Virus record (IMG/VR): IMGVR_UViG_3300032296_001930
Location: 1 to 55,249 of that record
Source of the DNA: a virus
Reading direction: 5' to 3' (one strand)
Length of the DNA: 55,249 nucleotides
Below the pieces are notes generated by a model, which saw only the letters and a program-made list of their open reading frames with translations, was not told the origin of the DNA and searched no databases. Shown one piece after another: positions 1 through 55,249 of this stretch. Position 1 is the first letter of the stretch. Every line of letters starts with the position of its first letter. Made by a program: the position numbers and the translations under genes.

Positions 1-141
1 ACCAGTTGCCTGCTCCGGCTGCTCCAGCGCGGACTCAAGCGTGGCGATCAGATCGTTCAGTTGCACAGCGTCTATGTCGCGGCCACTACTCCACTTGCCC
101 AACGCCTCCAGCGCCTGCTGCGCTGCTTCTCGCAAGTTCAT
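1..141 (-). CDS. N-terminal part of small phage protein cut by window edge
   Basis: ATG at 141 opens a 47-codon frame that runs off the left edge. It begins MNLREAAQQALEAL and ends in a Glu/Pro/Gln stretch (ALEQPEQ). This is a recurrent hypothetical family in phages of betaproteobacteria, in which such a helical N-terminus is followed by a linker and a PVAW motif. The matching C-terminal half, beginning PEQPVAW, lies at the other window end (54976-55249). The start overlaps the stop of the upstream gene as ATGA, so it is translationally coupled and closes the leftward early operon. Function is unknown. Confidence 0.75.
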   Translation of the reverse strand, partial: MNLREAAQQALEALGKWSSGRDIDAVQLNDLIATLESALEQPEQATG

Positions 142-842
142 ACCACCTCCCTAATTGCGTAGTCGTGCCACACCACTCCCTTGCTCGGGTCTCCGACCTT
201 ACAGGGCTTCACCCAAACATTCTTCCCGCTCCTGAGCCTGCGTAGATGCCCTCTGCGGTCGTGCTGGCGGGGCGATGCATGGGTACCACCCTTGGACTCG
301 GATCGTGGCTTGGATGGCTCGATGTAGACCGTCGTCCAGTCGTAGGTAGGCGGCTTGCCTTGGGCGATCTTGCGCCGGTTGGTGAAGGTGTCCCGCACCA
401 CCGGCCTGTAGGCCGCGCACTGCTCGGACAACAGCCGGTACCAGTTCCCCACGAATCCCAGCACCATCTCGGCGTCCTTCTGGTCGATGTGGTCGCCCTC
501 CTGCAACGGGCCGTACTTGATCGACCCGTCGTCCAAGGCGTAGACCATCAGCGGCAACTTGCGCGGCATCTGGCCATACGGCCCCTTGTGAACGGCCAGC
601 ACGATCCCGTTCTCGGGGTTGTCCCCCACGGTGATCATCAGCATCTCGTAGGTCTCATGGGTCTTAGTCTTTCCCTGCCAGACCACGACGCACTTCTCGA
701 AGGGCGGCCGGTACTCTTGCAGCCAGTTCTGATCGACCGTGCTCTGGTCGAGCGTGCCGGAGACATCGAACCACTGCGTGTCGGTGATGTCGAAGTCGGA
801 CTCGGTCATCCACTTGATCGTGGATCGGATAAGGGGGGTCAT
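138..842 (-). CDS. conserved phage hypothetical protein (234 aa)
   Basis: Start is ATG at 842, preceded by a strong GAGGAGGGG ribosome site; the longer open frame upstream lacks one. The protein has an acidic N-terminal half rich in aromatics. The basic C-terminus has Ser, Lys and His clusters (ASPRQHDRRGHLRR, GKNVWVKPCKVGD) of the kind seen in early phage proteins that may bind nucleic acid. I recognise the C-terminal pattern from other phages but know no function. It overlaps both neighbours by ATGA. Confidence 0.75.
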   Translation of the reverse strand: MTPLIRSTIKWMTESDFDITDTQWFDVSGTLDQSTVDQNWLQEYRPPFEKCVVVWQGKTKTHETYEMLMITVGDNPENGIVLAVHKGPYGQMPRKLPLMVYALDDGSIKYGPLQEGDHIDQKDAEMVLGFVGNWYRLLSEQCAAYRPVVRDTFTNRRKIAQGKPPTYDWTTVYIEPSKPRSESKGGTHASPRQHDRRGHLRRLRSGKNVWVKPCKVGDPSKGVVWHDYAIREVV

Positions 843-1045
843 GCGCCCCTCCTCTCGGCCACCTTGACGGCGATGTCGCCCTCGGCCATATGCCACATCA
901 GACGCAGCAGGAACTCCTGAGACATCTTCGAGGTGTCGATGTGGAGGTGGGCCTCCTGCGCCACGATCATGCCGTCCACGATGCGCTTGGGGTTGCGGTA
1001 CACCACCGTGGACTCGTAGACATCGAACCGGGCGTGCTCGTTCAC
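839..1045 (-). CDS. small hypothetical protein (68 aa), GTG start
   Basis: The product starts VNEHARFDVYESTVVYR. The start is a GTG inside a GTGA overlap with the preceding stop codon. The open frame extends further upstream, but that part is only the antiparallel shadow of the previous gene. It ends with an ATGA overlap onto the next gene. No recognisable domain; part of the tightly coupled early operon. Confidence 0.65.
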   Translation of the reverse strand: MNEHARFDVYESTVVYRNPKRIVDGMIVAQEAHLHIDTSKMSQEFLLRLMWHMAEGDIAVKVAERRGA

Positions 1046-1242
1046 GCCTGCGCTCCGGTGGCCAGCACGCGATTGATGGCCTCGACCATCTTGCGGGCCT
1101 GATCGAAAGTCAGGGTGCAGTTCGCACCGCCGCCGCTGACCTGAATCGACAACCACAACTCGTTGTCGTCGTACTTGTCCACGAAAACCACGCGCTCGAA
1201 TCCGTCGGCGGTCTCAATACGGGTCTGAAGATCTTCGCTCAT
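1042..1242 (-). CDS. small hypothetical protein (66 aa)
   Basis: It starts MSEDLQTRIETADGFERVVF and is predicted as a short alpha/beta protein with no known domain. The start at 1242 follows the shared leader AACAGCGAAtGGAG. A promoter-like sequence lies 30-65 bp upstream. This makes it the first gene of a leftward transcription unit (1242 to 1 and beyond). Confidence 0.7.
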   Translation of the reverse strand: MSEDLQTRIETADGFERVVFVDKYDDNELWLSIQVSGGGANCTLTFDQARKMVEAINRVLATGAQA

Positions 1243-1274
1243 TTGTCGCTCCATTCGCTGTTGATGATGATGTA

Positions 1275-1305
1275 AGTATACATGAAACTTGGAAGGGGGT
1301 GTCAA
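1275..1305 (-). promoter_or_regulatory. early promoter, 19-bp spacer class (copy A)
   Basis: On the minus strand TTGACA (1300-1305) and TATACT (1275-1280) are separated by 19 bp. The spacer begins with a C run and ends in TTTCATG. Copies B and C share the geometry, the C run and the TTTCA block. It lies directly upstream of the gene starting at 1242. Confidence 0.55.
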
Positions 1306-1571
1306 TCCCAATAATCGTCGCGGCTGCCTTCCATGGCCTCGAAGATTTCTTCGTCGATGCGGCTCTCGTCTTCGCGGCTCATCTTGCGCTCCAGCCACGG
1401 GGCCTTGCGGCCGCGGCGGTCAAGCACCACCCAACTGCCGCAACCGCCCTCGGCGGGGTAGCAGCGCTCGGGAGGGCCGGAGACCTGAGCAGGGACATAA
1501 GCCTCCCAATCAGTGACACCGATGAGGCAGGGGATGCCTGCCACGCGGGATTCGATTTCGGCGATGTACAT
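1302..1571 (-). CDS. hypothetical protein (89 aa)
   Basis: The product begins MYIAEIESRVAGIPCLIGVTD and ends in an acidic, Asp/Glu-rich helix (SREDESRIDEEIFEAMEG). Two Cys near the middle (ERCYPAEGGC) could bind metal or form a pair. The ATG at 1571 follows a GGGGG ribosome site. The last codons overlap promoter copy A, so termination of this unit and the start of the next are adjacent. I do not recognise the family. Confidence 0.65.
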   Translation of the reverse strand: MYIAEIESRVAGIPCLIGVTDWEAYVPAQVSGPPERCYPAEGGCGSWVVLDRRGRKAPWLERKMSREDESRIDEEIFEAMEGSRDDYWD

Positions 1572-1584
1572 GGCAGCCCCCTGA

Positions 1585-1899
1585 TCAGAAGTTGTAGTCG
1601 TAGAACTTGACGGGCTTGTCGCTCAGGCCGAAGCGGCGGCCGTACTTGTCTTGCCAGCCCTTCTTCGCGCTCAGGCGGATGCGGATCACCGGATTGCTCT
1701 CGTTGCTGGTGATGAACCACTTCTGGTCACGCTGGTTGGAGCAGTGGGCGGCGAACCCGCCGACATGGAACTCCAACTTCACGCTCTCGTCGCGCTCGGT
1801 GTCCATCTCGCGGATCTCAATGGTCTTGTCGCTGATCACGCGCACGACCTCGTAGGGGGTCACATCGCTGTAGCCGTAGTGGTTTGCGTATTGGTTCAT
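1585..1899 (-). CDS. conserved phage hypothetical protein (104 aa)
   Basis: The sequence begins MNQYANHYGYSDVTPYEVVRV and has alternating charged beta-strand-like segments (TIEIREMD, VKLEFHVGGF). It looks like a compact beta-rich protein. The start at 1899 has the shared leader AACAGCGAAGGA and promoter copy B upstream, so it opens its own unit. A basic C-terminal half (RIRLSAKKGWQDKYGRRFG) is compatible with nucleic-acid contact, but this is speculative. Confidence 0.7.
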   Translation of the reverse strand: MNQYANHYGYSDVTPYEVVRVISDKTIEIREMDTERDESVKLEFHVGGFAAHCSNQRDQKWFITSNESNPVIRIRLSAKKGWQDKYGRRFGLSDKPVKFYDYNF

Positions 1900-1949
1900 G
1901 GTCTCTTTCCTTCGCTGTTAGTCGGCACCACCGTGGTGTCGATGGTGTA

Positions 1950-1980
1950 ATTCTAACTGAAATCTGGAGGGGGTCATCAA
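1950..1980 (-). promoter_or_regulatory. early promoter, 19-bp spacer class (copy B)
   Basis: Minus strand: TTGATG (1975-1980), 19-bp spacer, TAGAAT (1950-1955) followed by TACACC. The spacer has five C's and GATTTCA. The downstream leader up to 1899 ends with AACAGCGAAGGA. The intergenic stretch 1900-1993 holds nothing else I can recognise. Confidence 0.6.
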
Positions 1981-1993
1981 CTTAGGACAAACC

Positions 1994-2185
1994 CTAATGC
2001 GGATGCTTGATTTCGGCCGGGGTCGGCGGCTGAAGGTAGCCCAGCAGACGCACTAGCACCATGGCCTCGTGCGGGGGCAGCGTGAGCAGGTACTGCTTGA
2101 TCTCGTGGATCAGGTAGTCGCAGCCGTTGTCGAACCCGGCGATGTACTCGCTCATGACGGTCTCTGGCGCGTGCTGTGGTCTCAT
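1994..2185 (-). CDS. small hypothetical protein (63 aa)
   Basis: The start at 2185 follows a GAAGGGGG ribosome site within the end of the upstream gene; an internal ATG at 2155 is an alternative. The product is helical with a Leu-rich middle (HEIKQYLLTLPPHEAMVLVRLL) and no domain I can name. It is the last gene of the unit that starts at 3075. Confidence 0.6.
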   Translation of the reverse strand: MRPQHAPETVMSEYIAGFDNGCDYLIHEIKQYLLTLPPHEAMVLVRLLGYLQPPTPAEIKHPH

Positions 2186-2187
2186 GG

Positions 2188-2625
2188 CTATCTACCCCCT
2201 TCCTCTCTCAGAAAATCGGTTCCTGCGGCCGTTACGGCCCATACCGCGGCCTTCTTGCGGTGCGCGGTCATCCTGCGCTCGCCGGTGTCCTTCACCAGCC
2301 CCTTGTTGGCCAGCGTCACCCGGCAGGGCCGGTACGAGTTGCCGTCCATCCGCATCACGCTCTGGCCCTCCTCGTCGGTCAGGCCGTCGGCGTGGCGGGA
2401 CAGGGCCACCAGCACCGCCCGGGTGGAGCGGCCAAACTTCGGCGCGACTTCGGCGGCAGCCTCCCGGCTGGTCTCACTGTGCCGCTGGTGCGGCGGCAGG
2501 GTGCCCGGGTTCAGATCGGCCTCGATCAGAGCCACGCGGGTCTTGATGGCGTCGGCCACGAAGATGTCGTTGGTGCGGATGCTCTTGAGTTCAACGAGCA
2601 CCATGCGAAGGGTTCTGCGACTCAT
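2188..2625 (-). CDS. winged-helix-like DNA-binding protein (145 aa)
   Basis: The ATG at 2625 overlaps the upstream stop as TGATG; the longer frame upstream is the shadow of the neighbour. The second half resembles a MarR-type winged helix. A helix pair (TRAVLVALSRHADGLTDEE) is followed by a recognition-like helix (RPCRVTLANKGLV) and a two-strand wing with basic residues (TGERRMTAHRKKAAVWAV). The first 50 residues are helical and may dimerise. It could regulate early promoters, or it may be one of the replication-associated wHTH proteins common in phages. No ligand site is evident. Confidence 0.6.
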   Translation of the reverse strand: MSRRTLRMVLVELKSIRTNDIFVADAIKTRVALIEADLNPGTLPPHQRHSETSREAAAEVAPKFGRSTRAVLVALSRHADGLTDEEGQSVMRMDGNSYRPCRVTLANKGLVKDTGERRMTAHRKKAAVWAVTAAGTDFLREEGGR

Positions 2626-2906
2626 CACTTGCTCCAGTGGTTCTCGCAGATATCCCCCGCGGCGATCCAGAGGATGCGCTGAAGGTTCTGCGGGTGATCG
2701 GCCAGTTCGGTCTCGTCCCAAGCCCCGTACTCGCGAAGTTCGTTTCGCAGAGACTCGGGGTCGATCTTCTCCAGTTGCCTTCGGATGCTGCGCTCGTTGG
2801 AGAGCGCCAGCACATCGTCGTCGCACGGGCCGGGGTGCGTGCAGGACTGCGCCTGCTTCAAGGTCATCTGGATCTCAATGCGGCCATGGGTTGATGTGAA
2901 CCACAT
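2625..2906 (-). CDS. conserved phage hypothetical protein (93 aa)
   Basis: A short two-part protein. The N-terminus (IEIQMTLKQAQSCTHPGPCDDD) contains two Cys and one His and could hold a metal. The C-terminal helical part (LRNELREYGAWDETELADH) recurs in many phage early regions. Function is unknown. It overlaps the wHTH gene downstream as TGATG, suggesting joint expression. Confidence 0.7.
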   Translation of the reverse strand: MWFTSTHGRIEIQMTLKQAQSCTHPGPCDDDVLALSNERSIRRQLEKIDPESLRNELREYGAWDETELADHPQNLQRILWIAAGDICENHWSK

Positions 2907-2907
2907 A

Positions 2908-3075
2908 TCACTCCTCCGCGGCCGGTTGCTCTGGCTCCTCGCGGGAGATCACGACGAAGTCGCCCGTGTGCCGGTAGGTCTCGATCTCGCACTTGTTGAA
3001 GTTGGTGCTCATGCGCTGGTTGATGATCTCCAGCACCAGTTGCTCGACTTCGGCTTTGGTCATGATGACTTTCAT
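2908..3075 (-). CDS. small hypothetical protein (55 aa)
   Basis: The start is set at ATG 3075 because it follows the leader AACAGCGAAAGGA; the extended frame upstream would run through a terminator. The product begins MKVIMTKAEVEQLVLEIINQR, an amphipathic helix, and ends in a Glu/Pro tail. Function unknown. It is the first gene after the hairpin at 3104-3117, so it either has its own promoter or is reached by read-through. Confidence 0.65.
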   Translation of the reverse strand: MKVIMTKAEVEQLVLEIINQRMSTNFNKCEIETYRHTGDFVVISREEPEQPAAEE

Positions 3076-3096
3076 TTCGCTTTCCTTTCGCTGTTG

Positions 3097-3117
3097 AAAA
3101 AAAGGGGCCGAAGCCCC
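3097..3117 (-). terminator. intrinsic terminator with UUCG loop
   Basis: In the minus sense GGGGC-TTCG-GCCCC is followed by seven T's (3097-3103). It ends the gene 3123-3425 and is one of four UUCG-capped hairpins in the window. Confidence 0.8.
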
Positions 3118-3122
3118 GGGGT

Positions 3123-3425
3123 TCACTTGCTGGTGACCTTGATCGAGAACACCGCGGCGGTCTTGGTGTGCTCGGCGATCAACTCGGCCGGGATGTTCAT
3201 GGCCTTAGCCACGGCCTTCCAGTCAACCGTCGAGCGGTTGGTCTCGATGTAGGTGGCCTTGAAGAGGTCACCCTCGAACGACTTCTGACCAGACAGGCTG
3301 GCCTCATCCTTGAGGGCGTCCGTCATGGCGTCGTATTCCTTGGTCAGGTCGGCGATCTGCGCCTTGAGTTGGCCCAGACGGTCGATGCTGATGTCGTTGC
3401 TGCCGGTGGTGATGGTGGTGTTCAT
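3123..3425 (-). CDS. conserved phage coiled-coil protein (100 aa)
   Basis: The N-terminal half is a predicted coiled coil (LGQLKAQIADLTKEYDAMTD). A compact region containing FKATYIETNRSTVDW and a C-terminal HTKTAAVFSIKVT follow. This architecture is a recurrent small early protein in phages of Proteobacteria and has no proven role that I know. The start at 3425 has the shared leader AACAGCGAAAGGA and promoter copy C; a terminator follows at once. It is therefore a single-gene unit, which suggests high early expression. Confidence 0.75.
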   Translation of the reverse strand: MNTTITTGSNDISIDRLGQLKAQIADLTKEYDAMTDALKDEASLSGQKSFEGDLFKATYIETNRSTVDWKAVAKAMNIPAELIAEHTKTAAVFSIKVTSK

Positions 3426-3475
3426 GTTCGCTTCCTTTCGCTGTTAGACGCTATCGAATTGATCGCGTTGGTGTA

Positions 3476-3506
3476 ATTCTATGTGAAATCCACGGGGGTG
3501 TGTCAA
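3476..3506 (-). promoter_or_regulatory. early promoter, 19-bp spacer class (copy C)
   Basis: Minus strand: TTGACA (3501-3506), 19-bp spacer with CCCCC and GATTTCA, and TAGAAT (3476-3481) followed by TACACC. This is the best-matched member of the promoter family. Confidence 0.65.
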
Positions 3507-3838
3507 GCCCCCACAGAAATGAAGGTCTTTAGTTGTGGCGGCAGGGGGCCGTACTGCTCCTCCAGCAGGGCGGCGGTGTCCCTGAGCAGGTCTCGCTCGT
3601 CGTAGCCGTAGTGCTTGGGGAACCCTTTCGTGCCGAGGCCGTGCAGGCCCGTCTTGCCCCTGTGGTGCTCTGGGCATAGTGGGATGACCTCCCAGTGGCT
3701 GGAGCGCCTTCCAGCCCCCGTTCCGGCCCTCAGGTGGTGGATCTCCGCCGGGGTGCCCGGGTGACCCATGCGGCGGCAGACCGCGCAGCCCAGTTCGGCC
3801 ACGCGGCCAAGGTGTTTTTTCTCAGCCAGCGTGGTCAT
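3503..3838 (-). CDS. Ref-like HNH nuclease (RecA-dependent recombination enhancer family)
   Basis: The product (111 aa) has a Cys-x-x-Cys (GCAVCRR), an IHHLR motif and a CPEHH-GKTGLHG stretch. This is the metal-binding HNH arrangement of phage P1 Ref, a RecA-dependent nuclease that enhances recombination. The final helix is ordinary and there is no long disordered N-terminus as in P1 Ref, so this is the nuclease core only. The ATG at 3838 overlaps the upstream stop (ATGA). Together with RusA and the exonuclease on the other strand it completes a recombination toolkit. Confidence 0.8.
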   Translation of the reverse strand: MTTLAEKKHLGRVAELGCAVCRRMGHPGTPAEIHHLRAGTGAGRRSSHWEVIPLCPEHHRGKTGLHGLGTKGFPKHYGYDERDLLRDTAALLEEQYGPLPPQLKTFISVGA

Positions 3839-4281
3839 TTCGGCAACTTCCACTCAATGACGGGTTTTGAGGTGTCGTTGTTGAACTCACAGGTCAACTC
3901 AACCGCCTCGTAGGCGCTTTTGCCGAGATACATGGCCATGATCGCAAAGTCGCGACCGGAGCCGATGGCGTAGAAGGGCAGACCGATTCGCATCCAGACG
4001 CCAGTGCCGTGGTGATATGCCGCATCCTTGATGACCAAAAGGAGCGAGGGGTCGTTCTCCTTTTCCTTGAAGTCCGGATACCCAAGTTCAATCACCTCGG
4101 CGGCCGTCATGTTGGCCACCTTGCGCTGGTACTTCAGGATCAGCGGCCAATCTCCCGCCCCGCCCAGTAGAAAATCCTTGCCCCTCATCACCTTGCATGG
4201 CTCGTACTGCTTGAGTCCCCAGCCATCAGTTCTCAAGGTGTCACAGGCCACATTCTTTCCATCCCATGCCACTGTGGTCAT
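3835..4281 (-). CDS. HslV/proteasome-like Ntn-hydrolase family protein (148 aa)
   Basis: It starts MTTVAWDGKNVACDTLRTDG, which fits the first strands of HslV-type Ntn hydrolases, whose N-terminal Thr is the nucleophile after Met removal. A late AIGSGRDFAIMAMYLGKSA block matches the conserved AIGSG plus helix of HslV and 20S beta subunits. No HslU-like unfoldase is in the window. In phages such proteins may act as simple peptidases or inactive mimics. Start chosen at ATG 4281, overlapping the upstream stop (TGATG). The family call is fairly secure, the activity is not. Confidence 0.7.
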   Translation of the reverse strand: MTTVAWDGKNVACDTLRTDGWGLKQYEPCKVMRGKDFLLGGAGDWPLILKYQRKVANMTAAEVIELGYPDFKEKENDPSLLLVIKDAAYHHGTGVWMRIGLPFYAIGSGRDFAIMAMYLGKSAYEAVELTCEFNNDTSKPVIEWKLPK

Positions 4282-4505
4282 CAGTCGTTCCTTTCCTTGG
4301 CCCACTCGTTGCGGATCGCCGCCACCCAGCCCGCTTGGAAGTGACGGCGCACCTCCTCATCGCTGGCCGTGCGTGGTGCGCCCGGGTTGTCGAGGTAGTC
4401 GTTAAACGCATCCTCGAAGGACTTCACGCGCACCGGGCGCGGCAACTTCTCAATCTGTCGTTTCTCCATCTCAATCCATGCCTCTTCTTCTGGGTCGTCA
4501 ATCAT
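4281..4505 (-). CDS. small acidic hypothetical protein (74 aa)
   Basis: The product begins MIDDPEEEAWIEMEKRQIEKL. ATG 4505 was chosen over a GTG at 4514 because GGGAGG lies at proper distance. It is charged and helical, ending AAIRNEWAKERND. It is embedded in the coupled early operon and I do not recognise it. Confidence 0.65.
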   Translation of the reverse strand: MIDDPEEEAWIEMEKRQIEKLPRPVRVKSFEDAFNDYLDNPGAPRTASDEEVRRHFQAGWVAAIRNEWAKERND

Positions 4506-4704
4506 TTGCGCCACCCTCCCGGTTGATCTTGAACCGGTAGTCGTTGCGGTACTCGGTGGGCGGCTTGAAACCGTGTCGCTTCCATGTCGCCATCACATCT
4601 GAGCCGTGCGTCCATGGCTTGCCCCACAGAGTCGTTGGCTCGCGGTCTTGCTTAGAAGCCGCTCGCATGGTGTCGTCGATCAGAATCAATTTCTTGGGTT
4701 TCAT
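4498..4704 (-). CDS. small hypothetical protein (68 aa)
   Basis: It begins MKPKKLILIDDTMRAASKQD. ATG 4704 sits 7 nt after an AGGA ribosome site, and an earlier GTG (4716) is less well placed. It is basic with a central Trp-rich stretch (TTLWGKPWTHG). It overlaps the next gene by 8 nt in another frame. No domain recognised. Confidence 0.6.
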   Translation of the reverse strand: MKPKKLILIDDTMRAASKQDREPTTLWGKPWTHGSDVMATWKRHGFKPPTEYRNDYRFKINREGGAND

Positions 4705-4712
4705 GTTCGTCC

Positions 4713-5036
4713 TCACAGAGTTGCTTTACCTTCGGCGCGGTTGGTGGCCTCCATCGAGCGCCACACCTCGATGCGGGCCTGCGCCGCTACAAGGCCCCAG
4801 CGGATCTCCTCCTCCACTTCTACGGCGGCCTTCAGACCCTTGAGCAGTTCCACATACTCGGGATCTGAGTACGCCTCGCGCTCCTGCGCGTTGACTGCGT
4901 TCTCCAGTGATCGCTTCATGATGATGGCCTTGAGGGACTTTCGATATTCCTCAAGGTAGATGCGCTCGGCCTTGGCCTTGGCGTAGCGCTTGCCGTGCTT
5001 GAAGATGTACTCGATGGCCAGTTCTGGGTTCTCCAT
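4713..5036 (-). CDS. conserved phage coiled-coil protein (107 aa)
   Basis: The protein is almost wholly helical. It begins MENPELAIEYIFKHGKRYAKA, followed by a long charged helix with heptad spacing (EEYRKSLKAIIMKRSLEN). The C-terminal helix ends in ARIEVWRSMEATNRAEG. This family is common in phage early regions of betaproteobacterial and marine phages and has no established role. Its start overlaps the upstream stop (TGATG). Confidence 0.75.
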   Translation of the reverse strand: MENPELAIEYIFKHGKRYAKAKAERIYLEEYRKSLKAIIMKRSLENAVNAQEREAYSDPEYVELLKGLKAAVEVEEEIRWGLVAAQARIEVWRSMEATNRAEGKATL

Positions 5037-5209
5037 CAGCCAACCTCCTTCAGCAGGTCTGCAAGGTTGCTGAAGTCACGCTCCTCCCACTCCCTTGAAG
5101 ACCGCTCACTCATGGTGCCCTTCTGCAATCGGGTCAGCCTCTGGCGTTCTTGCCGGATCATCTTTTTTACCTCGTCGATTACTCGCTGCTGCTCTTCTCT
5201 TGTCAACAT
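5036..5209 (-). CDS. small charged hypothetical protein (57 aa)
   Basis: ATG 5209 follows AAAAAGGAGAAAG, a strong ribosome site. The product MLTREEQQRVIDEVKKMIRQ and what follows form a basic amphipathic helix. Its first 104 nt are shared, in another frame, with the 3' end of the gene at 5106-5363. Confidence 0.6.
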   Translation of the reverse strand: MLTREEQQRVIDEVKKMIRQERQRLTRLQKGTMSERSSREWEERDFSNLADLLKEVG

Positions 5210-5363
5210 CACTTTCTCCTTTTTCTCGTTGCCACAACATTGCGTCGGCCTGATCAAAAGCGGCCGCTGCGATGCTCCTTGCATCCATGTTGGCGTTGCG
5301 CGTCATCAGCGCAGACATCGCAAACATGGCGTAGATGTCTCTGAGTTCTGGCTCTGGATTCAT
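5106..5363 (-). CDS. conserved phage hypothetical protein with overlapping tail (85 aa)
   Basis: The N-terminus (MNPEPELRDIYAMFAMSALM ... FDQADAML) matches a small phage family that usually ends soon after the ADAML motif. Here the frame continues for about 40 more residues, basic and Ala-rich, over the start of the next gene. Either the extension is real or translation effectively matters only for the first half. The start overlaps the upstream stop (ATGA). Confidence 0.65.
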   Translation of the reverse strand: MNPEPELRDIYAMFAMSALMTRNANMDARSIAAAAFDQADAMLWQREKGESDVDKRRAAASNRRGKKDDPARTPEADPIAEGHHE

Positions 5364-5572
5364 TGCAGTTCTCCCATGAGCGCCTCACCGGCCGCGTCGG
5401 GGAACCTCGCACCCCATGCGGCCACTTGCAGGACATCCATCTTCTCCATGAAACCGTCTACCGCACCGATGCGGTACTCGATCTCACCGTTACTCGTCAG
5501 CACCCTGACGATGCCCACCGTGCCCTTGGCACCCGTGAACCAGATCCAGTTGAGCGGTCGGGATTCATTCAT
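5360..5572 (-). CDS. small hypothetical protein (70 aa)
   Basis: It starts MNESRPLNWIWFTGAKGTVG within an ATGA overlap after rusA. It looks like a compact alpha/beta protein (GIVRVLTSNGEIEYRIGAVD). It follows the Holliday junction resolvase directly, so it may be co-expressed with recombination functions. No family recognised. Confidence 0.65.
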   Translation of the reverse strand: MNESRPLNWIWFTGAKGTVGIVRVLTSNGEIEYRIGAVDGFMEKMDVLQVAAWGARFPDAAGEALMGELQ

Positions 5573-5916
5573 TCGATCACCTCAATTCGTACCTTGACCA
5601 TCCCACCGATCTCTGGTGCCCAGTAGATCCGCAGGTCTTGGATCTGCTCGTCGTCCTCGAACACACCGGCGTGCGCCAGCCCGTCCAGCACCGCCTTGAG
5701 CAGGTTGTCCAGATCCCTGCGCCTGCGGTCTGGCCGGAACGCTTCGATCTCCACCCGCAGGGGTTTCTCGAAGTGCTTGGCAGCCCGCTGGATCAGCACC
5801 TGATCTGCGACCGCCTTGCGGTACTCGCGGCCCTTCTCGCTCAGGATCGAGCGGCCGTTGAACACGCGCCAGTAAGTGTTGACCGTCGGCGGCCAAGGCA
5901 GAGTGACTTCAATCAT
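5569..5916 (-). CDS. rusA: RusA-type Holliday junction resolvase
   Basis: 115 aa, close to the usual 120 for RusA. It begins with the conserved LPWPPTVNTYWR strand. It contains RRRDLDNLLKAVLDGL (residues 65-80) and GVFEDDEQI, which carry the acidic residues expected for metal-dependent cleavage of four-way junctions. Such enzymes resolve recombination or replication junctions before packaging. ATG 5916 overlaps the preceding stop (ATGA). The longer open frame upstream is not coding. Confidence 0.93.
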   Translation of the reverse strand: MIEVTLPWPPTVNTYWRVFNGRSILSEKGREYRKAVADQVLIQRAAKHFEKPLRVEIEAFRPDRRRRDLDNLLKAVLDGLAHAGVFEDDEQIQDLRIYWAPEIGGMVKVRIEVIE

Positions 5917-6167
5917 TGGCGCTGGCTCGGAATGCGGTTGAGGATCTCCGCGGCCAACTCCGGGTACCCGGCCAGATCCGCCATCTCCGCGCACGCTTGG
6001 CGCTCGATGAAGATCGCCTGCTTGCTGGTCTGAATGGCAATGGCCATGATCTCGGCCTTGGCCTGCGCCAGCGCCTCCTCGAACTCCTTCTGGGTGTACA
6101 GGGTCTGGCCCGCACCCTGACCCAACAGGAATCGCTTTTGGAAGTCGGACAGTTCTACTTTGCTCAT
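5913..6167 (-). CDS. small helical hypothetical protein (84 aa)
   Basis: ATG 6167 follows GAGGAGAGAG. The product starts MSKVELSDFQKRFLLGQGAG and is mostly one long helix rich in Ala, Glu and Ile. It is coupled to rusA downstream by ATGA. No domain recognised. Confidence 0.6.
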   Translation of the reverse strand: MSKVELSDFQKRFLLGQGAGQTLYTQKEFEEALAQAKAEIMAIAIQTSKQAIFIERQACAEMADLAGYPELAAEILNRIPSQRQ

Positions 6168-6439
6168 TTCTCTCTCCTCGATGGGCATTCGCGCCCTTGG
6201 TTGCAGTTTTGATTGCACGGCGGACACTCACCTCCAGTCGCCATGCTCTCCGCGATTTCCCTTACTCCACTGGTCTCGAACATCTTGTTCCAGCCGTGAG
6301 TTCGGATGAAGTTCATTCCATCCCTTGTGATGTCGGCCAGTGTGGTCACGGTAACCATTGAGCCATCGGTATGCACCATCACGATCTTCAATGCGCTTTT
6401 TGATGACCCATCGAACGAGACAACGGTGGCGATGTTCAT
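6164..6439 (-). CDS. hypothetical protein with C-terminal Cys cluster (91 aa)
   Basis: Start at ATG 6439 (GGAGAG upstream); a GTG at 6445 is possible. The N-terminal half is beta-rich (ATVVSFDGSSKSALKIVMVH). The C-terminus carries four Cys in CPPCNQNCNQGREC, a plausible zinc-binding knuckle. It lies directly downstream of the helicase gene, so a role near replication is possible but unproven. Confidence 0.65.
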   Translation of the reverse strand: MNIATVVSFDGSSKSALKIVMVHTDGSMVTVTTLADITRDGMNFIRTHGWNKMFETSGVREIAESMATGGECPPCNQNCNQGRECPSRREK

Positions 6440-6457
6440 CTTCACCCTCTCCTTCCA

Positions 6458-7477
6458 TCAAAATCTCCCTCTATCGTCGAACGACATCGGCACAGCGCCG
6501 GGCATCTCGACGAACTGCTGGCTCTCCTTGTCGTACCAAAGAGAGAACCAGTCCTCGGCCTCACCGTTGCGCTGCTTCTCGCACATCAGCATGGCGTCTG
6601 GATCCTTGTCGTCAACCGCGACGCCAGATTGCGCCTTGTGCTCCTTCTTTTTGTTGCGCCACATCAGCAAAACATTGTCAACCTGATCGGCGATTGCGCC
6701 AGTCCCTTTGATGTCGTTTTTGTTCGGCTGAATCTCTTCGCTCTGCAACTTGCGGATGTGGTGGATCAGGTGAATGTGGACACCGTGATCGCGGGCCACT
6801 GCGGTCATCTCATCGACGAAGAATTTCTGGGCGTTGTAGTCATCTTCACCGGCCACGCACTTCATCAGCGAATCGATGAAGATATGCTTGATACCCAACT
6901 CAACCGCGCAGTACCGGGCCATGGCGATCACCTGCTGCGAGTTCGTGGTGCCCTGCTGGTCGTACAGGAACAAGCGGCCGTCGGCATAGACGCGGAAGCG
7001 GTCAAGCAGACCACCGATGTACTTGGCCTTGTCCATGAACTTCGGGAAGTCAATGTTCTCGCCAGCGAACTGGCGCAGCATCCGGTACAGCGTGCGCTTG
7101 GGCTTCATCTCGAAGGACGCAAGGCAGATCGGCTGCTTGTGCTTGATCAGGCCCAGCGCGATCTGGCCGGTGATCAGTGACTTGCCGCCGCCGTTCGATC
7201 CGGCGTATAGGGTCACCTCACCCGGGCGGAACTTGAAACTGTTGTGGGTCTTGGGCCAAGGCATCGGGAAGCCCTCGTCGCGCTTGACCGGCTGGCCCAG
7301 TTCGTCCTGCATCTCGTCCAGCCACATCTCGGCCTCGTGCACCTTGTGGGTCACATCGTTGGCCTTCAGGTACTTGGCGGTGTCGATCTCCTCGGACTTC
7401 AGCAGACGGATTCTGCGGGCCTCATCAAGGGCGCGTGCTCGCTGCTCAACTGTGTTCACATAAGTCAAACTAGACAT
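6458..7477 (-). CDS. DnaB-like replicative helicase (RecA-fold domain)
   Basis: 339 aa, so shorter than host DnaB (about 470). The N-terminal primase-interaction domain is not recognisable. Walker A is GSNGGGKS (residues 93-100) and Walker B is HIFIDS (198-203). The DNA-loop signature KGTGAIADQVDNVLLMWR near residues 273-290 is typical of DnaB/Twinkle-type hexameric helicases. It should unwind the phage template at the fork. Its gene overlaps the upstream CHC2 gene by 8 nt, so helicase and primase fragment are made together. No phage DNA polymerase is present, so a host polymerase is presumably recruited. Confidence 0.9.
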   Translation of the reverse strand: MSSLTYVNTVEQRARALDEARRIRLLKSEEIDTAKYLKANDVTHKVHEAEMWLDEMQDELGQPVKRDEGFPMPWPKTHNSFKFRPGEVTLYAGSNGGGKSLITGQIALGLIKHKQPICLASFEMKPKRTLYRMLRQFAGENIDFPKFMDKAKYIGGLLDRFRVYADGRLFLYDQQGTTNSQQVIAMARYCAVELGIKHIFIDSLMKCVAGEDDYNAQKFFVDEMTAVARDHGVHIHLIHHIRKLQSEEIQPNKNDIKGTGAIADQVDNVLLMWRNKKKEHKAQSGVAVDDKDPDAMLMCEKQRNGEAEDWFSLWYDKESQQFVEMPGAVPMSFDDRGRF

Positions 7478-7901
7478 TTGCGTACCTCATCGCTTCATCA
7501 ATTCGCTGATATGCCACCAACATTCGCTTTTGATCCTCTTCGCTCGGCCACTTGCCGTTGGCGATGTCGAAAGCCACGATCTGAACCACGAGGGCCTCGA
7601 ACGCGATCACGCGCATGAGGTCGCTGGCATAGAAAGCGGGCTTCACGCTGGGCTTGCCATGCCCGTACTCGCGCCGCTTCTCCTCCGGCGGGAACAGGTC
7701 GGTCATGTCCATGCCAACCGAACCGAGAACCGATTCGGTTTCGCACCCGGCAAAGCAGTGAACCAGCACCCGGCCGTCGGGCAACTCACGCACCGCGAGG
7801 CTTGGCCCCTTGTCGTCGTGAGCCGGGCAGCAGGCAGTCCATGAACCGTTGCGGCCGCGGACTTTGTTCAGCCGTTGGATAAGATTTTCGGCCGGAGTCA
7901 C
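7470..7901 (-). CDS. CHC2 zinc-finger primase fragment (143 aa), GTG start
   Basis: The motif CCPAHDD ... VLVHCFAGCE (residues 24-54) is the Cys-x-x-His / Cys-x-x-Cys zinc ribbon of DnaG-type primases. No TOPRIM catalytic domain follows; the rest is helical and ends after about 90 residues. It may recognise priming sites, load the helicase or modulate host DnaG. The GTG start at 7901 overlaps the stop of a 27-codon frame (GTGA). A copy of the 13-bp repeat AACCGATTCGGTT lies inside it at 7728. Confidence 0.8.
   Translation of the reverse strand: MTPAENLIQRLNKVRGRNGSWTACCPAHDDKGPSLAVRELPDGRVLVHCFAGCETESVLGSVGMDMTDLFPPEEKRREYGHGKPSVKPAFYASDLMRVIAFEALVVQIVAFDIANGKWPSEEDQKRMLVAYQRIDEAMRYANV
7728..7740. 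repeat. dispersed near-palindrome AACCGATTCGGTT
   Basis: An exact 13-bp copy of the repeat that recurs at 8437, with 12-bp matches at 8478 and 54778. The arms AACCGA and TCGGTT are complementary around a single central T. Here it encodes Thr-Glu-Ser within the CHC2 gene. Confidence 0.7.
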
Positions 7902-7981
7902 TTCACACCCCGATCAGAAATGCCCGCCAAGGGGCCAGATCGGGCCATGGCTGCGTTTTTGGGGGCCGGGTAAGGGGTCAT
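7898..7981 (-). CDS. possible 27-aa microprotein or translational coupler
   Basis: An 84-nt frame, beginning MTPYPAPKNAAMARSG, fills the gap between the DUF1376 and CHC2 genes. Its ATG overlaps the upstream stop (ATGA) and its stop overlaps the downstream GTG start (GTGA). This perfect fit suggests that ribosomes pass through it to reach the weak GTG start. The peptide itself may have no function. Confidence 0.4.
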   Translation of the reverse strand: MTPYPAPKNAAMARSGPLAGISDRGVK

Positions 7982-8619
7982 ATCACCCTCCGCATCGAAA
8001 CGGCTCCAGAGGCCGGATTTTCGTCTTCCCACCGGCGCTGGTTGATGTAGGTCATCGGGGCAGGCTCGAAACCCGATGTCCACTGCTCCGAGGTCTTCAT
8101 CGACGCAACATGGGCGATGATCTGGTCGGCCACCTTGTCGAGGTGGTGACGCTGCCACTTCGCAGCCACCGCAGCCTTGCCGACCTTGCGCTTGCTGCTG
8201 GGCCACACCGACCAGAAGTCCTCAAACCGCGACGCCGACGATATGGTTTTTTCTTTTTCTTCTTCTGTTAGGGTTTCAGTTCGGTTTTGATTCGGTTCCG
8301 ATTCGGTTTTCTTCGGCCTGCCGCCTCGCTTTCCGAGGGCCGTGTTAGTTGCCACCTGATGCTGATATTTCGTGATTTCGATATCACAACGATGGTTCCG
8401 ATACCCCTCTTCGGTGCGCTCGAAGAATTCCCCCAAAACCGATTCGGTTATGTCCAGATCGAGTCGAATCTTGCGTGAAACCGATTCGGTATCGAGTGGG
8501 ATTGGGCGCTCGCTCATGTAGTACAGATCGAGCAGCCTGCGGTAGGCCAGATCCTCAGCGTCACTGAGGTGCATGGTGTGGGTGATGTAGTCACCGAGAT
8601 GGAACTTGTACCAGATCAT
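7978..8619 (-). CDS. DUF1376-family replication protein (213 aa)
   Basis: The N-terminal 60 residues (WYKFHLGDYITHTMHLS ... EDLAYRRLLDLYY) are the DUF1376 signature found in phage replication modules, usually beside a DnaB or DnaC gene. A charged linker (PKKTESEPNQNRTETLTEEE) precedes a C-terminal domain (FEDFWSVWPSSKRKVGKAA) typical of phage O-like or helicase-loader proteins. It likely binds the origin or loads the downstream helicase. The gene itself contains five of the near-palindromic repeats, as lambda O contains its origin iterons. Confidence 0.8.
   Translation of the reverse strand: MIWYKFHLGDYITHTMHLSDAEDLAYRRLLDLYYMSERPIPLDTESVSRKIRLDLDITESVLGEFFERTEEGYRNHRCDIEITKYQHQVATNTALGKRGGRPKKTESEPNQNRTETLTEEEKEKTISSASRFEDFWSVWPSSKRKVGKAAVAAKWQRHHLDKVADQIIAHVASMKTSEQWTSGFEPAPMTYINQRRWEDENPASGAVSMRRVI
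8280..8490. repeat. iteron-like repeat cluster, candidate replication origin
   Basis: Inside the DUF1376 gene three 11-bp units TTCGGTTTTGA, TTCGGTTCCGA and TTCGGTTTTCT stand in tandem at 8280-8312. Full near-palindromes follow at 8437-8449 (AACCGATTCGGTT) and 8478-8490 (AAACCGATTCGGT). The 11-bp period puts the units on one face of the helix. Origin function is inferred from position and arrangement only. Confidence 0.45.
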
Positions 8620-8825
8620 TTGAGCGCTCCGAAGATGTCGGGCCTCAACTCTTCACGGGTGACGAGTCCATTGGTCAACTGGTGGATCAGCACAGCCAAC
8701 TCTGGGCTGGGCACTTGGTGGCCATTCGTGATCAGGGTCATCCATGTCTTGGAGATCCCCAACTTCTTGGCCAACTCCAACTGCGCCCCGCGGGGTTTGT
8801 TGGAGAAGTATTCCTGAAGTGTCAT
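8616..8825 (-). CDS. YdaS/Cro-like helix-turn-helix regulator (69 aa)
   Basis: It begins MTLQEYFSNKPRGAQLELAK. The helix-turn-helix spans roughly residues 12-35 (LELAKKLGISKTWMTLITNG) followed by HQVPSPELAVLIHQLT. This is the usual pattern of YdaS-type Cro proteins at the divergence point of lambdoid-style early regions. ATG 8825 is chosen from the shared leader AACAGCGAAAGGAG-like sequence (here GACAGCGAAAGGAG). It probably represses or times the two divergent promoters at 8855-8917. No integrase accompanies it. Confidence 0.8.
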   Translation of the reverse strand: MTLQEYFSNKPRGAQLELAKKLGISKTWMTLITNGHQVPSPELAVLIHQLTNGLVTREELRPDIFGALK

Positions 8826-8854
8826 CGTTGCTCCTTTCGCTGTCAGGTAATGGC

Positions 8855-8882
8855 ATCTTACACCAAAAAACTTTTTGCACAA
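8855..8882 (-). promoter_or_regulatory. leftward early promoter
   Basis: Minus strand TTGTGC (8877-8882), 16-bp spacer, TAAGAT (8855-8860), 30 bp upstream of the YdaS-like gene. It is back to back with the rightward promoter. Confidence 0.5.
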
Positions 8883-8901
8883 CCCCCGTTGTACTTCGGG
8901 G
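8879..8901. promoter_or_regulatory. operator candidate between divergent promoters
   Basis: An inverted repeat ACAAC-CCCC-GTTGT (8879-8892) lies across the two -35 boxes. A second, CCCCG ... CGGGG (8884-8901), overlaps it. The position suits control of both promoters by the YdaS-like protein. Confidence 0.4.
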
Positions 8902-8917
8902 TTATACCTGCTAAAGT
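8889..8917 (+). promoter_or_regulatory. rightward early promoter
   Basis: TTGTAC (8889-8894), 17-bp spacer, TAAAGT (8912-8917), then the leader CAACAGCGAAAGGA (8929-8942) before the ATG at 8950. Confidence 0.55.
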
Positions 8918-8949
8918 CGAGGGCACCTCAACAGCGAAAGGAGTGAATC

Positions 8950-9105
8950 ATGCGTGAAGACGAGATGCATCAACTGATGCTGGAGAGGCAAGAGCGCCTT
9001 GAGGAAGCCCTTCACCGGGCCGAGTCAGGCAAGGCAACCCCCGACGACTGGTCGGTGATCCGCTACGAGTGCGGCGTCCCCCAGAAGTCCAACAGGAGCG
9101 AATGA
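8950..9105 (+). CDS. small helical protein opening the rightward operon (51 aa)
   Basis: ATG 8950 directly follows AACAGCGAAAGGAGTGAATC. The product MREDEMHQLMLERQERLEEA is a charged helix, followed by a short tail (PDDWSVIRYECGV). It is the first gene rightward, so it is expressed earliest, which would suit a host-takeover or regulatory role. That is inference. Its stop overlaps the ATG of the next gene. Confidence 0.65.
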   Translation: MREDEMHQLMLERQERLEEALHRAESGKATPDDWSVIRYECGVPQKSNRSE

Positions 9106-9782
9106 TGAGTTTGGTAGCGAAAGACAGCGGCGGCGAGGGCAGTTTTACCCCTGTGCCACCCGGTATGCATTTGGCGCGGTGCTACCGCGTGGTGGATCTG
9201 GGCACGCAAAAAACCGAGTGGCAGGGACAGATCAAGTACTTGCAAAAGGTCATGGTGCAGTTCGAGGTTCATGGAGAAGACGACAACGGCAAGTCGCTGG
9301 TCACCAGCAAGGGTGAGCCGATGTCCATCTCGAAGAACTACACCCTGAGTCTGGCGGAGAAGGCAACGCTTCGCAAAGACCTTCAGGCATGGCGCGGCCG
9401 TGACTTCACGCCCGATGAACTGCGCGGTTTCGAGTTGAAGAACATCCTCGACAAGTGGGCCATGCTCTCTGTGGCCAAGTCTCTGGGCAACAACGGCAAG
9501 GAGTACACCAACATCATGTCGGTGAACCCGGTGCCTGCGGCCATCAAGAAGGCCGGTCTTCCACAAGGGTTCAACACCCCGGCGATCTTCTCGATTGCTG
9601 ATGCAGACATGGAACTTTTTGAGACCTTCGGCAAGGGCCTGAAGGAGAAGATCCAGTCGAGTCCCGAATGGCAGGAGCGCGAAGGCCGTGAGTACGCACG
9701 CGGCGAGCAGATCTCCGGCCGGGAGCGCGAGGCCCGCACCGGGACGGGTTTCGACGACATGGACGACGATATACCTTTTTAG
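9105..9782 (+). CDS. SSB-like phage single-stranded DNA-binding protein (225 aa)
   Basis: The N-terminal segment (VPPGMHLARCYRVVDLGTQKT) and following strands resemble the beta-barrel part of a phage protein family that I associate with ssDNA binding. The C-terminus is an acidic tail ending DDMDDDIPF, the tip by which SSB proteins contact polymerases and nucleases. It would coat ssDNA during replication and recombination. Start set at ATG 9105 (AGGAG 5-9 nt upstream); ATG 9102 is adjacent. The function rests mainly on the tail and the operon context. Confidence 0.65.
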   Translation: MSLVAKDSGGEGSFTPVPPGMHLARCYRVVDLGTQKTEWQGQIKYLQKVMVQFEVHGEDDNGKSLVTSKGEPMSISKNYTLSLAEKATLRKDLQAWRGRDFTPDELRGFELKNILDKWAMLSVAKSLGNNGKEYTNIMSVNPVPAAIKKAGLPQGFNTPAIFSIADADMELFETFGKGLKEKIQSSPEWQEREGREYARGEQISGREREARTGTGFDDMDDDIPF

Positions 9783-9822
9783 TAGGGTATATTAGAGGCA
9801 TACCGTTTCAAAAGAGATCACC

Positions 9823-10296
9823 ATGAAGGTATGCCGAGAGTGCAGTAAAGAGAAGCCCCTCTCTGAGTTTTACAAGCAGGCCAAGATGGCGGACGGACAC
9901 TTGAACAAGTGCATTGAATGCGTCAAGGCGAGGGTTGCAAAACACAGGGAGGACAACATTGAGAGGGTGCAGGAGTACGACAGAAAGAGAAGCCTACTCC
10001 CGCATCGCGTAGATGCAAGAAAGGAGTACCAACGAACCGATGAAGGCAAGGCCGCAAAAAAACGAGCCATGGAGACATACAAAAAACGGTATCCGTTGAA
10101 GTACGCATCTCATGTGATCGTGAGCAATGCCGTCAGAGATGGAAAACTCACACCAGCAGAGGAATGCTCGGTGTGCCACTCGACAACATCGATAGAAGGA
10201 CACCATGACGACTACACAAAACCATTTGAAGTGCGGTGGCTGTGCAAAAAATGTCACACCAAATGGCACAGACACAACCAACCAATTTACGAATAG
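9823..10296 (+). CDS. HNH-type zinc-binding protein, possible mobile nuclease (157 aa)
   Basis: The N-terminus has a CRECSKEKPLSEFY and CIEC zinc-ribbon, as in many phage HNH proteins. The C-terminus has CSVCHSTTSIEGHHDDY and WLCKKCHTKWHRHN, the Cys-x-x-Cys/His-His/Cys-x-x-Cys-His pattern of an HNH fold. The middle is a basic helical linker. Base composition is visibly more A-rich than its neighbours and there is no overlap with either side. Both suggest a late-arriving, homing-type insertion between the SSB-like gene and the gp49-like gene. Confidence 0.7.
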   Translation: MKVCRECSKEKPLSEFYKQAKMADGHLNKCIECVKARVAKHREDNIERVQEYDRKRSLLPHRVDARKEYQRTDEGKAAKKRAMETYKKRYPLKYASHVIVSNAVRDGKLTPAEECSVCHSTTSIEGHHDDYTKPFEVRWLCKKCHTKWHRHNQPIYE

Positions 10297-10321
10297 TCTG
10301 TAGATCAAAAACGAGGCAACT

Positions 10322-10864
10322 ATGACCAACACAGTCACTCTGGAGAAAATCGAATCGAAGATTCGCAGTGAGTCGTACATCGTTTTGCCCGACGGGCGAA
10401 CCACGATCTGCCAGATCACACTGATCAACAACTTCACGGTCAACGGCCACTCGGCCTGTGTCGATCAGAAGAACTTCGACTTCGAGATCGGCCGCAAGAT
10501 CGCACGAGAGGACGCCATTCGGCAGATCTGGCCGTTGGAGGGATACCTGCTGTCGCAGCGCATCTTCGAAAACACCGCCAAGTTCATGCTGTCTGCCGAA
10601 GATGTGAAAGCGATGAAAGAGGCCGGGATCTGGGAAGACCTCGACAAGCGCTACTGCATCATCAACCGCATGATCGCAGAGCGCCAGCGTGGTCTCAACA
10701 TGATCAAGATCGAAGAGCCGCAGGAGAAAGCCGAACCCGAGGCTCCTCCTGCCGTCAAGGCCGCGCCGAAGAGCAAGAAGAAGGATCCGACAGCCCCCTA
10801 CGGCTACAAGAAGGATGGCACACCCAAGAAGCGCCCGGGCCGGGCACCAAAGGAGCAGGCATGA
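10322..10864 (+). CDS. N4 gp49 / Sf6 gp66 family protein (180 aa)
   Basis: Residues 20-75 (VLPDGRTTICQITLINNFTV ... SACVDQKNFDFEIGRKIAR ... IWPLEGYLL) match the phage gp49/gp66 family, small early proteins of unknown mechanism. The C-terminal 45 residues are a basic Lys/Pro/Ala tail (APKSKKKDPTAPYGYKKDG) that could bind nucleic acid. It overlaps the next gene as ATGA. Confidence 0.8.
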   Translation: MTNTVTLEKIESKIRSESYIVLPDGRTTICQITLINNFTVNGHSACVDQKNFDFEIGRKIAREDAIRQIWPLEGYLLSQRIFENTAKFMLSAEDVKAMKEAGIWEDLDKRYCIINRMIAERQRGLNMIKIEEPQEKAEPEAPPAVKAAPKSKKKDPTAPYGYKKDGTPKKRPGRAPKEQA

Positions 10865-11373
10865 AGCGCTACATCGGAGTCAAGGAGATCAACGCCACGC
10901 CCATGACGCGGCTGGCGTACAACCATCTGCGCGGCTGGCAGGTTCCCGCTGACGAGAACCCCGACGACGAGGGCTATCTGGTCGAGTATCTCGATGGCGG
11001 ACAGGCCAACCACTCTCAGTTCAAGGGATACATCTCTTGGTCGCCGAGGGATGTGTTTGACCGGGCCTACCGTCCAGCAGAAGGCATGACCTTTGGCCTC
11101 GCGCTGGAGGCCCTGAAGAAGGGCCACAGGGTGGCCCGCAAGGGCTGGAACGGCAAGGGGATGTGGCTGTCTCTGTCCGGGGATGCAAACCTGACCCGGT
11201 ATGTGGAAGAGGACAAGTTCTGGTCGAAGAACAACAGTGACTTCGCGCTCGCTCAAGGCGGGGCTGCTCGCGTGCTTCCGTGCATCACCATGAAGACCGC
11301 AGACAACGCGATCTTGATGGGATGGCTGGCATCGCAGACCGATATGCTGTCCGAAGACTGGGAGGTCGTATGA
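10861..11373 (+). CDS. Tad2-like (DUF2829) anti-Thoeris protein with extra N-terminal domain (170 aa)
   Basis: Residues 74-170 are a DUF2829 domain: GMTFGLALEALKKGHRVARK, GWNGKGMWLSL and the end MKTADNAILMGWLASQTDML followed by SEDWEVV. Tad2 proteins of this family sequester the cyclic ADP-ribose-type signal made by Thoeris defence and so block it. The first 70 residues (KRYIGVKEINATPMTRLAYN ... EGYLVEYLDGG ... GYISWSPRDVF) form a second small domain often found alone or fused in phages. The location in the first rightward operon suits an early anti-defence role. Activity here is inferred from family. Confidence 0.8.
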   Translation: MKRYIGVKEINATPMTRLAYNHLRGWQVPADENPDDEGYLVEYLDGGQANHSQFKGYISWSPRDVFDRAYRPAEGMTFGLALEALKKGHRVARKGWNGKGMWLSLSGDANLTRYVEEDKFWSKNNSDFALAQGGAARVLPCITMKTADNAILMGWLASQTDMLSEDWEVV

Positions 11374-11489
11374 AAGATTTGTCCCGACCAACCAAGATCG
11401 TCATCGGCGCGGTGACGATTCTTCCGATCTGGCTCGGCCTGTGGGCCGGGTCTTTTCTCGTCATGATCAAACTATGGGAGGCTCTATGA
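11370..11489 (+). CDS. single-span membrane microprotein (39 aa)
   Basis: ATG 11370 overlaps the stop of the DUF2829 gene and is preceded by GGGAGG. The product MKDLSRPTKIVIGAVTILPI continues with a hydrophobic segment (WLGLWAGSFLVMIKLW), so a short basic N-terminus and one membrane helix. It overlaps the next gene as ATGA. The position beside a putative anti-defence gene suggests an envelope or host-takeover role, unproven. Confidence 0.6.
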   Translation: MKDLSRPTKIVIGAVTILPIWLGLWAGSFLVMIKLWEAL

Positions 11490-11656
11490 GCGACAGTTTC
11501 TGGAGTATTGCAATCGCCGCTTGGGTCTTTCTCGCGTGGCTCACTCATGTCATCGTCTGCATCAGCACCAGCAAGTGGATCTTCCTGCTGGCTGGCGCGA
11601 TCTTCTTCCCTGTTGGGTGCGTGCATGGCACCGGCGTCTGGTTCGGGGTGTTCTGA
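11486..11656 (+). CDS. two-span small membrane protein (56 aa)
   Basis: The product MSDSFWSIAIAAWVFLAWLT has a first hydrophobic helix to about residue 26 and a second at 30-50 (WIFLLAGAIFFPVG). Similar small proteins ending in a PVG-x-x-HG-x-G motif are seen in other phage early regions. It could alter the inner membrane, for example in superinfection exclusion. Its stop overlaps the next ATG (TGATG). Confidence 0.6.
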   Translation: MSDSFWSIAIAAWVFLAWLTHVIVCISTSKWIFLLAGAIFFPVGCVHGTGVWFGVF

Positions 11657-11934
11657 TGGACGACTTCGAAGAGATGCCGAAGATGGCCGGGTGGCACGAG
11701 GCCAAGGTGCGCGTTGAAACCTTTCCGAGCATGGTTCCGACCCACCGGCTGCGCTTCGTGGAGCGTAAGAGTTACATCAAGAATGGAGAGGCATTTCGCG
11801 AGCCGTTCACGATGAAGATACTCCAGCAGTGGTGGGCACCGTTTCGCACCTTCTCCGACGGCTACGGTTACCAGACTGTGGAGTTGAAGGGCGGCGAATG
11901 GCGAGATGTACAAGTCGAAGAGGAGAGCACATGA
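11656..11934 (+). CDS. conserved phage hypothetical protein (92 aa)
   Basis: It begins MDDFEEMPKMAGWHEAKVRV. Aromatic and basic residues alternate (RLRFVERKSYIKNG, ILQQWWAPFRTF), and the end is acidic. It is probably a compact beta-rich protein. The stop overlaps the exonuclease start (ATGA). No family recognised. Confidence 0.65.
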   Translation: MDDFEEMPKMAGWHEAKVRVETFPSMVPTHRLRFVERKSYIKNGEAFREPFTMKILQQWWAPFRTFSDGYGYQTVELKGGEWRDVQVEEEST

Positions 11935-12689
11935 TCGCAAAAGAACCACGCGCCAGCGAATCGAACCACTGGTACACCCGTGACGGTGTGCCCATGTACA
12001 CGGTCGAAGCGGTCAAGGGTGGCCAGCGTGCCACCACGCTGCGCGACGCCCGCAAACTCAACCTCGTCCCCTCGGTAACCACGATCCTCAATGTGGCCGC
12101 CAAGCCGGGTCTCACCCAGTGGCTGCAAAAGCAGGTGCTGCTGGCCGCGCTCACGCTGCCCCGCATGAAGGATGAGCCGGAGGACGAGTTCATTGCCCGG
12201 ATCATCGACGACTCGAAGGAGCAGGGCCGCGCCGCTGCTGATGCCGGTACCGAGATCCACGCATCGATCCAAGGCTTCTACGAGGGCGGCCCGGTCACTC
12301 GGCACAGCGAGCACATCACCGGCTGCGCCAAGGCGGTCTTGGAGACCTTTGGGCTGCATGGCTGGATCGCCGAGCGGGCCTTCGGTCACGAACTGGGCTT
12401 TGGGGGCAAGGTCGATCTGCACTCACCGCAAGGCGTGGTGATCGACATCAAGACCAAGGAATTCACCGACCCCGCAAAGGTCGATGCATACGATGAGCAC
12501 CTCATGCAACTGGCAGCCTACCGGGTTGGACTGGGTATGCCCGAGGCTCGATGCGCGAATGTGTTCGTCTCGCGCAGCGTGCCCGGCCTGACCCGTGTAG
12601 TCGAGTGGTCGCAGGAGGATCTCGAACGCGGGTGGAAGATGTTCGCCGCCCTTCTCAACTTCTGGCAGTTAAAGAACCAACACCAATGA
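11931..12689 (+). CDS. PD-(D/E)XK exonuclease, RecB/Cas4-like (252 aa)
   Basis: The core motif is FGGKVDLHS followed by VVIDIKTKEF (around residues 162-183). This is the D ... D-x-K active-site pattern of the RecB-like nuclease superfamily. An upstream GTEIHASIQGF helix carries the conserved His, and downstream HLMQLAAYRVGL carries the conserved Gln/Tyr. It likely degrades DNA ends to give 3' single strands for recombination or concatemer formation with the SSB-like protein. ATG 11931 was chosen over upstream frame because of the ATGA overlap and GGAGAG site. Confidence 0.8.
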   Translation: MIAKEPRASESNHWYTRDGVPMYTVEAVKGGQRATTLRDARKLNLVPSVTTILNVAAKPGLTQWLQKQVLLAALTLPRMKDEPEDEFIARIIDDSKEQGRAAADAGTEIHASIQGFYEGGPVTRHSEHITGCAKAVLETFGLHGWIAERAFGHELGFGGKVDLHSPQGVVIDIKTKEFTDPAKVDAYDEHLMQLAAYRVGLGMPEARCANVFVSRSVPGLTRVVEWSQEDLERGWKMFAALLNFWQLKNQHQ

Positions 12690-12895
12690 AACAGATCAAG
12701 GCATTCGTCACAGAAGACGGAAAAATACACGCGACCGAAGAGGATGCGAAACGACACGAGATGGCCCTGTCCAAGCACACCGCCATCGATGACTTCCTCA
12801 ACAGCACCGCGAACCCCTACACCGCGACGCCGCAGAAGTCCATCGCTCGGCAGTCAATCATCAACTGGGAAATCTGGAAAAAAGATGCTAAGTGA
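12686..12895 (+). CDS. small hypothetical protein (69 aa)
   Basis: It begins MKQIKAFVTEDGKIHATEED, a beta-strand plus helix typical of small phage proteins. The ATG at 12686 overlaps the exonuclease stop. It may assist the nuclease, but nothing in the sequence shows it. Confidence 0.65.
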   Translation: MKQIKAFVTEDGKIHATEEDAKRHEMALSKHTAIDDFLNSTANPYTATPQKSIARQSIINWEIWKKDAK

Positions 12896-13103
12896 AGAAC
12901 TCATCAAGCAGGTCTTCTTCCAGAGTGACCGCCCGCGAAAGGACGCGCTGATCGCCGACGAGGTGGACATCGTTCAGTTCGCGCAGAACATCGAGGCCAT
13001 CGTCCGCATTGAGGCCGCTCGTGAAGAGCATCGGCGCTGCGTGAAGATGGTCTCGGAAATGAACCGCGAAGTCGGTAGGGCACTGGACAACCAACGCCCA
13101 TAA
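12885..13103 (+). CDS. small helical hypothetical protein (72 aa)
   Basis: It begins MLSEELIKQVFFQSDRPRKD and continues as charged helices (NIEAIVRIEAAREEHRRC). It overlaps the previous gene by 11 nt. It is the last gene of the rightward operon; the stop codon runs into the A-tract of the convergent terminator. Confidence 0.65.
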   Translation: MLSEELIKQVFFQSDRPRKDALIADEVDIVQFAQNIEAIVRIEAAREEHRRCVKMVSEMNREVGRALDNQRP

Positions 13104-13128
13104 AAAAACCCCCCTCCGAAGAGGGGGG
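13102..13128 (-). terminator. strong terminator of the late operon
   Basis: Minus sense: CCCCCCTC-TTCG-GAGGGGGG (13109-13128), a perfect 8-bp stem with a UUCG loop, then seven T's (13102-13108). It ends leftward late transcription just before the convergent early operon. Rightward it has no T-tract. Confidence 0.85.
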
Positions 13129-13138
13129 CGTCAAGGAG

Positions 13139-13187
13139 CCGTACTGGGCAACTATCAGTACGGGTGCGGAGGGGGAGACTCCCTCCG
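13139..13187. other. two further hairpins in the convergent junction
   Basis: CCGTACTG/CAGTACGG (13139-13163, 9-nt loop) and CGGAGGG/CCCTCCG (13167-13187, 7-nt loop) stand in a row next to the terminator. Neither has a T-tract. They may pause polymerase or protect mRNA 3' ends. Confidence 0.55.
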
Positions 13188-13191
13188 AACC

Positions 13192-14754
13192 TTATGGAGC
13201 GGCATATTCTGCGGATGGGACTGGAGGTGCAGTCTCCCCAGTTCTCTGCCGCTCTTTTTCTCTTTCGCGCAGGTAGTTGATCAGCGCAGCGCCACCGCCG
13301 ACAACCGAGGCCGGTATCGTCAGGGGCGGGAACAGCGCGGCCAGACCAGATGCGGCCGACACACCAGACAGACCTGCCTTGATGTAGTCGGGTTCGTCCT
13401 TCCGCAACTCGCTGTACACATCGGCACCCTCGCCGCCAGCACCAGCAAGAGCGAGCGGGGGCACTACATACCGACCGACCGTGGCCGCGCCAGACACCAC
13501 CGGGCGGGCCAGCGCCTTGAGTTCCTGCGTCACGACCTGCAAGCCCGATGGCTTGGGCGGAGCGGTCGGGATCGGCTGCGTCGGGGGCAGAGGACGAAGG
13601 CCACCGGCCTGCGGGGGCTGGCCCGGGGCCGCAGGTGTGGGCGGCTGGTTGACGAAGGACTGACGCGGGCCAGATCCGACGCTGGGCTGCGGGGTCATGA
13701 TGCCGCCGTAGCGCGGGTTCTCTACGAAGGTGTCACCCGGAAACCGTTGCTGAATGTTCGTGAGGGCCTGCTGGCGCTTGTTCAGCAGATCCCAGACCTC
13801 GCCCTCGGCCTTTCCGGTGCCCAGCGCACGCCCGGCCTCGATCTCCGGCAGCCCGTAGACCCGGCCGTAATTGAAGGTCGCGCTGCCCGGGCCGGTGGCC
13901 GTGGGGTAGGTGCCCGGGGCACCCAGTTGCGTGGGGCCGCCCGGCAGCCCGCCCGGGGGTTGAACCCGAACCACGCTCTGCGGGGCACCAGACGGGGCCG
14001 CAGGGGCCGCGCCGGGGCCTGCTGGGGGCATACCCCCGCCGGGCAGTCCTGCGCGTGCCTGAGCCGTGATTCGACCCGTCTCTGAGGCTTCGCCAAGGGC
14101 GGAGGCAGCGCTCAATGCACCAGACTTACCTGCGCGGTACGCAGAAACGGCCGCGCCTGCACCAGCACCGCCGATCTGCCCCATGCGGCGCTCTTGGGCC
14201 TCCATGGCTGTTTGCTCGTCGGCGCGGATGCGGGCGTCTCGCTGCTCGTCGGTTTCGCCGGGAGGGGCAGCCTCGGGCGGCGCGGCCTCGGGTGCCGCTT
14301 GGCCCTCTTGCTGGCCTTCGGTGGGTTTGGGTGCGAAGGTGCCATAGGAGTTGATCGAGCGCAGATAGTCGAACACCCGCGGATCGGGGTCTTTGCCGGA
14401 GGACATGGCTTGGATCGCGCCCGGCCCGCCGTTGTAGTAGATCGCGGTCAACTGGGGGTCGTTGCCGGTGGCCTCCAGACCCTTCTTCAGGTACTGAACA
14501 CCGGCCTCGATGTTCTGGTCGAGGTTGGCCAGTTGCTTCTCGTTGAACCCCATGCCCTTACCGGTACCGGGCATGACCTGCATCATGCCGATCTCGCCGG
14601 AAGACCCACGGGGAGGATTGGAGCGCAGGCGGCTCTCCTGAAAGGCGATGGCCACAGCCAGTGATGGATCCACGCCAGCACGCTTGGCGGCACGCGCCAC
14701 CTTCTCGGCGTTGGTGGCCTGCTCTTCGTCCAGTTTGTCGATGAAATTCAGCAT
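13192..14754 (-). CDS. internal virion lytic transglycosylase (520 aa)
   Basis: The first 130 residues are an SLT/lysozyme-like domain: AFQESRLR with the catalytic Glu40, GEIGMMQVMPGT, and the helix ending YYNGGPGAI. It cuts peptidoglycan glycan strands, presumably to let DNA pass at entry. Residues 150-400 are low-complexity Ala/Pro/Gly/Gln sequence. A C-terminal segment (VVPPLALAGAGG ... GLAALFPPLTIPASVVGGGA) is hydrophobic and may insert into the membrane. Last gene of the late operon, next to the other internal proteins. Confidence 0.85.
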   Translation of the reverse strand: MLNFIDKLDEEQATNAEKVARAAKRAGVDPSLAVAIAFQESRLRSNPPRGSSGEIGMMQVMPGTGKGMGFNEKQLANLDQNIEAGVQYLKKGLEATGNDPQLTAIYYNGGPGAIQAMSSGKDPDPRVFDYLRSINSYGTFAPKPTEGQQEGQAAPEAAPPEAAPPGETDEQRDARIRADEQTAMEAQERRMGQIGGAGAGAAVSAYRAGKSGALSAASALGEASETGRITAQARAGLPGGGMPPAGPGAAPAAPSGAPQSVVRVQPPGGLPGGPTQLGAPGTYPTATGPGSATFNYGRVYGLPEIEAGRALGTGKAEGEVWDLLNKRQQALTNIQQRFPGDTFVENPRYGGIMTPQPSVGSGPRQSFVNQPPTPAAPGQPPQAGGLRPLPPTQPIPTAPPKPSGLQVVTQELKALARPVVSGAATVGRYVVPPLALAGAGGEGADVYSELRKDEPDYIKAGLSGVSAASGLAALFPPLTIPASVVGGGAALINYLREREKERQRTGETAPPVPSAEYAAP

Positions 14755-14763
14755 GGCCTCTCC

Positions 14764-16449
14764 TTACCGCTTTTCGAGTTCTTTGCGTGCGCGTTCGCGT
14801 GCGGCGTCCAGCCCGGGGTTCTGACCCGGACGAGTGGTCGCGGCAGGGCGTTGTGCAGACGGCAGCGCGGGCAAGCGCCTCTCCATCTCGGCCAGACGCT
14901 CCTCGTACTTCTTCTCCAGATCCTTGAACATATCGCTGCGCTCGAAACGCAGGAAGGACTTGCCGGGGTTTTGCTTCTCCCACGCATCCCACGCATTCGC
15001 GACATCCATGTCGAACTGCGAGCGCTCCTTGAGCAGGTTCAGGCGAGTGCGGAGAACCTCGGGGCTGTTGGACACGCCGCCGGGGATGCGCTGCACGATA
15101 CGGCGCTCACCCTCAGTGACCTGACCCTGACCCTGCAAGTAGATCCGCGTGAAGAGCAGTTCCATCTCAGCCAGATCCGCGGCCGCCTTCTGGATGTTGT
15201 CCAGATCCCTCTGCTGCACACCGGGCAACAGTTGGGTGACCGACTGCTGCAAGGCCGGGAAGTTGATCGAGCCGCTGGGCGTTTGCACACCCTGCGAAAC
15301 GAAGTTGCCGATGGCGCTCATCAGGCCCGGGCGCTGGAAGATGCCGAAGTAGTTCTGACTCTCGCCGAGGTAGTTGCCGACGCGGCCAGTGATGCCGTAG
15401 ATGCGGCGGGCGTTGCGGTCGTTCTCGGAGACGGCGGCCTCGCGCTCCGCGGCCTTCGTGCCCAACTTGGTGGCCCGTGCCTTGCGCTCTTCTTCCTCGG
15501 TCTGCTTTTCGCCCTCTGAGCGCAAAGCGCCAGTGCCCTCGCCTGTCGCGCCGGGGCGATCCGGCCCCTTGACGATGCGATCCGCCAAAGAGTAGTAGCG
15601 CGGGTCGTTGTTGGCCCGGTACATATCGAGCAGCGCGGCGGACTTGGCATCGACCTTGAAGGTCTGGCCGTTGATCTCGCGCTCCACCAGATCACCCTTC
15701 GGGAAGGCGTAGAACATCCCGGTGGCCAGATCCAGCACGCCACCCTCTTTGGTCTGGTAGCGCTTCTGCTCGATCTCTTGCGCCTCTTTCAGGATGTCCT
15801 GAGCAGACTTCTTGGGATCGAGCATGGCGGCTTGGATGTACCGCTGCGAAGAGATGATCTCGGGGTTCGGGGGTGCCACTTGCACACCCTCTATGCCAGC
15901 AAAACCCGGAGGCTTGCCGGGCAAACCACCGCCAGCAGTAGCCGGTGCAGCGCCGGGCAGCCCGCCGGGGCCAGCAGCGGCAGCCGGGCCGGTAGGGGCA
16001 GCGGGGCCTGTAGGTGCGGCAGCAGCGCCGGGGCCGGGCAGACCGCCAGAGGGCGCACCCGAGGTCGGCATCCCGGGCATACCAAGATTGCCGCCACCGA
16101 GGATGCGCTCACGCTGGCGCAGGCGCTCCAGTTCGAGGCCGGACTGCGCTACAGCCAAGCCCTGTTGGGCCTGCTGCTGTTGCTCGATGATGCTCTTCTC
16201 TTGGGCCTCACCAAGGCTGCCTGCGACACGGCCGAGCGACTCCATGAAACTGCCGGTCTTAGTCGGCGCAAGAAACCCCTGAGCGGCCGCCAGCCACATC
16301 GGATCGAAGGTGCGGTTCTTCCGCAGGTCGAGGGACTCGTTCAGTTTCCTGAGCGCATCCTGATACACCCGGTTCGCCTCAAGGGTCGCGGGATCTGTGC
16401 CGGGGACATAGGCCGCCCCGGTAGGAACTGCTGGGGTTTTTTCAGCCAT
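14764..16449 (-). CDS. internal virion protein (561 aa)
   Basis: No catalytic domain is visible. It has helical N- and C-terminal regions separated by a Gly/Pro/Ala linker (about residues 120-185). The C-terminal 200 residues are long helices with coiled-coil character (LDNIQKAAADLAEMELLFTR, LRTRLNLLKERSQFDMDVAN). Size, helicity and position between a transglycosylase and other giant virion genes fit a podovirus ejection-type internal protein. Confidence 0.65.
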   Translation of the reverse strand: MAEKTPAVPTGAAYVPGTDPATLEANRVYQDALRKLNESLDLRKNRTFDPMWLAAAQGFLAPTKTGSFMESLGRVAGSLGEAQEKSIIEQQQQAQQGLAVAQSGLELERLRQRERILGGGNLGMPGMPTSGAPSGGLPGPGAAAAPTGPAAPTGPAAAAGPGGLPGAAPATAGGGLPGKPPGFAGIEGVQVAPPNPEIISSQRYIQAAMLDPKKSAQDILKEAQEIEQKRYQTKEGGVLDLATGMFYAFPKGDLVEREINGQTFKVDAKSAALLDMYRANNDPRYYSLADRIVKGPDRPGATGEGTGALRSEGEKQTEEEERKARATKLGTKAAEREAAVSENDRNARRIYGITGRVGNYLGESQNYFGIFQRPGLMSAIGNFVSQGVQTPSGSINFPALQQSVTQLLPGVQQRDLDNIQKAAADLAEMELLFTRIYLQGQGQVTEGERRIVQRIPGGVSNSPEVLRTRLNLLKERSQFDMDVANAWDAWEKQNPGKSFLRFERSDMFKDLEKKYEERLAEMERRLPALPSAQRPAATTRPGQNPGLDAARERARKELEKR

Positions 16450-16451
16450 GA

Positions 16452-17507
16452 TTACTCCCCGGGGCCGCCAACAATCGGAACTGCATTGCCGCTGGTGTCG
16501 TAGTACGAGCCGGTTTCCTTGTCGTAGTACACCGGCACACCTGCGGCGTTTTGACCCGCAAACTCGGTTGCATCCACATTGAATGACGCCCCGCCAAGTT
16601 TGCTCAACAAGGCCCTGCCCCAGTCAAACAGTTTGTTGGTTCCGACGCCCACAGCATTACCACCGGCACCAGTGGTTCCGCCCTGCGTCGCACCGATCAG
16701 TGACAGCACGCCGAGCACATTTTCCAGATCGGACTTCTGGTACTGGCCAGCCGTTCCCGGGCCGACCCGAGTACTGGTCTGAGTCGTTGGCACTTGGTAG
16801 CCGCGCATCAGGCCAGAGGCCGTGGTGGCGGTCTTCAAGGGATAGTCAAGCAGGCTCTGCTCATATGCCTGACGCTCCGCACCGGCCTTGGTCAAAGCAC
16901 CTGCGCCGGTCAGCCCCAGATCCTGCTGCATCTTGGCCGCCTGAGCCTGCTGCTGGCCAGCCTGAGTCAGGAAGGGCAACTCACCCAGCGCGGTCTTCAG
17001 GGCCTCGCTGTAGCCGCTCTGGAGGGCCTGAGACTGTTGTCCCATTAGGTTGCGCTGGGCGTCACTCATGGCCTGACCCAGAGCACCGGCATAGCGTTGA
17101 CCACCAAGACCACCGCTGCCAACAAAACCGGCCTTCAGGGTCGGAAGCACAGAGCGCTGGAGGGACTGCTGCTGGAGCCGCTCCATCTCATCGACCACCG
17201 CGCTGGTGTACGGATTCATCAGATCCTGTACGCGCTGGCCGGTGACGCCTTGCGCGGCGCGACTGAGGGTGTCCTGAGCGGCGCTCAGACCCGGCTTGTA
17301 GGAACCGGCGGCCTCGGGGATCTGGCCGTAGCCAACGCTTTGCAGAGCGTCGTAAGCGGCGATGCCCTCTTGCGGGGTTCGAGCCAATGCGCCCTGACCG
17401 GCCTTCGAGAGATCGGTCAGGTAATTGGTGTAGTAGTCTGGCGCAGTGTCTACTCGGGTATCGGTCGTCTTGATATCCGGCAGCGGCGCTCCTTGGGTGA
17501 TTGCCAT
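16452..17507 (-). CDS. virion structural / ejection protein (351 aa)
   Basis: A central helical region rich in Gln and Ala (ERLQQQSLQRSVLPTLKAGF ... QRYAGALGQAMSDAQRNL) recurs next to giant internal proteins in aquatic podovirus-like phages. The C-terminus is Gly-rich and ends with a small Tyr-rich beta segment (PVYYDKETGSYYDTSGNAVP). It follows the 2055-aa gene with 2 nt spacing. Probably ejected with the DNA or lining the portal. Confidence 0.6.
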   Translation of the reverse strand: MAITQGAPLPDIKTTDTRVDTAPDYYTNYLTDLSKAGQGALARTPQEGIAAYDALQSVGYGQIPEAAGSYKPGLSAAQDTLSRAAQGVTGQRVQDLMNPYTSAVVDEMERLQQQSLQRSVLPTLKAGFVGSGGLGGQRYAGALGQAMSDAQRNLMGQQSQALQSGYSEALKTALGELPFLTQAGQQQAQAAKMQQDLGLTGAGALTKAGAERQAYEQSLLDYPLKTATTASGLMRGYQVPTTQTSTRVGPGTAGQYQKSDLENVLGVLSLIGATQGGTTGAGGNAVGVGTNKLFDWGRALLSKLGGASFNVDATEFAGQNAAGVPVYYDKETGSYYDTSGNAVPIVGGPGE

Positions 17508-17509
17508 GG

Positions 17510-20500
17510 TTACCTCCTAGCCTTTCGTTTCGTGTCCTTCAGGTAGTCCAAAGGAGATTTCTTTGCCGGAGGAGGGAGATCCTGCGGCTTTGCCGACCGG
17601 TGATACGCCCGAATCGAGTGCATCATGTCGTAGAGTTTATCGCTGCCAGCCTTCGTTGAGCCATTTCCAAGGGCCGCGACGACATCCGCCGGGAAGACAA
17701 ACTCCCCGTCAGCCAGCATGGCCGGGATGTCATCGGACTGGCCGTCGCCGGGGCCGGTCACCGCATCACCGCGGCGGAAGTCCACGCGCATCTTGCCGGA
17801 GTGCTCGACCGTATTCAGACCGCCGCCAGCGTACCGGCCGTGCCGGGTACCGGTCGTGCCGCCTTCGGCCATCAAGACGCTGGCCAGCCCACCCTCCTTG
17901 GCACCCAGCGTGTAGGGCGTGAAGGCGGTTCCCATGCCCTTGAGCGGATTCAGGATCGCATCGATCTCGTTGGCCGTGCCGTAGGAGAAGTAATTCTGAT
18001 CCGGCTGCTGTTGCCCCTGTTGAGGCTGTTGCGCCTGCTGCGCTTGTTGTGTCTGTTGCATAGGTTGTCCAGTCGGCGTTTGTGCGGGGGTGTAGGTGCC
18101 CTCTTTCACGGTCTTGAGGAATTGCTCCAGAGGGCCTTCGAACTTGGCCGCCGGTGCGCCGGAGGTCATGAACGGGTCTTTGAAGGATGGCCCCGAAATA
18201 GCCTCATCACCGCCGCCGGGTCTGGCGACATAAGACATGGCCCGCTGGGTCAACTCCCTGCCCTTGGCGGCTTGGGCTGCGGCACGAGCGGCAGCGGCTT
18301 GACGCTCCTTCTCGGCCGCCATCTCGGTCTTGATGCCAGTGATCTCCCCGCCCAGCAGGGTTCCGACATCGGTGATCGCCGTCTGGAGGTTCTCGCCCAT
18401 CTGCACGCGGGCAAGCACCTCAGCCTTTTGGTTGGCGTTGAGTTCCTCGAACTGCGCCTGAGTCTCTTTGCTCAGGGTTTGCAGTTGGGTCTGAACTGCC
18501 TGATTGGTCTGGACAAGGTTTTGCTGGACGGTGTTGATGGCCGTCTCAAGGTTCTGCCCCATCTGCACCCGAGCATTGACCTCAGCCTTCTGCGCTGTTG
18601 ACATATTGTCAAAAGCGGTTTGGGTCTGCTGGCTCAGACTGGTGATCGACTCGCTGATGTTTTGCAGCGCCTGCTGGGTCTGGGTTCCCTGCTGGGCCAC
18701 CGTTTGGGCGACAGTGTTGATCGCGCTCTCAAGGTTCTGACCCTGCTGGACACGAGCGGCCACCTCGGCCTTCTGAGCGGCGCTCAGGGTGTCGAATGCG
18801 GTCTGGGTCTGCGTGCCCAGTTGAGTGACAGCGTTGCTGATGTTGTTGATGGCCGTCTGGGTGTTTGTCGCCAGATCAGTCACAGATTGCGAGGTCGCCA
18901 AATTTGCGGTTGCGTTGCTGATCGCTGTCTGCACCTGAGCCGGAGTGGCGGTCGCAGGCAACGCCGCCAGCGCGGTGTTGACAATGTTCTGCACCTGCGT
19001 CGAGGTCAAGCCCGGATTGGCCGCCATCGTGGTGTTGATCAGTTCCTGCACCTGCGCCGTGGTCAAGCCCGAGGCGGTCGTAGTGCCAGTAGTCGTACCG
19101 GTTCCGGCTGCGGTGCCAGTGGTAGAGCCGGTGCCCGCCGCTGTTCCGGTGGTCGTGCCCGTAGTGGCCCCAGTGCCAGCAGTCGTTCCAGTGGTTGTGC
19201 CTGTCGCGGTGCCAGCCGTAGAACCGGCAGTGGTGCCTGTGCCAGCAGTTGTTCCGGCAGTTGATCCAGTGCCCGCCGTTGTGCCAGCAGTGGTACCGGC
19301 GGTCGTACCCGTCGTGGTGCCAGCCGTTGTTCCGCCAGCGGTCGTTCCAACAGTGGTGCCCCCGGCCGTGGTTCCGCCGGTTGTCGTGCCACCAACAGTC
19401 GTTCCGGCGGTAGTCCCGCCAACAGTGGTTCCAGCGGTGGTGCCGCCGACGGTTGTTCCTGCCGTAGTTCCACCTGCGGTCGTTCCGGCGGTCGTTCCGC
19501 CAGTTGTCGTACCGGTAGTGGTGCCGCCAGTTGTCGTGCCGGTGGTCGTCCCGCCGGTCGTGGTTCCGGTGGTGCCGCCGGTAGTTGATGCAGCAGGAAC
19601 TACCGCGCCCTTGCTGATGGCGAGGACATCCGCAGAGGTCACAACGCCGTCTTTGTTCACATCGTAACGAAGGTCAACGGGCTTCTTGCCAAGAGCCATG
19701 TCCATCGCAGCGAGCGCATCGGGATTCGTTACCGTGCTGCCAGTAGTGCCGCCAACAGTCGCGGTGCCGCCACCTGTCGTGGTGGTCGCGCTGCCGGTAT
19801 CGGTGCCCGTGTTGGTCGTGCCACCCGTTTGAGTAGTCACAGAGCCGGTCGTGGTGCCGGAAGTTCCTCCGCCAGTGGTCACGCTGCTGCCCGGAGCCGT
19901 ACTCATCACGGCATTGGCCACCGCGGTTCCGAAGGTTTCCGCGTTCACGCCGCCGTTGGCCAGTGCGGTGTTGATCTGCGTCCTGAACACATCAGCGCCG
20001 ACCTCGTTGGTCAGGCTGTTCTTGATCGGCGCGAGTACCGCGTTGATCTGATCTTGATTCAAACCAGCAGAGGTCAGGCTGTTGGTCAGGTTCTGGTTGA
20101 GCACCCGATCCACCATCTCGTTGGCCAGCGTCTCTGCACGAGCGCCCGTAGCCCCGAGGTTCTGAAGCATATCGGCCGTGCGATCCTTGACCGTGCCGAT
20201 GCCGACACCACCGTTGCGAATGGTGTTCTCGATGCCCCTTGCAATCTGATCGATGTCGTACTGCTGGATGCCGAAAGTCTGGTAGACCTGATTGAGTGAC
20301 GGCAGCGTGGGGTTGAGCGAAGTCTCGCGGGTGTTCTCGGAGAACGGGTTCGCAGTGTTGGCGGCGTTGCGGAGGTTCTGAAGAGCCGTGCCCGTGGAGC
20401 CAGCAACACCCACCGCAGCAGTGGTGGCCAAAGCGGTATCCGCCAGTGCGTTCTTGTAGTCCTCGAAGGTTGCGTTCTTGCCCAGACCCACCGACAGCCA

Positions 20501-23500
20501 CTTGTCGGCGGCCATCTGTGCGGTGGTGGTCAGAAGTTCAGAGATCTGCTCGTTGCCCAGACCCAAGCCAAAGTTCTTCACCGAGTTGACGATCTGGCCA
20601 ACATCCCCGGTGATAGGTATGCCCTTCATGAGTTTGCTCATGCCCGGCACGCCCAAAGCCTCGCCGACGATCTCAAGCGAGGTCATCACCGCGGTGCGGA
20701 TGCCGTTCTGCTCAGGCGTAAGTTTCGTGAAGGTGAAAACCCCGTTCTGACGGGCTTCATCGGCGTTGTTCCATGTCCGGCCCTTGCTGTCGATCACGGC
20801 GTTGGAGCCTTCGATCCATGCATTGTTGGCCGCGATACCGCCAAGGGTTCCGATGGCCCCAAATGGGCCGCCAAGAGTCCAAGAGATGGCTGAGGAGATG
20901 CCAGAGGCAAGGCCGCCAGCAACGACACGCTCGTTGCCGACCAACTTGTTCATGGTCGTCTCTTTGTCCTTGGTCATCAGGTCTTGCAACTTGTCCAGCG
21001 TCGGAGTGTCGTAGCCGAACACCTCGCCCATGACCTGTCCGGCACGGGTCACCAAGCCCACCAGATCGTTGCCAGCGCCGCGGATACCTGCCCTTACGGT
21101 GCCGATGTAGTCGGTGTGATTCGATGCCTTGATCTCTCCAGTGGTAAACACCGGCGCATAGGTCTGGCCAGAGGTTCGCTCGGACACGCCCTTGTAGTTC
21201 TGAAGGTGGTCGTTGATCACCTTGTAGGTCGCCGAATCAGCGCCGCGCAGAAGGGCGGCACGCTGCTCAGGCGTAGCCTTGACATAGTTGTCGATGAAGG
21301 AGGACATCTCCTTCTCGCTGAGATCTGACGGGTTCGTGGCGCTATCGAATCGTCCAGTGATGTTGGACATCCGAATGGCCTCGGTCAGGCGGCCCTTCAC
21401 AAGGCTTACATCGCGAGTGTCGAAGTCACCGGTGGCCTGATTAACCGCGGTCTTGAATGCGGCCTCTTCCTTGGTGTCGGTGATGTAGGTGCGCGTGACG
21501 CCCTTGTCGTCAGTCCACTGGAAGGTCTTGCCCGGGCCGAGTTGCTTGCGTGCAGCAGCGTATGCCTGTCCGAACGAGACCTTCTGAGCCTGCGAAGCGC
21601 CGGGCGAGACATACCCGTCGGGAAGATCCAGACCGTTGATGGCACCACTTTGCGCGGCGGCCACCGAGTCGTCCTGATTCAGGAATGTTTGCGATTCGGC
21701 TGCGGTTGGCTTCCGATTGGCTATCGATTCGAATTCACGAGTGATCCGATCAATCGCGTGATCTTGGAACTTCGCCGAGTCGTAGTTGGTGAACGAAACG
21801 CCGGAGAAGCGCTTGGCTTCATCGTCGGTCAGCGTCAGGCCGTAATCGCGCTTGAAGATGTTCTGAACATCGGAGTACGACAACTGACGGCCAGCATCCG
21901 CGCCAAAGCGCACCACATTGCCTGTGGAGTCCTTAAATTCCAGACCGTTTTGAGACACGCCAGCGGCGTTCGTGAAGACCGGCTTGTTGACATAGTTGCC
22001 GCTCTCGTCGGGCACCATCTGATAGAACTTGCCGTCCTTCAGGGTCATGCCGTTGGACAGCGTGTAGGTGCCATCGCTGAAGTCGGTGACCTTGATTGCG
22101 CCCTCGTTCACGGCATCAATGGTCAGGTCGCGAGTTGCGATCTCGGCCACGATCTTGTTGTAGTTTTGAGCGGCGCGATCAGCGGCCTCTTTCGAGGTCG
22201 CGTAGTTCGTGTACTCCTTCTGATACTTGTCAGAAGCAGCCTTCAGGCGAGCGGCGATGTTGTCGCCGGACGGGGTCTCGATCTGGGCGCGAATTCCCTC
22301 AAGCAGGGCAACCGTCTGGGTAACAGAGTTCTCCTTGGCCTTCAGGCGATTGATAATGTCTTGAGTCTTCGCATCATCATTCAGCGCACTGAACGAATCC
22401 GAGGCGGCCTTGGCCGCAGCGCCAGCGTTGTTTGCGGTTGCGACATTGGCACGCGCAGCATCAAGGAACGACTGCTGAGTTGGGCCGTAATCCAAAGAGG
22501 TGGTTGGATTTCCCTCGGAGTCTAGAATGCTGCCATCGGGCACAAAAGCGTTGTAGTAGCCGCCGCTCTCGGGGTCGTAGCGCTGCTCATATCTGCCGCC
22601 AATGCGCTTGAAGTAGTACGAACCGTTTTCGTCTCCCGTAAACGAATACCCCAACTCGCGCATCTTTGCGTCGTAGTTCTCGTAGGCCCACTTGTTCTTC
22701 TCGTAGTCGGCCTTGGCTACCTCATAGATCGCCTTGTTGTCGTCAAAGGTCTTCTTGTAGGTGGTCAGTTGATCGGCGATGGGCGTGTACTCATCCTCGT
22801 AGATGTCCATGTACGCCGCCTGATCGGCCTTCAGCGTGGTAACGCCCTCGTTGTACTTCCTCGCCTCAGCGTCGTATTTGGCCTTGACGGCCACATAGTC
22901 GTCCTGCGCCTTCTGCGCGAGATCGGTCTTGCCGGTGAAGTCCTCGTAAGCCTTGACCGCGGTCTTGTAGAGTTCCGAGGAACCCATCTTCAGGGTAGCG
23001 TAGGCGATGTAGTTCGCAACAGCCTGAGTGGGATCTCCCTTGCCAGAAACAATCGTGTTCAGGGCGGTGCTGGTTGACCCCTTGAGCAGGTCGAGCGTGG
23101 TCTTGGAAAGGCCCCAGTTCGGGTCTTTGTTGATCTCAGTGAAGAAACTGTCCGTGCCGGTGTAGATCAGGCCCGAGGTGAAGCCTGAGGTGATGCCATC
23201 CATCACAGGCTTGCCGCTGAACAGGGCGTTCATGCCCCCAACCATGGCCTGACCAGCGGCGGAGGTAATCGTGTTGGCAACCGCAGCCGAGGTCGCCAAA
23301 GGGAGATCGAAGCCGCTGGAGATGGCCTCGGTCATGTCGGTCTTGAGATCGCCTAGCGCACTCTGTAGGCCGGTGGCCTGAAGGAAGTTTGCCGAGGCAT
23401 ACGACACAAATGCAGACTTTGCAATGTCTTCAAGGCCGCCGCCCCTAGACGCCGTGATGACTGCGGCCGTGACATAGGGCGGGATGCCGATCATGGCCCC

Positions 23501-23677
23501 GCCAATCTGAAGAATGGTCGGCAGCGGATCTTTCAGGACATTGGTGACGAATTTGCCGACGCCTTCGACCACATCGAAGACAGCATCAAACACACCCTCG
23601 ACGATGTCACCAAAAGCGCTGGCAATGCTGCCCAACGCATCGCCAAGTCCTTCAAAGAAATTGCTTACGGCACCCAT
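17510..23677 (-). CDS. giant internal virion protein (2055 aa) with dockerin-like motif and Thr/Gly linker
   Basis: The N-terminus (about 1-80) alternates amphipathic helices and a hydrophobic stretch. Residues 240-470 are coiled coil. A Tyr-rich beta segment appears near 355-385. The middle 800-1150 is helical with Gly-rich hydrophobic helices (GGLASGISSAISWTLGGPFG). Near residue 1335 a DVNKDGVVTSADVLAI motif matches a dockerin/EF-hand calcium loop. About 175 residues of (G)GTT-type Thr/Gly/Ala repeats follow, then three coiled-coil units (AQKAEV-ARVQ-GQNLE-AI), a Gln-rich stretch and a basic end. The last 90 residues (GDGQSDDIPAMLADGEFVFP ... ALGNGSTKAG) are a widespread C-terminal module of phage tape-measure or internal proteins. 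Likely ejected into the cell or forming the DNA conduit. Confidence 0.75.
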   Translation of the reverse strand: MGAVSNFFEGLGDALGSIASAFGDIVEGVFDAVFDVVEGVGKFVTNVLKDPLPTILQIGGAMIGIPPYVTAAVITASRGGGLEDIAKSAFVSYASANFLQATGLQSALGDLKTDMTEAISSGFDLPLATSAAVANTITSAAGQAMVGGMNALFSGKPVMDGITSGFTSGLIYTGTDSFFTEINKDPNWGLSKTTLDLLKGSTSTALNTIVSGKGDPTQAVANYIAYATLKMGSSELYKTAVKAYEDFTGKTDLAQKAQDDYVAVKAKYDAEARKYNEGVTTLKADQAAYMDIYEDEYTPIADQLTTYKKTFDDNKAIYEVAKADYEKNKWAYENYDAKMRELGYSFTGDENGSYYFKRIGGRYEQRYDPESGGYYNAFVPDGSILDSEGNPTTSLDYGPTQQSFLDAARANVATANNAGAAAKAASDSFSALNDDAKTQDIINRLKAKENSVTQTVALLEGIRAQIETPSGDNIAARLKAASDKYQKEYTNYATSKEAADRAAQNYNKIVAEIATRDLTIDAVNEGAIKVTDFSDGTYTLSNGMTLKDGKFYQMVPDESGNYVNKPVFTNAAGVSQNGLEFKDSTGNVVRFGADAGRQLSYSDVQNIFKRDYGLTLTDDEAKRFSGVSFTNYDSAKFQDHAIDRITREFESIANRKPTAAESQTFLNQDDSVAAAQSGAINGLDLPDGYVSPGASQAQKVSFGQAYAAARKQLGPGKTFQWTDDKGVTRTYITDTKEEAAFKTAVNQATGDFDTRDVSLVKGRLTEAIRMSNITGRFDSATNPSDLSEKEMSSFIDNYVKATPEQRAALLRGADSATYKVINDHLQNYKGVSERTSGQTYAPVFTTGEIKASNHTDYIGTVRAGIRGAGNDLVGLVTRAGQVMGEVFGYDTPTLDKLQDLMTKDKETTMNKLVGNERVVAGGLASGISSAISWTLGGPFGAIGTLGGIAANNAWIEGSNAVIDSKGRTWNNADEARQNGVFTFTKLTPEQNGIRTAVMTSLEIVGEALGVPGMSKLMKGIPITGDVGQIVNSVKNFGLGLGNEQISELLTTTAQMAADKWLSVGLGKNATFEDYKNALADTALATTAAVGVAGSTGTALQNLRNAANTANPFSENTRETSLNPTLPSLNQVYQTFGIQQYDIDQIARGIENTIRNGGVGIGTVKDRTADMLQNLGATGARAETLANEMVDRVLNQNLTNSLTSAGLNQDQINAVLAPIKNSLTNEVGADVFRTQINTALANGGVNAETFGTAVANAVMSTAPGSSVTTGGGTSGTTTGSVTTQTGGTTNTGTDTGSATTTTGGGTATVGGTTGSTVTNPDALAAMDMALGKKPVDLRYDVNKDGVVTSADVLAISKGAVVPAASTTGGTTGTTTGGTTTGTTTGGTTTGTTTGGTTAGTTAGGTTAGTTVGGTTAGTTVGGTTAGTTVGGTTTGGTTAGGTTVGTTAGGTTAGTTTGTTAGTTAGTTAGTGSTAGTTAGTGTTAGSTAGTATGTTTGTTAGTGATTGTTTGTAAGTGSTTGTAAGTGTTTGTTTASGLTTAQVQELINTTMAANPGLTSTQVQNIVNTALAALPATATPAQVQTAISNATANLATSQSVTDLATNTQTAINNISNAVTQLGTQTQTAFDTLSAAQKAEVAARVQQGQNLESAINTVAQTVAQQGTQTQQALQNISESITSLSQQTQTAFDNMSTAQKAEVNARVQMGQNLETAINTVQQNLVQTNQAVQTQLQTLSKETQAQFEELNANQKAEVLARVQMGENLQTAITDVGTLLGGEITGIKTEMAAEKERQAAAARAAAQAAKGRELTQRAMSYVARPGGGDEAISGPSFKDPFMTSGAPAAKFEGPLEQFLKTVKEGTYTPAQTPTGQPMQQTQQAQQAQQPQQGQQQPDQNYFSYGTANEIDAILNPLKGMGTAFTPYTLGAKEGGLASVLMAEGGTTGTRHGRYAGGGLNTVEHSGKMRVDFRRGDAVTGPGDGQSDDIPAMLADGEFVFPADVVAALGNGSTKAGSDKLYDMMHSIRAYHRSAKPQDLPPPAKKSPLDYLKDTKRKARR
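19075..19600 (-). repeat. Thr/Gly/Ala repeat linker in giant virion protein
   Basis: About 175 codons encode short units such as GGTTAGTT and TTGTTAGT. Synonymous codons vary from unit to unit, so the repeat is conserved at protein rather than DNA level. Confidence 0.85.
21713..21731. repeat. variant of dispersed repeat (CCGATTGGCTATCGATTCG)
   Basis: Within the 2055-aa gene. The same CCGATTGGCT-TCGATT- block occurs at 49581, and the CTATCGATTCG end recurs at 54819. Confidence 0.5.
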
Positions 23678-24156
23678 TACTCACCCCTTGGCTTGCCGGT
23701 AACAGCCATGAACATACCCGTATTCGAGTCAAACTTGGCGTAGGCGTCTGGCAATTTAACTCGCCGCACGGCCGCTTTGAGAATCTTCACCATGGCGGGG
23801 CTGTGCGTCTGAGCGAAAAGAATATCGAAACCCATCTTGCGAGCCGCGTAGAAGCACTCGATGAGGTTGTTGATGTAGTTCGGTGCCGTGTCGGCGTTAA
23901 AACTCATCACAAAACCTGCCCGCTTGGGCAGGGCCTTGATGGCAAACATTGTGTTCCCCTGACGCAGCCGGATGAGGCTCGGGTCTTGGAACATCTTGAT
24001 CATCACGGTGTACTGCAACCGCTCCGGGGTCATCCCGACCTTCTTGGCCGCCTGCTCGTACTGCTTCAGGCCCTCTTTGAACTCGTGCGATGCAACGATG
24101 AAGATGTCGTTGGGCACGAGCATTCGCTGGTTTGAATCGACGACATGGATATTCAT
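23677..24156 (-). CDS. hypothetical protein, possibly GNAT-like (159 aa)
   Basis: It has an alpha/beta pattern: GNTMFAIKALPKRAGFVMSF, then INNLIECFYAARKMGFDILF and a SPAMVKILKAA helix. This resembles the second half of acyltransferase (GNAT) folds, where a helix after a beta strand binds acyl-CoA, but the diagnostic pyrophosphate loop is not clear. Overlaps both neighbours (ATGA before it, TAATG after it). It sits between the di-iron gene and the giant virion gene. Family uncertain. Confidence 0.5.
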   Translation of the reverse strand: MNIHVVDSNQRMLVPNDIFIVASHEFKEGLKQYEQAAKKVGMTPERLQYTVMIKMFQDPSLIRLRQGNTMFAIKALPKRAGFVMSFNADTAPNYINNLIECFYAARKMGFDILFAQTHSPAMVKILKAAVRRVKLPDAYAKFDSNTGMFMAVTGKPRGE

Positions 24157-24824
24157 GCGGCCACCTCGTAGCGCTTGTCGTCAAACCAATTCGGATGGAA
24201 CCGGGGGATGTAGATTGCCAGCATGGGGATCAAGACCTTTTTTGTCATCCACCAGCCCCAGTCGATCAATTCCAGCCACTGGCGCGGCTTTTTCCAATCG
24301 ACACTCTCCAAGACCTTGGTGGTTATAAAGCGGAGTACATAGGCTTGATTTTGCCTTGCTATGGCCCTCAAGTCTGTATCCGAATACCCCAACTCGCGCC
24401 AGATGTCGATGGCCAGATCCTTGTGCCCGATCTCTTCGCGGGCGTGCCACTGGAACAGCCGGTGGTCGCGCTCGGTCTGGCCCGGGAACCGGTCGAGGTA
24501 CATCCGGCCCATGCACACCGCCAAGTGCTCGATGGACACCATCGTGCCCAGCCAGACCTTGTGGCCGGGCTTCCTGTGGATAACTCGGGTCTTCTTCAGT
24601 TCCTCGGACTCGGCCTCAACCAGCCCGTACCGGCGGTTGTAGGACTCGTGCGCGTTGGCGTGGGAGATTTCCTCCCTCACGAAGGCGTCAATTCGGGCCG
24701 CCAAGGCGTCAGAAACGCTCGGACGATGGTGGGTGGCCACCGCAGCAAACGCACGCTCCCAAGCGGGGAAAAGCACGCTCACGGCGTGCCCATACTGAAC
24801 CCAGACCATCGGATCTTTGCTCAT
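24153..24824 (-). CDS. ferritin-like di-iron 'metal-dependent hydrolase' family protein (223 aa)
   Basis: The sequence shows paired carboxylate/histidine motifs of a four-helix di-iron site: EEISHANAH (E52, H55, H59), IEH (E99, H100) and WHAREEIGHKD (E130/E131, H134). This matches the uncharacterised metal-dependent hydrolase family PF10118, related to ferritin-like oxygenases. The C-terminus is aromatic and may lie at a membrane (WLELIDWGWWMTKKVLIPML). It is coupled to genes on both sides in the tail module. Substrate is unknown; it could be an auxiliary metabolic or virion-modifying enzyme. Confidence 0.7.
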   Translation of the reverse strand: MSKDPMVWVQYGHAVSVLFPAWERAFAAVATHHRPSVSDALAARIDAFVREEISHANAHESYNRRYGLVEAESEELKKTRVIHRKPGHKVWLGTMVSIEHLAVCMGRMYLDRFPGQTERDHRLFQWHAREEIGHKDLAIDIWRELGYSDTDLRAIARQNQAYVLRFITTKVLESVDWKKPRQWLELIDWGWWMTKKVLIPMLAIYIPRFHPNWFDDKRYEVAA

Positions 24825-25084
24825 AGCGGGATCCTCGGGTTCATTGCGCCCAGCAGGGCGGCGGCCCAGTCCTGCCAGTCATCGTACTGGGCGGGGTTCG
24901 GCACGGCCTCGTTGGTGAAGACATCGATGGCCAGCAGGCCCTGACCCCACTGCTGCCAGTCGGTGTCGGCCGCGGGGATGGAGAGTTGCTGCGCGGCGTA
25001 CTGCTCGCACATCAGGCAGGCCCACGACTCGAAGGTGTGGTACCGGGGATCGTAGACGAATGCGTTGCTAGTAGCCACGGACAT
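24821..25084 (-). CDS. conserved tail-module protein (87 aa)
   Basis: It begins MSVATSNAFVYDPRYHTFES. A conserved pattern WACLMCEQYAAQQLSIP and DWQQWGQGL followed by YDDWQDWAAAL is familiar from similar phages, always beside the stabilisation protein. The ATG 25084 lies inside the 3' end of the previous gene (17-nt overlap). Probably a small tail or assembly factor. Confidence 0.65.
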   Translation of the reverse strand: MSVATSNAFVYDPRYHTFESWACLMCEQYAAQQLSIPAADTDWQQWGQGLLAIDVFTNEAVPNPAQYDDWQDWAAALLGAMNPRIPL

Positions 25085-27269
25085 CTCCGATATCCGCGCT
25101 GATGATGATCTTGCCGGTCTGGTAGTCACCTCCGACCACATTCGAGCGGAACTGAAGGCGCAACTCGCGGCGCTGCTCCTTCATGTCGATCTTGTTCGTG
25201 TTGCCGTCGAAGACATACGGGTCTGATGGCGCATCCTGCGACTGTGCGTAGGGTCGGCCGGTGACGATCAACTCCATCTCGCCTTGCATCAGGAAGTCAG
25301 GCTCCACGCGCTCCACGCGCAGCCAGCGGTTGGCACCTTCCATAGCAGGCTGAGACGGCCCGCCAGTAACCCAGCCGAGGTCGTTGGTCTCGAAGTAGGA
25401 CTCGATGGCCTCCACATTCTGGCCATCGATAGCATCGACGCCGATCTCGTGCTGGAAAACCTGAATCCGGTTGGGCGGCAACGAGAAGGTCAGGAGAACC
25501 GCGCCGGTACCCGTAGCAGCGGCGGACATCTCAATGGCCTGAGCGTACAAAGCCGTCACCGGCACGGAGAAACCGGCTCCCGCGCCGCCCAAATTGGTGT
25601 TGCTGGCGCTCAAGACATCGCCAACCTCATATCCAGCACCTCGGGCGGTGACCGTGACCGTGGCCACAGCGCCACCAACCACCGCAATGGTGGCCTCGGC
25701 GTTCGCGCCGCTACCGCCGGTCAAAGGGACATTGGTGTACACCCCGTTGGTGTAGCCAGATCCCGGGGTGATGGTGCCCAAGGTCTTGATGTTCGAACTG
25801 GTGATGGCCACCACCGTGGTGCCAGTCGGAATGTTTGAGCCAGAGATGACCTGATTGATGGCCACCTGCGTGTTGTAGGTGTCGAGATATAGGAATTCGC
25901 TGCCGGTCACCTCGTTGAATGTGCCGGTAAAAACAACCTCATCAGGCAGGGTGACCCATGACGCTTCAATCGGGTACGCGAACACCTGCGAGAAGTATCC
26001 GGCAGAGCGGCGAGCGCCAAGCGCCTGACCGGCGTCGTACCAGATCTGCTCGCGGACATTGAAGACGATGGCGTCCGTGCATTCGGTTGCATCACCGCGG
26101 GGGTAAAACCACCAGATCTCGCCGTAGCGGGGCACCTTCGTCGCCCAGACCTTCTGACGCTGAACATAGTTCAGGTTGTCGAAGAAGTAGTTCTGGTTCA
26201 TGTCGTTCGGGATCTCCTTGACCGTACCGTTGTACAGCAGGAAGCGATCCGTGCCGATCCAGTAGTAGATGCCGTCGTACTCGATGGCGCACTGGGATGA
26301 CATGATGGAGGTTTGCGACGAGATGATGTCGTAGCGCCAGTATTGAGGAGGGGTTCCGGTGCCGCCGATGTAGGAGACTCGGATCAGGCTGTCCACGCTC
26401 CAGAAGAGGCCAGAGGGCGCGTTTGAACCCCCGCGCACAGGCAGACCTTGGACGATCTTGCCGGTGGCCACATTGACCTCGTTGGCGTCCGCAGAGACCC
26501 AGTCCGTCGGGTCACCCGCAGAGCAGTTCTTGATCAGCCCGGCGTTGCCGTACACGAACACATACGGGTGCAGCGAGACCACACCTCCAGACACCGAGAT
26601 GTTGTTGTTGAAGGTGTAGGTCTGCACGCCCAGCACGGTCGTGGCGTTGGACAGAACCACCGAGGTCGTGGAAACAGAAACCACGGTCGTGTTCGCTGGC
26701 ACGCCGGTGCCGGTCACGGTCTGGCCTGCTCCGATGCGAATGTCGGCCGCCGCCAGTGTGATCGTCGTGGTGTTGTTCGAGGTTGCCGATGCCGAGAAGA
26801 CCCCGATCTGGCTCATCGTGGTGCCGGTGATGTCACCGATCAGCACCGGGGTGTTGTTGTCCTCGTCGATGGCCACGAGGTTCTGCCCGGGGTGCGCCAG
26901 CAGGTTGTTGATCTCGCCGGTGACCGAATAGAAGCCGTCGAACTGCCACAGGTTCAGAGCAGAGGCAGTGAAGTTGTTCAGCGTGAAATTGGCCACACCC
27001 GAGCCGACGCCGTTGTCGTCGATGGTGAGAACCTGAAGCCCGCTGGAGTATCCCGAGAAGATCGAGGTGAAGTTGTTCTTGGCGTTGACCCAGATGCCCC
27101 GAGAAGGCCCGAGCAACTGATCAGAGATCACCCGGTAGCCGAGCATCTTGCGCGGCCGTCCGCGCTGAAACCTTACCCACCGACCGTCGTTGTAGAACAA
27201 CTTGTCGAAGAGCGTGCCATCCCGCTGGATGCCAGCCTTGGTGTCAAGCGCGAAGACCTTTGCTGTCAT
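25068..27269 (-). CDS. packaged-DNA stabilisation / tail hub protein, P22 gp10-like (733 aa)
   Basis: The N-terminal DGRWVRFQRGRPRKMLGYR and repeated WFYP, YWRYD and GLFWSVDSL blades suggest the beta-propeller-like tail accessory protein of P22-type podoviruses, which closes the portal. Two Thr/Ser-rich insertions break the fold. One near 165-220 is Ig-like; another near 475-570 (TPGSGYTNGVYTNVPLTGGS ... GAGYEVGDVL) recurs in aquatic phage structural proteins. Together with the adaptor gene upstream it would complete the short tail. Confidence 0.7.
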   Translation of the reverse strand: MTAKVFALDTKAGIQRDGTLFDKLFYNDGRWVRFQRGRPRKMLGYRVISDQLLGPSRGIWVNAKNNFTSIFSGYSSGLQVLTIDDNGVGSGVANFTLNNFTASALNLWQFDGFYSVTGEINNLLAHPGQNLVAIDEDNNTPVLIGDITGTTMSQIGVFSASATSNNTTTITLAAADIRIGAGQTVTGTGVPANTTVVSVSTTSVVLSNATTVLGVQTYTFNNNISVSGGVVSLHPYVFVYGNAGLIKNCSAGDPTDWVSADANEVNVATGKIVQGLPVRGGSNAPSGLFWSVDSLIRVSYIGGTGTPPQYWRYDIISSQTSIMSSQCAIEYDGIYYWIGTDRFLLYNGTVKEIPNDMNQNYFFDNLNYVQRQKVWATKVPRYGEIWWFYPRGDATECTDAIVFNVREQIWYDAGQALGARRSAGYFSQVFAYPIEASWVTLPDEVVFTGTFNEVTGSEFLYLDTYNTQVAINQVISGSNIPTGTTVVAITSSNIKTLGTITPGSGYTNGVYTNVPLTGGSGANAEATIAVVGGAVATVTVTARGAGYEVGDVLSASNTNLGGAGAGFSVPVTALYAQAIEMSAAATGTGAVLLTFSLPPNRIQVFQHEIGVDAIDGQNVEAIESYFETNDLGWVTGGPSQPAMEGANRWLRVERVEPDFLMQGEMELIVTGRPYAQSQDAPSDPYVFDGNTNKIDMKEQRRELRLQFRSNVVGGDYQTGKIIISADIGDVRGY

Positions 27270-28504
27270 CAGAATGCCCCGCCAGAAACACCCCCAGTGA
27301 AGGTGCCGGTACCCGTGATCAGAAGACCTGTGGCGCTGAGTCTAAACCGTTGCGTGGCCAAGACGGCAATCGCAAACTCGCCCGAACCAGCGCGGTAGAT
27401 ACCCGTGGAGGTCTCAGAGGCAAAGTTCAGAGAGGGCGCACCGACGGTGCCGTCCACCAGCGAGACATTCACCGCACCGGCGGCAATCGTCGAGGCGTTG
27501 AGCAAGTTCACTGAGTCACACAGCAGAATCACCTGCTGGCCAGCGGGAACAGTTGCAGTGGCCCCGCCAGCGCCGGTCGTAAAAGTAATCTGATATCCCG
27601 CGCCGGTGCCATCGGTCTGGTTCGTGATGTAGTAGACCTGAATGGTCTGCGGCAGCACAACCGTCACATTGCCAGAGAGCGTGCCGGTGTACTTCTGAAC
27701 CACATTGGCCGCTTCGGAGGCCGTTAGGGTGTAACTGCCGCTGACCACTGCTTTGGTCAACTGGGTGAAGTTGAACTGGGTCGAGCGGCCAAGGCCCACC
27801 GTGAAGAAGGCAGCACCCGAGCAGACGATGAAGGCTGAGTCAGCGGGCTGCAAGGCAATGCTGGCAGCGCCGTTGATCAGGCCCGAGGCAGGAGACACCG
27901 TAAGGGTGCCGGTTCCAGAGTTGCGAACCATCAGGAACCAGTCGTTGCCCAGCGTAGTGGCAGCCGTCAGCGTCAAGGTTCCCGAGCCGCTCGTCCAGAC
28001 ATAGGTCGAAGCCCGGTCGGAATCCAACGCGGTGTAGTTCGACGAGAAGGTCTGAACCGTGTGAGATTGGTTCAGCGTGGTCGTCAGGGCCTTCAGGCCG
28101 TAACCGGCAAGGCTCGCAGCGTCCGCGGTCGAGGAACCCACGCCAAAGGCGATCACGCCCCATGTACCGGCAGCGGTGCTGTTGGTGGTGATGTAGATGT
28201 ACTTCGCCTCGCCTGCGGCCACAGAGACGATGGTGTTACCGTCGTAGTCCGCGACCGTGAAGGTGTTAGCCCCGACATTTCGGATCAGGGCATCTTGGCC
28301 CACCGAGGTCTGGTTGGCCGGAGGCATCTCCAGCCGCAGGCTCCCGGCCGTAGCCGTCACATTCATGATCCGGGCGGCATAGTCGTTCGTCGCGGATCCG
28401 TTGATGGGCCACTGAAGTTGGGTATTGGCGGACAGCGTGATAGCGCGAAACGAAACATCGGTCGGCTGGATCACATTGCCGGTGAATGGCGATATGAAAC
28501 TCAT
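27269..28504 (-). CDS. tail fibre-like virion protein (411 aa)
   Basis: Rich in Thr, Ser, Gly and Ala, with repeated beta strands (TLTLTAATTLGNDWFLMVRN, TGTLTVSPASGLINGAASIA). It is typical of trimeric fibre or spike shafts and lacks a recognisable enzymatic spike domain. The C-terminal part (GAPSLNFASETSTGIYRAGS) is a capsule or fibre-tip motif. Its stop abuts the gp10-like gene start. Likely receptor contact. Confidence 0.65.
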   Translation of the reverse strand: MSFISPFTGNVIQPTDVSFRAITLSANTQLQWPINGSATNDYAARIMNVTATAGSLRLEMPPANQTSVGQDALIRNVGANTFTVADYDGNTIVSVAAGEAKYIYITTNSTAAGTWGVIAFGVGSSTADAASLAGYGLKALTTTLNQSHTVQTFSSNYTALDSDRASTYVWTSGSGTLTLTAATTLGNDWFLMVRNSGTGTLTVSPASGLINGAASIALQPADSAFIVCSGAAFFTVGLGRSTQFNFTQLTKAVVSGSYTLTASEAANVVQKYTGTLSGNVTVVLPQTIQVYYITNQTDGTGAGYQITFTTGAGGATATVPAGQQVILLCDSVNLLNASTIAAGAVNVSLVDGTVGAPSLNFASETSTGIYRAGSGEFAIAVLATQRFRLSATGLLITGTGTFTGGVSGGAF

Positions 28505-29136
28505 GAATCCCTCACAACGGTTTGACGGTCACCGACCCGGGCGACATCCTCGGTCTTGAGGACTTCCATGATCTGCGTGTACTGGGTTTGCCACATCCCC
28601 ATGCGCTCGTCGTTCTTGAGGAACGGCATGGCCTGAAGCAGGGAGCCATACAGCATGGCCTGCGGCGCGTACTCGGTGAACCAATTGGACTGGTTGGACG
28701 AATCCAGAGGCTGCACGCGCTCGTAGTAGAGAACCTCGAAGGTGTAGGCGGCAGCCGGTGTCGGGGCGACCAGCCAGTGGGTGTAGTCGTAGTCGCAGTA
28801 GAACTTCGGCACATCCACCTCGGCGGCCTCTGGCCAGTACTCTCGGAGGTACTCGTACTTGCGAAGCAGCACCGGGGTCTTCACGCCGCCGACCGTGACA
28901 TTCATCGAGACGGTCTTGCGCCAGCGGGCGGGCTTGTCAATCACCGGCTCGCCCTGAACCATGGTGGACTCGACCACAGTCAGGTTGCCGAGGAACTTCA
29001 GTTCAGACGCAATCACCTGCTCCGCGAGCATGATGAACTGCGGAATCTTCTCGATGGTCGCTTGGTCAGTTCGTTCGAGATAGGTCTCGATGTCATTGAC
29101 CAGCGAGTCGTAGGTCATTACGGCTGCTGCTGGCAT
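28501..29136 (-). CDS. phage adaptor / head-completion protein (211 aa)
   Basis: Helical N-terminus (YDSLVNDIETYLERTDQATI ... QFIMLAEQVIASELKFLG) followed by beta strands and a C-terminal helix (LYGSLLQAMPFLKNDERMGM). This is the pattern of connector adaptor proteins that sit under the portal in short-tailed phages. ATG 29136 overlaps the upstream stop (TGATG). Confidence 0.65.
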   Translation of the reverse strand: MPAAAVMTYDSLVNDIETYLERTDQATIEKIPQFIMLAEQVIASELKFLGNLTVVESTMVQGEPVIDKPARWRKTVSMNVTVGGVKTPVLLRKYEYLREYWPEAAEVDVPKFYCDYDYTHWLVAPTPAAAYTFEVLYYERVQPLDSSNQSNWFTEYAPQAMLYGSLLQAMPFLKNDERMGMWQTQYTQIMEVLKTEDVARVGDRQTVVRDS

Positions 29137-29528
29137 CACCACACCTTTTTCTTGATCGATTCGGGCTGCGGGACAAACTGCTTGCCCTCTCGCATTCCTT
29201 CTCGTTTGGCTCGCGTGGTTGCCGCGTATTCAGAAGGGGTTAACTTCTCTCGTGCCTTTTTCGGCAGGTATCGCTCGCCTGTTGCTTCAGATCCTTGGGT
29301 GGACGGCTTTCCAGACTTCGTGCCCCAGTCCTCTTTCGTCCACTTTGAGAGCGAATTATCCGCTCTCTTGGGGCCTTTGTAACCTCCGCCCGAGGCTTTG
29401 TACTTCTGGGTGGCCAGTTGCGCCTTGCGGGCGCTCCATTGGCCCGGAGAGCCGCCCTTCCCGCTGGCCTTGACCTGCGAGACGATGCGCTTCCACTTGG
29501 AGGGGTCGGACTTGGTTGCTGCGCTCAT
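29136..29528 (-). CDS. basic DUF5872-like protein (130 aa)
   Basis: Lys/Arg-rich with motifs SKWKRIVSQVKASGKGG, GQWSARKAQLATQKYK, GGGYKGPKRADNS and KWTKEDWGTKSGKPS. These match a small basic family (DUF5872-like) found in phage and large-virus genomes. The charge suggests DNA or RNA binding inside the virion. It lies between lysis and connector genes. Function unknown. Confidence 0.65.
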   Translation of the reverse strand: MSAATKSDPSKWKRIVSQVKASGKGGSPGQWSARKAQLATQKYKASGGGYKGPKRADNSLSKWTKEDWGTKSGKPSTQGSEATGERYLPKKAREKLTPSEYAATTRAKREGMREGKQFVPQPESIKKKVW

Positions 29529-29993
29529 TTAGGCCCCCATGATCGAGATCTCGGCGTCGCGACGGCGAACCAAGCCGGGCAGCACCCGCCCGCCCCCGCG
29601 AACCCAAAGTTGCAACTGCTCTTTGGCCCCCTCCCAGTCCTGCGCGTTGATCTTGCGCCGCAGGGTCGAGGTTTGGAGCCGCCCCACACCGAGGTTGTAC
29701 GCAAAATCCACAATGGCGTTCAACTTGCCCCAGTCCCCGGCGGTCATCGCCAGAGTCAGCAGGATCGGGCACTGGCGGATCGTGCCCGGGGCGTAGGTGT
29801 GCATCAATTCATAGGCCAGCAGGGCGCGAGCGGTAGGCTCGTCCATGGGGGCGTCCTCAAGGGTCACCCGGCGGCCGTTGGAGTACACCGTCGATCCGTA
29901 GCCGATGGTGGGAACACCGGCCGGGCACAGGTAGGGCTTTGAGCGGAATCCCTCAAAGCGCCTGCACAGTTCCTCTGCCAGCGTCAGGTTCAT
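29529..29993 (-). CDS. endolysin, GH24 lysozyme family (154 aa)
   Basis: Motif RRFEGFRSKPYLCPAGVPTI then GYGST gives the catalytic Glu14 and the Thr of T4-type lysozymes. The usual Asp after the first motif is replaced by Cys (YLCPAG), a variant known in some phage lysozymes. There is no signal peptide, so it needs the holin encoded just upstream (ATGA overlap). It cleaves peptidoglycan for lysis. Confidence 0.9.
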   Translation of the reverse strand: MNLTLAEELCRRFEGFRSKPYLCPAGVPTIGYGSTVYSNGRRVTLEDAPMDEPTARALLAYELMHTYAPGTIRQCPILLTLAMTAGDWGKLNAIVDFAYNLGVGRLQTSTLRRKINAQDWEGAKEQLQLWVRGGGRVLPGLVRRRDAEISIMGA

Positions 29994-30487
29994 GCAAGCC
30001 CCCGTTTCGCAAGGGTGCGGTCGAGGAACCAGTAATTGATCGTGCCGGAAACCAGCGCGGTGAAGTCGGCGCTCATCATGGTCATGAAGACCTCCTTGGG
30101 AGGAGCGCCAGCCAGCCATGCGTTCCAAGCGAACCAGACATGGATGAACGACCAGATGAAGATCACCCAGTAGGTAACCACGGGACGGACAGAGGCGGAG
30201 AGTTTGGCGGCCCAGCCACCTGCGGCCTTGACCATCTCGGCCTGCTGATCGATGGCGGACTTGAAGGCGTCCATGACCCCGGTGTCGATGGCCATGTCGC
30301 GCTGCGCCCCGATCTCCTCCAGCCGGATCTGGCCGCGGACTTTTTCGAGGTCGCACTGCTTGTCGAACATCGCCAGTTCATGCTGGCGCTCGTTCTTCTT
30401 GTCGAAGTACTTCAGAACCTCGGGCGCAAGACGAAAAATGCCCCCGAGAAGGGAGCCGAAGATTCCACCACCGAGGATCTCAAACAT
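29990..30487 (-). CDS. holin, GTA 3-TM holin-like (165 aa)
   Basis: It starts MFEILGGGIFGSLLGGIFRL. The pattern LGGIFRLAPEVLKYFDKKNE, a charged coiled coil and then membrane segments (LSASVRPVVTYWVIFIWSFI, VWFAWNAWLAG) matches the holin family first noted in gene transfer agents. It permeabilises the inner membrane for the endolysin encoded next. ATG 30487 overlaps the previous stop; GTG 30490 is alternative. Confidence 0.8.
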   Translation of the reverse strand: MFEILGGGIFGSLLGGIFRLAPEVLKYFDKKNERQHELAMFDKQCDLEKVRGQIRLEEIGAQRDMAIDTGVMDAFKSAIDQQAEMVKAAGGWAAKLSASVRPVVTYWVIFIWSFIHVWFAWNAWLAGAPPKEVFMTMMSADFTALVSGTINYWFLDRTLAKRGLA

Positions 30488-30762
30488 CACTTACTTCCCT
30501 TCAGAAATTTCTCCCGCTCCTCAAGGAGTTTGACCTTCACCTGAAGGTCGTTGATCTGAACCATCAACTGCTCTTTCAGGATCGCTCTGCGCTCGGCAGA
30601 GATGGGGCTGTCGGTCGGGATGCCCTCTTTGGTGATCAGAGCGGGCATCTGCCCCTCGATCTTGGTCAGACGCTCTGAAAACGAGTTCACCTGCCCAAGT
30701 AGCCATGCAATACAGGCCACTACGATGGGGATGACTGCTTTCAGGACATCAGACCAGTTCAT
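30487..30762 (-). CDS. membrane-anchored coiled-coil protein of lysis cassette (91 aa)
   Basis: One N-terminal membrane helix (VIPIVVACIAWLLGQV) followed by two coiled-coil stretches, the last charged (VQINDLQVKVKLLEEREKFL). It is similar in plan to the preceding gene product. Such pairs occur beside holins in aquatic phages and may act as antiholin or spanin-like partners. It overlaps its neighbours by 1-4 nt. Confidence 0.6.
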   Translation of the reverse strand: MNWSDVLKAVIPIVVACIAWLLGQVNSFSERLTKIEGQMPALITKEGIPTDSPISAERRAILKEQLMVQINDLQVKVKLLEEREKFLKGSK

Positions 30763-30980
30763 TTGTCTGCCTTGTTGTCCAGTTTGTTGAAGATCTGCTT
30801 GCAGATGTCCTTCAACTCGTCGATGTCACGGTGGTAATCCTCCTTCGTGACATAGGTGTGCGGCATGGCACGCACATCAGAGTCCAAGCGCTCGATGGCC
30901 TTCGTGATGTTGTTGAGAACCCAGCCGCCGAAAAAGGCGGCGATCCCCACCACGATGTTGAAGATCGCCTGTGTTTCCAT
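30759..30980 (-). CDS. XhlA/antiholin-like membrane protein (73 aa)
   Basis: METQAIFNIVVGIAAFFGGW forms one membrane helix, then NNITKAIERLDSDVRAMPHT and a C-terminal coiled coil with a basic end. This is the hemolysin XhlA-like layout seen next to holins. It likely modulates lysis timing; it cannot be told from a second holin by sequence alone. Confidence 0.6.
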   Translation of the reverse strand: METQAIFNIVVGIAAFFGGWVLNNITKAIERLDSDVRAMPHTYVTKEDYHRDIDELKDICKQIFNKLDNKADK

Positions 30981-30982
30981 CG

Positions 30983-31147
30983 TTACTCCGCAGGAGCCTC
31001 GTCCTGAACGGGCTTGACTTGCGCCTCAGCCTCTTTCTGGATGCCGTTGATCAAGTTCGCCACTTCGACGAAGGGGCGGCTGCCAAGGTATTGCAGGACT
31101 GCGTTGACCAAGCCAAGGGTCAGTTTGATTTCGGTCTTGTCGTTCAT
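30983..31147 (-). CDS. small hypothetical protein (54 aa)
   Basis: It begins MNDKTEIKLTLGLVNAVLQY after a GAAAGGAAA ribosome site and ends in an acidic Pro-rich tail. It is helical (VNAVLQYLGSRPFVEVANLI). It sits between the fibre and lysis genes. Similar small proteins occur beside phage tail genes, function unknown. Confidence 0.7.
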   Translation of the reverse strand: MNDKTEIKLTLGLVNAVLQYLGSRPFVEVANLINGIQKEAEAQVKPVQDEAPAE

Positions 31148-31169
31148 GGGTTTCCTTTCGGGGTTGTGG

Positions 31170-31496
31170 TTAAGCGGTCCAAGGCAGGGGGGTATTTTGC
31201 GGGGAAACGGGGGGCGTGATCATGGAGTTGATCTGCCCTTGCACGTTAGCCTCAAAGTTGGCGATGCCATCCGGCCCCAAGGAGTCCTGCACCCACCCGA
31301 TGACTTGCGCCTGGGTGAGTTGGTCGTAGGGCGTGAAGGTGCCTTCCTGCACGGTGAATTGAGAGTTGCCGCCGATGGATGCGGTGTACTGCCCGTCCAC
31401 GCCGGTCAGCGTCCAAAGAACATTGACCACAAACCCCGGCTCAGGGGTGTCGAGGGTGTACATCTGATCAATCGTCCATGTGTAAGTCGTAGCCAT
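31170..31496 (-). CDS. conserved tail-module protein (108 aa)
   Basis: A compact protein starting MATTYTWTIDQMYTLDTPEP, with a conserved end PPVSPQNTPLPW. It recurs downstream of fibre genes in aquatic phages, where it might be a fibre chaperone or tip protein. There is no catalytic motif. It follows the S74 fibre gene by 2 nt. Confidence 0.65.
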   Translation of the reverse strand: MATTYTWTIDQMYTLDTPEPGFVVNVLWTLTGVDGQYTASIGGNSQFTVQEGTFTPYDQLTQAQVIGWVQDSLGPDGIANFEANVQGQINSMITPPVSPQNTPLPWTA

Positions 31497-31498
31497 TT

Positions 31499-34400
31499 TT
31501 AGTTTCCTTTCAGGGTTGCAAGTTCGGCTTTCACCGAGTCGAGTTCAGTTTTGAGTTCTTGGATAGCTTTGACCAGCACAGGAATCAATGTGTCACGGCT
31601 AACCCCAAGAGACTTTTTGGCTTTCTCTTGCGGTGTGTCAGCTTCATCAAACTCAATTTCCTCACCAGTAACCGCTTCTGGAATTACGTCTCGCAGTTCT
31701 TGAGCAATAAAACCAATGTCATTTTTCCCAGAGGCGTTGTATGTGTACCGACGCGGTTTAATTTTCATAATAGCGTCTAGCCCGTAATCCACATCTACGA
31801 TGTTTTGCTTTAACCTACGGTCCGAAGCAAATGACCACGCAGTAAAGTTTTGACCAACATAAGCATAATTTGAAGCATCGGCGTCAAATAAGTACCAATT
31901 TGAGGTGTCAGAAGCTATACTCCAATACTTGGTATTAGAACTATTCCTAAATGAAATCCCCGAAGTATCAGAAGCACTGTTTCCTTGTATATTCCACGAT
32001 GTATCTGAACCTGTAGCATCGCGCCACATCCGTGGATTCCCATCCCCATCCGACAGCACGATGTAGTTGTTGGCAGTGCGGATGTCGAGGCCACCTTGGT
32101 TGCCTGTGTAGCCACCAAGGATGGTGTTCTTAGAGCCTGTGGTCATGGCAGAACCGCAACCGTTTGAAGCGCCCACAAGAAGAGAGCCGACAAAAGTGTT
32201 TGAACTTCCAGTCGATAACAGTCCACTAAGAGGGCCAACCATACAGTTGCCACCATTAGTCGTCAACGCACTGCCTGCTCCGTTACCAATTAATACGTTG
32301 TATGTTCCTGTAGTATTTGCATACCCCGCCTGATAACCCACAGCAGTGTTGTAAGAGGCAGTGGTGTTGGAGACAAGAGAAAAGTAACCAAGGGCTGTGT
32401 TGTTTGAGCCAGTGGTGTTGCTTCCTAATGCGTTGTTGCTGTAGGCAGCGTTGTAAGAACCTGTCGTGTTTGACGACATAGTTCCTTGACCCATTGAGGT
32501 ATTTTCAGTTCCTGTTGTGTTTAAAAACAAAGAACGATAGCCAACAGCCGTGTTAAATGAGGCGGTTGTATTTCTAGCCAATGCGCCAGCACCCACTGCT
32601 GTGTTGTAACTGCCTGTAGTATTTGACCCGCCAGCACCAAATGATGTTGATTCCCATCCACCAAGAAAAGCGTTGAAAGTACCTGTTGAATTAGAATAAC
32701 CGGCTTGCGAACCTACAAATGTGTTTACACCAGTAGTATTGTTATACCCCGCCTGATAACCAACAGCAGTGTTGTTGGATGCGGTGGTGTTGCCGTATAA
32801 GCTATAAGCCCCAAGCGCAGTGTTATAAGAGCCGCTGTTGACAAGCAGTGACTCAGCACCAACTGCCGTGTTTTCCAATACGTTTTGAGTGGTGTTATTT
32901 GGCATCCTCAGGGCCAAATAGCCGAGCGCCGTATTTTTATTGTACTGCCCTGTTGTGTTGCCTGTCAGTTGCATAGCCGCACCGCCAAGGGCTACGTTGA
33001 ACTGAAGATTTCCAATTGTTGTAGCATTGGCCTGCAATGCAAAGTGACCGATTGCCGTGTTTTCAGTTACGTTAGCCGTTGTTGCGCTACCTAACTGCAT
33101 AGCGACATAACCTACGGCTGTTGAATACGAGGCATCGGCTGTTGTTGCATTAGCCAGTAGCATTGCCTGAGAGCCAATTGCTGTCGTAAATGCAGACTCA
33201 GTATCCGAGCCGTATCGAGCCTGATAGCCAACAGCAGTGTTGTTTGAAGCTGTGGTGTTGGAGCCGAGAGCAGATCGCCCAACTGCTGTGTTGAAGTTGC
33301 CCGTTGTATTAGCAAGAAGCGAACTGTCGCCCATCGCTGTGTTCAAGGCACCAGTAGTGTTGAAATACAGGGCTTGATTTCCAACAGAGGCGTTGTTGTA
33401 CCCAGTGGTGTTGGAGTACGAAGCCTGATAACCAACAGCAGTGTTGTTGGAAGCGGTGGTGTTGGACAGCAGGGATTGATACCCAAGAGCAGTGTTGTTA
33501 CTACCACTGCTCAAACCATACAAGGAACCAGCACCAATGCCAGTGTTGTAGTTTCCAACGCTTGCAGTTGTAAATGGGCCAGACAATTGACCAAAATAAG
33601 AGTTGCCCGTACCAGTGGTTACGTTGTACCCAGCCTGATAACCAACAGCAGTGTTGTTGGATGCGGTAGTGTTGGAGAAAAGCGAGTTATGACCAAATGC
33701 TGTATTATTAGCACCTGATGTATTAAAACGTAAAGTATTTGTTCCTGCGCCAGTATTAAAACTTCCTGTGCTTGCGTACAGAACTTGATGGCCTAATGCT
33801 GTATTTTCTGAGCCTGTAATATTTGTACGAAGTGCGTTTGTACCAAATGCTACGTTTGAGCCGCCAGTTGTATTTGAAAGAAGCGCACTATTTCCAAACG
33901 CATTATTTTCAATACCACTCGTATTCGCCGCCAAAGCACTCGCACCCACCGCAGTGTTGGTAGACACAGCACCTGCGCCACGGCCTACGGTGATGCCGTA
34001 GACGGTCAGGTCAGTGCCGCTGAACTGAAGGTTGACGGATTGACCGATAGCGCTCGTAGACGAGGCGTAGAAGACCTGATTCGCAGAGAACGAGGTCAGG
34101 CCCGTGCCGCCGTTCGTGGTGGCCAGCGTACCGGCCACAGTGATCGCGCCGGAGGTGGCGGTGCTCGGGGTCAGGCCCGTGGTTCCAAAACTTAGGGTCG
34201 TGACGGCCACGCCGGTCAGGGTAGACCACTGCGGAGCCGTACCGGTGGAGGTCAGGATCTGGCCAGCGGTGCCAATCGACAGGAAGGTCGTAGCACCTGC
34301 GCCAGACTGGTAGGGAACCGATCCAGCAGCGCCGCCAGCGAGGTTATTGGCCGTTGAGACCGTCACCGCCGAGGGGGCCGACCACTGGGGCACAGAACCC

Positions 34401-34819
34401 GTGGAGGTCAGGATGTAGGTGTTCAGGCCGATGCCCAACTTCGCGAGCGTGTTCGAGCCGCTGGCGTACACCAGATCGCCGGTGGTGTAGGAGTTTAGCC
34501 CCGTGCCGCCGAAGGTCTCATCCAGTGCGTTGGTGAGGTTCAGGGTGTTGATCGTCGCCGTGGTGCCGTTGAAGGTGAAGTTCGCCGAGCCAGCCAGAGC
34601 GCCGCTGCTGTTGTACTGAACCTGCGTGTTCGAGCCGCCGATGGTTCCAGTGCCTTTGGTCGCGATCACCTGCACCGTGCCGCCGTTGTCCTTGTAGAAC
34701 AACTTGCCGTCGGTGATGTTGATGGCCAGTTCCCCGTTGTTCAGGTTCCCCGCCGTCGGCGCGGCCGAGGCAGTGGTCGTGTGATACAGAATGATCGGGG
34801 TGAAGTTGGTTGCAGCCAT
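31499..34819 (-). CDS. tail fibre with S74 intramolecular chaperone (1106 aa)
   Basis: The N-terminal 280 residues are a Thr/Gly-rich shaft similar to the 825-aa fibre upstream. Residues about 290-950 are tandem repeats of the NTAVGYQAGY / NNTALG type, resembling trimeric beta-helical adhesin head repeats. The C-terminal 110 residues (ASDRRLKQNIVDVDYG ... YNASGKNDIGFIAQELRDVI) form the peptidase S74 chaperone, which self-cleaves at Ser-Asp after trimer assembly. The 3' two-thirds are clearly lower in GC than the 5' third. ATG 34819 follows AAAGGAAAA; the longer frame upstream overlaps the previous gene. Confidence 0.85.
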   Translation of the reverse strand: MAATNFTPIILYHTTTASAAPTAGNLNNGELAINITDGKLFYKDNGGTVQVIATKGTGTIGGSNTQVQYNSSGALAGSANFTFNGTTATINTLNLTNALDETFGGTGLNSYTTGDLVYASGSNTLAKLGIGLNTYILTSTGSVPQWSAPSAVTVSTANNLAGGAAGSVPYQSGAGATTFLSIGTAGQILTSTGTAPQWSTLTGVAVTTLSFGTTGLTPSTATSGAITVAGTLATTNGGTGLTSFSANQVFYASSTSAIGQSVNLQFSGTDLTVYGITVGRGAGAVSTNTAVGASALAANTSGIENNAFGNSALLSNTTGGSNVAFGTNALRTNITGSENTALGHQVLYASTGSFNTGAGTNTLRFNTSGANNTAFGHNSLFSNTTASNNTAVGYQAGYNVTTGTGNSYFGQLSGPFTTASVGNYNTGIGAGSLYGLSSGSNNTALGYQSLLSNTTASNNTAVGYQASYSNTTGYNNASVGNQALYFNTTGALNTAMGDSSLLANTTGNFNTAVGRSALGSNTTASNNTAVGYQARYGSDTESAFTTAIGSQAMLLANATTADASYSTAVGYVAMQLGSATTANVTENTAIGHFALQANATTIGNLQFNVALGGAAMQLTGNTTGQYNKNTALGYLALRMPNNTTQNVLENTAVGAESLLVNSGSYNTALGAYSLYGNTTASNNTAVGYQAGYNNTTGVNTFVGSQAGYSNSTGTFNAFLGGWESTSFGAGGSNTTGSYNTAVGAGALARNTTASFNTAVGYRSLFLNTTGTENTSMGQGTMSSNTTGSYNAAYSNNALGSNTTGSNNTALGYFSLVSNTTASYNTAVGYQAGYANTTGTYNVLIGNGAGSALTTNGGNCMVGPLSGLLSTGSSNTFVGSLLVGASNGCGSAMTTGSKNTILGGYTGNQGGLDIRTANNYIVLSDGDGNPRMWRDATGSDTSWNIQGNSASDTSGISFRNSSNTKYWSIASDTSNWYLFDADASNYAYVGQNFTAWSFASDRRLKQNIVDVDYGLDAIMKIKPRRYTYNASGKNDIGFIAQELRDVIPEAVTGEEIEFDEADTPQEKAKKSLGVSRDTLIPVLVKAIQELKTELDSVKAELATLKGN
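32300..33960 (-). repeat. adhesin-type repeats in tail fibre
   Basis: Five GYQA blocks and many more NTA-x-G blocks. Near-identical DNA segments of about 40 bp recur at 32751, 33423 and 33632 and could recombine with each other. Confidence 0.8.
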
Positions 34820-34830
34820 GTCGTTTTCCT

Positions 34831-37308
34831 TTAGAAAGTCCCGCCGGAGATCACGCCCCACTCAGGGCCAGTGGCCCCGGCCTTTAGGACATATCCTTGG
34901 GTTCCCAGCGATAGTTTACTGAGTGCAGTGCTCGTTGAGGCATACAGCAGGTCTCCTGCGGTATAAGAGGTTTGCCCAGTCCCGCCCAAAATTGCCGTCA
35001 CCGGCACGGTCAGGCTGAACTGGGTGCCCGACAGCGTCAGGCCAGTACCGGCAGAATAGACCTGCGCGGCAGACACCTGCACAAAAGTGATCGCCGTCGT
35101 ACCGAAGGTGATCACGCCTTGCGTGTTGCAGGTGTAAGTCTCACCAGCACCCGTTGTGCCCTGCTGAACGAAGAAGGTCGATCCCTCACTCAGTGTGTTT
35201 GGGCCAGCGATGCCATAGGTGTCTGTGTCGGACGAGCGGGTCAAGATCCAGTTCGTCGAGACAGAGCCGGTGTTGGTGACCACATAGACGCCGTTTTCCG
35301 TCGCGCTGGTCTGGGTGTAGACCAGCACGCGGTCATTGACCGAGAGGGTCACGCCGTCGATCACCAGTGCGGCCTGAGTGCCAGCATTGGTCAGCGTTGC
35401 GCCCACACCGGAAGAGCCGTTGTTGTAGGTCGCATTCAGCGGAGTCGGAGACTCGACGCGAACAGGCGTATGGAAGTGAATGCCCGAGGAAACCAGCGTG
35501 TCCACATACTGCTTCGTGGCAGCCTGCAAGGCAGACACCGGGTCTTGCGTGAGCGTGACCGAAGTCAGGCCCGCAAGAGTCAGCGAGGTCGCGCCAAGCG
35601 AAATCGAGGTCGTGCCGATGGTCACCGCGCTGTTGGCCAGCGAGGCATTCGGGATGTTCGACAGCGACAGCGCGTTCGTGCTTCCAAGCGCAACCGAGGC
35701 AGAGCCGGAGATGCCGCCGGAGTAGGTGAACGAGATCGTCGAGTTCGTCAGAGACCCGTTGCCGATGTTACTTAGGGTGTTCGTCGAGCCGCTGATCGTC
35801 TTGTTCGTCAGCGTGTCGGTTGTTGCCCGCCCAACCAAGGTATCAGTCGAGGTCGGAAGCGTGAGCGTGCCGCTGTTGACAATCGTCGCGATGACCGGCG
35901 CGGTCAGGGTTTTGTTCGTCAGGGTCTGCGAGCCGGTCAGCGTGACGACGGTCGAGTCGATGCTGATCGTCCTCGCAACCGAGCCGTTGAAGGTCGTGCC
36001 CGCATCCAGTTGCAGGCCGGTGCCGACGGTCAGCGCGGCCGTTGTGGAGGCCGTGATCGTGCCCGAAGCCCCGAGGGCCACCGTGACCCCGTTGTAGGTC
36101 ACCGAGGAGTTCGTCAGGCTCGCATTGGCAATGTTCGACAGCGTGTTGGTCGAGCCACTGATCGATGTCCCGGTGAAGGTCGTGATCGTGCCGCCCAGCG
36201 AGACCGAGGTCGAGCCGATAGTGATTGACGAGTTGGTCAGGGCCGCGTTGGGGATGTTCAAGAAGGTGTTCGAAGACCCCGACATCGTCTTGTTGGTCAG
36301 GGTTTCGGCACCCGCCAGCGTGGCCAGCGTGCCCGTGGTGGGCAGGGTGACATTCGTCGAGGCCGTGGCCGTCAGCGTGAGCGGGAACGCGCCAGAGGTC
36401 GTGAACGCCCCCGCGGTGGTCAAAGCACCGCCGGTGCTGATGCTGCCGCCCAGCGTGGTGGTGTAGGAGCCGTTGTTGACGCCCGTGCCGCCCGAGGCGG
36501 CGTTCAGGATGCCAGCCAGCACCACCGCACCGCTGGTTGGCGACGATGGGGTGAAGCCAGTCGAGCCAGCGCTGAAGGTTGTCACGCCACCGGCGAGCGA
36601 AAACTGCCGCCACTGGCCCGCAGCGTAGCCGTCGAAGGTCTGGTTGGTGCTGTTGAAGCGGAACTGGCCCGGGGTTCCGACCGGCTCTTGCGCGGCGGTG
36701 CCCACGGGGATCACCATACCGGCCACGCCGGGGATGACCGGGTCGGACACCATCGAGATGGTCGGATTACCGCCCTGCCCGTTGCCGTTGGCCACCGCGA
36801 TCTGGTTTGCAGTACCGGCGATCAGCACCCCGCCCGCGGTGGTGCCGTTCTGGAAGGCCAGCAGACCCGTGCCGCCGACCTGCGCGATGGCCGAAATCAG
36901 CCCATTCAGCGAGATCGTCGGGTTTCCTGAGACCCCGGAGCCGTTGGCAACGGCCAGACCGGTGCCAGAAACCGCCACAGAACGGGCAGAAACGGCCCCA
37001 GAACCCGTTTTTACGATGATCCCTGCACCAGCCCCCTCCAAAGCCCCGGAAGTGCCGTTGAGCGTGATCTGGAGGGTCGAGAGCGCCCCACCATCCACCA
37101 GACCGATGCCAGTGCCGCCGGAAAGCGCCCGGCTGTTGATCAGGGTCGGCTCCTGATTGAGCGTCAGGAAGGTCTGGGTCTGCACCGGCGAGCCAGCCAA
37201 GGCCGCCGTGGTCGTGCGGAGGGTCTGACCGTTCTGGACGATGGGGACGAGTTCCGTCCCAGTGATGGGGCCAGCCGCCGGGAGTTGGGTGATGGTTAAG
37301 TTCGGCAT
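34831..37308 (-). CDS. large tail fibre / adhesin-like virion protein (825 aa)
   Basis: The N-terminus (MPNLTITQLPAAGPITGTEL) is a typical fibre anchor. The body is Thr/Ser/Gly-rich repeats of the form LTNKT-SGS-NTL-NI and LTNSS-TIG-TSVSLG. A later domain (KQYVDTLVSSGIHFHTPVRV ... NDRVLVYTQTSATENGVYVV) recurs in phage fibres. The C-terminus matches the shaft start of the next fibre gene (GGTGQTSYTAGDLLYAS), so the two may share ancestry or assemble end to end. No S74 domain. Confidence 0.75.
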   Translation of the reverse strand: MPNLTITQLPAAGPITGTELVPIVQNGQTLRTTTAALAGSPVQTQTFLTLNQEPTLINSRALSGGTGIGLVDGGALSTLQITLNGTSGALEGAGAGIIVKTGSGAVSARSVAVSGTGLAVANGSGVSGNPTISLNGLISAIAQVGGTGLLAFQNGTTAGGVLIAGTANQIAVANGNGQGGNPTISMVSDPVIPGVAGMVIPVGTAAQEPVGTPGQFRFNSTNQTFDGYAAGQWRQFSLAGGVTTFSAGSTGFTPSSPTSGAVVLAGILNAASGGTGVNNGSYTTTLGGSISTGGALTTAGAFTTSGAFPLTLTATASTNVTLPTTGTLATLAGAETLTNKTMSGSSNTFLNIPNAALTNSSITIGSTSVSLGGTITTFTGTSISGSTNTLSNIANASLTNSSVTYNGVTVALGASGTITASTTAALTVGTGLQLDAGTTFNGSVARTISIDSTVVTLTGSQTLTNKTLTAPVIATIVNSGTLTLPTSTDTLVGRATTDTLTNKTISGSTNTLSNIGNGSLTNSTISFTYSGGISGSASVALGSTNALSLSNIPNASLANSAVTIGTTSISLGATSLTLAGLTSVTLTQDPVSALQAATKQYVDTLVSSGIHFHTPVRVESPTPLNATYNNGSSGVGATLTNAGTQAALVIDGVTLSVNDRVLVYTQTSATENGVYVVTNTGSVSTNWILTRSSDTDTYGIAGPNTLSEGSTFFVQQGTTGAGETYTCNTQGVITFGTTAITFVQVSAAQVYSAGTGLTLSGTQFSLTVPVTAILGGTGQTSYTAGDLLYASTSTALSKLSLGTQGYVLKAGATGPEWGVISGGTF

Positions 37309-37309
37309 A

Positions 37310-37654
37310 TCAGGGCTGGATCTCCAGTCCGTCTAGGTTGCCATTGTTCTCCGGCGTCTCGGTGTTGCCTTCCGTAGAAAGCACCGCGCCGCCGTAAGGC
37401 TCCCCAGCGGACAGATTGTTGGGATCGACGGCCACCGAGACATCCGGCCGAGGAAACCGAATCGTTATCCTTTCGGTTTTCCGGGCAGGCAGGCGGTAGG
37501 GGTCGAATTCGTCGGCGCAGCCCTCGTTGCAGACCTGCAAACCGGGGAAGTTCGGGTCGCTCCTCATCACCGCGTGCGGGCGCTTCATCTTGCACCGGTC
37601 GCACACGGCGATTGCGATGTCTGAGTAGCCTTCGGTGTCGAGGAAACGAGGCAT
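37310..37654 (-). CDS. zinc-ribbon-like conserved protein (114 aa)
   Basis: Cys residues in CDRCKMKRPHAV and CNEGCADEFDPYRLP suggest a zinc ribbon; RITIRFPRPDV then leads to a Gly/Asn-rich tail. It is often found between connector and fibre genes in similar phages. Likely a small structural or assembly protein. Confidence 0.65.
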   Translation of the reverse strand: MPRFLDTEGYSDIAIAVCDRCKMKRPHAVMRSDPNFPGLQVCNEGCADEFDPYRLPARKTERITIRFPRPDVSVAVDPNNLSAGEPYGGAVLSTEGNTETPENNGNLDGLEIQP

Positions 37655-37657
37655 GGC

Positions 37658-38731
37658 TTACCTCGTGTAGACGCTGATGTTCGGCGCGAAGTAAATCGGC
37701 GACTTGTCGCGCTCCTCGACCTCGGCCAAGGTCAGGTATTTCTCGGCCTGACCCTCAAGGTAGGTGATGCGATCCAGCGCAACACCCGGCAGTTCGAGGC
37801 TCATCTGGTGAGCCAGCATCGACTGCACGGCCAAGAACCAGCGCTGCGGAATCTCCAGTTCGCCGGAGAGCGAGCCGACATCCATGATCTGGCGCGAGTA
37901 CCAAACCGTCATCTGCACGAAGGTGTCCGAAGGCACCGGCCAGAGGTAGATCTCCGACTCGGGGATCGTGCGGTTGAACCAGTACTGGAAGGGCTGGTTG
38001 GCGGTGAAGTTTTTGTTCGGCAGGTTCGTGTAGTCGTCCCGGTTCAGACGCGCCATCGTGATCTCGGTCGAGTTATTCCCGAAGTAGAGTTCACGAAGCG
38101 ACAGCGTCGAGCCGTTTCTGGCCCGAATGCGGTAGAACTGCACGGTCTGGCCCGGGTCGATGTCGTACCAAAGCCATTCATCGTTGACCCAAGCGGTCAC
38201 ACCCGGGTCGTAGAGCGTTTTCCAAGTGATCCCGTCGGCGGAGTACTCAAATATGCAGTCGATACTCGCAGAAACGCCCGGCAAAACGCCGATTGAGCCG
38301 ATGTAGACCGGGTTGTTGGTGCCGTAATCGACTGTGATGGTGCCGTTAGCGCTGGTTTGGGTGCAGAGGGTGTCAATGTTTGAGTCAAAAGCGTTTCCAA
38401 CGATGCCCCCGGCACTCGATGCGTATCCGCCGGTGCTGTTCGGGGTGGGCCTGTTCATTTGGCGGTACAGTGCTTGGAGCACATCGTTGCCGCCAAGAGG
38501 CAATTTGTAGATGTACTGGTCGGCCTTCAGGCCGTAGACCTTCTTGTCGATGGCCCAGTACTGGATCCCGATGTTGATCAGGTTCGAGAGCAGAAAAAAC
38601 AGCGACTCGCGGGCACTCAAAACCTGCTCGGAGGTCAACTCCTCGGCCAATTTCCCGCAGCGACGCGCCCCGTGATCAATCAGGGTTTGGACTTGGATGA
38701 CGGTCGTACCGACGGTTCCCGAGTAGGCCAT
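37658..38731 (-). CDS. tail adaptor / tube-like protein with F5/8 type C-like insertion (357 aa)
   Basis: The N-terminal 85 residues are helical (QTLIDHGARRCGKLAEELTS) and the C-terminal 120 (QRWFLAVQSMLAHQMSLELP) resemble head-tail adaptor or tail-tubular proteins. Residues about 105-225 look like an inserted discoidin (F5/8 type C) carbohydrate-binding domain: NAFDSNIDTLCTQTS, TVDYGTNNPVYIGSIGV, FEYSADGITWKTL and YRIRARNGSTLSLREL. This would place a glycan-binding module on the tail. ATG 38731 is preferred over GTG 38737. Confidence 0.6.
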   Translation of the reverse strand: MAYSGTVGTTVIQVQTLIDHGARRCGKLAEELTSEQVLSARESLFFLLSNLINIGIQYWAIDKKVYGLKADQYIYKLPLGGNDVLQALYRQMNRPTPNSTGGYASSAGGIVGNAFDSNIDTLCTQTSANGTITVDYGTNNPVYIGSIGVLPGVSASIDCIFEYSADGITWKTLYDPGVTAWVNDEWLWYDIDPGQTVQFYRIRARNGSTLSLRELYFGNNSTEITMARLNRDDYTNLPNKNFTANQPFQYWFNRTIPESEIYLWPVPSDTFVQMTVWYSRQIMDVGSLSGELEIPQRWFLAVQSMLAHQMSLELPGVALDRITYLEGQAEKYLTLAEVEERDKSPIYFAPNISVYTR

Positions 38732-38738
38732 GTTCACC

Positions 38739-39146
38739 TCACCATCCGGGGCAGTTCCAACGCTTCATGGACGCACGGGCGCGACTCCCCTTATCGCTTT
38801 TCTCTGCAACAGGCTCCATTCTCGCGCAAAACGAGTCCCGACGAGCGCCCCCTTGGGGCTGCGGAGCCTTCAAATTCGACCCCGTCTCGCGGTTGTACTT
38901 GGCCCGACCCTTGGCCGTGAGGCCAGCGCCGCGCTCTACAGGCATTTTTTCGCCCCGGCCCACAGCAAGGGACACCCCGCCCTCTTTCATGCGCTCTGGC
39001 AGGCCGCTGTACGCCTTCTTGCCCTTGTTGGACGCAGTGAACTCGGCCGCCACGCTCGGCTTGATGCCGACCTTCTTGGCAAACTTGGGGTTGTTCTCCG
39101 CGGCTTTCATCAGCCGAAACTGGGCTTGGGACTTGGCTGGCATCAC
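38739..39146 (-). CDS. basic DUF6321-like virion protein (135 aa)
   Basis: MMPAKSQAQFRLMKAAENNP, an internal MKEGGVSLAVGRG tag and a C-terminal KYNRETGSNLKAPQPQGG ... RRDSFCARM resemble the DUF6321 family found in many aquatic phages. Strongly basic with two C-terminal Cys, which suggests DNA contact. Overlaps the upstream gene by 4 nt. Function unknown. Confidence 0.65.
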   Translation of the reverse strand: MMPAKSQAQFRLMKAAENNPKFAKKVGIKPSVAAEFTASNKGKKAYSGLPERMKEGGVSLAVGRGEKMPVERGAGLTAKGRAKYNRETGSNLKAPQPQGGARRDSFCARMEPVAEKSDKGSRARASMKRWNCPGW

Positions 39147-39922
39147 GGCCCCTCTTTCACGAGAACCAGAATGAACATCGAGGAGACTGCATTGTTGTTT
39201 GCACTGCCGATTGCAGTTGCCTCAACCGTGGTCTTCTCTGGAATTGCAAGCGGGTACTCGAACACATAGTTCGCCACGCCGTTGTTCAAAGTGGTGAGCG
39301 CCGCAGTCATGCGGATGTTGTTCAAACCACGAGTCAACAAACGACCTTGAACTTGGGTCGACCCGCTGGCCTGACCAGTCGAAAACAGACCTTGAGACAC
39401 ATATGCGGTGTACCCAGCGGGGATGGTGTAACTGCCTGTGGTCGTGGTGTTGTAGTCGAACTTGATGATGTCGTAGGGCGTCGCGGGAACGCCCGCGGTC
39501 ACTGTGCCCGTGCCGATGTAGATGTCGCCCGCGGCGCTGTTGCCAGAGCCTGCGGTGGCCACATAGGCGTAGTTGATGCGCAGCAGTGATGCGGTCATCG
39601 TCACCGCGGTCTGGCCATTGAGGGTGACCGTCTCGGTGACTTCGTTGTAGTTGGCGTCCAGACCTTGCACAACGACCGTGCGGGCACCGGTGCCTGCGCT
39701 CGTATCGTTCGCGCTGGTCGAACTGACCGTCATCTGGATGGCAGATGCCGGGAAAGTGATCAGGCTGGGCAGCGGCCAGACAGACACCTGCGTGGTGTCC
39801 ACATCGGGGTTGAAGCCGAATACGGTGACATTCCTGTGGCCTTGAATCTGGCCGCGAGCGACTTGGAGTTCGAAAGGCTCGAACGCCCCTTGCCGCGTGA
39901 TTGAGGAGATGACCGTGGACAT
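39143..39922 (-). CDS. virion structural protein (259 aa)
   Basis: A beta-rich protein with no catalytic motif, starting MSTVISSITRQGAFEPFELQ. Thr/Gly-rich strands (ARTVVVQGLDANYNEVTETV, GYTAYVSQGLFSTGQASGST) suggest a head decoration or tail spike base. It is coupled by ATGA to the next gene in the structural block. Confidence 0.6.
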   Translation of the reverse strand: MSTVISSITRQGAFEPFELQVARGQIQGHRNVTVFGFNPDVDTTQVSVWPLPSLITFPASAIQMTVSSTSANDTSAGTGARTVVVQGLDANYNEVTETVTLNGQTAVTMTASLLRINYAYVATAGSGNSAAGDIYIGTGTVTAGVPATPYDIIKFDYNTTTTGSYTIPAGYTAYVSQGLFSTGQASGSTQVQGRLLTRGLNNIRMTAALTTLNNGVANYVFEYPLAIPEKTTVEATAIGSANNNAVSSMFILVLVKEGP

Positions 39923-40227
39923 CAGGCAATCCCCGCCTGCACGACCTTCATGGTCACGGTGCCAGAACCGGAGTTCACGAGCGTCTTCAGGCCCGTGATC
40001 GGGAAATTGATCGAGCCATCTTCATTGCCAGTCTTGCTGGTGATGGTCGCGTCGTCGAACCAAGTGGAAAAACCCACACTCGGGTCGTCGTAGGAGTACT
40101 GCACGGAGTAGTTCACAGTGCCAGTCACAATCACGGCAAAGCCGATGTTGACGGGCGTGATGTTCGTGTTGATCACAACCGCATCGGTCGATCCAGTGCC
40201 GGTCTTAGAAACGGTTTGGACTTTCAT
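39922..40227 (-). CDS. small beta-rich structural protein (101 aa)
   Basis: Starts MKVQTVSKTGTGSTDAVVIN. Regular short strands (YSVQYSYDDPSVGFSTWF) indicate a small jelly-roll or Ig-like protein, probably decoration. It lies just downstream of a terminator-like hairpin, so its expression may be lower than that of the upstream genes. Confidence 0.6.
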   Translation of the reverse strand: MKVQTVSKTGTGSTDAVVINTNITPVNIGFAVIVTGTVNYSVQYSYDDPSVGFSTWFDDATITSKTGNEDGSINFPITGLKTLVNSGSGTVTMKVVQAGIA

Positions 40228-40238
40228 CTCTTTCCTTC

Positions 40239-40263
40239 AAAGAAAGCGGGGGCCGAAGCCCCC
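40239..40263 (-). terminator. UUCG hairpin, partial terminator in structural operon
   Basis: Minus sense: GGGGGC-TTCG-GCCCCC (40248-40263) then GCTTTCTTT. It follows the Gly/Lys-rich gene and precedes the 101-aa gene, so it probably attenuates rather than stops late transcription. Confidence 0.65.
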
Positions 40264-40271
40264 ACCTTGTT

Positions 40272-41420
40272 TCAGCACACTCGTCCGCCGCGCTTCTTGG
40301 CAGGTGTCACAGTGACAGACTCCTTGGTCTTGGTGACGCTGCCTTCTGGCACTTTGGGAGAGAACAAGCCCTTGATCCCCTGCATGACGCGCTTTGGAGC
40401 GCCGAGGATCGCATTACGCATCCCCTCGTTCTCCTCGCGCTGAGACTTCTCCCAGTTCTCATACGCCCGCTGGTTGCGGTTCGTCTTCAACTGGTCTTCA
40501 GCCTCAGCAGGGATGCCACCCTCCTTCATCTTCTTGCCGTACTTGCTGTACACCTCGTTGGAGTACGCCTTGGCCTGTTTCATGGCCGTGGCGTTTTCCT
40601 TCGTGAATGCCTTCTGCAAGCGGCCTTCAGCGGCAGTTACCTTGCCGCCTTTTTTGAAGGTGCCGGAGAGTTCGGTGATAGACACCGGGGCAGTGGGCTT
40701 TTTGCGGCCTTGGGGCATCGCGACGGGGGCACCGCTATCAACAACTCCCCCCGCCGCGTAGGCTTTTTTTGCTGCGCCGCCTTTTTTGTAGCCGCCAGCA
40801 TTCGCCTTCGCAACGCCACCAGTAGCGTAGCCACCATCATTGCCCATCTTCACTGCGCCAGTTTTGGCTGGAGAGTGATCGGGCTTTGCGGTGTGCATCT
40901 TGGTGTTGCGGTACTCGCCACCTTGGTTTTCGGTGTTGATGATGCCGCTCTTGGGCAAGCCGCCCTCAGCCATCTTGACCGAGCCGCCTTTTTTGTAGCC
41001 GCCCTGACCCATGACCACACCACCGGTCTTCAGGCCCTTGTGGGCCTTGGACGCGGGCTTGTCGGCGTGTTCTTTCAACGCCTTGGAGGTCTTGGCCATC
41101 TTGGCCATCTCGGCCTTGTGCATGGACTTGGTCTCGCCGCCCTCTTTCATCACTTGAGCGGCCATGCCCACGGGGGCCGCGGGGGCGGCACCAGCAGGCA
41201 TTGCACGCATCGCACGACGACGAGCAGCCATCGAGGGCTTCATGGGGGCCTTAGCACCCATCATGCCGCCACGAGCGGGCATAGAAGGCATGGCGGGGGC
41301 TGCCATGTCTGGCGAGCCACCCATCTGCATCTTCTTCTCCACCTTGCCGCCCTTTTTGAGTTTCAACTCAATGGACGGCTCGGTGGTCATCATCTTCACC
41401 ATCGGTTTGAATTGGCCCAT
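40272..41420 (-). CDS. Lys/Gly/Met-rich basic virion protein with KxGG repeats (382 aa)
   Basis: Extremely basic and rich in Gly, Lys, Ala and Met. It has at least a dozen KKGG, KEGG, AGG or GGY-type units, for example KLKKGGKVEKKMQMGGS and GQGGYKKGGSVKMAEGG. The end KKRGGRVC carries a terminal Cys. Similar low-complexity basic proteins sit after the capsid gene in marine phages; condensation of DNA in the head is the likely role. ATG 41420 follows GAGGAGG. Confidence 0.7.
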   Translation of the reverse strand: MGQFKPMVKMMTTEPSIELKLKKGGKVEKKMQMGGSPDMAAPAMPSMPARGGMMGAKAPMKPSMAARRRAMRAMPAGAAPAAPVGMAAQVMKEGGETKSMHKAEMAKMAKTSKALKEHADKPASKAHKGLKTGGVVMGQGGYKKGGSVKMAEGGLPKSGIINTENQGGEYRNTKMHTAKPDHSPAKTGAVKMGNDGGYATGGVAKANAGGYKKGGAAKKAYAAGGVVDSGAPVAMPQGRKKPTAPVSITELSGTFKKGGKVTAAEGRLQKAFTKENATAMKQAKAYSNEVYSKYGKKMKEGGIPAEAEDQLKTNRNQRAYENWEKSQREENEGMRNAILGAPKRVMQGIKGLFSPKVPEGSVTKTKESVTVTPAKKRGGRVC

Positions 41421-41431
41421 GATGCGCCTCC

Positions 41432-41881
41432 TCAAATTTTCTGGGCGTACACAACCGTCAGACGAACAATCGCCTGCGTTGTGCTGATCGTGCCGTTCGG
41501 ATCGACAGTGATGAACACCGACTGGTTAGAGCCGATATTCGCCATCGCCGCCAATTGCGCCGCCGTAAAGGTCAGCGCGGCCCGACCACCCGCGAAGATG
41601 TTGGTGGACGACACATACTGCGTACCAGCCGCAGCGGTGCCGATGGTCATTGCGATCTGCGTTGCAGTGCCGCCGCCGACCGCCTCGTCCTGAACCATAT
41701 CGACAAAAAAGTCGATGATCTGGGAAGAAGCAGGAAGCGTCACCGAAGCGCTGGTCGCGTCTCCCGATGCAGCGGTAGTGACAGTTGTGGTCTGACTTAC
41801 GACAACGAATCCGCCGTCGGTGGTGTCAGTCAGCGTGTCCGAACCGGTTCGGAGAGTAGAGCCTATGTAGGTCTGTGCCAT
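41432..41881 (-). CDS. putative head decoration protein (149 aa)
   Basis: Beta-rich and Thr/Ala-rich (FVVVSQTTTVTTAASGDATS, ASVTLPASSQIIDFFVDMVQ). It lies immediately downstream of the major capsid gene, where decoration or cement proteins are usual. There is no motif to confirm it. A hairpin between the two genes may set their ratio. Confidence 0.55.
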   Translation of the reverse strand: MAQTYIGSTLRTGSDTLTDTTDGGFVVVSQTTTVTTAASGDATSASVTLPASSQIIDFFVDMVQDEAVGGGTATQIAMTIGTAAAGTQYVSSTNIFAGGRAALTFTAAQLAAMANIGSNQSVFITVDPNGTISTTQAIVRLTVVYAQKI

Positions 41882-41900
41882 TGTCTTTCTCCTTTAAGGA

Positions 41901-41920
41901 GAGGGAGCCGAAGCCCCCTC
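41901..41920 (-). promoter_or_regulatory. UUCG hairpin after the capsid gene
   Basis: Minus sense: GAGGGGGC-TTCG-GCTCCCTC with one mismatch and no T-tract. It sits between capsid and decoration genes and probably stabilises the capsid mRNA 3' end. Confidence 0.5.
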
Positions 41921-41927
41921 TGTAGGT

Positions 41928-42842
41928 TTAGACGCCGGGAGTACCGTACATCGCACGAGGATCGGTGAAGCCGATGTCGTAACGCTCGGTGGCCTTGTAG
42001 CGCATCGAGTCGGTTTCGAAGTCGCCCTCCATCGTCTTTTCCAGACGACGGCGCATCATCAGTTTCATGCCCTCGGGCGCATCGGTCTGCACCCACCATG
42101 CGGTTGCGCTGGTCAGACGCGAGATCACAGCGGCACCCTCGTCCAGCAAGCCAATCGACTTGATGGGGTTGATGTCGTTGTTCGCGTTGCCAGCACGCAG
42201 CACGGACTTCAGGAGCACCTCGGCTTGGAAGACATTGCCGGGGGCCACCACCAGTTGGCGGGGCACCAGACGGATCTTCTTGCCGTTGTTGTCCACGGCC
42301 TGACGGATCTGGATGAGCATCTGCTCAAGCGAGGTCTGCGACAGGTTCGCGGCGGTGGTCAGCAGGTTGCTGAAGGTGCCGTTCACGATGGGGTGCGAGG
42401 CACTATTCAGTGCCACACCGTCACCACCGGGGTACGAGGCGTTGAATGCGCGGTTCAGCACATTGGCGGCCAGCGTTTCCTTGGTCTCGATCAGGGACTG
42501 AGCGAGGTGGCGGGCATACACCTGACCGATACGGATGTGGTCGCCGTCCTCAACCAGCACTTTGGTCAGGGCGAAGGCGAGGCCATACACCTTGTACACA
42601 TAGCGCTTGAGGAACAGCACACCACCCTGCTGATAGGTCACCGGAGTGCCATCAGGCAGTTCCGGCGCAGCGCCGAAACCGTACAGGACGGGTTCTTCGT
42701 GGTAGTTGCGGGGAATGCCTTGCTGTTCGCGGAACACTCGGCTCCACTCATCAGCACGCTGGTCGTAAACGCCATCGAAGCATTCATTCAGGATTGGTTC
42801 AACGATTGACCGAAAGTCGGTACTACGCATCGGAGCGGCCAT
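41928..42842 (-). CDS. major capsid protein, HK97-fold (304 aa)
   Basis: It is the main structural gene by position (after scaffold) and length. An N-terminal helix (FRSIVEPILNECFDGVYDQR) is followed by a long spine helix (RHLAQSLIETKETLAANVLN). A conserved region PRQLVVAPGNVFQAEVLLKS and a late TAWWVQTDAPEGMKLMMRRR lie in the P-domain. This resembles the Mu gpT-like capsid family. No protease gene is near; the scaffold is separate. Confidence 0.85.
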   Translation of the reverse strand: MAAPMRSTDFRSIVEPILNECFDGVYDQRADEWSRVFREQQGIPRNYHEEPVLYGFGAAPELPDGTPVTYQQGGVLFLKRYVYKVYGLAFALTKVLVEDGDHIRIGQVYARHLAQSLIETKETLAANVLNRAFNASYPGGDGVALNSASHPIVNGTFSNLLTTAANLSQTSLEQMLIQIRQAVDNNGKKIRLVPRQLVVAPGNVFQAEVLLKSVLRAGNANNDINPIKSIGLLDEGAAVISRLTSATAWWVQTDAPEGMKLMMRRRLEKTMEGDFETDSMRYKATERYDIGFTDPRAMYGTPGV

Positions 42843-42856
42843 GATTCACCCCTTTC

Positions 42857-43429
42857 TTAGATGGCGTTAACGGACGCATTGAACTGCGACTCGTTGACAG
42901 TTACGCGAACAATCGTGAACGCATCGCCCCAATCGTTATCGGGGTACGGGGCCAGATCGCGAATCAGCATCTGTGCGCTGTTGCCCTGACCAGCCAAAGT
43001 GGTGGACAGAGTGCATTGCGACAGGCCGGTCGTGGTCGAGCCAGCGGTGGTGTTGCTCAGATCGGCCATGTCGCCGATAGAGGTCTGGGCCAGCGAGCCA
43101 GCAGCCTGAATTTCGTAAACGATGTTGGGGTCGTTGTAGAAATAGGCCACGCAAGAACCGGTCTGGTACGCCGTGGAAGCGGGCCAGTAGTTCGAGACGC
43201 GACGGCGGCCGGTGGTGTCAGTCCACTCCACGCCAGCGAAAGCGCCTTGGAAGGCATCGCCTGCTGCTGCGACAACGATGTTGCCGCTGGAGTTCAGTTT
43301 GACCGGTTGGCCCTTGAGGATGTCGGTGCTATAGCCCGACGCGATACCGTTGGCAAGCGCCTGAGCGCGATCCAAACCCGAGGGATGGAAAGCGGGGCGC
43401 AAACCGAACGGAGCATTGGTCGAAGACAT
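42857..43429 (-). CDS. conserved virion structural protein (190 aa)
   Basis: The pattern PFGLRPAFHPSGLDRAQAL, FAGVEWTDTTGRRRVSNYWP and PDNDWGDAFTIVRV is familiar from many podovirus-like genomes, next to the capsid gene. It is probably a decoration or head-stabilising protein. There are 15 nt between it and the capsid gene. Confidence 0.7.
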   Translation of the reverse strand: MSSTNAPFGLRPAFHPSGLDRAQALANGIASGYSTDILKGQPVKLNSSGNIVVAAAGDAFQGAFAGVEWTDTTGRRRVSNYWPASTAYQTGSCVAYFYNDPNIVYEIQAAGSLAQTSIGDMADLSNTTAGSTTTGLSQCTLSTTLAGQGNSAQMLIRDLAPYPDNDWGDAFTIVRVTVNESQFNASVNAI

Positions 43430-43453
43430 TGTCTTACTCCTTGGTTGAAGTCC

Positions 43454-43996
43454 TTACCCGTGGAATACGGGCGTCGGAACGGATCGTTCGATTTCACCAA
43501 AGCCTTCGCCTTCAACTCTCCCCAGAGACCTGCCTGTGGAGTCACGAGCACCCTGAAGATTCTCCAGTTGGACTCGGATCTTTTCCGACTCCTCCATGGG
43601 CTTCTCATGGTGCATCTGCAACATGATGTCCTGATACATATCCATCGGGATTTTGAACAGGAGCATTTCGTTGCAGGCAATGAAACCAGCGTGTTCTCCA
43701 GCCTTTACGCGGAAATTCTCGAACCCGGGTATCTCTTCGGTTTTCACCGGTACATATCCGAGACGGATTCGCTTATCAATGCTGTCGTAACTGTTGGTCG
43801 TTGATAACCAGCAAAGGTGCCAGCCCGGCAATTCGGGCAACTTTGGTAGCGCACTTTGTGTCCACTCATCGCTCCACATCTTTCGACGCTCCTGCGCTGA
43901 CATGAACTTCTCTTCAGGTGCCGCCCGGCTGGCGTCCTCACTGGCGCGAGTTTCGCGACCACCGGCGTTGAGAGATTTTTTGAGACGAGAATCCAT
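43454..43996 (-). CDS. hypothetical head-module protein (180 aa)
   Basis: Starts MDSRLKKSLNAGGRETRASE. A central domain (PELPGWHLCWLSTTNSYDSI ... IRLGYVPVKTEEIPGFENF) is followed by a helix (EKPMEESEKIRVQLENLQGA). It lies between scaffold and the capsid-associated gene and probably acts in assembly. Family seen in related phages, function unknown. Confidence 0.6.
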   Translation of the reverse strand: MDSRLKKSLNAGGRETRASEDASRAAPEEKFMSAQERRKMWSDEWTQSALPKLPELPGWHLCWLSTTNSYDSIDKRIRLGYVPVKTEEIPGFENFRVKAGEHAGFIACNEMLLFKIPMDMYQDIMLQMHHEKPMEESEKIRVQLENLQGARDSTGRSLGRVEGEGFGEIERSVPTPVFHG

Positions 43997-44001
43997 GATG
44001 T

Positions 44002-44949
44002 TTACCCTCTATTGTTTCGTGCCTGCTCGGCGTAGCGTTTGATCATTCGGTTGCGTGACGCGGGGTCATCCCACAGTCCTGCATCCTTTATTGCCCGTAC
44101 CATTTCAGGTTCGAGGACAAAGGTTTTCCCAGTTTGACCGGGAACCGATGATTCTCTACTTGAGCCGGTGACGAAACTTCGAGGTCTCCTTCGTGGTTGG
44201 TCGTCTTGTTCGTGAGTATAGCGATTCGGTAAACGAGCGTGCAAGCGTTTGTCAAACTCGTCCCAATACTCTTCGCTCGCGGGATCCCAGCCCTCGGAGG
44301 CCAGCCGGTTGTCGATCAACTTGGCGATCTGGCTGTCCTCGTCCCCACCGTTGGGGTCGTACCAAGGGTTGCGCTCCATCCACTGGTTGGCCAACTTGAC
44401 CAAACGAGGATTGGCGGGGCCTGCGTCGTTGTTTGTGGCCTGCACGGCGCGTTGCTTGATGCCCTGCATGGCCTCGACCTTGCGGCGTGCCTCATACCAG
44501 CCTTCTTGGGCCTGCATGAAGGCCGCACCGTCGGAGTTGTCGGTGGCCTCGCGCATCTTGCGCTTGAAGAACTCAAGGCGGGCCTCCTCGTCGGAGATCG
44601 CCGAGTCGAGACGGGCCAGATCGGCGGTGTGCGTCTTGCGCTCCACCGCGGCCAGCCGCTCCATGAGTTCTTGGTTCTGCCGCGTGAGCAGGGTCAGGCG
44701 CTGATCCTTCTCTTCGTTGGTGCGCTTGATGTACTCTTTCTTGGCGCGGCGTCGTGCCCGGCGGGCGTCGCGGATAGCGTCGGTATCACCGGGCTGGTCT
44801 TCGTCACCAGAGTCGTCCTGAGCGGCCGCCTGACCGCCGTCGGCCATGTCCACGCCTTCCATGCCCTCGGGCAGTTCGACGATGACGGAGCCGTCCTTCT
44901 CTTCGGTGACCTCAAAGACCTCTTCTTTGGGTTTGGTTTCTGTGTTCAT
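44002..44949 (-). CDS. scaffolding protein (315 aa)
   Basis: Acidic N-terminus, long charged coiled coil from about residue 60 to 170 (ARRARRRAKKEYIKRTNEEK, QNQELMERLAAVERKTHTAD) and a basic C-terminus (QARNNRG). Position directly before the capsid module fits. Scaffolds guide procapsid assembly and then leave. ATG 44949 overlaps the co-chaperonin stop (ATGA). Confidence 0.75.
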   Translation of the reverse strand: MNTETKPKEEVFEVTEEKDGSVIVELPEGMEGVDMADGGQAAAQDDSGDEDQPGDTDAIRDARRARRRAKKEYIKRTNEEKDQRLTLLTRQNQELMERLAAVERKTHTADLARLDSAISDEEARLEFFKRKMREATDNSDGAAFMQAQEGWYEARRKVEAMQGIKQRAVQATNNDAGPANPRLVKLANQWMERNPWYDPNGGDEDSQIAKLIDNRLASEGWDPASEEYWDEFDKRLHARLPNRYTHEQDDQPRRRPRSFVTGSSRESSVPGQTGKTFVLEPEMVRAIKDAGLWDDPASRNRMIKRYAEQARNNRG

Positions 44950-45380
44950 ACGAATGCCTTCATCAAAAGCGGATTGCCAGTGACCTTCGCGATGATTTCG
45001 TGATCGTTTAGGATCATGAACAGCGCGGGATCTTCGTCATCCTCGCCGGGCACTTCGACCTCCCAGCGATCACCGCCCCACTTGGGGACGCGGATGTAGT
45101 CACCTGCCGAGCACCATGCGCCCTCAGGCCACGCGACCATCGTGTCGCGGTGCTTGAACGCCAATGGGCCGACCTCGATGACCTTGGCCACCATGTTGTT
45201 CCACTTCTCGGTTTCCTTGGTCTCTTCGACCAAGATAATCCCGGCACTCGTTGCCTTCTTTTTGGTGCGGCGCAACTGCACGAGAATGCGGCCGCCAAGA
45301 GGTTTCGCACCGGGGTCTACGCTCGGAAATGCCCAAGCCATCTCAGCGGCGTCAGCCGCTACCGGTTCATTCATCTTCAT
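44946..45380 (-). CDS. GroES-like co-chaperonin (144 aa)
   Basis: The motif PLGGRILVQLRRTKKKATSA matches the first strand and mobile-loop region of GroES. It is followed by GIILVEETKETEKWNN (mobile loop with the GIIL contact), AKVIEVGPLA, then AGDYIRVPKWGG and the closing strands. It is longer than GroES (97 aa) by N- and C-terminal additions. Like T4 gp31 it may replace GroES so that GroEL folds the capsid protein. Encoded two genes after the portal. Confidence 0.75.
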   Translation of the reverse strand: MKMNEPVAADAAEMAWAFPSVDPGAKPLGGRILVQLRRTKKKATSAGIILVEETKETEKWNNMVAKVIEVGPLAFKHRDTMVAWPEGAWCSAGDYIRVPKWGGDRWEVEVPGEDDEDPALFMILNDHEIIAKVTGNPLLMKAFV

Positions 45381-45552
45381 CGTCTTCCTTCATCAGGTTA
45401 TTGAGTATTTCGAGGGCTTCTTCTAGTCCCTCGTTTCTTCCGACCAGCCGCTGATAGGTGTCCCAATTCGGCGCATTACCCTGCGCCAAGGACGAGGCAA
45501 TTTGAGCCTGCGACGCCTTGATTCGGCCGATCAGATCGGAAATAGTTGCCAT
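45367..45552 (-). CDS. small helical virion-module protein (61 aa)
   Basis: MATISDLIGRIKASQAQIAS continues as one helical bundle ending in the acidic LMKEDDEDE. It overlaps the co-chaperonin start. Possibly a portal- or scaffold-associated factor; no family recognised. Confidence 0.65.
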   Translation of the reverse strand: MATISDLIGRIKASQAQIASSLAQGNAPNWDTYQRLVGRNEGLEEALEILNNLMKEDDEDE

Positions 45553-45558
45553 GAGTTT

Positions 45559-45708
45559 TTATTTGGGCTTCGCTTGCGAGAGACCTCCCTTCTGCGGTGC
45601 GGGCTGCTGGCCCTTAGGTTGCAGGGAAGTCCCGTCAAGTTTCTCGCCCATGGCGATGCGCTTGTGCATCGGGATCATCATGCTGTCTTGCGGTTTACTG
45701 GTAGCCAT
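45559..45708 (-). CDS. small Gln/Pro-rich protein (49 aa)
   Basis: ATG 45708 after GGAGGTTCAA begins MATSKPQDSMMIPMHKRIAM and ends in a disordered basic tail (APQKGGLSQAKPK). Its first 14 nt overlap the 3' end of the portal gene. The tail has the KGG element found in other structural proteins here. Confidence 0.65.
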   Translation of the reverse strand: MATSKPQDSMMIPMHKRIAMGEKLDGTSLQPKGQQPAPQKGGLSQAKPK

Positions 45709-48262
45709 TTGAACCTCCGAGTTTGGATTGATAGTCAATGACGATACGCTCCTTGTCGTTCACAAGTCGCGCCGCATCTCTCGTCAGACGAGCCGTCTCG
45801 ATGCGTTCCTTCAACTCCATGTCGCCCGTTGCGATGGCCAGCCGGAGTTCCATCTCCTCCATCTCACGCTGCTGGCGCTGCTGCAACTCGGCCATGTCCA
45901 CCTGAATCTTGGCGGCCAATTCCTTGTCCTTGTGCTGCATCTCGGCCTGATCGCGGGCCTGACGGCGCTGGGTCTCGGCCATGCTGGTCTGTAGGAGCAC
46001 CTGCGCGTCCGGCGTCATGTCGGGCTTGGGCTTGTACTTCTGCTGATCCTGAACCATCTTCTGGATCACCGGCAGGATGCCTTGCAGGGTCTGTTCGGCG
46101 TCCATCTCGGTGTGCTGGCTGGCCAGCGCGAACAACTTGTCCACATCCTTCGGATCGTCGAGCAGGTCGTAGTCGCCCAACTTCTGGCCCATGGCCTTCT
46201 GGACATACCCGTTCATGCGCGAGAGGTACCACAGCACGATGTGCTGCTTGATGTGCTCGATGGCCTTGGGGAGGAAGCCCGGGGCGATGAAGGGGTTGGC
46301 ACCCAGCACCGGGTTCTTCGCAAAGTCGAGGTGGGCCTGAATGTGCCCGAGGTGATCCTGCTCGGGGTACGCGAACGCGGCCTGCCCAATGGACATGGCC
46401 ACATTCTCGTTGGCCGCGTCCATCTTGGCCGGGGGCGGCACATCGGTCATCAGTTCGTTGATGCCCGGCACCTTGATCTGCTTGAGGAACCGCTGGATCA
46501 CCGCCCGACGGTTGAACAGGTCGGGGTTCTTGTCCATGATGGCCATGACCGCTTGGGTCTGGGCCATGCGCTGGGTCTCGCTGAAGATGTGCGGGTCAGA
46601 GACCGGGATCACATCGGTGATGCGAGCGAAGTCCTCGCGCTTGACATCGAGGTCTTCCACCACCTCGGCACGCTTCATGTCGTCGAGGTACCAGCGGTTG
46701 ATGCGCGACAGGATCCGCAGCACCCGGGCCTGAGACTTGTGCAGGCGGGCGTGGATCGAGGAAAACACCGCCGCGCCCTGCTCGATCAACGCCTGCGTAG
46801 TTCCCACCGGGGCCGTAGAACTGATGTCGGCGATCTTCTCTTCGCTGGTGGTCACCACACCCTTGGCGGCGTCGGTCAGCCAGCCTAGCAACTGGAACAG
46901 CACGGGGCTGGGCGGGTTGAACGGCATCGGCATGGCCAACTTGCGGACATCGTCCACGCCCGGGGCGGCTTCAATCTCGGCCACCTGCGTGACTTCGACC
47001 TGCTGAGACTGGCCCGAGACCTTCGCGCCCTTGAGTTTCAGGAGCGTCGCGGCGTTGTTGATGTGGGCAGAGTCCAGCAAGGCCCGCAAAGCGCCCGTAA
47101 GGGCCGCGGAAAGCCCTCCAATGAGGTGCGGCAGGCCCACGGCGTAGGCACCGCGCCACGGGATGAACTTGTACTCGACGATCCAGTCGAGTTTGGTCAT
47201 CGTTTCGTCGCCGTCTTCCCAGTTTCGGTACAGACCCACCACCTCGGTGTTGATCTCGTCGATCATCAGGATGTACGGGGCCGGTTCACCCTTGGTGTAG
47301 GGGTCGTTTTCGATCTCCAGCCACGCATAGATGTGATAGACGCGGCGCAGACCGTCCTCGTTGTCGTTCGGAGACCGTCCTTCGATCTTGTCGGTGGCCT
47401 TTTGGGGGCCAGTCGGCTCGGGATCCATCGTCGCCCGCACGAAATCGGTGTCTCGGTACAGGCCAGAGGCGATTCGGGAGCGGAATTCCCACTCGGAGAT
47501 GTCATCGACCTCGGTCACCCGGGGCGAGGTGTAGAAATTGGCCGCCGCGAAGGGCAAAAGCACATTGTCGATGGGCAAAAACTGGGCGCAGGGGCGCTTT
47601 TTCTTCTCGTCGTACCAGATCTTGAGGTACTGCGAGCCACCAAGCGGCAACTGGGTGAGCATTTGCTCCTGCTCGTCGCAGAATTCCTCGATCTGCTCCG
47701 ACAACTGCCAGTTCATGTAGTCGCGCTTGCGCTCGGCAATCGCCACTTTCTCCTCATCGACATCGCCGAGGATCTTCGTGCGGGTCGGGCCGTCAGGCGG
47801 GAACAGTTCTTTGATGGCGCGGGCAGCGAAATCGACGCACGCCTCGGCCATCACGGGGTGAACCACCTTCGATGCGCCTTGGAAATTCGCGCCGCCGGGG
47901 GCGTCATTGCCCAAACCGGTGCGCTTGATGCCCTCTTCGTACTGCTTGTCGCGCTGCTTGCGGGCTTCCTTGTCCTTGTCGGCCAGTTCGATGAACCGCA
48001 GCGCCATGGTGCTGAGTTCGCCCAAGTCGAGGATGTCGGTATCGGCGAGGTTCTCGTAAAAATCCTTGCTGTCCATCGGCCCGGTGGTGTCCAGACGGAC
48101 GCGAACAGACCCGTCGGGCAGTTCTTCGAGGTCGTCGTCGGTCAGTTCGAGTTCAACCTCCATGCCCTCTTCGCCCTCGGGCGGCTGCTCAGGCGACGCA
48201 TCGTCGGGGATTCCCTCAACGAAGCGCCCAAACTCGGGGTCAATTGGCATCTGTGTGGCCAT
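45695..48262 (-). CDS. portal protein (855 aa)
   Basis: Large podovirus-type portal. The N-terminal region is acidic; the central stem and wing include FPPDGPTRTKILGD, YLKIWYDEKKKRPCAQFLP and the helical core (LLDSAHINNAATLLKLKGAK). The C-terminal 120 residues are a long Gln/Arg/Glu coiled coil, likely the barrel or crown. It forms the dodecameric DNA entry ring. Position between accessory virion genes and scaffold is standard. Confidence 0.9.
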   Translation of the reverse strand: MATQMPIDPEFGRFVEGIPDDASPEQPPEGEEGMEVELELTDDDLEELPDGSVRVRLDTTGPMDSKDFYENLADTDILDLGELSTMALRFIELADKDKEARKQRDKQYEEGIKRTGLGNDAPGGANFQGASKVVHPVMAEACVDFAARAIKELFPPDGPTRTKILGDVDEEKVAIAERKRDYMNWQLSEQIEEFCDEQEQMLTQLPLGGSQYLKIWYDEKKKRPCAQFLPIDNVLLPFAAANFYTSPRVTEVDDISEWEFRSRIASGLYRDTDFVRATMDPEPTGPQKATDKIEGRSPNDNEDGLRRVYHIYAWLEIENDPYTKGEPAPYILMIDEINTEVVGLYRNWEDGDETMTKLDWIVEYKFIPWRGAYAVGLPHLIGGLSAALTGALRALLDSAHINNAATLLKLKGAKVSGQSQQVEVTQVAEIEAAPGVDDVRKLAMPMPFNPPSPVLFQLLGWLTDAAKGVVTTSEEKIADISSTAPVGTTQALIEQGAAVFSSIHARLHKSQARVLRILSRINRWYLDDMKRAEVVEDLDVKREDFARITDVIPVSDPHIFSETQRMAQTQAVMAIMDKNPDLFNRRAVIQRFLKQIKVPGINELMTDVPPPAKMDAANENVAMSIGQAAFAYPEQDHLGHIQAHLDFAKNPVLGANPFIAPGFLPKAIEHIKQHIVLWYLSRMNGYVQKAMGQKLGDYDLLDDPKDVDKLFALASQHTEMDAEQTLQGILPVIQKMVQDQQKYKPKPDMTPDAQVLLQTSMAETQRRQARDQAEMQHKDKELAAKIQVDMAELQQRQQREMEEMELRLAIATGDMELKERIETARLTRDAARLVNDKERIVIDYQSKLGGSNGYQ

Positions 48263-48274
48263 GTTCTGGTTCCT

Positions 48275-49723
48275 TTATTCGTTTGAGGCCATGGAAAGCC
48301 CACTGACGGGGGCGCTCTGCTGCTCCATGAGCATCATGATCACCTCTTCAGGGCTGACGCCCATCTCCCGCGCCATATCCAAGATCTGCATGGCCAGCAT
48401 CTCGTCCTGTGACGGCTGTTGCGGCTGCTCGACGGCAGCCAGACCGCCCTCGTTGTAGCGCTTGGTCACCGAGCCGCCCTCCTTGCGAAGGTAGTCCTTG
48501 CCGCGCAGAACCTCCTGCATCACCTGCAAGGGGCTGCGGCCAGTCTGCTCGGCGGTGCGGCGGATCATGCGCTCAAGGTTGTCGATGTACAACTCCGGCT
48601 TGGTCTTGAGAGCCGTGACATCGGCAGACCCGTACCAGCCCAGCGCTTGGGCCTCGGCGGGGTCAATGCCGCGGCGCTTGGCCGCACGCTGCCAGAAGTC
48701 TTCGAAGCCCGCGTACTCAGACCCAGAAGGCGCAGCCTCCCAGAACCCGGGGCGCTCCTTGGCCTCCTTCAGAGACATCCGGCCCTCGGCGACATCCTTG
48801 CGCGGGAAGTGCGTGGCGATCACATTGCCCTCGTCGTCCTTCTCGACCAGTTTGGACGCCAGCCAGCGCGGGTCTCCGCGCTCGATGATCGGGCCTCGAA
48901 CCGCATTCACATCCACGGTCACCGGCCGCAGGTTGCCCTGATAGTTCCGGTAGAAGGTGCCCAGTTTCCTGTCGGGCGGCAGCGCCCCCTCGATGTCGCC
49001 AGCGGCGATCTGCTTGCCGCGGCTGAAGATGTCGCCCTGCGCCAGCGATCCGTACCCGGGCGGCAGTTCAATCGGCGTGCCCTCGGGCATCGGCTCCTTG
49101 CCCCGGCGGATCTTGTTCGTCAGCAGGAAAGCGTCATCCGGCAGGCCGCCGGTCTGGCTCAGGTGCCACAGGTACGAACCCATGCGGTTCTGCTGATCAA
49201 CCGGGTTGCGCTGGGACGCGGAGGCCATCTGCGCGAGGAAGGTGTCGAACTCCTTCTGGCTCAGGCCCGCGTCCATGGCCACCTGCCGCAGCGGCTCGGT
49301 GCCGTACCACTCCCGCATCCCCAACTCTTCACCCTTGGAGATCAGTTTGTCGGCCTTCTTGCGGGCGGTCGGGCTGTCGAGCAGGTCTTGCATCCGCTCG
49401 GTGTACTTGGGCGTCTTGCCTGCGGCCCGGGCCTTGTCCACGCTGGGCATCCGCGGCAGATCCACCTGCGGCACGCCGGGGGTGTACATCCCCTGCCCGC
49501 GGGGCATCAGCGGCAGTCCAGTGCCCTGCGGCGTGGTCATCGGGGGCGTCTTGGACTCCAGCACCTCACCCATCTTAGAAACCGATTGGCTTTCGATTGG
49601 CTTGGGAAACGGTTCTACCGCAGGCAGTTCGGCCGCTTTGGCAGGTTGCTGATCGGCCATGCCCAGCAGGCGCTTCAGGCGGTTCTTGGCGGCCTCTTTG
49701 GCCCCGGCGGGTACGGTGGGCAT
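48275..49723 (-). CDS. large accessory virion protein of unknown function (482 aa)
   Basis: The N-terminal 100 residues are Pro-rich and disordered. A central region (MREWYGTEPLRQVAMDAGLS ... FDTFLAQMASASQRNPVDQQ) and a second block (NLRPVTVDVNAVRGPIIERG ... ALGWYGSADVTALKTKPELY) recur in similar phages beside the portal. The C-terminus carries two EGG tags (YLRKEGGSVTKRYNEGGLAA) and an acidic amphipathic helix. It may be an injected effector packaged with the DNA, since it neighbours an ART-like protein. Not characterised to my knowledge. Confidence 0.6.
   Translation of the reverse strand: MPTVPAGAKEAAKNRLKRLLGMADQQPAKAAELPAVEPFPKPIESQSVSKMGEVLESKTPPMTTPQGTGLPLMPRGQGMYTPGVPQVDLPRMPSVDKARAAGKTPKYTERMQDLLDSPTARKKADKLISKGEELGMREWYGTEPLRQVAMDAGLSQKEFDTFLAQMASASQRNPVDQQNRMGSYLWHLSQTGGLPDDAFLLTNKIRRGKEPMPEGTPIELPPGYGSLAQGDIFSRGKQIAAGDIEGALPPDRKLGTFYRNYQGNLRPVTVDVNAVRGPIIERGDPRWLASKLVEKDDEGNVIATHFPRKDVAEGRMSLKEAKERPGFWEAAPSGSEYAGFEDFWQRAAKRRGIDPAEAQALGWYGSADVTALKTKPELYIDNLERMIRRTAEQTGRSPLQVMQEVLRGKDYLRKEGGSVTKRYNEGGLAAVEQPQQPSQDEMLAMQILDMAREMGVSPEEVIMMLMEQQSAPVSGLSMASNE
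49579..49603. repeat. dispersed repeat variant, CCGATTGGCT-type doublet
   Basis: ACCGATTGGCTTTCGATTGG (49581-49600) is a doublet of the CGATTGG element. It lies in the disordered N-terminus of the 482-aa protein. Confidence 0.5.
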
Positions 49724-51663
49724 CAGCGCTTCCCCTTGACGGCGGATAGGCCGCCCTGCTTAAACGGTTGGACGGGCGTGGGCTTGTACATGATGGCCGT
49801 GCCCTGCTGCGGGTTCATCAGGCCCTCGTAGCCGTACTCCTTGGCCATGCGCTCCACATCGGTGAAGGCCTGAGACGGATCGGCCACGCCCTTGTTGTAC
49901 TTGGCCGTGAACGGCGTGCGGTTGGCCTCGGCGGCCAGCGTGCGAAGCAGCAGGGGATCGGACGCAAGGTCGTACAGGCCCTCGCTGCGGGTGCCGTAGC
50001 GGAAGCGCCCCAGCCCCGGCTCGGGGCGCACTGTAGACGGGTCGCCGGTGTAGAAGTAGGATCGCTCCATCACCGGGTTGGCGGTTCCCGTGAGGCGCTC
50101 CATTTCCCGGCCCTTGATGCCGGTGCCGTACCGGGTCGGGTCGAGCATCTGGAGATCGGGCGAATGACTGAAGTGGGTCAGCATCTCCGAGGCCGCGGTG
50201 CCCGGCTCCGGCCGGATCAGGGGCTGGATGTACCCGGGCATCCCGCCGGTGTAGGCGGTCTCGATGAACTCAGGGGGCAGCAGCACGCTCTTCTGGGGCG
50301 CGAACTGGAAGCCTCCCCATGCCTCCCCCAGCAACTTGTCGATCTCGGCCACATCGGCCTTCTGGCCGCGTCGGCTGGCCTCGTAGCGGGCCTCGTTCAG
50401 GCGATTGATGCGGGACTTGATCTCGGCGTTGACCGGGGTGTAGTTGACGAAGGAGTTCTGGCCCCGGGTCTCGCTGGCCATGGCCATCCGCGCAAGGGGG
50501 GAGAACATCTGGGCGTGCGCCCCATAGGCGATCTCCTCACCCTTGGGGCCGAACGGGTTGCCATGGACGGCGTGCCCATAGAAGTCGTGAATGGCCCGGA
50601 ACATCTCGTTGGTGTTCAGGCCAGACTCGGGATCAAGCGCGTTCAGGAAGTCGTGAGGGTCGCCGCCTTGGTAGACATACAGGTGCCGGTTGCCGTACAC
50701 ATCGCGCAGCATCTCGCCGCTGCTCTGGTAGTTGCCCTCCCCGGCGCGGTGGTAGGACATATTCACCGGCAGGGCGTGGAACTGGTCGGCGGTCTCTTTG
50801 GCCAACTGGCGGTAGGACGCCTCCAGCAACTGGTCGTAGTTCTGTGCGCCGGTGGCCTCGACCAGTTCGGGGTAGCGCTTGCCGTATGCCTCGAAGACCG
50901 AGCGCTTGTAGGCGTCGTCACCGTCGGCAGCCAGTTGGAAGGTGCGCCCGATGGCGGACTGCTTGGCAAGGCTTGAGGGAGGCATCTCGGGCAGGCTGTA
51001 GCCCTTGCCCCCGACGCGCTGGCTGTAGTCGTCGGCCGTGCGGTAGACGAAGTTCGACGGGTCTTTGATCAGTAGGCTGATCGCCTCGTCCGATACTGGT
51101 TGCGGAACATCGCCTCCACCTGATCCTGCGGCAGTGTCGGCTTGCCGTACTTCTTCTCGTACTCCCCGATCCTTTGGTCGAGCCGCTTGAGCAGATCTCG
51201 GTTTGACTCTGTAGAAGGGGCCTTCTTGGGCTGTTTCATATCGACTCTCCTTTATTTTTGGAACCTCAGGCGTGGCCATCGGCTTGAACTTCTCACCACG
51301 ACGCATCGCCCGTGCAGCGCGGACGGTGCCTGCCGCCCCGGGGATCAGCCCCAGCGCAGCGAAGGTGCCCTCGACACCCGCACCCACCACATCGCCCTGC
51401 TTGGCCGCCTGCACCGCCTGCTCGCCGCCGCGCACGGCCTCCTGCGTTTGCAGGCCCGTGCCCAGAAACGGCACGAAGTCCGCCAGCCCAACATTGAGCG
51501 GCAGGTTACTGCTTGGGCCGCCCATGATCGTGTCAGCACGCTGGCGGGCTTTGTACCGGTTGACACCGAGTTTCTCTAGCCCGGCCTGCAAGCCTGACGC
51601 AAGGCGCTCGCGCACCGTCGGGTCATATGGCTTGATTTCACCGGTGATGGGTACATCAGCCAT
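49723..51663 (-). CDS. polyvalent virion protein with ART-like C-terminal domain (646 aa)
   Basis: The first 135 residues (PYDPTVRERLASGLQAGLEK ... ADFVPFLGTGLQTQEAVRGG) are a helical phage module with a hydrophobic stretch. Residues 335-420 hold the polyvalent-protein motif FRAIHDFYGHAVHGNPFGPK and ASETRGQNSFVNYTP. Residues 493-640 (LTHFSHSPDLQMLDPTRYGT ... RSYFYTG ... GLGRFRYG) look like the ADP-ribosyltransferase-type domain of phage polyvalent proteins. Such proteins are thought to enter with DNA and modify host targets. Residues 142-199 have poor codon usage in this frame and contain a nested gene. The C-terminus ends PFKQGGLSAVKGKR. Confidence 0.65.
   Translation of the reverse strand: MADVPITGEIKPYDPTVRERLASGLQAGLEKLGVNRYKARQRADTIMGGPSSNLPLNVGLADFVPFLGTGLQTQEAVRGGEQAVQAAKQGDVVGAGVEGTFAALGLIPGAAGTVRAARAMRRGEKFKPMATPEVPKIKESRYETAQEGPFYRVKPRSAQAARPKDRGVREEVRQADTAAGSGGGDVPQPVSDEAISLLIKDPSNFVYRTADDYSQRVGGKGYSLPEMPPSSLAKQSAIGRTFQLAADGDDAYKRSVFEAYGKRYPELVEATGAQNYDQLLEASYRQLAKETADQFHALPVNMSYHRAGEGNYQSSGEMLRDVYGNRHLYVYQGGDPHDFLNALDPESGLNTNEMFRAIHDFYGHAVHGNPFGPKGEEIAYGAHAQMFSPLARMAMASETRGQNSFVNYTPVNAEIKSRINRLNEARYEASRRGQKADVAEIDKLLGEAWGGFQFAPQKSVLLPPEFIETAYTGGMPGYIQPLIRPEPGTAASEMLTHFSHSPDLQMLDPTRYGTGIKGREMERLTGTANPVMERSYFYTGDPSTVRPEPGLGRFRYGTRSEGLYDLASDPLLLRTLAAEANRTPFTAKYNKGVADPSQAFTDVERMAKEYGYEGLMNPQQGTAIMYKPTPVQPFKQGGLSAVKGKR
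51069..51239 (-). CDS. nested gene inside the polyvalent protein (56 aa)
   Basis: ATG 51239 lies 7 nt after AAAGGAG and just downstream of an in-frame TAA. The product MKQPKKAPSTESNRDLLKRL is a charged helix continuing through IGEYEKKYGKPTLPQDQVEA to an Arg-rich end. By hand count 43 of 56 codons end in G or C here, against 22 of 56 in the enclosing frame over the same stretch. The small frame therefore looks like the real coding frame in this segment. Function unknown. Confidence 0.6.
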   Translation of the reverse strand: MKQPKKAPSTESNRDLLKRLDQRIGEYEKKYGKPTLPQDQVEAMFRNQYRTRRSAY

Positions 51664-51722
51664 TAACTTCCCCTTGGTGAATCAATACCATCATCATAAT
51701 CGCCGCGCACTGTCAAGTCCAC
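51664..51722 (-). promoter_or_regulatory. short gap with possible promoter
   Basis: TTGACA occurs on the minus strand (near 51711-51716), followed by the A/T-rich repeat TTATGATGATGG, but no well-spaced -10 is evident. Weak candidate only. Confidence 0.25.
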
Positions 51723-52031
51723 CTACGGCTTGATGTAAGCCAGCGGCTCGTTGACGCGCATGACCGACTTCTCGGTGGCCTTGAGATCGTTCAGCACCTC
51801 GCGGGAGACCAGTTCGAGGTCGTGCTTGCGAAGATGGCCCTCGATGATGTTGACCCGCTCCACCGCCCACAGAATACGCGGGCTGCGGTGCAGGCGCAGG
51901 CGAAAGCGTGCGGAGAAGGTCTCGCACTTGGCGAAGTCGAACCATACCCAGATGGCCACGAACCCGCCCGGTGCCCCGTACAGGTTCAGGCCCAGCCTGA
52001 AGTAGTCGCCCTCTTTCTTGAAATGAATCAT
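51723..52031 (-). CDS. hypothetical protein (102 aa)
   Basis: MIHFKKEGDYFRLGLNLYGA opens a beta-rich first half with several aromatics (GGFVAIWVWFDFAKCETFSA) and a helical second half. It lies between the large terminase gene and the polyvalent gene. ATG 52031 follows GAGGAGGG. No family recognised. Confidence 0.65.
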   Translation of the reverse strand: MIHFKKEGDYFRLGLNLYGAPGGFVAIWVWFDFAKCETFSARFRLRLHRSPRILWAVERVNIIEGHLRKHDLELVSREVLNDLKATEKSVMRVNEPLAYIKP

Positions 52032-52041
52032 GGTGCCCTCC

Positions 52042-53466
52042 TCAAACGGCGTATGGGTTGATCCGGCGCGGCCTGCCGGTGTCGGCGTAGTCGTCCTCGT
52101 CCCAGTCCTCTTCGGGCGGGGGATCGACCTCCAGCCAGCCAGCGTCGCGCAGCCAGCGCAGGGCCTGCGAGGCGGTATCGACGAAGTCGTCGTGCGTGGT
52201 CTCGGGGAAGGCGCAGATCTGGCTCACGAAGCCCTCGGCCCAGTCCCTGACATACCCCTTGCGCTGGCTCGACTCGGGGATCCAGACCCGGCCGCGGGCG
52301 ATGATGTGGGAGACGATGTTCAGGCGCTGCACCTTGTCGGCCTTGCCGGGGTTGTAGGCCATGACCGGCAGGTGCGCCCGCTGCAAGTCTTGGATCAGGC
52401 TGATGCCCGAGGACTTGTCCTCGATCAGGATCAGATCCACGCGCTTCTTCTCCTTGCCCTCGCCGAAGACCACGCCGTACTCCTCGACCACCTTGGGGCG
52501 CAGGTCGGGGTACTGGAGCCTGTCCTGCCACGCATCGATCAGCATGACCGACATCGGGCCATCCAGCGGCTTGAACACGCCCCAGACCGTGCAGGCCGTG
52601 GGATCGTTCTGGGTCTTCTCGGTGGCGGCGCAGTCGTAGGACTGGAGGATGTACTCGAACTTCGGGAAGGGCTTGCCATCGGGCCACAGGCGGAACCAGT
52701 CCCGCTTGACGATGCCGCCCTCCTCGGGGTCGATGATCTCGGCGTAGATCTCCTGCCGCCCCAACTTCGTGCCCTCGTAGGACAAGATCTGCTTTTTGAA
52801 GTTGTCGCTCAGGTTGGCCAAATTGGCGTAGGTCGAGGCCGTGGTCAGCACAACATCGTCACCCTCCCGGGCGATCAGTTCGAGGATCAGATCCTTGGGC
52901 TTGGGCGTCGTGGTGCAGATCAGGCGGGTCTTAAACCCCTCGCCGAGGGTCAGGCGCAGGCCGAACTGCATCATGTCCCATGCGTCTTGCAAGTACTCCC
53001 ACGCGGCCAACTCGTCGCACCAGCCGCCATGGAACTGCGGGCCGCGGAAGCGCTCAGGCTCGCTGGCCGGGATACCCTTGATCAGGCTGCCGTTGACCAG
53101 CCGGAGTTCGTGCAGGGCCTTGTTGTAGTCCTCGATCAGGAACGCGGGGATCACCGACACCAGCCCGGAGTCGCCCTCGAAGCAGGTGCCGCGGACATCG
53201 GCGCTCGTGGGCGCTGCCACCAGCCAGCGGGTCTTGGGGTACTCCCACGCCCACCAGCCCAGTTGCTCGGCCGCAGTGCGGGTCTTCCCGGCTCCCCGAC
53301 CGGCCAGCATCAGCCAGATCGACCACCAGTCCCCATGGGGCAGGGTCTGGTGCGGGAGGGCGTTGTGCTGCCATGTCAGCCGCCACGCGGTGGCGAGTTT
53401 CTTGTACGGCGGCAATTCCTTGAAGGCCGCCTGTACTTGGGGATCTGCCAGTTCAGCGAGATCCAT
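52042..53466 (-). CDS. terL: terminase large subunit (474 aa)
   Basis: Walker A is AGRGAGKT (55-62) and Walker B plus catalytic Glu is GGWCDE (147-152). A coupling-motif-like stretch CTTTPKPKD follows (184-192). The nuclease half has SYDCA (Asp278), ILIEDKS (Asp350) and HDDFVD (425-430). It pumps DNA into the capsid and cuts it. Overlaps the small subunit gene by 14 nt. Most of the reverse-strand open frame here (52030-53718) is its shadow. Confidence 0.95.
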   Translation of the reverse strand: MDLAELADPQVQAAFKELPPYKKLATAWRLTWQHNALPHQTLPHGDWWSIWLMLAGRGAGKTRTAAEQLGWWAWEYPKTRWLVAAPTSADVRGTCFEGDSGLVSVIPAFLIEDYNKALHELRLVNGSLIKGIPASEPERFRGPQFHGGWCDELAAWEYLQDAWDMMQFGLRLTLGEGFKTRLICTTTPKPKDLILELIAREGDDVVLTTASTYANLANLSDNFKKQILSYEGTKLGRQEIYAEIIDPEEGGIVKRDWFRLWPDGKPFPKFEYILQSYDCAATEKTQNDPTACTVWGVFKPLDGPMSVMLIDAWQDRLQYPDLRPKVVEEYGVVFGEGKEKKRVDLILIEDKSSGISLIQDLQRAHLPVMAYNPGKADKVQRLNIVSHIIARGRVWIPESSQRKGYVRDWAEGFVSQICAFPETTHDDFVDTASQALRWLRDAGWLEVDPPPEEDWDEDDYADTGRPRRINPYAV

Positions 53467-54106
53467 TGGCCTGCCGTTTCAACTCGATGTTCTGGAGCAG
53501 GGCGGCCATCATCTTCTCGGCCTGCGACTCCACCTCGACCTTCAGCGGGTTCTCGGCGTCACCGGCCAGTTGCACCCGGTCGCCGAAGCGCTTGGGATCC
53601 CACTTGGCCAGCAGTTTCAGCCGGGTCTCGATCTGAAGTTTGCGGTGCCCCAGCATATCCTCCCGGGACAGCGCAATCGTTTCATTGCCCTTGTGGTCTA
53701 CCGAGGTGGTCTCCTTGACCCCCAACTGCGGGGTGTCGGCAATGATCAGGCACTGCTCGGCCAGCGCGTCATATCCAATTTCGCGTGCGCGTGCGATGCT
53801 TGCGGAAAGGCCGACGCCGCCTCCAGCAGCAACAGCCTCGTCATCCCGATACATCCAGTCGTAGATGGTTCTCCATGCTGGGAACCCTTCCATGCGACAG
53901 ATCTCTTGGAGGGGTACTCCTTCTGCGAGGAGGTTGCACATCTTCTGTGCGATCTCTGGGGTGTATTTGCTTGGGCGGCCGGTTTTCTTGGCCTCAAGGC
54001 TTTTGGGCGGGATTTCTGCGGGCGCGGCTGTCTCACCCTTGCTGGGGGCCGCTACGGCCTTGGTGGCCTTCTTCGCTGGCTTTCTCGGGGTTTCTGGCTT
54101 GGCCAT
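53453..54106 (-). CDS. terS: terminase small subunit (217 aa)
   Basis: A basic Ala/Lys/Pro N-terminus, then a helix-turn-helix region (GRPSKYTPEIAQKMCNLLAE ... PLQEICRMEGFPAWRTIYDW) and a helical oligomerisation part (EDMLGHRKLQIETRLKLLAK). It recognises the packaging site and stimulates the large subunit. ATG 54106 follows GGAGAGGAAT. It is the first of the packaging genes, after a 321-bp gap that may hold the packaging or control site. Confidence 0.85.
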   Translation of the reverse strand: MAKPETPRKPAKKATKAVAAPSKGETAAPAEIPPKSLEAKKTGRPSKYTPEIAQKMCNLLAEGVPLQEICRMEGFPAWRTIYDWMYRDDEAVAAGGGVGLSASIARAREIGYDALAEQCLIIADTPQLGVKETTSVDHKGNETIALSREDMLGHRKLQIETRLKLLAKWDPKRFGDRVQLAGDAENPLKVEVESQAEKMMAALLQNIELKRQANGSR

Positions 54107-54427
54107 ATTCCTCTCCGGTTATTTTTGAACTGTCGCCAGTGTAAACCCTTTCGGTTTTCATTGGAGTTGGTGGCGCACTGGGTTCGGGGCTTATCGATTC
54201 CCTCCCAGTGCATTGACAATGAATACGGTACTCCGTCCATGCCCTGTCCCACCAACACGACTGGGGACTGAGGCGGGATTCGAACCCTTACCGGACTCCT
54301 CTCGGCTAGCCATAACGCCTGTCCGTTTGCCTTTCGACTTTCAGCGAGTCTCCTGAAGTGTGGCTGCACCCCCTCGCCTCTCAATCCCCATGCGTGTTGG
54401 CCCCCTCGCGGGGAAACCGATTCGCTT
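54107..54427 (-). other. 321-bp gap upstream of terminase: promoter, hairpin and tRNA-like sequence
   Basis: No convincing gene. It holds CACTGGG/CCCAGTG arms (54176-54182, 54204-54210), a possible TTGTCA -35 near 54212-54217 with GATAAG as -10, and the tRNA-like element listed separately. Position suggests a late promoter and packaging signal. The open frame 54052-54384 on the minus strand reads like a translated RNA gene and is not coding. Confidence 0.45.
54267..54393 (-). ncRNA. tRNA-like element (degenerate or unusual)
   Basis: Minus strand contains GGGTTCGAATCCC, the exact T-loop consensus, followed after a few bases by CTCAGTCCCC and an A. About 110 nt upstream GGGGATTGAG pairs with CTCAGTCCCC over 10 bp (one G-T). 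The T-stem is only three sure pairs, no clear anticodon arm is found, and the length of about 127 nt is too great for a normal tRNA. It may be a decayed tRNA, an attachment-site fragment or a structured small RNA. Confidence 0.35.
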
Positions 54428-54434
54428 TCAGTTC
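54414..54434. repeat. dispersed repeat copy AAACCGATTCGCTTTC
   Basis: A degenerate copy of the near-palindrome (one change, TCGGTT to TCGCTT), followed by CAGTTCGCC. It overlaps the stop of the 77-aa gene. Confidence 0.5.
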
Positions 54435-54661
54435 GCCGGTGACTCGCTGCCCTCGATCAGATCGACCTGCTCGGGTGCGCGGTATTGCTCCACGGGCGTG
54501 CCCTTCTGAACCTCGGCCACCAGATCATCCTGCGATGCGACGCGCACCGTCAACATGGTATTGGCGACATGGCTCAGTGCCTGCTGGCGCAGGGCGGCCT
54601 TGATCAGTCGGGTCTTGCCGTCGGGCGTGCCGACGAGGTAAATGCGTTGCTGAGTTGCCAT
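54428..54661 (-). CDS. conserved phage hypothetical protein (77 aa)
   Basis: MATQQRIYLVGTPDGKTRLI and the pattern RLIKAALRQQALSHVA ... VRVASQDDLVAEVQKGTPVE are common among phages of betaproteobacteria, usually next to terminase genes. It may be a small DNA- or RNA-binding factor, but this is not established. The leader lacks a good Shine-Dalgarno sequence and carries no AACAGCGAAAGGA motif. Confidence 0.75.
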   Translation of the reverse strand: MATQQRIYLVGTPDGKTRLIKAALRQQALSHVANTMLTVRVASQDDLVAEVQKGTPVEQYRAPEQVDLIEGSESPAN

Positions 54662-54693
54662 GGTTTTGCTTTTGTTTGAATAGGACAGATGTA

Positions 54694-54722
54694 ATTCTAA
54701 CGGATATCAGCAGATGTGAAAA
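54694..54722 (-). promoter_or_regulatory. promoter for the 77-aa gene
   Basis: Minus strand TTTTCA (54717-54722), 17-bp spacer, TAGAAT (54694-54699) followed by TACA. It shares the TAGAATTACA block with the early class but not the C-rich spacer. Confidence 0.45.
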
Positions 54723-54744
54723 GGCCCGGTTTGTGGCCGGGCCT
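54718..54744 (-). terminator. terminator of the early leftward operon
   Basis: Minus sense: AGGCCCGG / CCGGGCCT (54722-54744) with a loop of about 7 nt, followed by TTTT. It would stop transcripts that arrive from the window's right edge, that is, from the early operon continuing across the ends. Confidence 0.75.
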
Positions 54745-54776
54745 CTGGTGTTGGTAGAGGGGCACCACCCCTTGCT

Positions 54777-54836
54777 TACCGAATCGGTTTTGGTTCGCTT
54801 TCAAATCGGTATAGGTTCGCTATCGATTCGCTTCAA
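54777..54836. repeat. cluster of dispersed repeat variants
   Basis: ACCGAATCGGTTTT (54777-54790) is the reverse of AAAACCGATTCGGT. It is followed by two 22-bp units beginning GGTTCGCTTTC and GGTTCGCTATC (54792, 54814) and by GATTCGCTTC. Function unknown. Confidence 0.6.
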
Positions 54837-54979
54837 AGTAGGCAAATCATAACGATAAAGGCCGTGAAGGCCAACCCTGCCAGTGTCTCGTCTACAACGA
54901 ACTGGCGGCTGCGCTCGTAGTACCACTGCCGCTGGCTGGGCAGGTCTCGCATCATCTCGTCGATCTCTTGCTTGGTCAT
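54833..54979 (-). CDS. small membrane protein (48 aa)
   Basis: MTKQEIDEMMRDLPSQRQWY is a charged helix. A C-terminal hydrophobic segment follows (LAGLAFTAFIVMICLL), which suggests a tail-anchored membrane protein. The ATG at 54979 overlaps the stop of the gene to its right (ATGA). Last gene before the terminator at 54722. Confidence 0.65.
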   Translation of the reverse strand: MTKQEIDEMMRDLPSQRQWYYERSRQFVVDETLAGLAFTAFIVMICLL

Positions 54980-55249
54980 TCTTCACCCCCAATCCCGTGT
55001 GCGCGTTCGATGGCGCGGGCAAAGGCCGCGATGTCAGCAGCCAGTTTGGGTTCCGCTGCGGGATGGAACGGCCACAGCCCTTGATACTCGCGCCAAATCT
55101 CCTCATCCGTCAGCGGCTTGCACTGCGGTGGGTGGGTGTAGAGGGGTATCTTCCACTTCAGGCTTTGCGGAGGAAACTGAAACCGCATTGTTGTGTTCAT
55201 CCTGATTGAACCGTATGGCGATTCCAGCCACGCCACCGGCTGCTCCGGC
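54976..55249 (-). CDS. C-terminal part of phage protein cut by window edge
   Basis: The frame is open at the right edge and reads PEQPVAWLESPYG at its start, then MRFQFPPQSLKWKIPLYTHP and ends PLTDEEIWREYQGL ... FARAIERAHGIGGEE. In related phages such a PVAW ... ARAIERAHG C-terminus follows an N-terminus like MNLREAAQQALEAL, found at the left window edge. The two parts are probably one gene interrupted by the arbitrary contig break. Confidence 0.7.
   Translation of the reverse strand, partial: PEQPVAWLESPYGSIRMNTTMRFQFPPQSLKWKIPLYTHPPQCKPLTDEEIWREYQGLWPFHPAAEPKLAADIAAFARAIERAHGIGGEE

Follow-up and report, generated by a model that had tools for sequence, protein, structure and literature searches.

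Phage lambda Cro is a small HTH repressor that acts at palindromic, promoter-overlapping operators (OR and OL) and represses its own synthesis. A Cro analogue, the YdaS protein of CP-933P, an E. coli O157:H7 prophage with a Rac-type immunity region, covers both its own and the opposing promoter in footprinting (PMC8630535). The footprinted region carries 18-bp inverted repeats with the half-site GTTTAGTAA; the authors leave the exact sites of YdaS and of the CI-like PaaR2, which shares the region, to be determined (PMC8630535), and it could be that these repeats are bound by PaaR2 instead of YdaS. CtrA sites in alphaproteobacterial phages combine a 7-bp gap with AT-rich half-sites at phage promoters (PMC9437464). 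In mycobacteriophages one repressor serves many genomic sites, the stoperators, which are described as asymmetric and spread across the genome (PMC9283540).

Here we describe putative operators in a virus record of 55,249 bases, the whole of which was analysed and is called the window below. The candidate regulator resembles CP-933P YdaS in family and fold, its putative operators include one at its own promoter, and the inverted repeats have, like those of CP-933P (PMC8630535), a GTTTA-type half-site. Unlike the CP-933P repeats they span 19 bp rather than 18, they are scattered along some 7.6 kb among several small early operons, and no Peptidase_S24 repressor or phage integrase was detected in the window. 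The likeness to lambda Cro lies in a small HTH protein, palindromic operators of similar length over promoters and, as proposed here, autorepression; unlike those of lambda, the window operators are single rather than in triplets, a CI partner was not detected in the window, and the half-site is different. The gap length, AT-rich half-sites and promoter location are also those of CtrA sites, but the window lacks TTAA-N7-TTAA and half-sites appear to follow the phage's own repressor. As with stoperators, one repressor would have many genomic sites, but in contrast to stoperators the window sites are symmetric and lie on -10 boxes.

Genome context

The early genes of the window include a member of the YuA gp49 family, RusA, a DnaB-like helicase, a primase fragment and a DUF1376 replication protein; the literature gave nothing specific on YuA-like promoters. 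Comparison of the 733-aa structural protein shows even the nearest annotated phages to be distant relatives. A homologue of this protein, 67% identical, comes from a contig assigned to a Betaproteobacteria MAG, which is a weak hint of a betaproteobacterial host. Neither a phage (tyrosine) integrase nor a Peptidase_S24 repressor was detected in the window, although the record may be incomplete, and HTH_3 matched only the YdaS-like gene discussed below. A CI-like partner and a lysogeny module usually accompany a YdaS/Cro-type repressor but do not define it.

Three probable leftward early promoters

The initial annotation pointed to three leftward sites with a TTGAYR -35, 19 bp, and TATACT or TAGAAT followed by TACA, and these are present as described. 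The 55 kb contain three matches to TTGAYRN{18,20}TAKAMTTACA, always on the minus strand and with a 19-bp spacer, compared with a mean of 0 in 100 dinucleotide shuffles. Each site stands directly 5' of one small early gene:

1271 to 1305, minus strand: promoter P1; -35 TTGACA at 1305-1300, 19-bp spacer, -10 TATACT at 1280-1275, then TACA
1042 to 1242, minus strand: gene downstream of P1, 66-aa protein without a family match
1946 to 1980, minus strand: promoter P2; -35 TTGATG at 1980-1975, 19 bp, -10 TAGAAT at 1955-1950, then TACA
1585 to 1899, minus strand: gene downstream of P2, 104-aa protein of phrog_19789, with a relative encoded in 118 viral-contig stretches
3472 to 3506, minus strand: promoter P3; -35 TTGACA at 3506-3501, 19 bp, -10 TAGAAT at 3481-3476, then TACA
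3123 to 3425, minus strand: gene downstream of P3, 100-aa protein of phrog_6244

All three have the TTGACA-like -35, the TATAAT-like -10 and the 15 to 19 bp between them that are typical of sigma-70 promoters, although the -35 of P2 (TTGATG) is weak and has an alternative, ATGACC, at 16 bp. We therefore regard P1-P3 as probable phage promoters of ordinary sigma-70 architecture. At P1 and P3 the preceding gene has its TGA stop codon inside the TTGACA (1302-1304 and 3503-3505, minus strand). The -10 block was also said to recur at 54694. The letters TAGAATTACA are indeed found at 54690-54699, but this copy has no TTGACA at 19 bp, where the nearest candidates are TTTTCA at 17 and TTCACA at 15, and it lacks the left element described below, the corresponding position reading ATATCC.

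A run of C in the spacer, noted in the initial annotation, is present but in no fixed register, starting at spacer position 1, 2 or 3. The -35 is often bracketed by an inverted repeat of a G run and a C run, both in the window (1295-1310 and 3490-3515, minus strand) and in relatives (L022, L241, L248 and L002; the L022 example reads GGGGGTTGACTCCCCC). This repeat may be the source of the C run, and it is possibly the terminator of the preceding gene fused with the promoter.

A 19-bp dyad centred on the -10 box

The conserved element of these promoters is a 19-bp dyad, RTKTMA-N7-TKAMAY, whose centre falls on the -10 box at about -11. In the alignment of relatives, RTTTMA lies two bases 5' of the -10 and TTAMAC begins on its last T. 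The GATTTCA-like motif previously assigned to the spacer is the left half of the dyad, and the TACA past the -10 is the right half. The earlier suggestion that shared sequence reflects a bound protein gains support from this dyad. In the window, the putative operators are:

1270 to 1288, minus strand: putative operator O1, GTTTCA-tgtatac-TTACAT, centred on the -10
1945 to 1963, minus strand: putative operator O2, ATTTCA-gttagaa-TTACAC
3471 to 3489, minus strand: putative operator O3, ATTTCA-catagaa-TTACAC

Among 204 related loci (2.24 Mb), GTKTAA-N7-TTAMAC is found 19 times, while the remaining gap lengths between 0 and 15 each give 0 to 2 sites, and 12 of the 19 sites lie outside any ORF of at least 60 aa. 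The looser RTKTMA-N7-TKAMAY gives 33 matches versus 3 to 12 at other gaps, but it was chosen with the letters of the window in view, and the argument is carried by the stricter pattern. The window half-sites ATTTCA and GTTTCA are imperfect. A model made from the strict sites of relatives, with the window excluded, returns O1, O2 and O3 as the three best window sites at gap 7, and the third-ranked score was matched in 1 of 100 Markov shuffles. A site at 44239 ranks fourth and the dyad at the ydaS promoter fifth. We rely only on this relatives-only model; an earlier one was built on a pattern loosened after the window had been seen, and iterative retraining was dropped after the model drifted in AT-rich genomes. 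Thirteen promoters have the dyad centre at about -11 and five have it at about -17, and such shifts make contact with a sigma factor an unlikely reason for its conservation.

A YdaS-like protein as candidate repressor

The initial annotation listed the protein encoded at 8616 for footprinting, and with a dyad at its own promoter and at the ydaS genes of relatives it now appears to be the best candidate regulator.

8616 to 8825, minus strand: YdaS/Cro-like repressor gene, 69 aa, the proposed regulator (from Pfam, phrog and a structure model)
8845 to 8863, minus strand: putative operator at the promoter of this gene, GTGTAA-gatgcca-TTACCT, overlapping the -10-like TAAGAT at 8860-8855

The protein matches Pfam YdaS_toxin (2.9e-11) and phrog_35, transcriptional repressor (5.9e-11). 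Its AlphaFold model (pLDDT 91.7) has as best PDB match the YdaS of CP-933P (8co2, TM 0.86, 34% identity). As would be expected of a YdaS/Cro-type repressor, predicted dyads lie over the target promoters and over its own, where the right half, TTACCT, is weak and the centre is at about -6 relative to the promoter. The leftward YdaS-like gene and a small rightward gene, whose first base is 8950, diverge from the intergenic region at 8826-8949, a layout like that of a phage switch.

YdaS homologues are encoded in 14 of 20 related contigs, one of them a weak match. With ydaS-upstream sites left out of training, regions upstream of ydaS genes with an SKTW or SRTW recognition helix have a mean best score of 12.2 at gap 7 (12.5 without the window), versus at most 6.4 at gaps 3-6 and 8-11, and none of 1000 shuffles reached 12.2. 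Other ydaS types score far lower (2.7), as expected if their specificity differs, yet above their own shuffles. Phages with an AEWM helix (contigs G021 and G024) carry TTGAA-N7-TTCAA before ydaS, and their early promoters have the same dyad or a one-letter variant. Dyads at ydaS and at early promoters match better within phages than between them (p = 0.0016 at gap 7), in a crude permutation test of 17 phages, three of them closely related, that gives a similar p at gap 8. It thus appears that the half-site class goes with the YdaS recognition helix, an association that has few phages behind it. When only the ydaS upstream regions were tested for inverted repeats regardless of sequence, the result was not significant and gap 7 did not stand out, presumably owing to additional repeats from terminators and leader hairpins. 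Caulobacter phage GB2A, of which 49 kb were examined, lacks dyads of this kind there, and its Cro-like gene is a different one.

Proposed mechanism

We consider it likely that the sigma-70 early promoters of this phage are repressed by an autoregulated, Cro-like protein of the YdaS family (8616-8825) through the 19-bp dyad over the -10. The early genes of this phage are YuA-like, and P1-P3 would be early promoters read by the host sigma-70 polymerase. A dimer of the 69-aa protein would bind RTKTMA-N7-TKAMAY, occlude the -10 to RNA polymerase and so turn the early genes off, and binding to the dyad over its own promoter would provide negative feedback. After infection, early genes would be expressed first, and their expression would cease once enough YdaS-like protein has built up. 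The sequences establish the sites, the dyad with its fixed 7-bp gap, its conservation in relatives, its presence at ydaS promoters and the varying distance to the -35; from them we infer the identity of the bound protein, its binding as a dimer, repression rather than activation, and the timing. The dyad does not keep one place within the promoter (about -6 at ydaS, about -11 or about -17 elsewhere), which is what an operator should show and fits steric repression better than activation. The result is a concrete putative operator with a candidate repressor for environmental phages for which we found no description of gene control, and it ties changes in operator half-sites to the recognition helix of a family still named 'toxin' in Pfam. 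If the proposal is true, YdaS/operator pairs are a naturally varied set of Cro specificities, and Cro-type control operates here without a detectable lysogeny module.

Alternative regulators

It is unlikely that the same operators serve another phage protein, such as the one encoded at 2188-2625, or that a YdaS-like protein uses them as an activator. The gene at 2188 is located among the P1-P3 genes, and the initial annotation named its product, which it labeled a wHTH protein, or a host factor as a possible regulator; the protein belongs to phrog_1123, a family without an assigned function. However, the dyad is present in many phages that lack a 2188 homologue in the sequence compared, and among the relatives a homologue is found only in L002 and, weakly, in L096. 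Activation is disfavored by the position of the dyad over the -10, which is an unusual site for an activator.

Control by a CtrA-type host regulator, through which early phage transcription would follow the cell cycle of the host, is quite unlikely. Consensus TTAA-N7-TTAA sites control genes of alphaproteobacterial phages (PMC9437464), and 10 of the 28 tabulated dyad promoters, the window included in the tabulation, have a perfect copy. However, the sole one-mismatch match in the window, at 29229, is distant from P1-P3, which themselves read TTCA-N7-TTAC. Moreover, conservation extends to positions outside TTAA, and the half-sites vary with the YdaS type. Only one close relative was located in a bacterial assembly; its contig belongs to a Betaproteobacteria MAG, and betaproteobacteria are not known to have CtrA.

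Alternatively, there may be no regulator, and the promoters may be alike by descent, as sigma-70 promoters duplicated within the genome. The window has just three sites, with similar flanks and a common leader motif, AACAGCGAA(A)GGA. Nevertheless, we find this very unlikely, since the symmetry with its exact 7-bp gap is kept across phages despite differing flanks, -35 spacing and half-site letters.

Spacer length

The initial annotation proposed a motif search in related phages, and this recovered the shared dyad and -10 block but not the spacing. Its fixed 19-bp spacer is correct for the window and fails for the family: in 19 scorable dyad promoters, the window's three included, the spacer is 16 bp in five, 17 in three, 18 in five and 19 in six, the automatic scoring having chosen the 16-bp alternative for P2. 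When spacing is left free, relatives with the identical block have a perfect TTGACA at 16 bp in one clade (L322, L334, L340, L356, L359 and L102) and TTGACA at 19 bp in L113 and L117. A functional spacer would have to be constant, and thus 19 bp is no family property. Matches to TTGAYRN16-21TAGAATTACACC were mostly chance-like, within AT-rich coding sequence, and were used only if a leader and start codon follow; likewise, a viral-contig scan with a degenerate block gave mostly chance matches in AT-rich phages, except for the clade with 16-bp spacers.

MerR-type promoters have a constant spacer of 19-20 bp with a dyad centred in it. Although all three window promoters have 19 bp, the MerR-like mechanism suggested earlier, in which a protein activates the promoter by untwisting spacer DNA, is scarcely credible, given that relatives with the same block have 16, 17, 18 or 19 bp, that the dyad is centred at about -11, on the -10, rather than between -35 and -10, and that a profile search of the window, in which positive controls matched, gave no match to MerR_1 (PF13411). 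A profile search of the window also gave no match to phage sigma factor region 4 (PF04545), and one for single-subunit RNA polymerase (PF00940) matched neither the window nor its positive controls.

Leaders and hairpins

The leaders of P1-P3 are alike, with AACAGCGAA followed by a purine-rich ribosome-binding stretch and ATG. Similar ribosome-binding leaders, approximately AACAGCGAA(A)GGA, also occur at about 3080-3100 (minus strand), 8826-8845 (minus) and 8925-8949 (plus); they stand 5' of several early genes on both strands and are seen again in relatives. Folding predicts two hairpins in the window:

1922 to 1942, minus strand: hairpin predicted in the P2 leader, close to the 5' end of the transcript
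3448 to 3468, minus strand: hairpin predicted in the P3 leader, close to the 5' end of the transcript

The P1 leader has no such hairpin by the same folding, and the P2 and P3 hairpins taken singly do not have significant z-scores. However, across the dyad promoters of the window and its relatives, leaders fold at a mean of -7.1 kcal/mol versus -3.9 in shuffles (standard deviation of shuffle means 0.53). Most have a predicted hairpin, whose stem often begins a few bases past the predicted transcript start. A hairpin at the 5' terminus would protect the mRNA. It is possible, though less likely than not, that a solitary Cro (YdaS) acts as a multi-operon early shut-off repressor of hairpin-capped transcripts in a largely unexplored aquatic phage lineage, with integrase and CI apparently absent and with immunity-like operator divergence in the absence of lysogeny.

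Homologues of the gene at 1585-1899 in seven relatives (L006, L010, L019, L036, L050, L055 and L062) are preceded by another promoter family, with TTRAA-N7-TTYWA dyads over or near the -10. Finally, the gene at 10861-11373 (plus strand) encodes a C-terminal Thoeris anti-defence 2 (Tad2-like) domain (Pfam, 1.5e-24).
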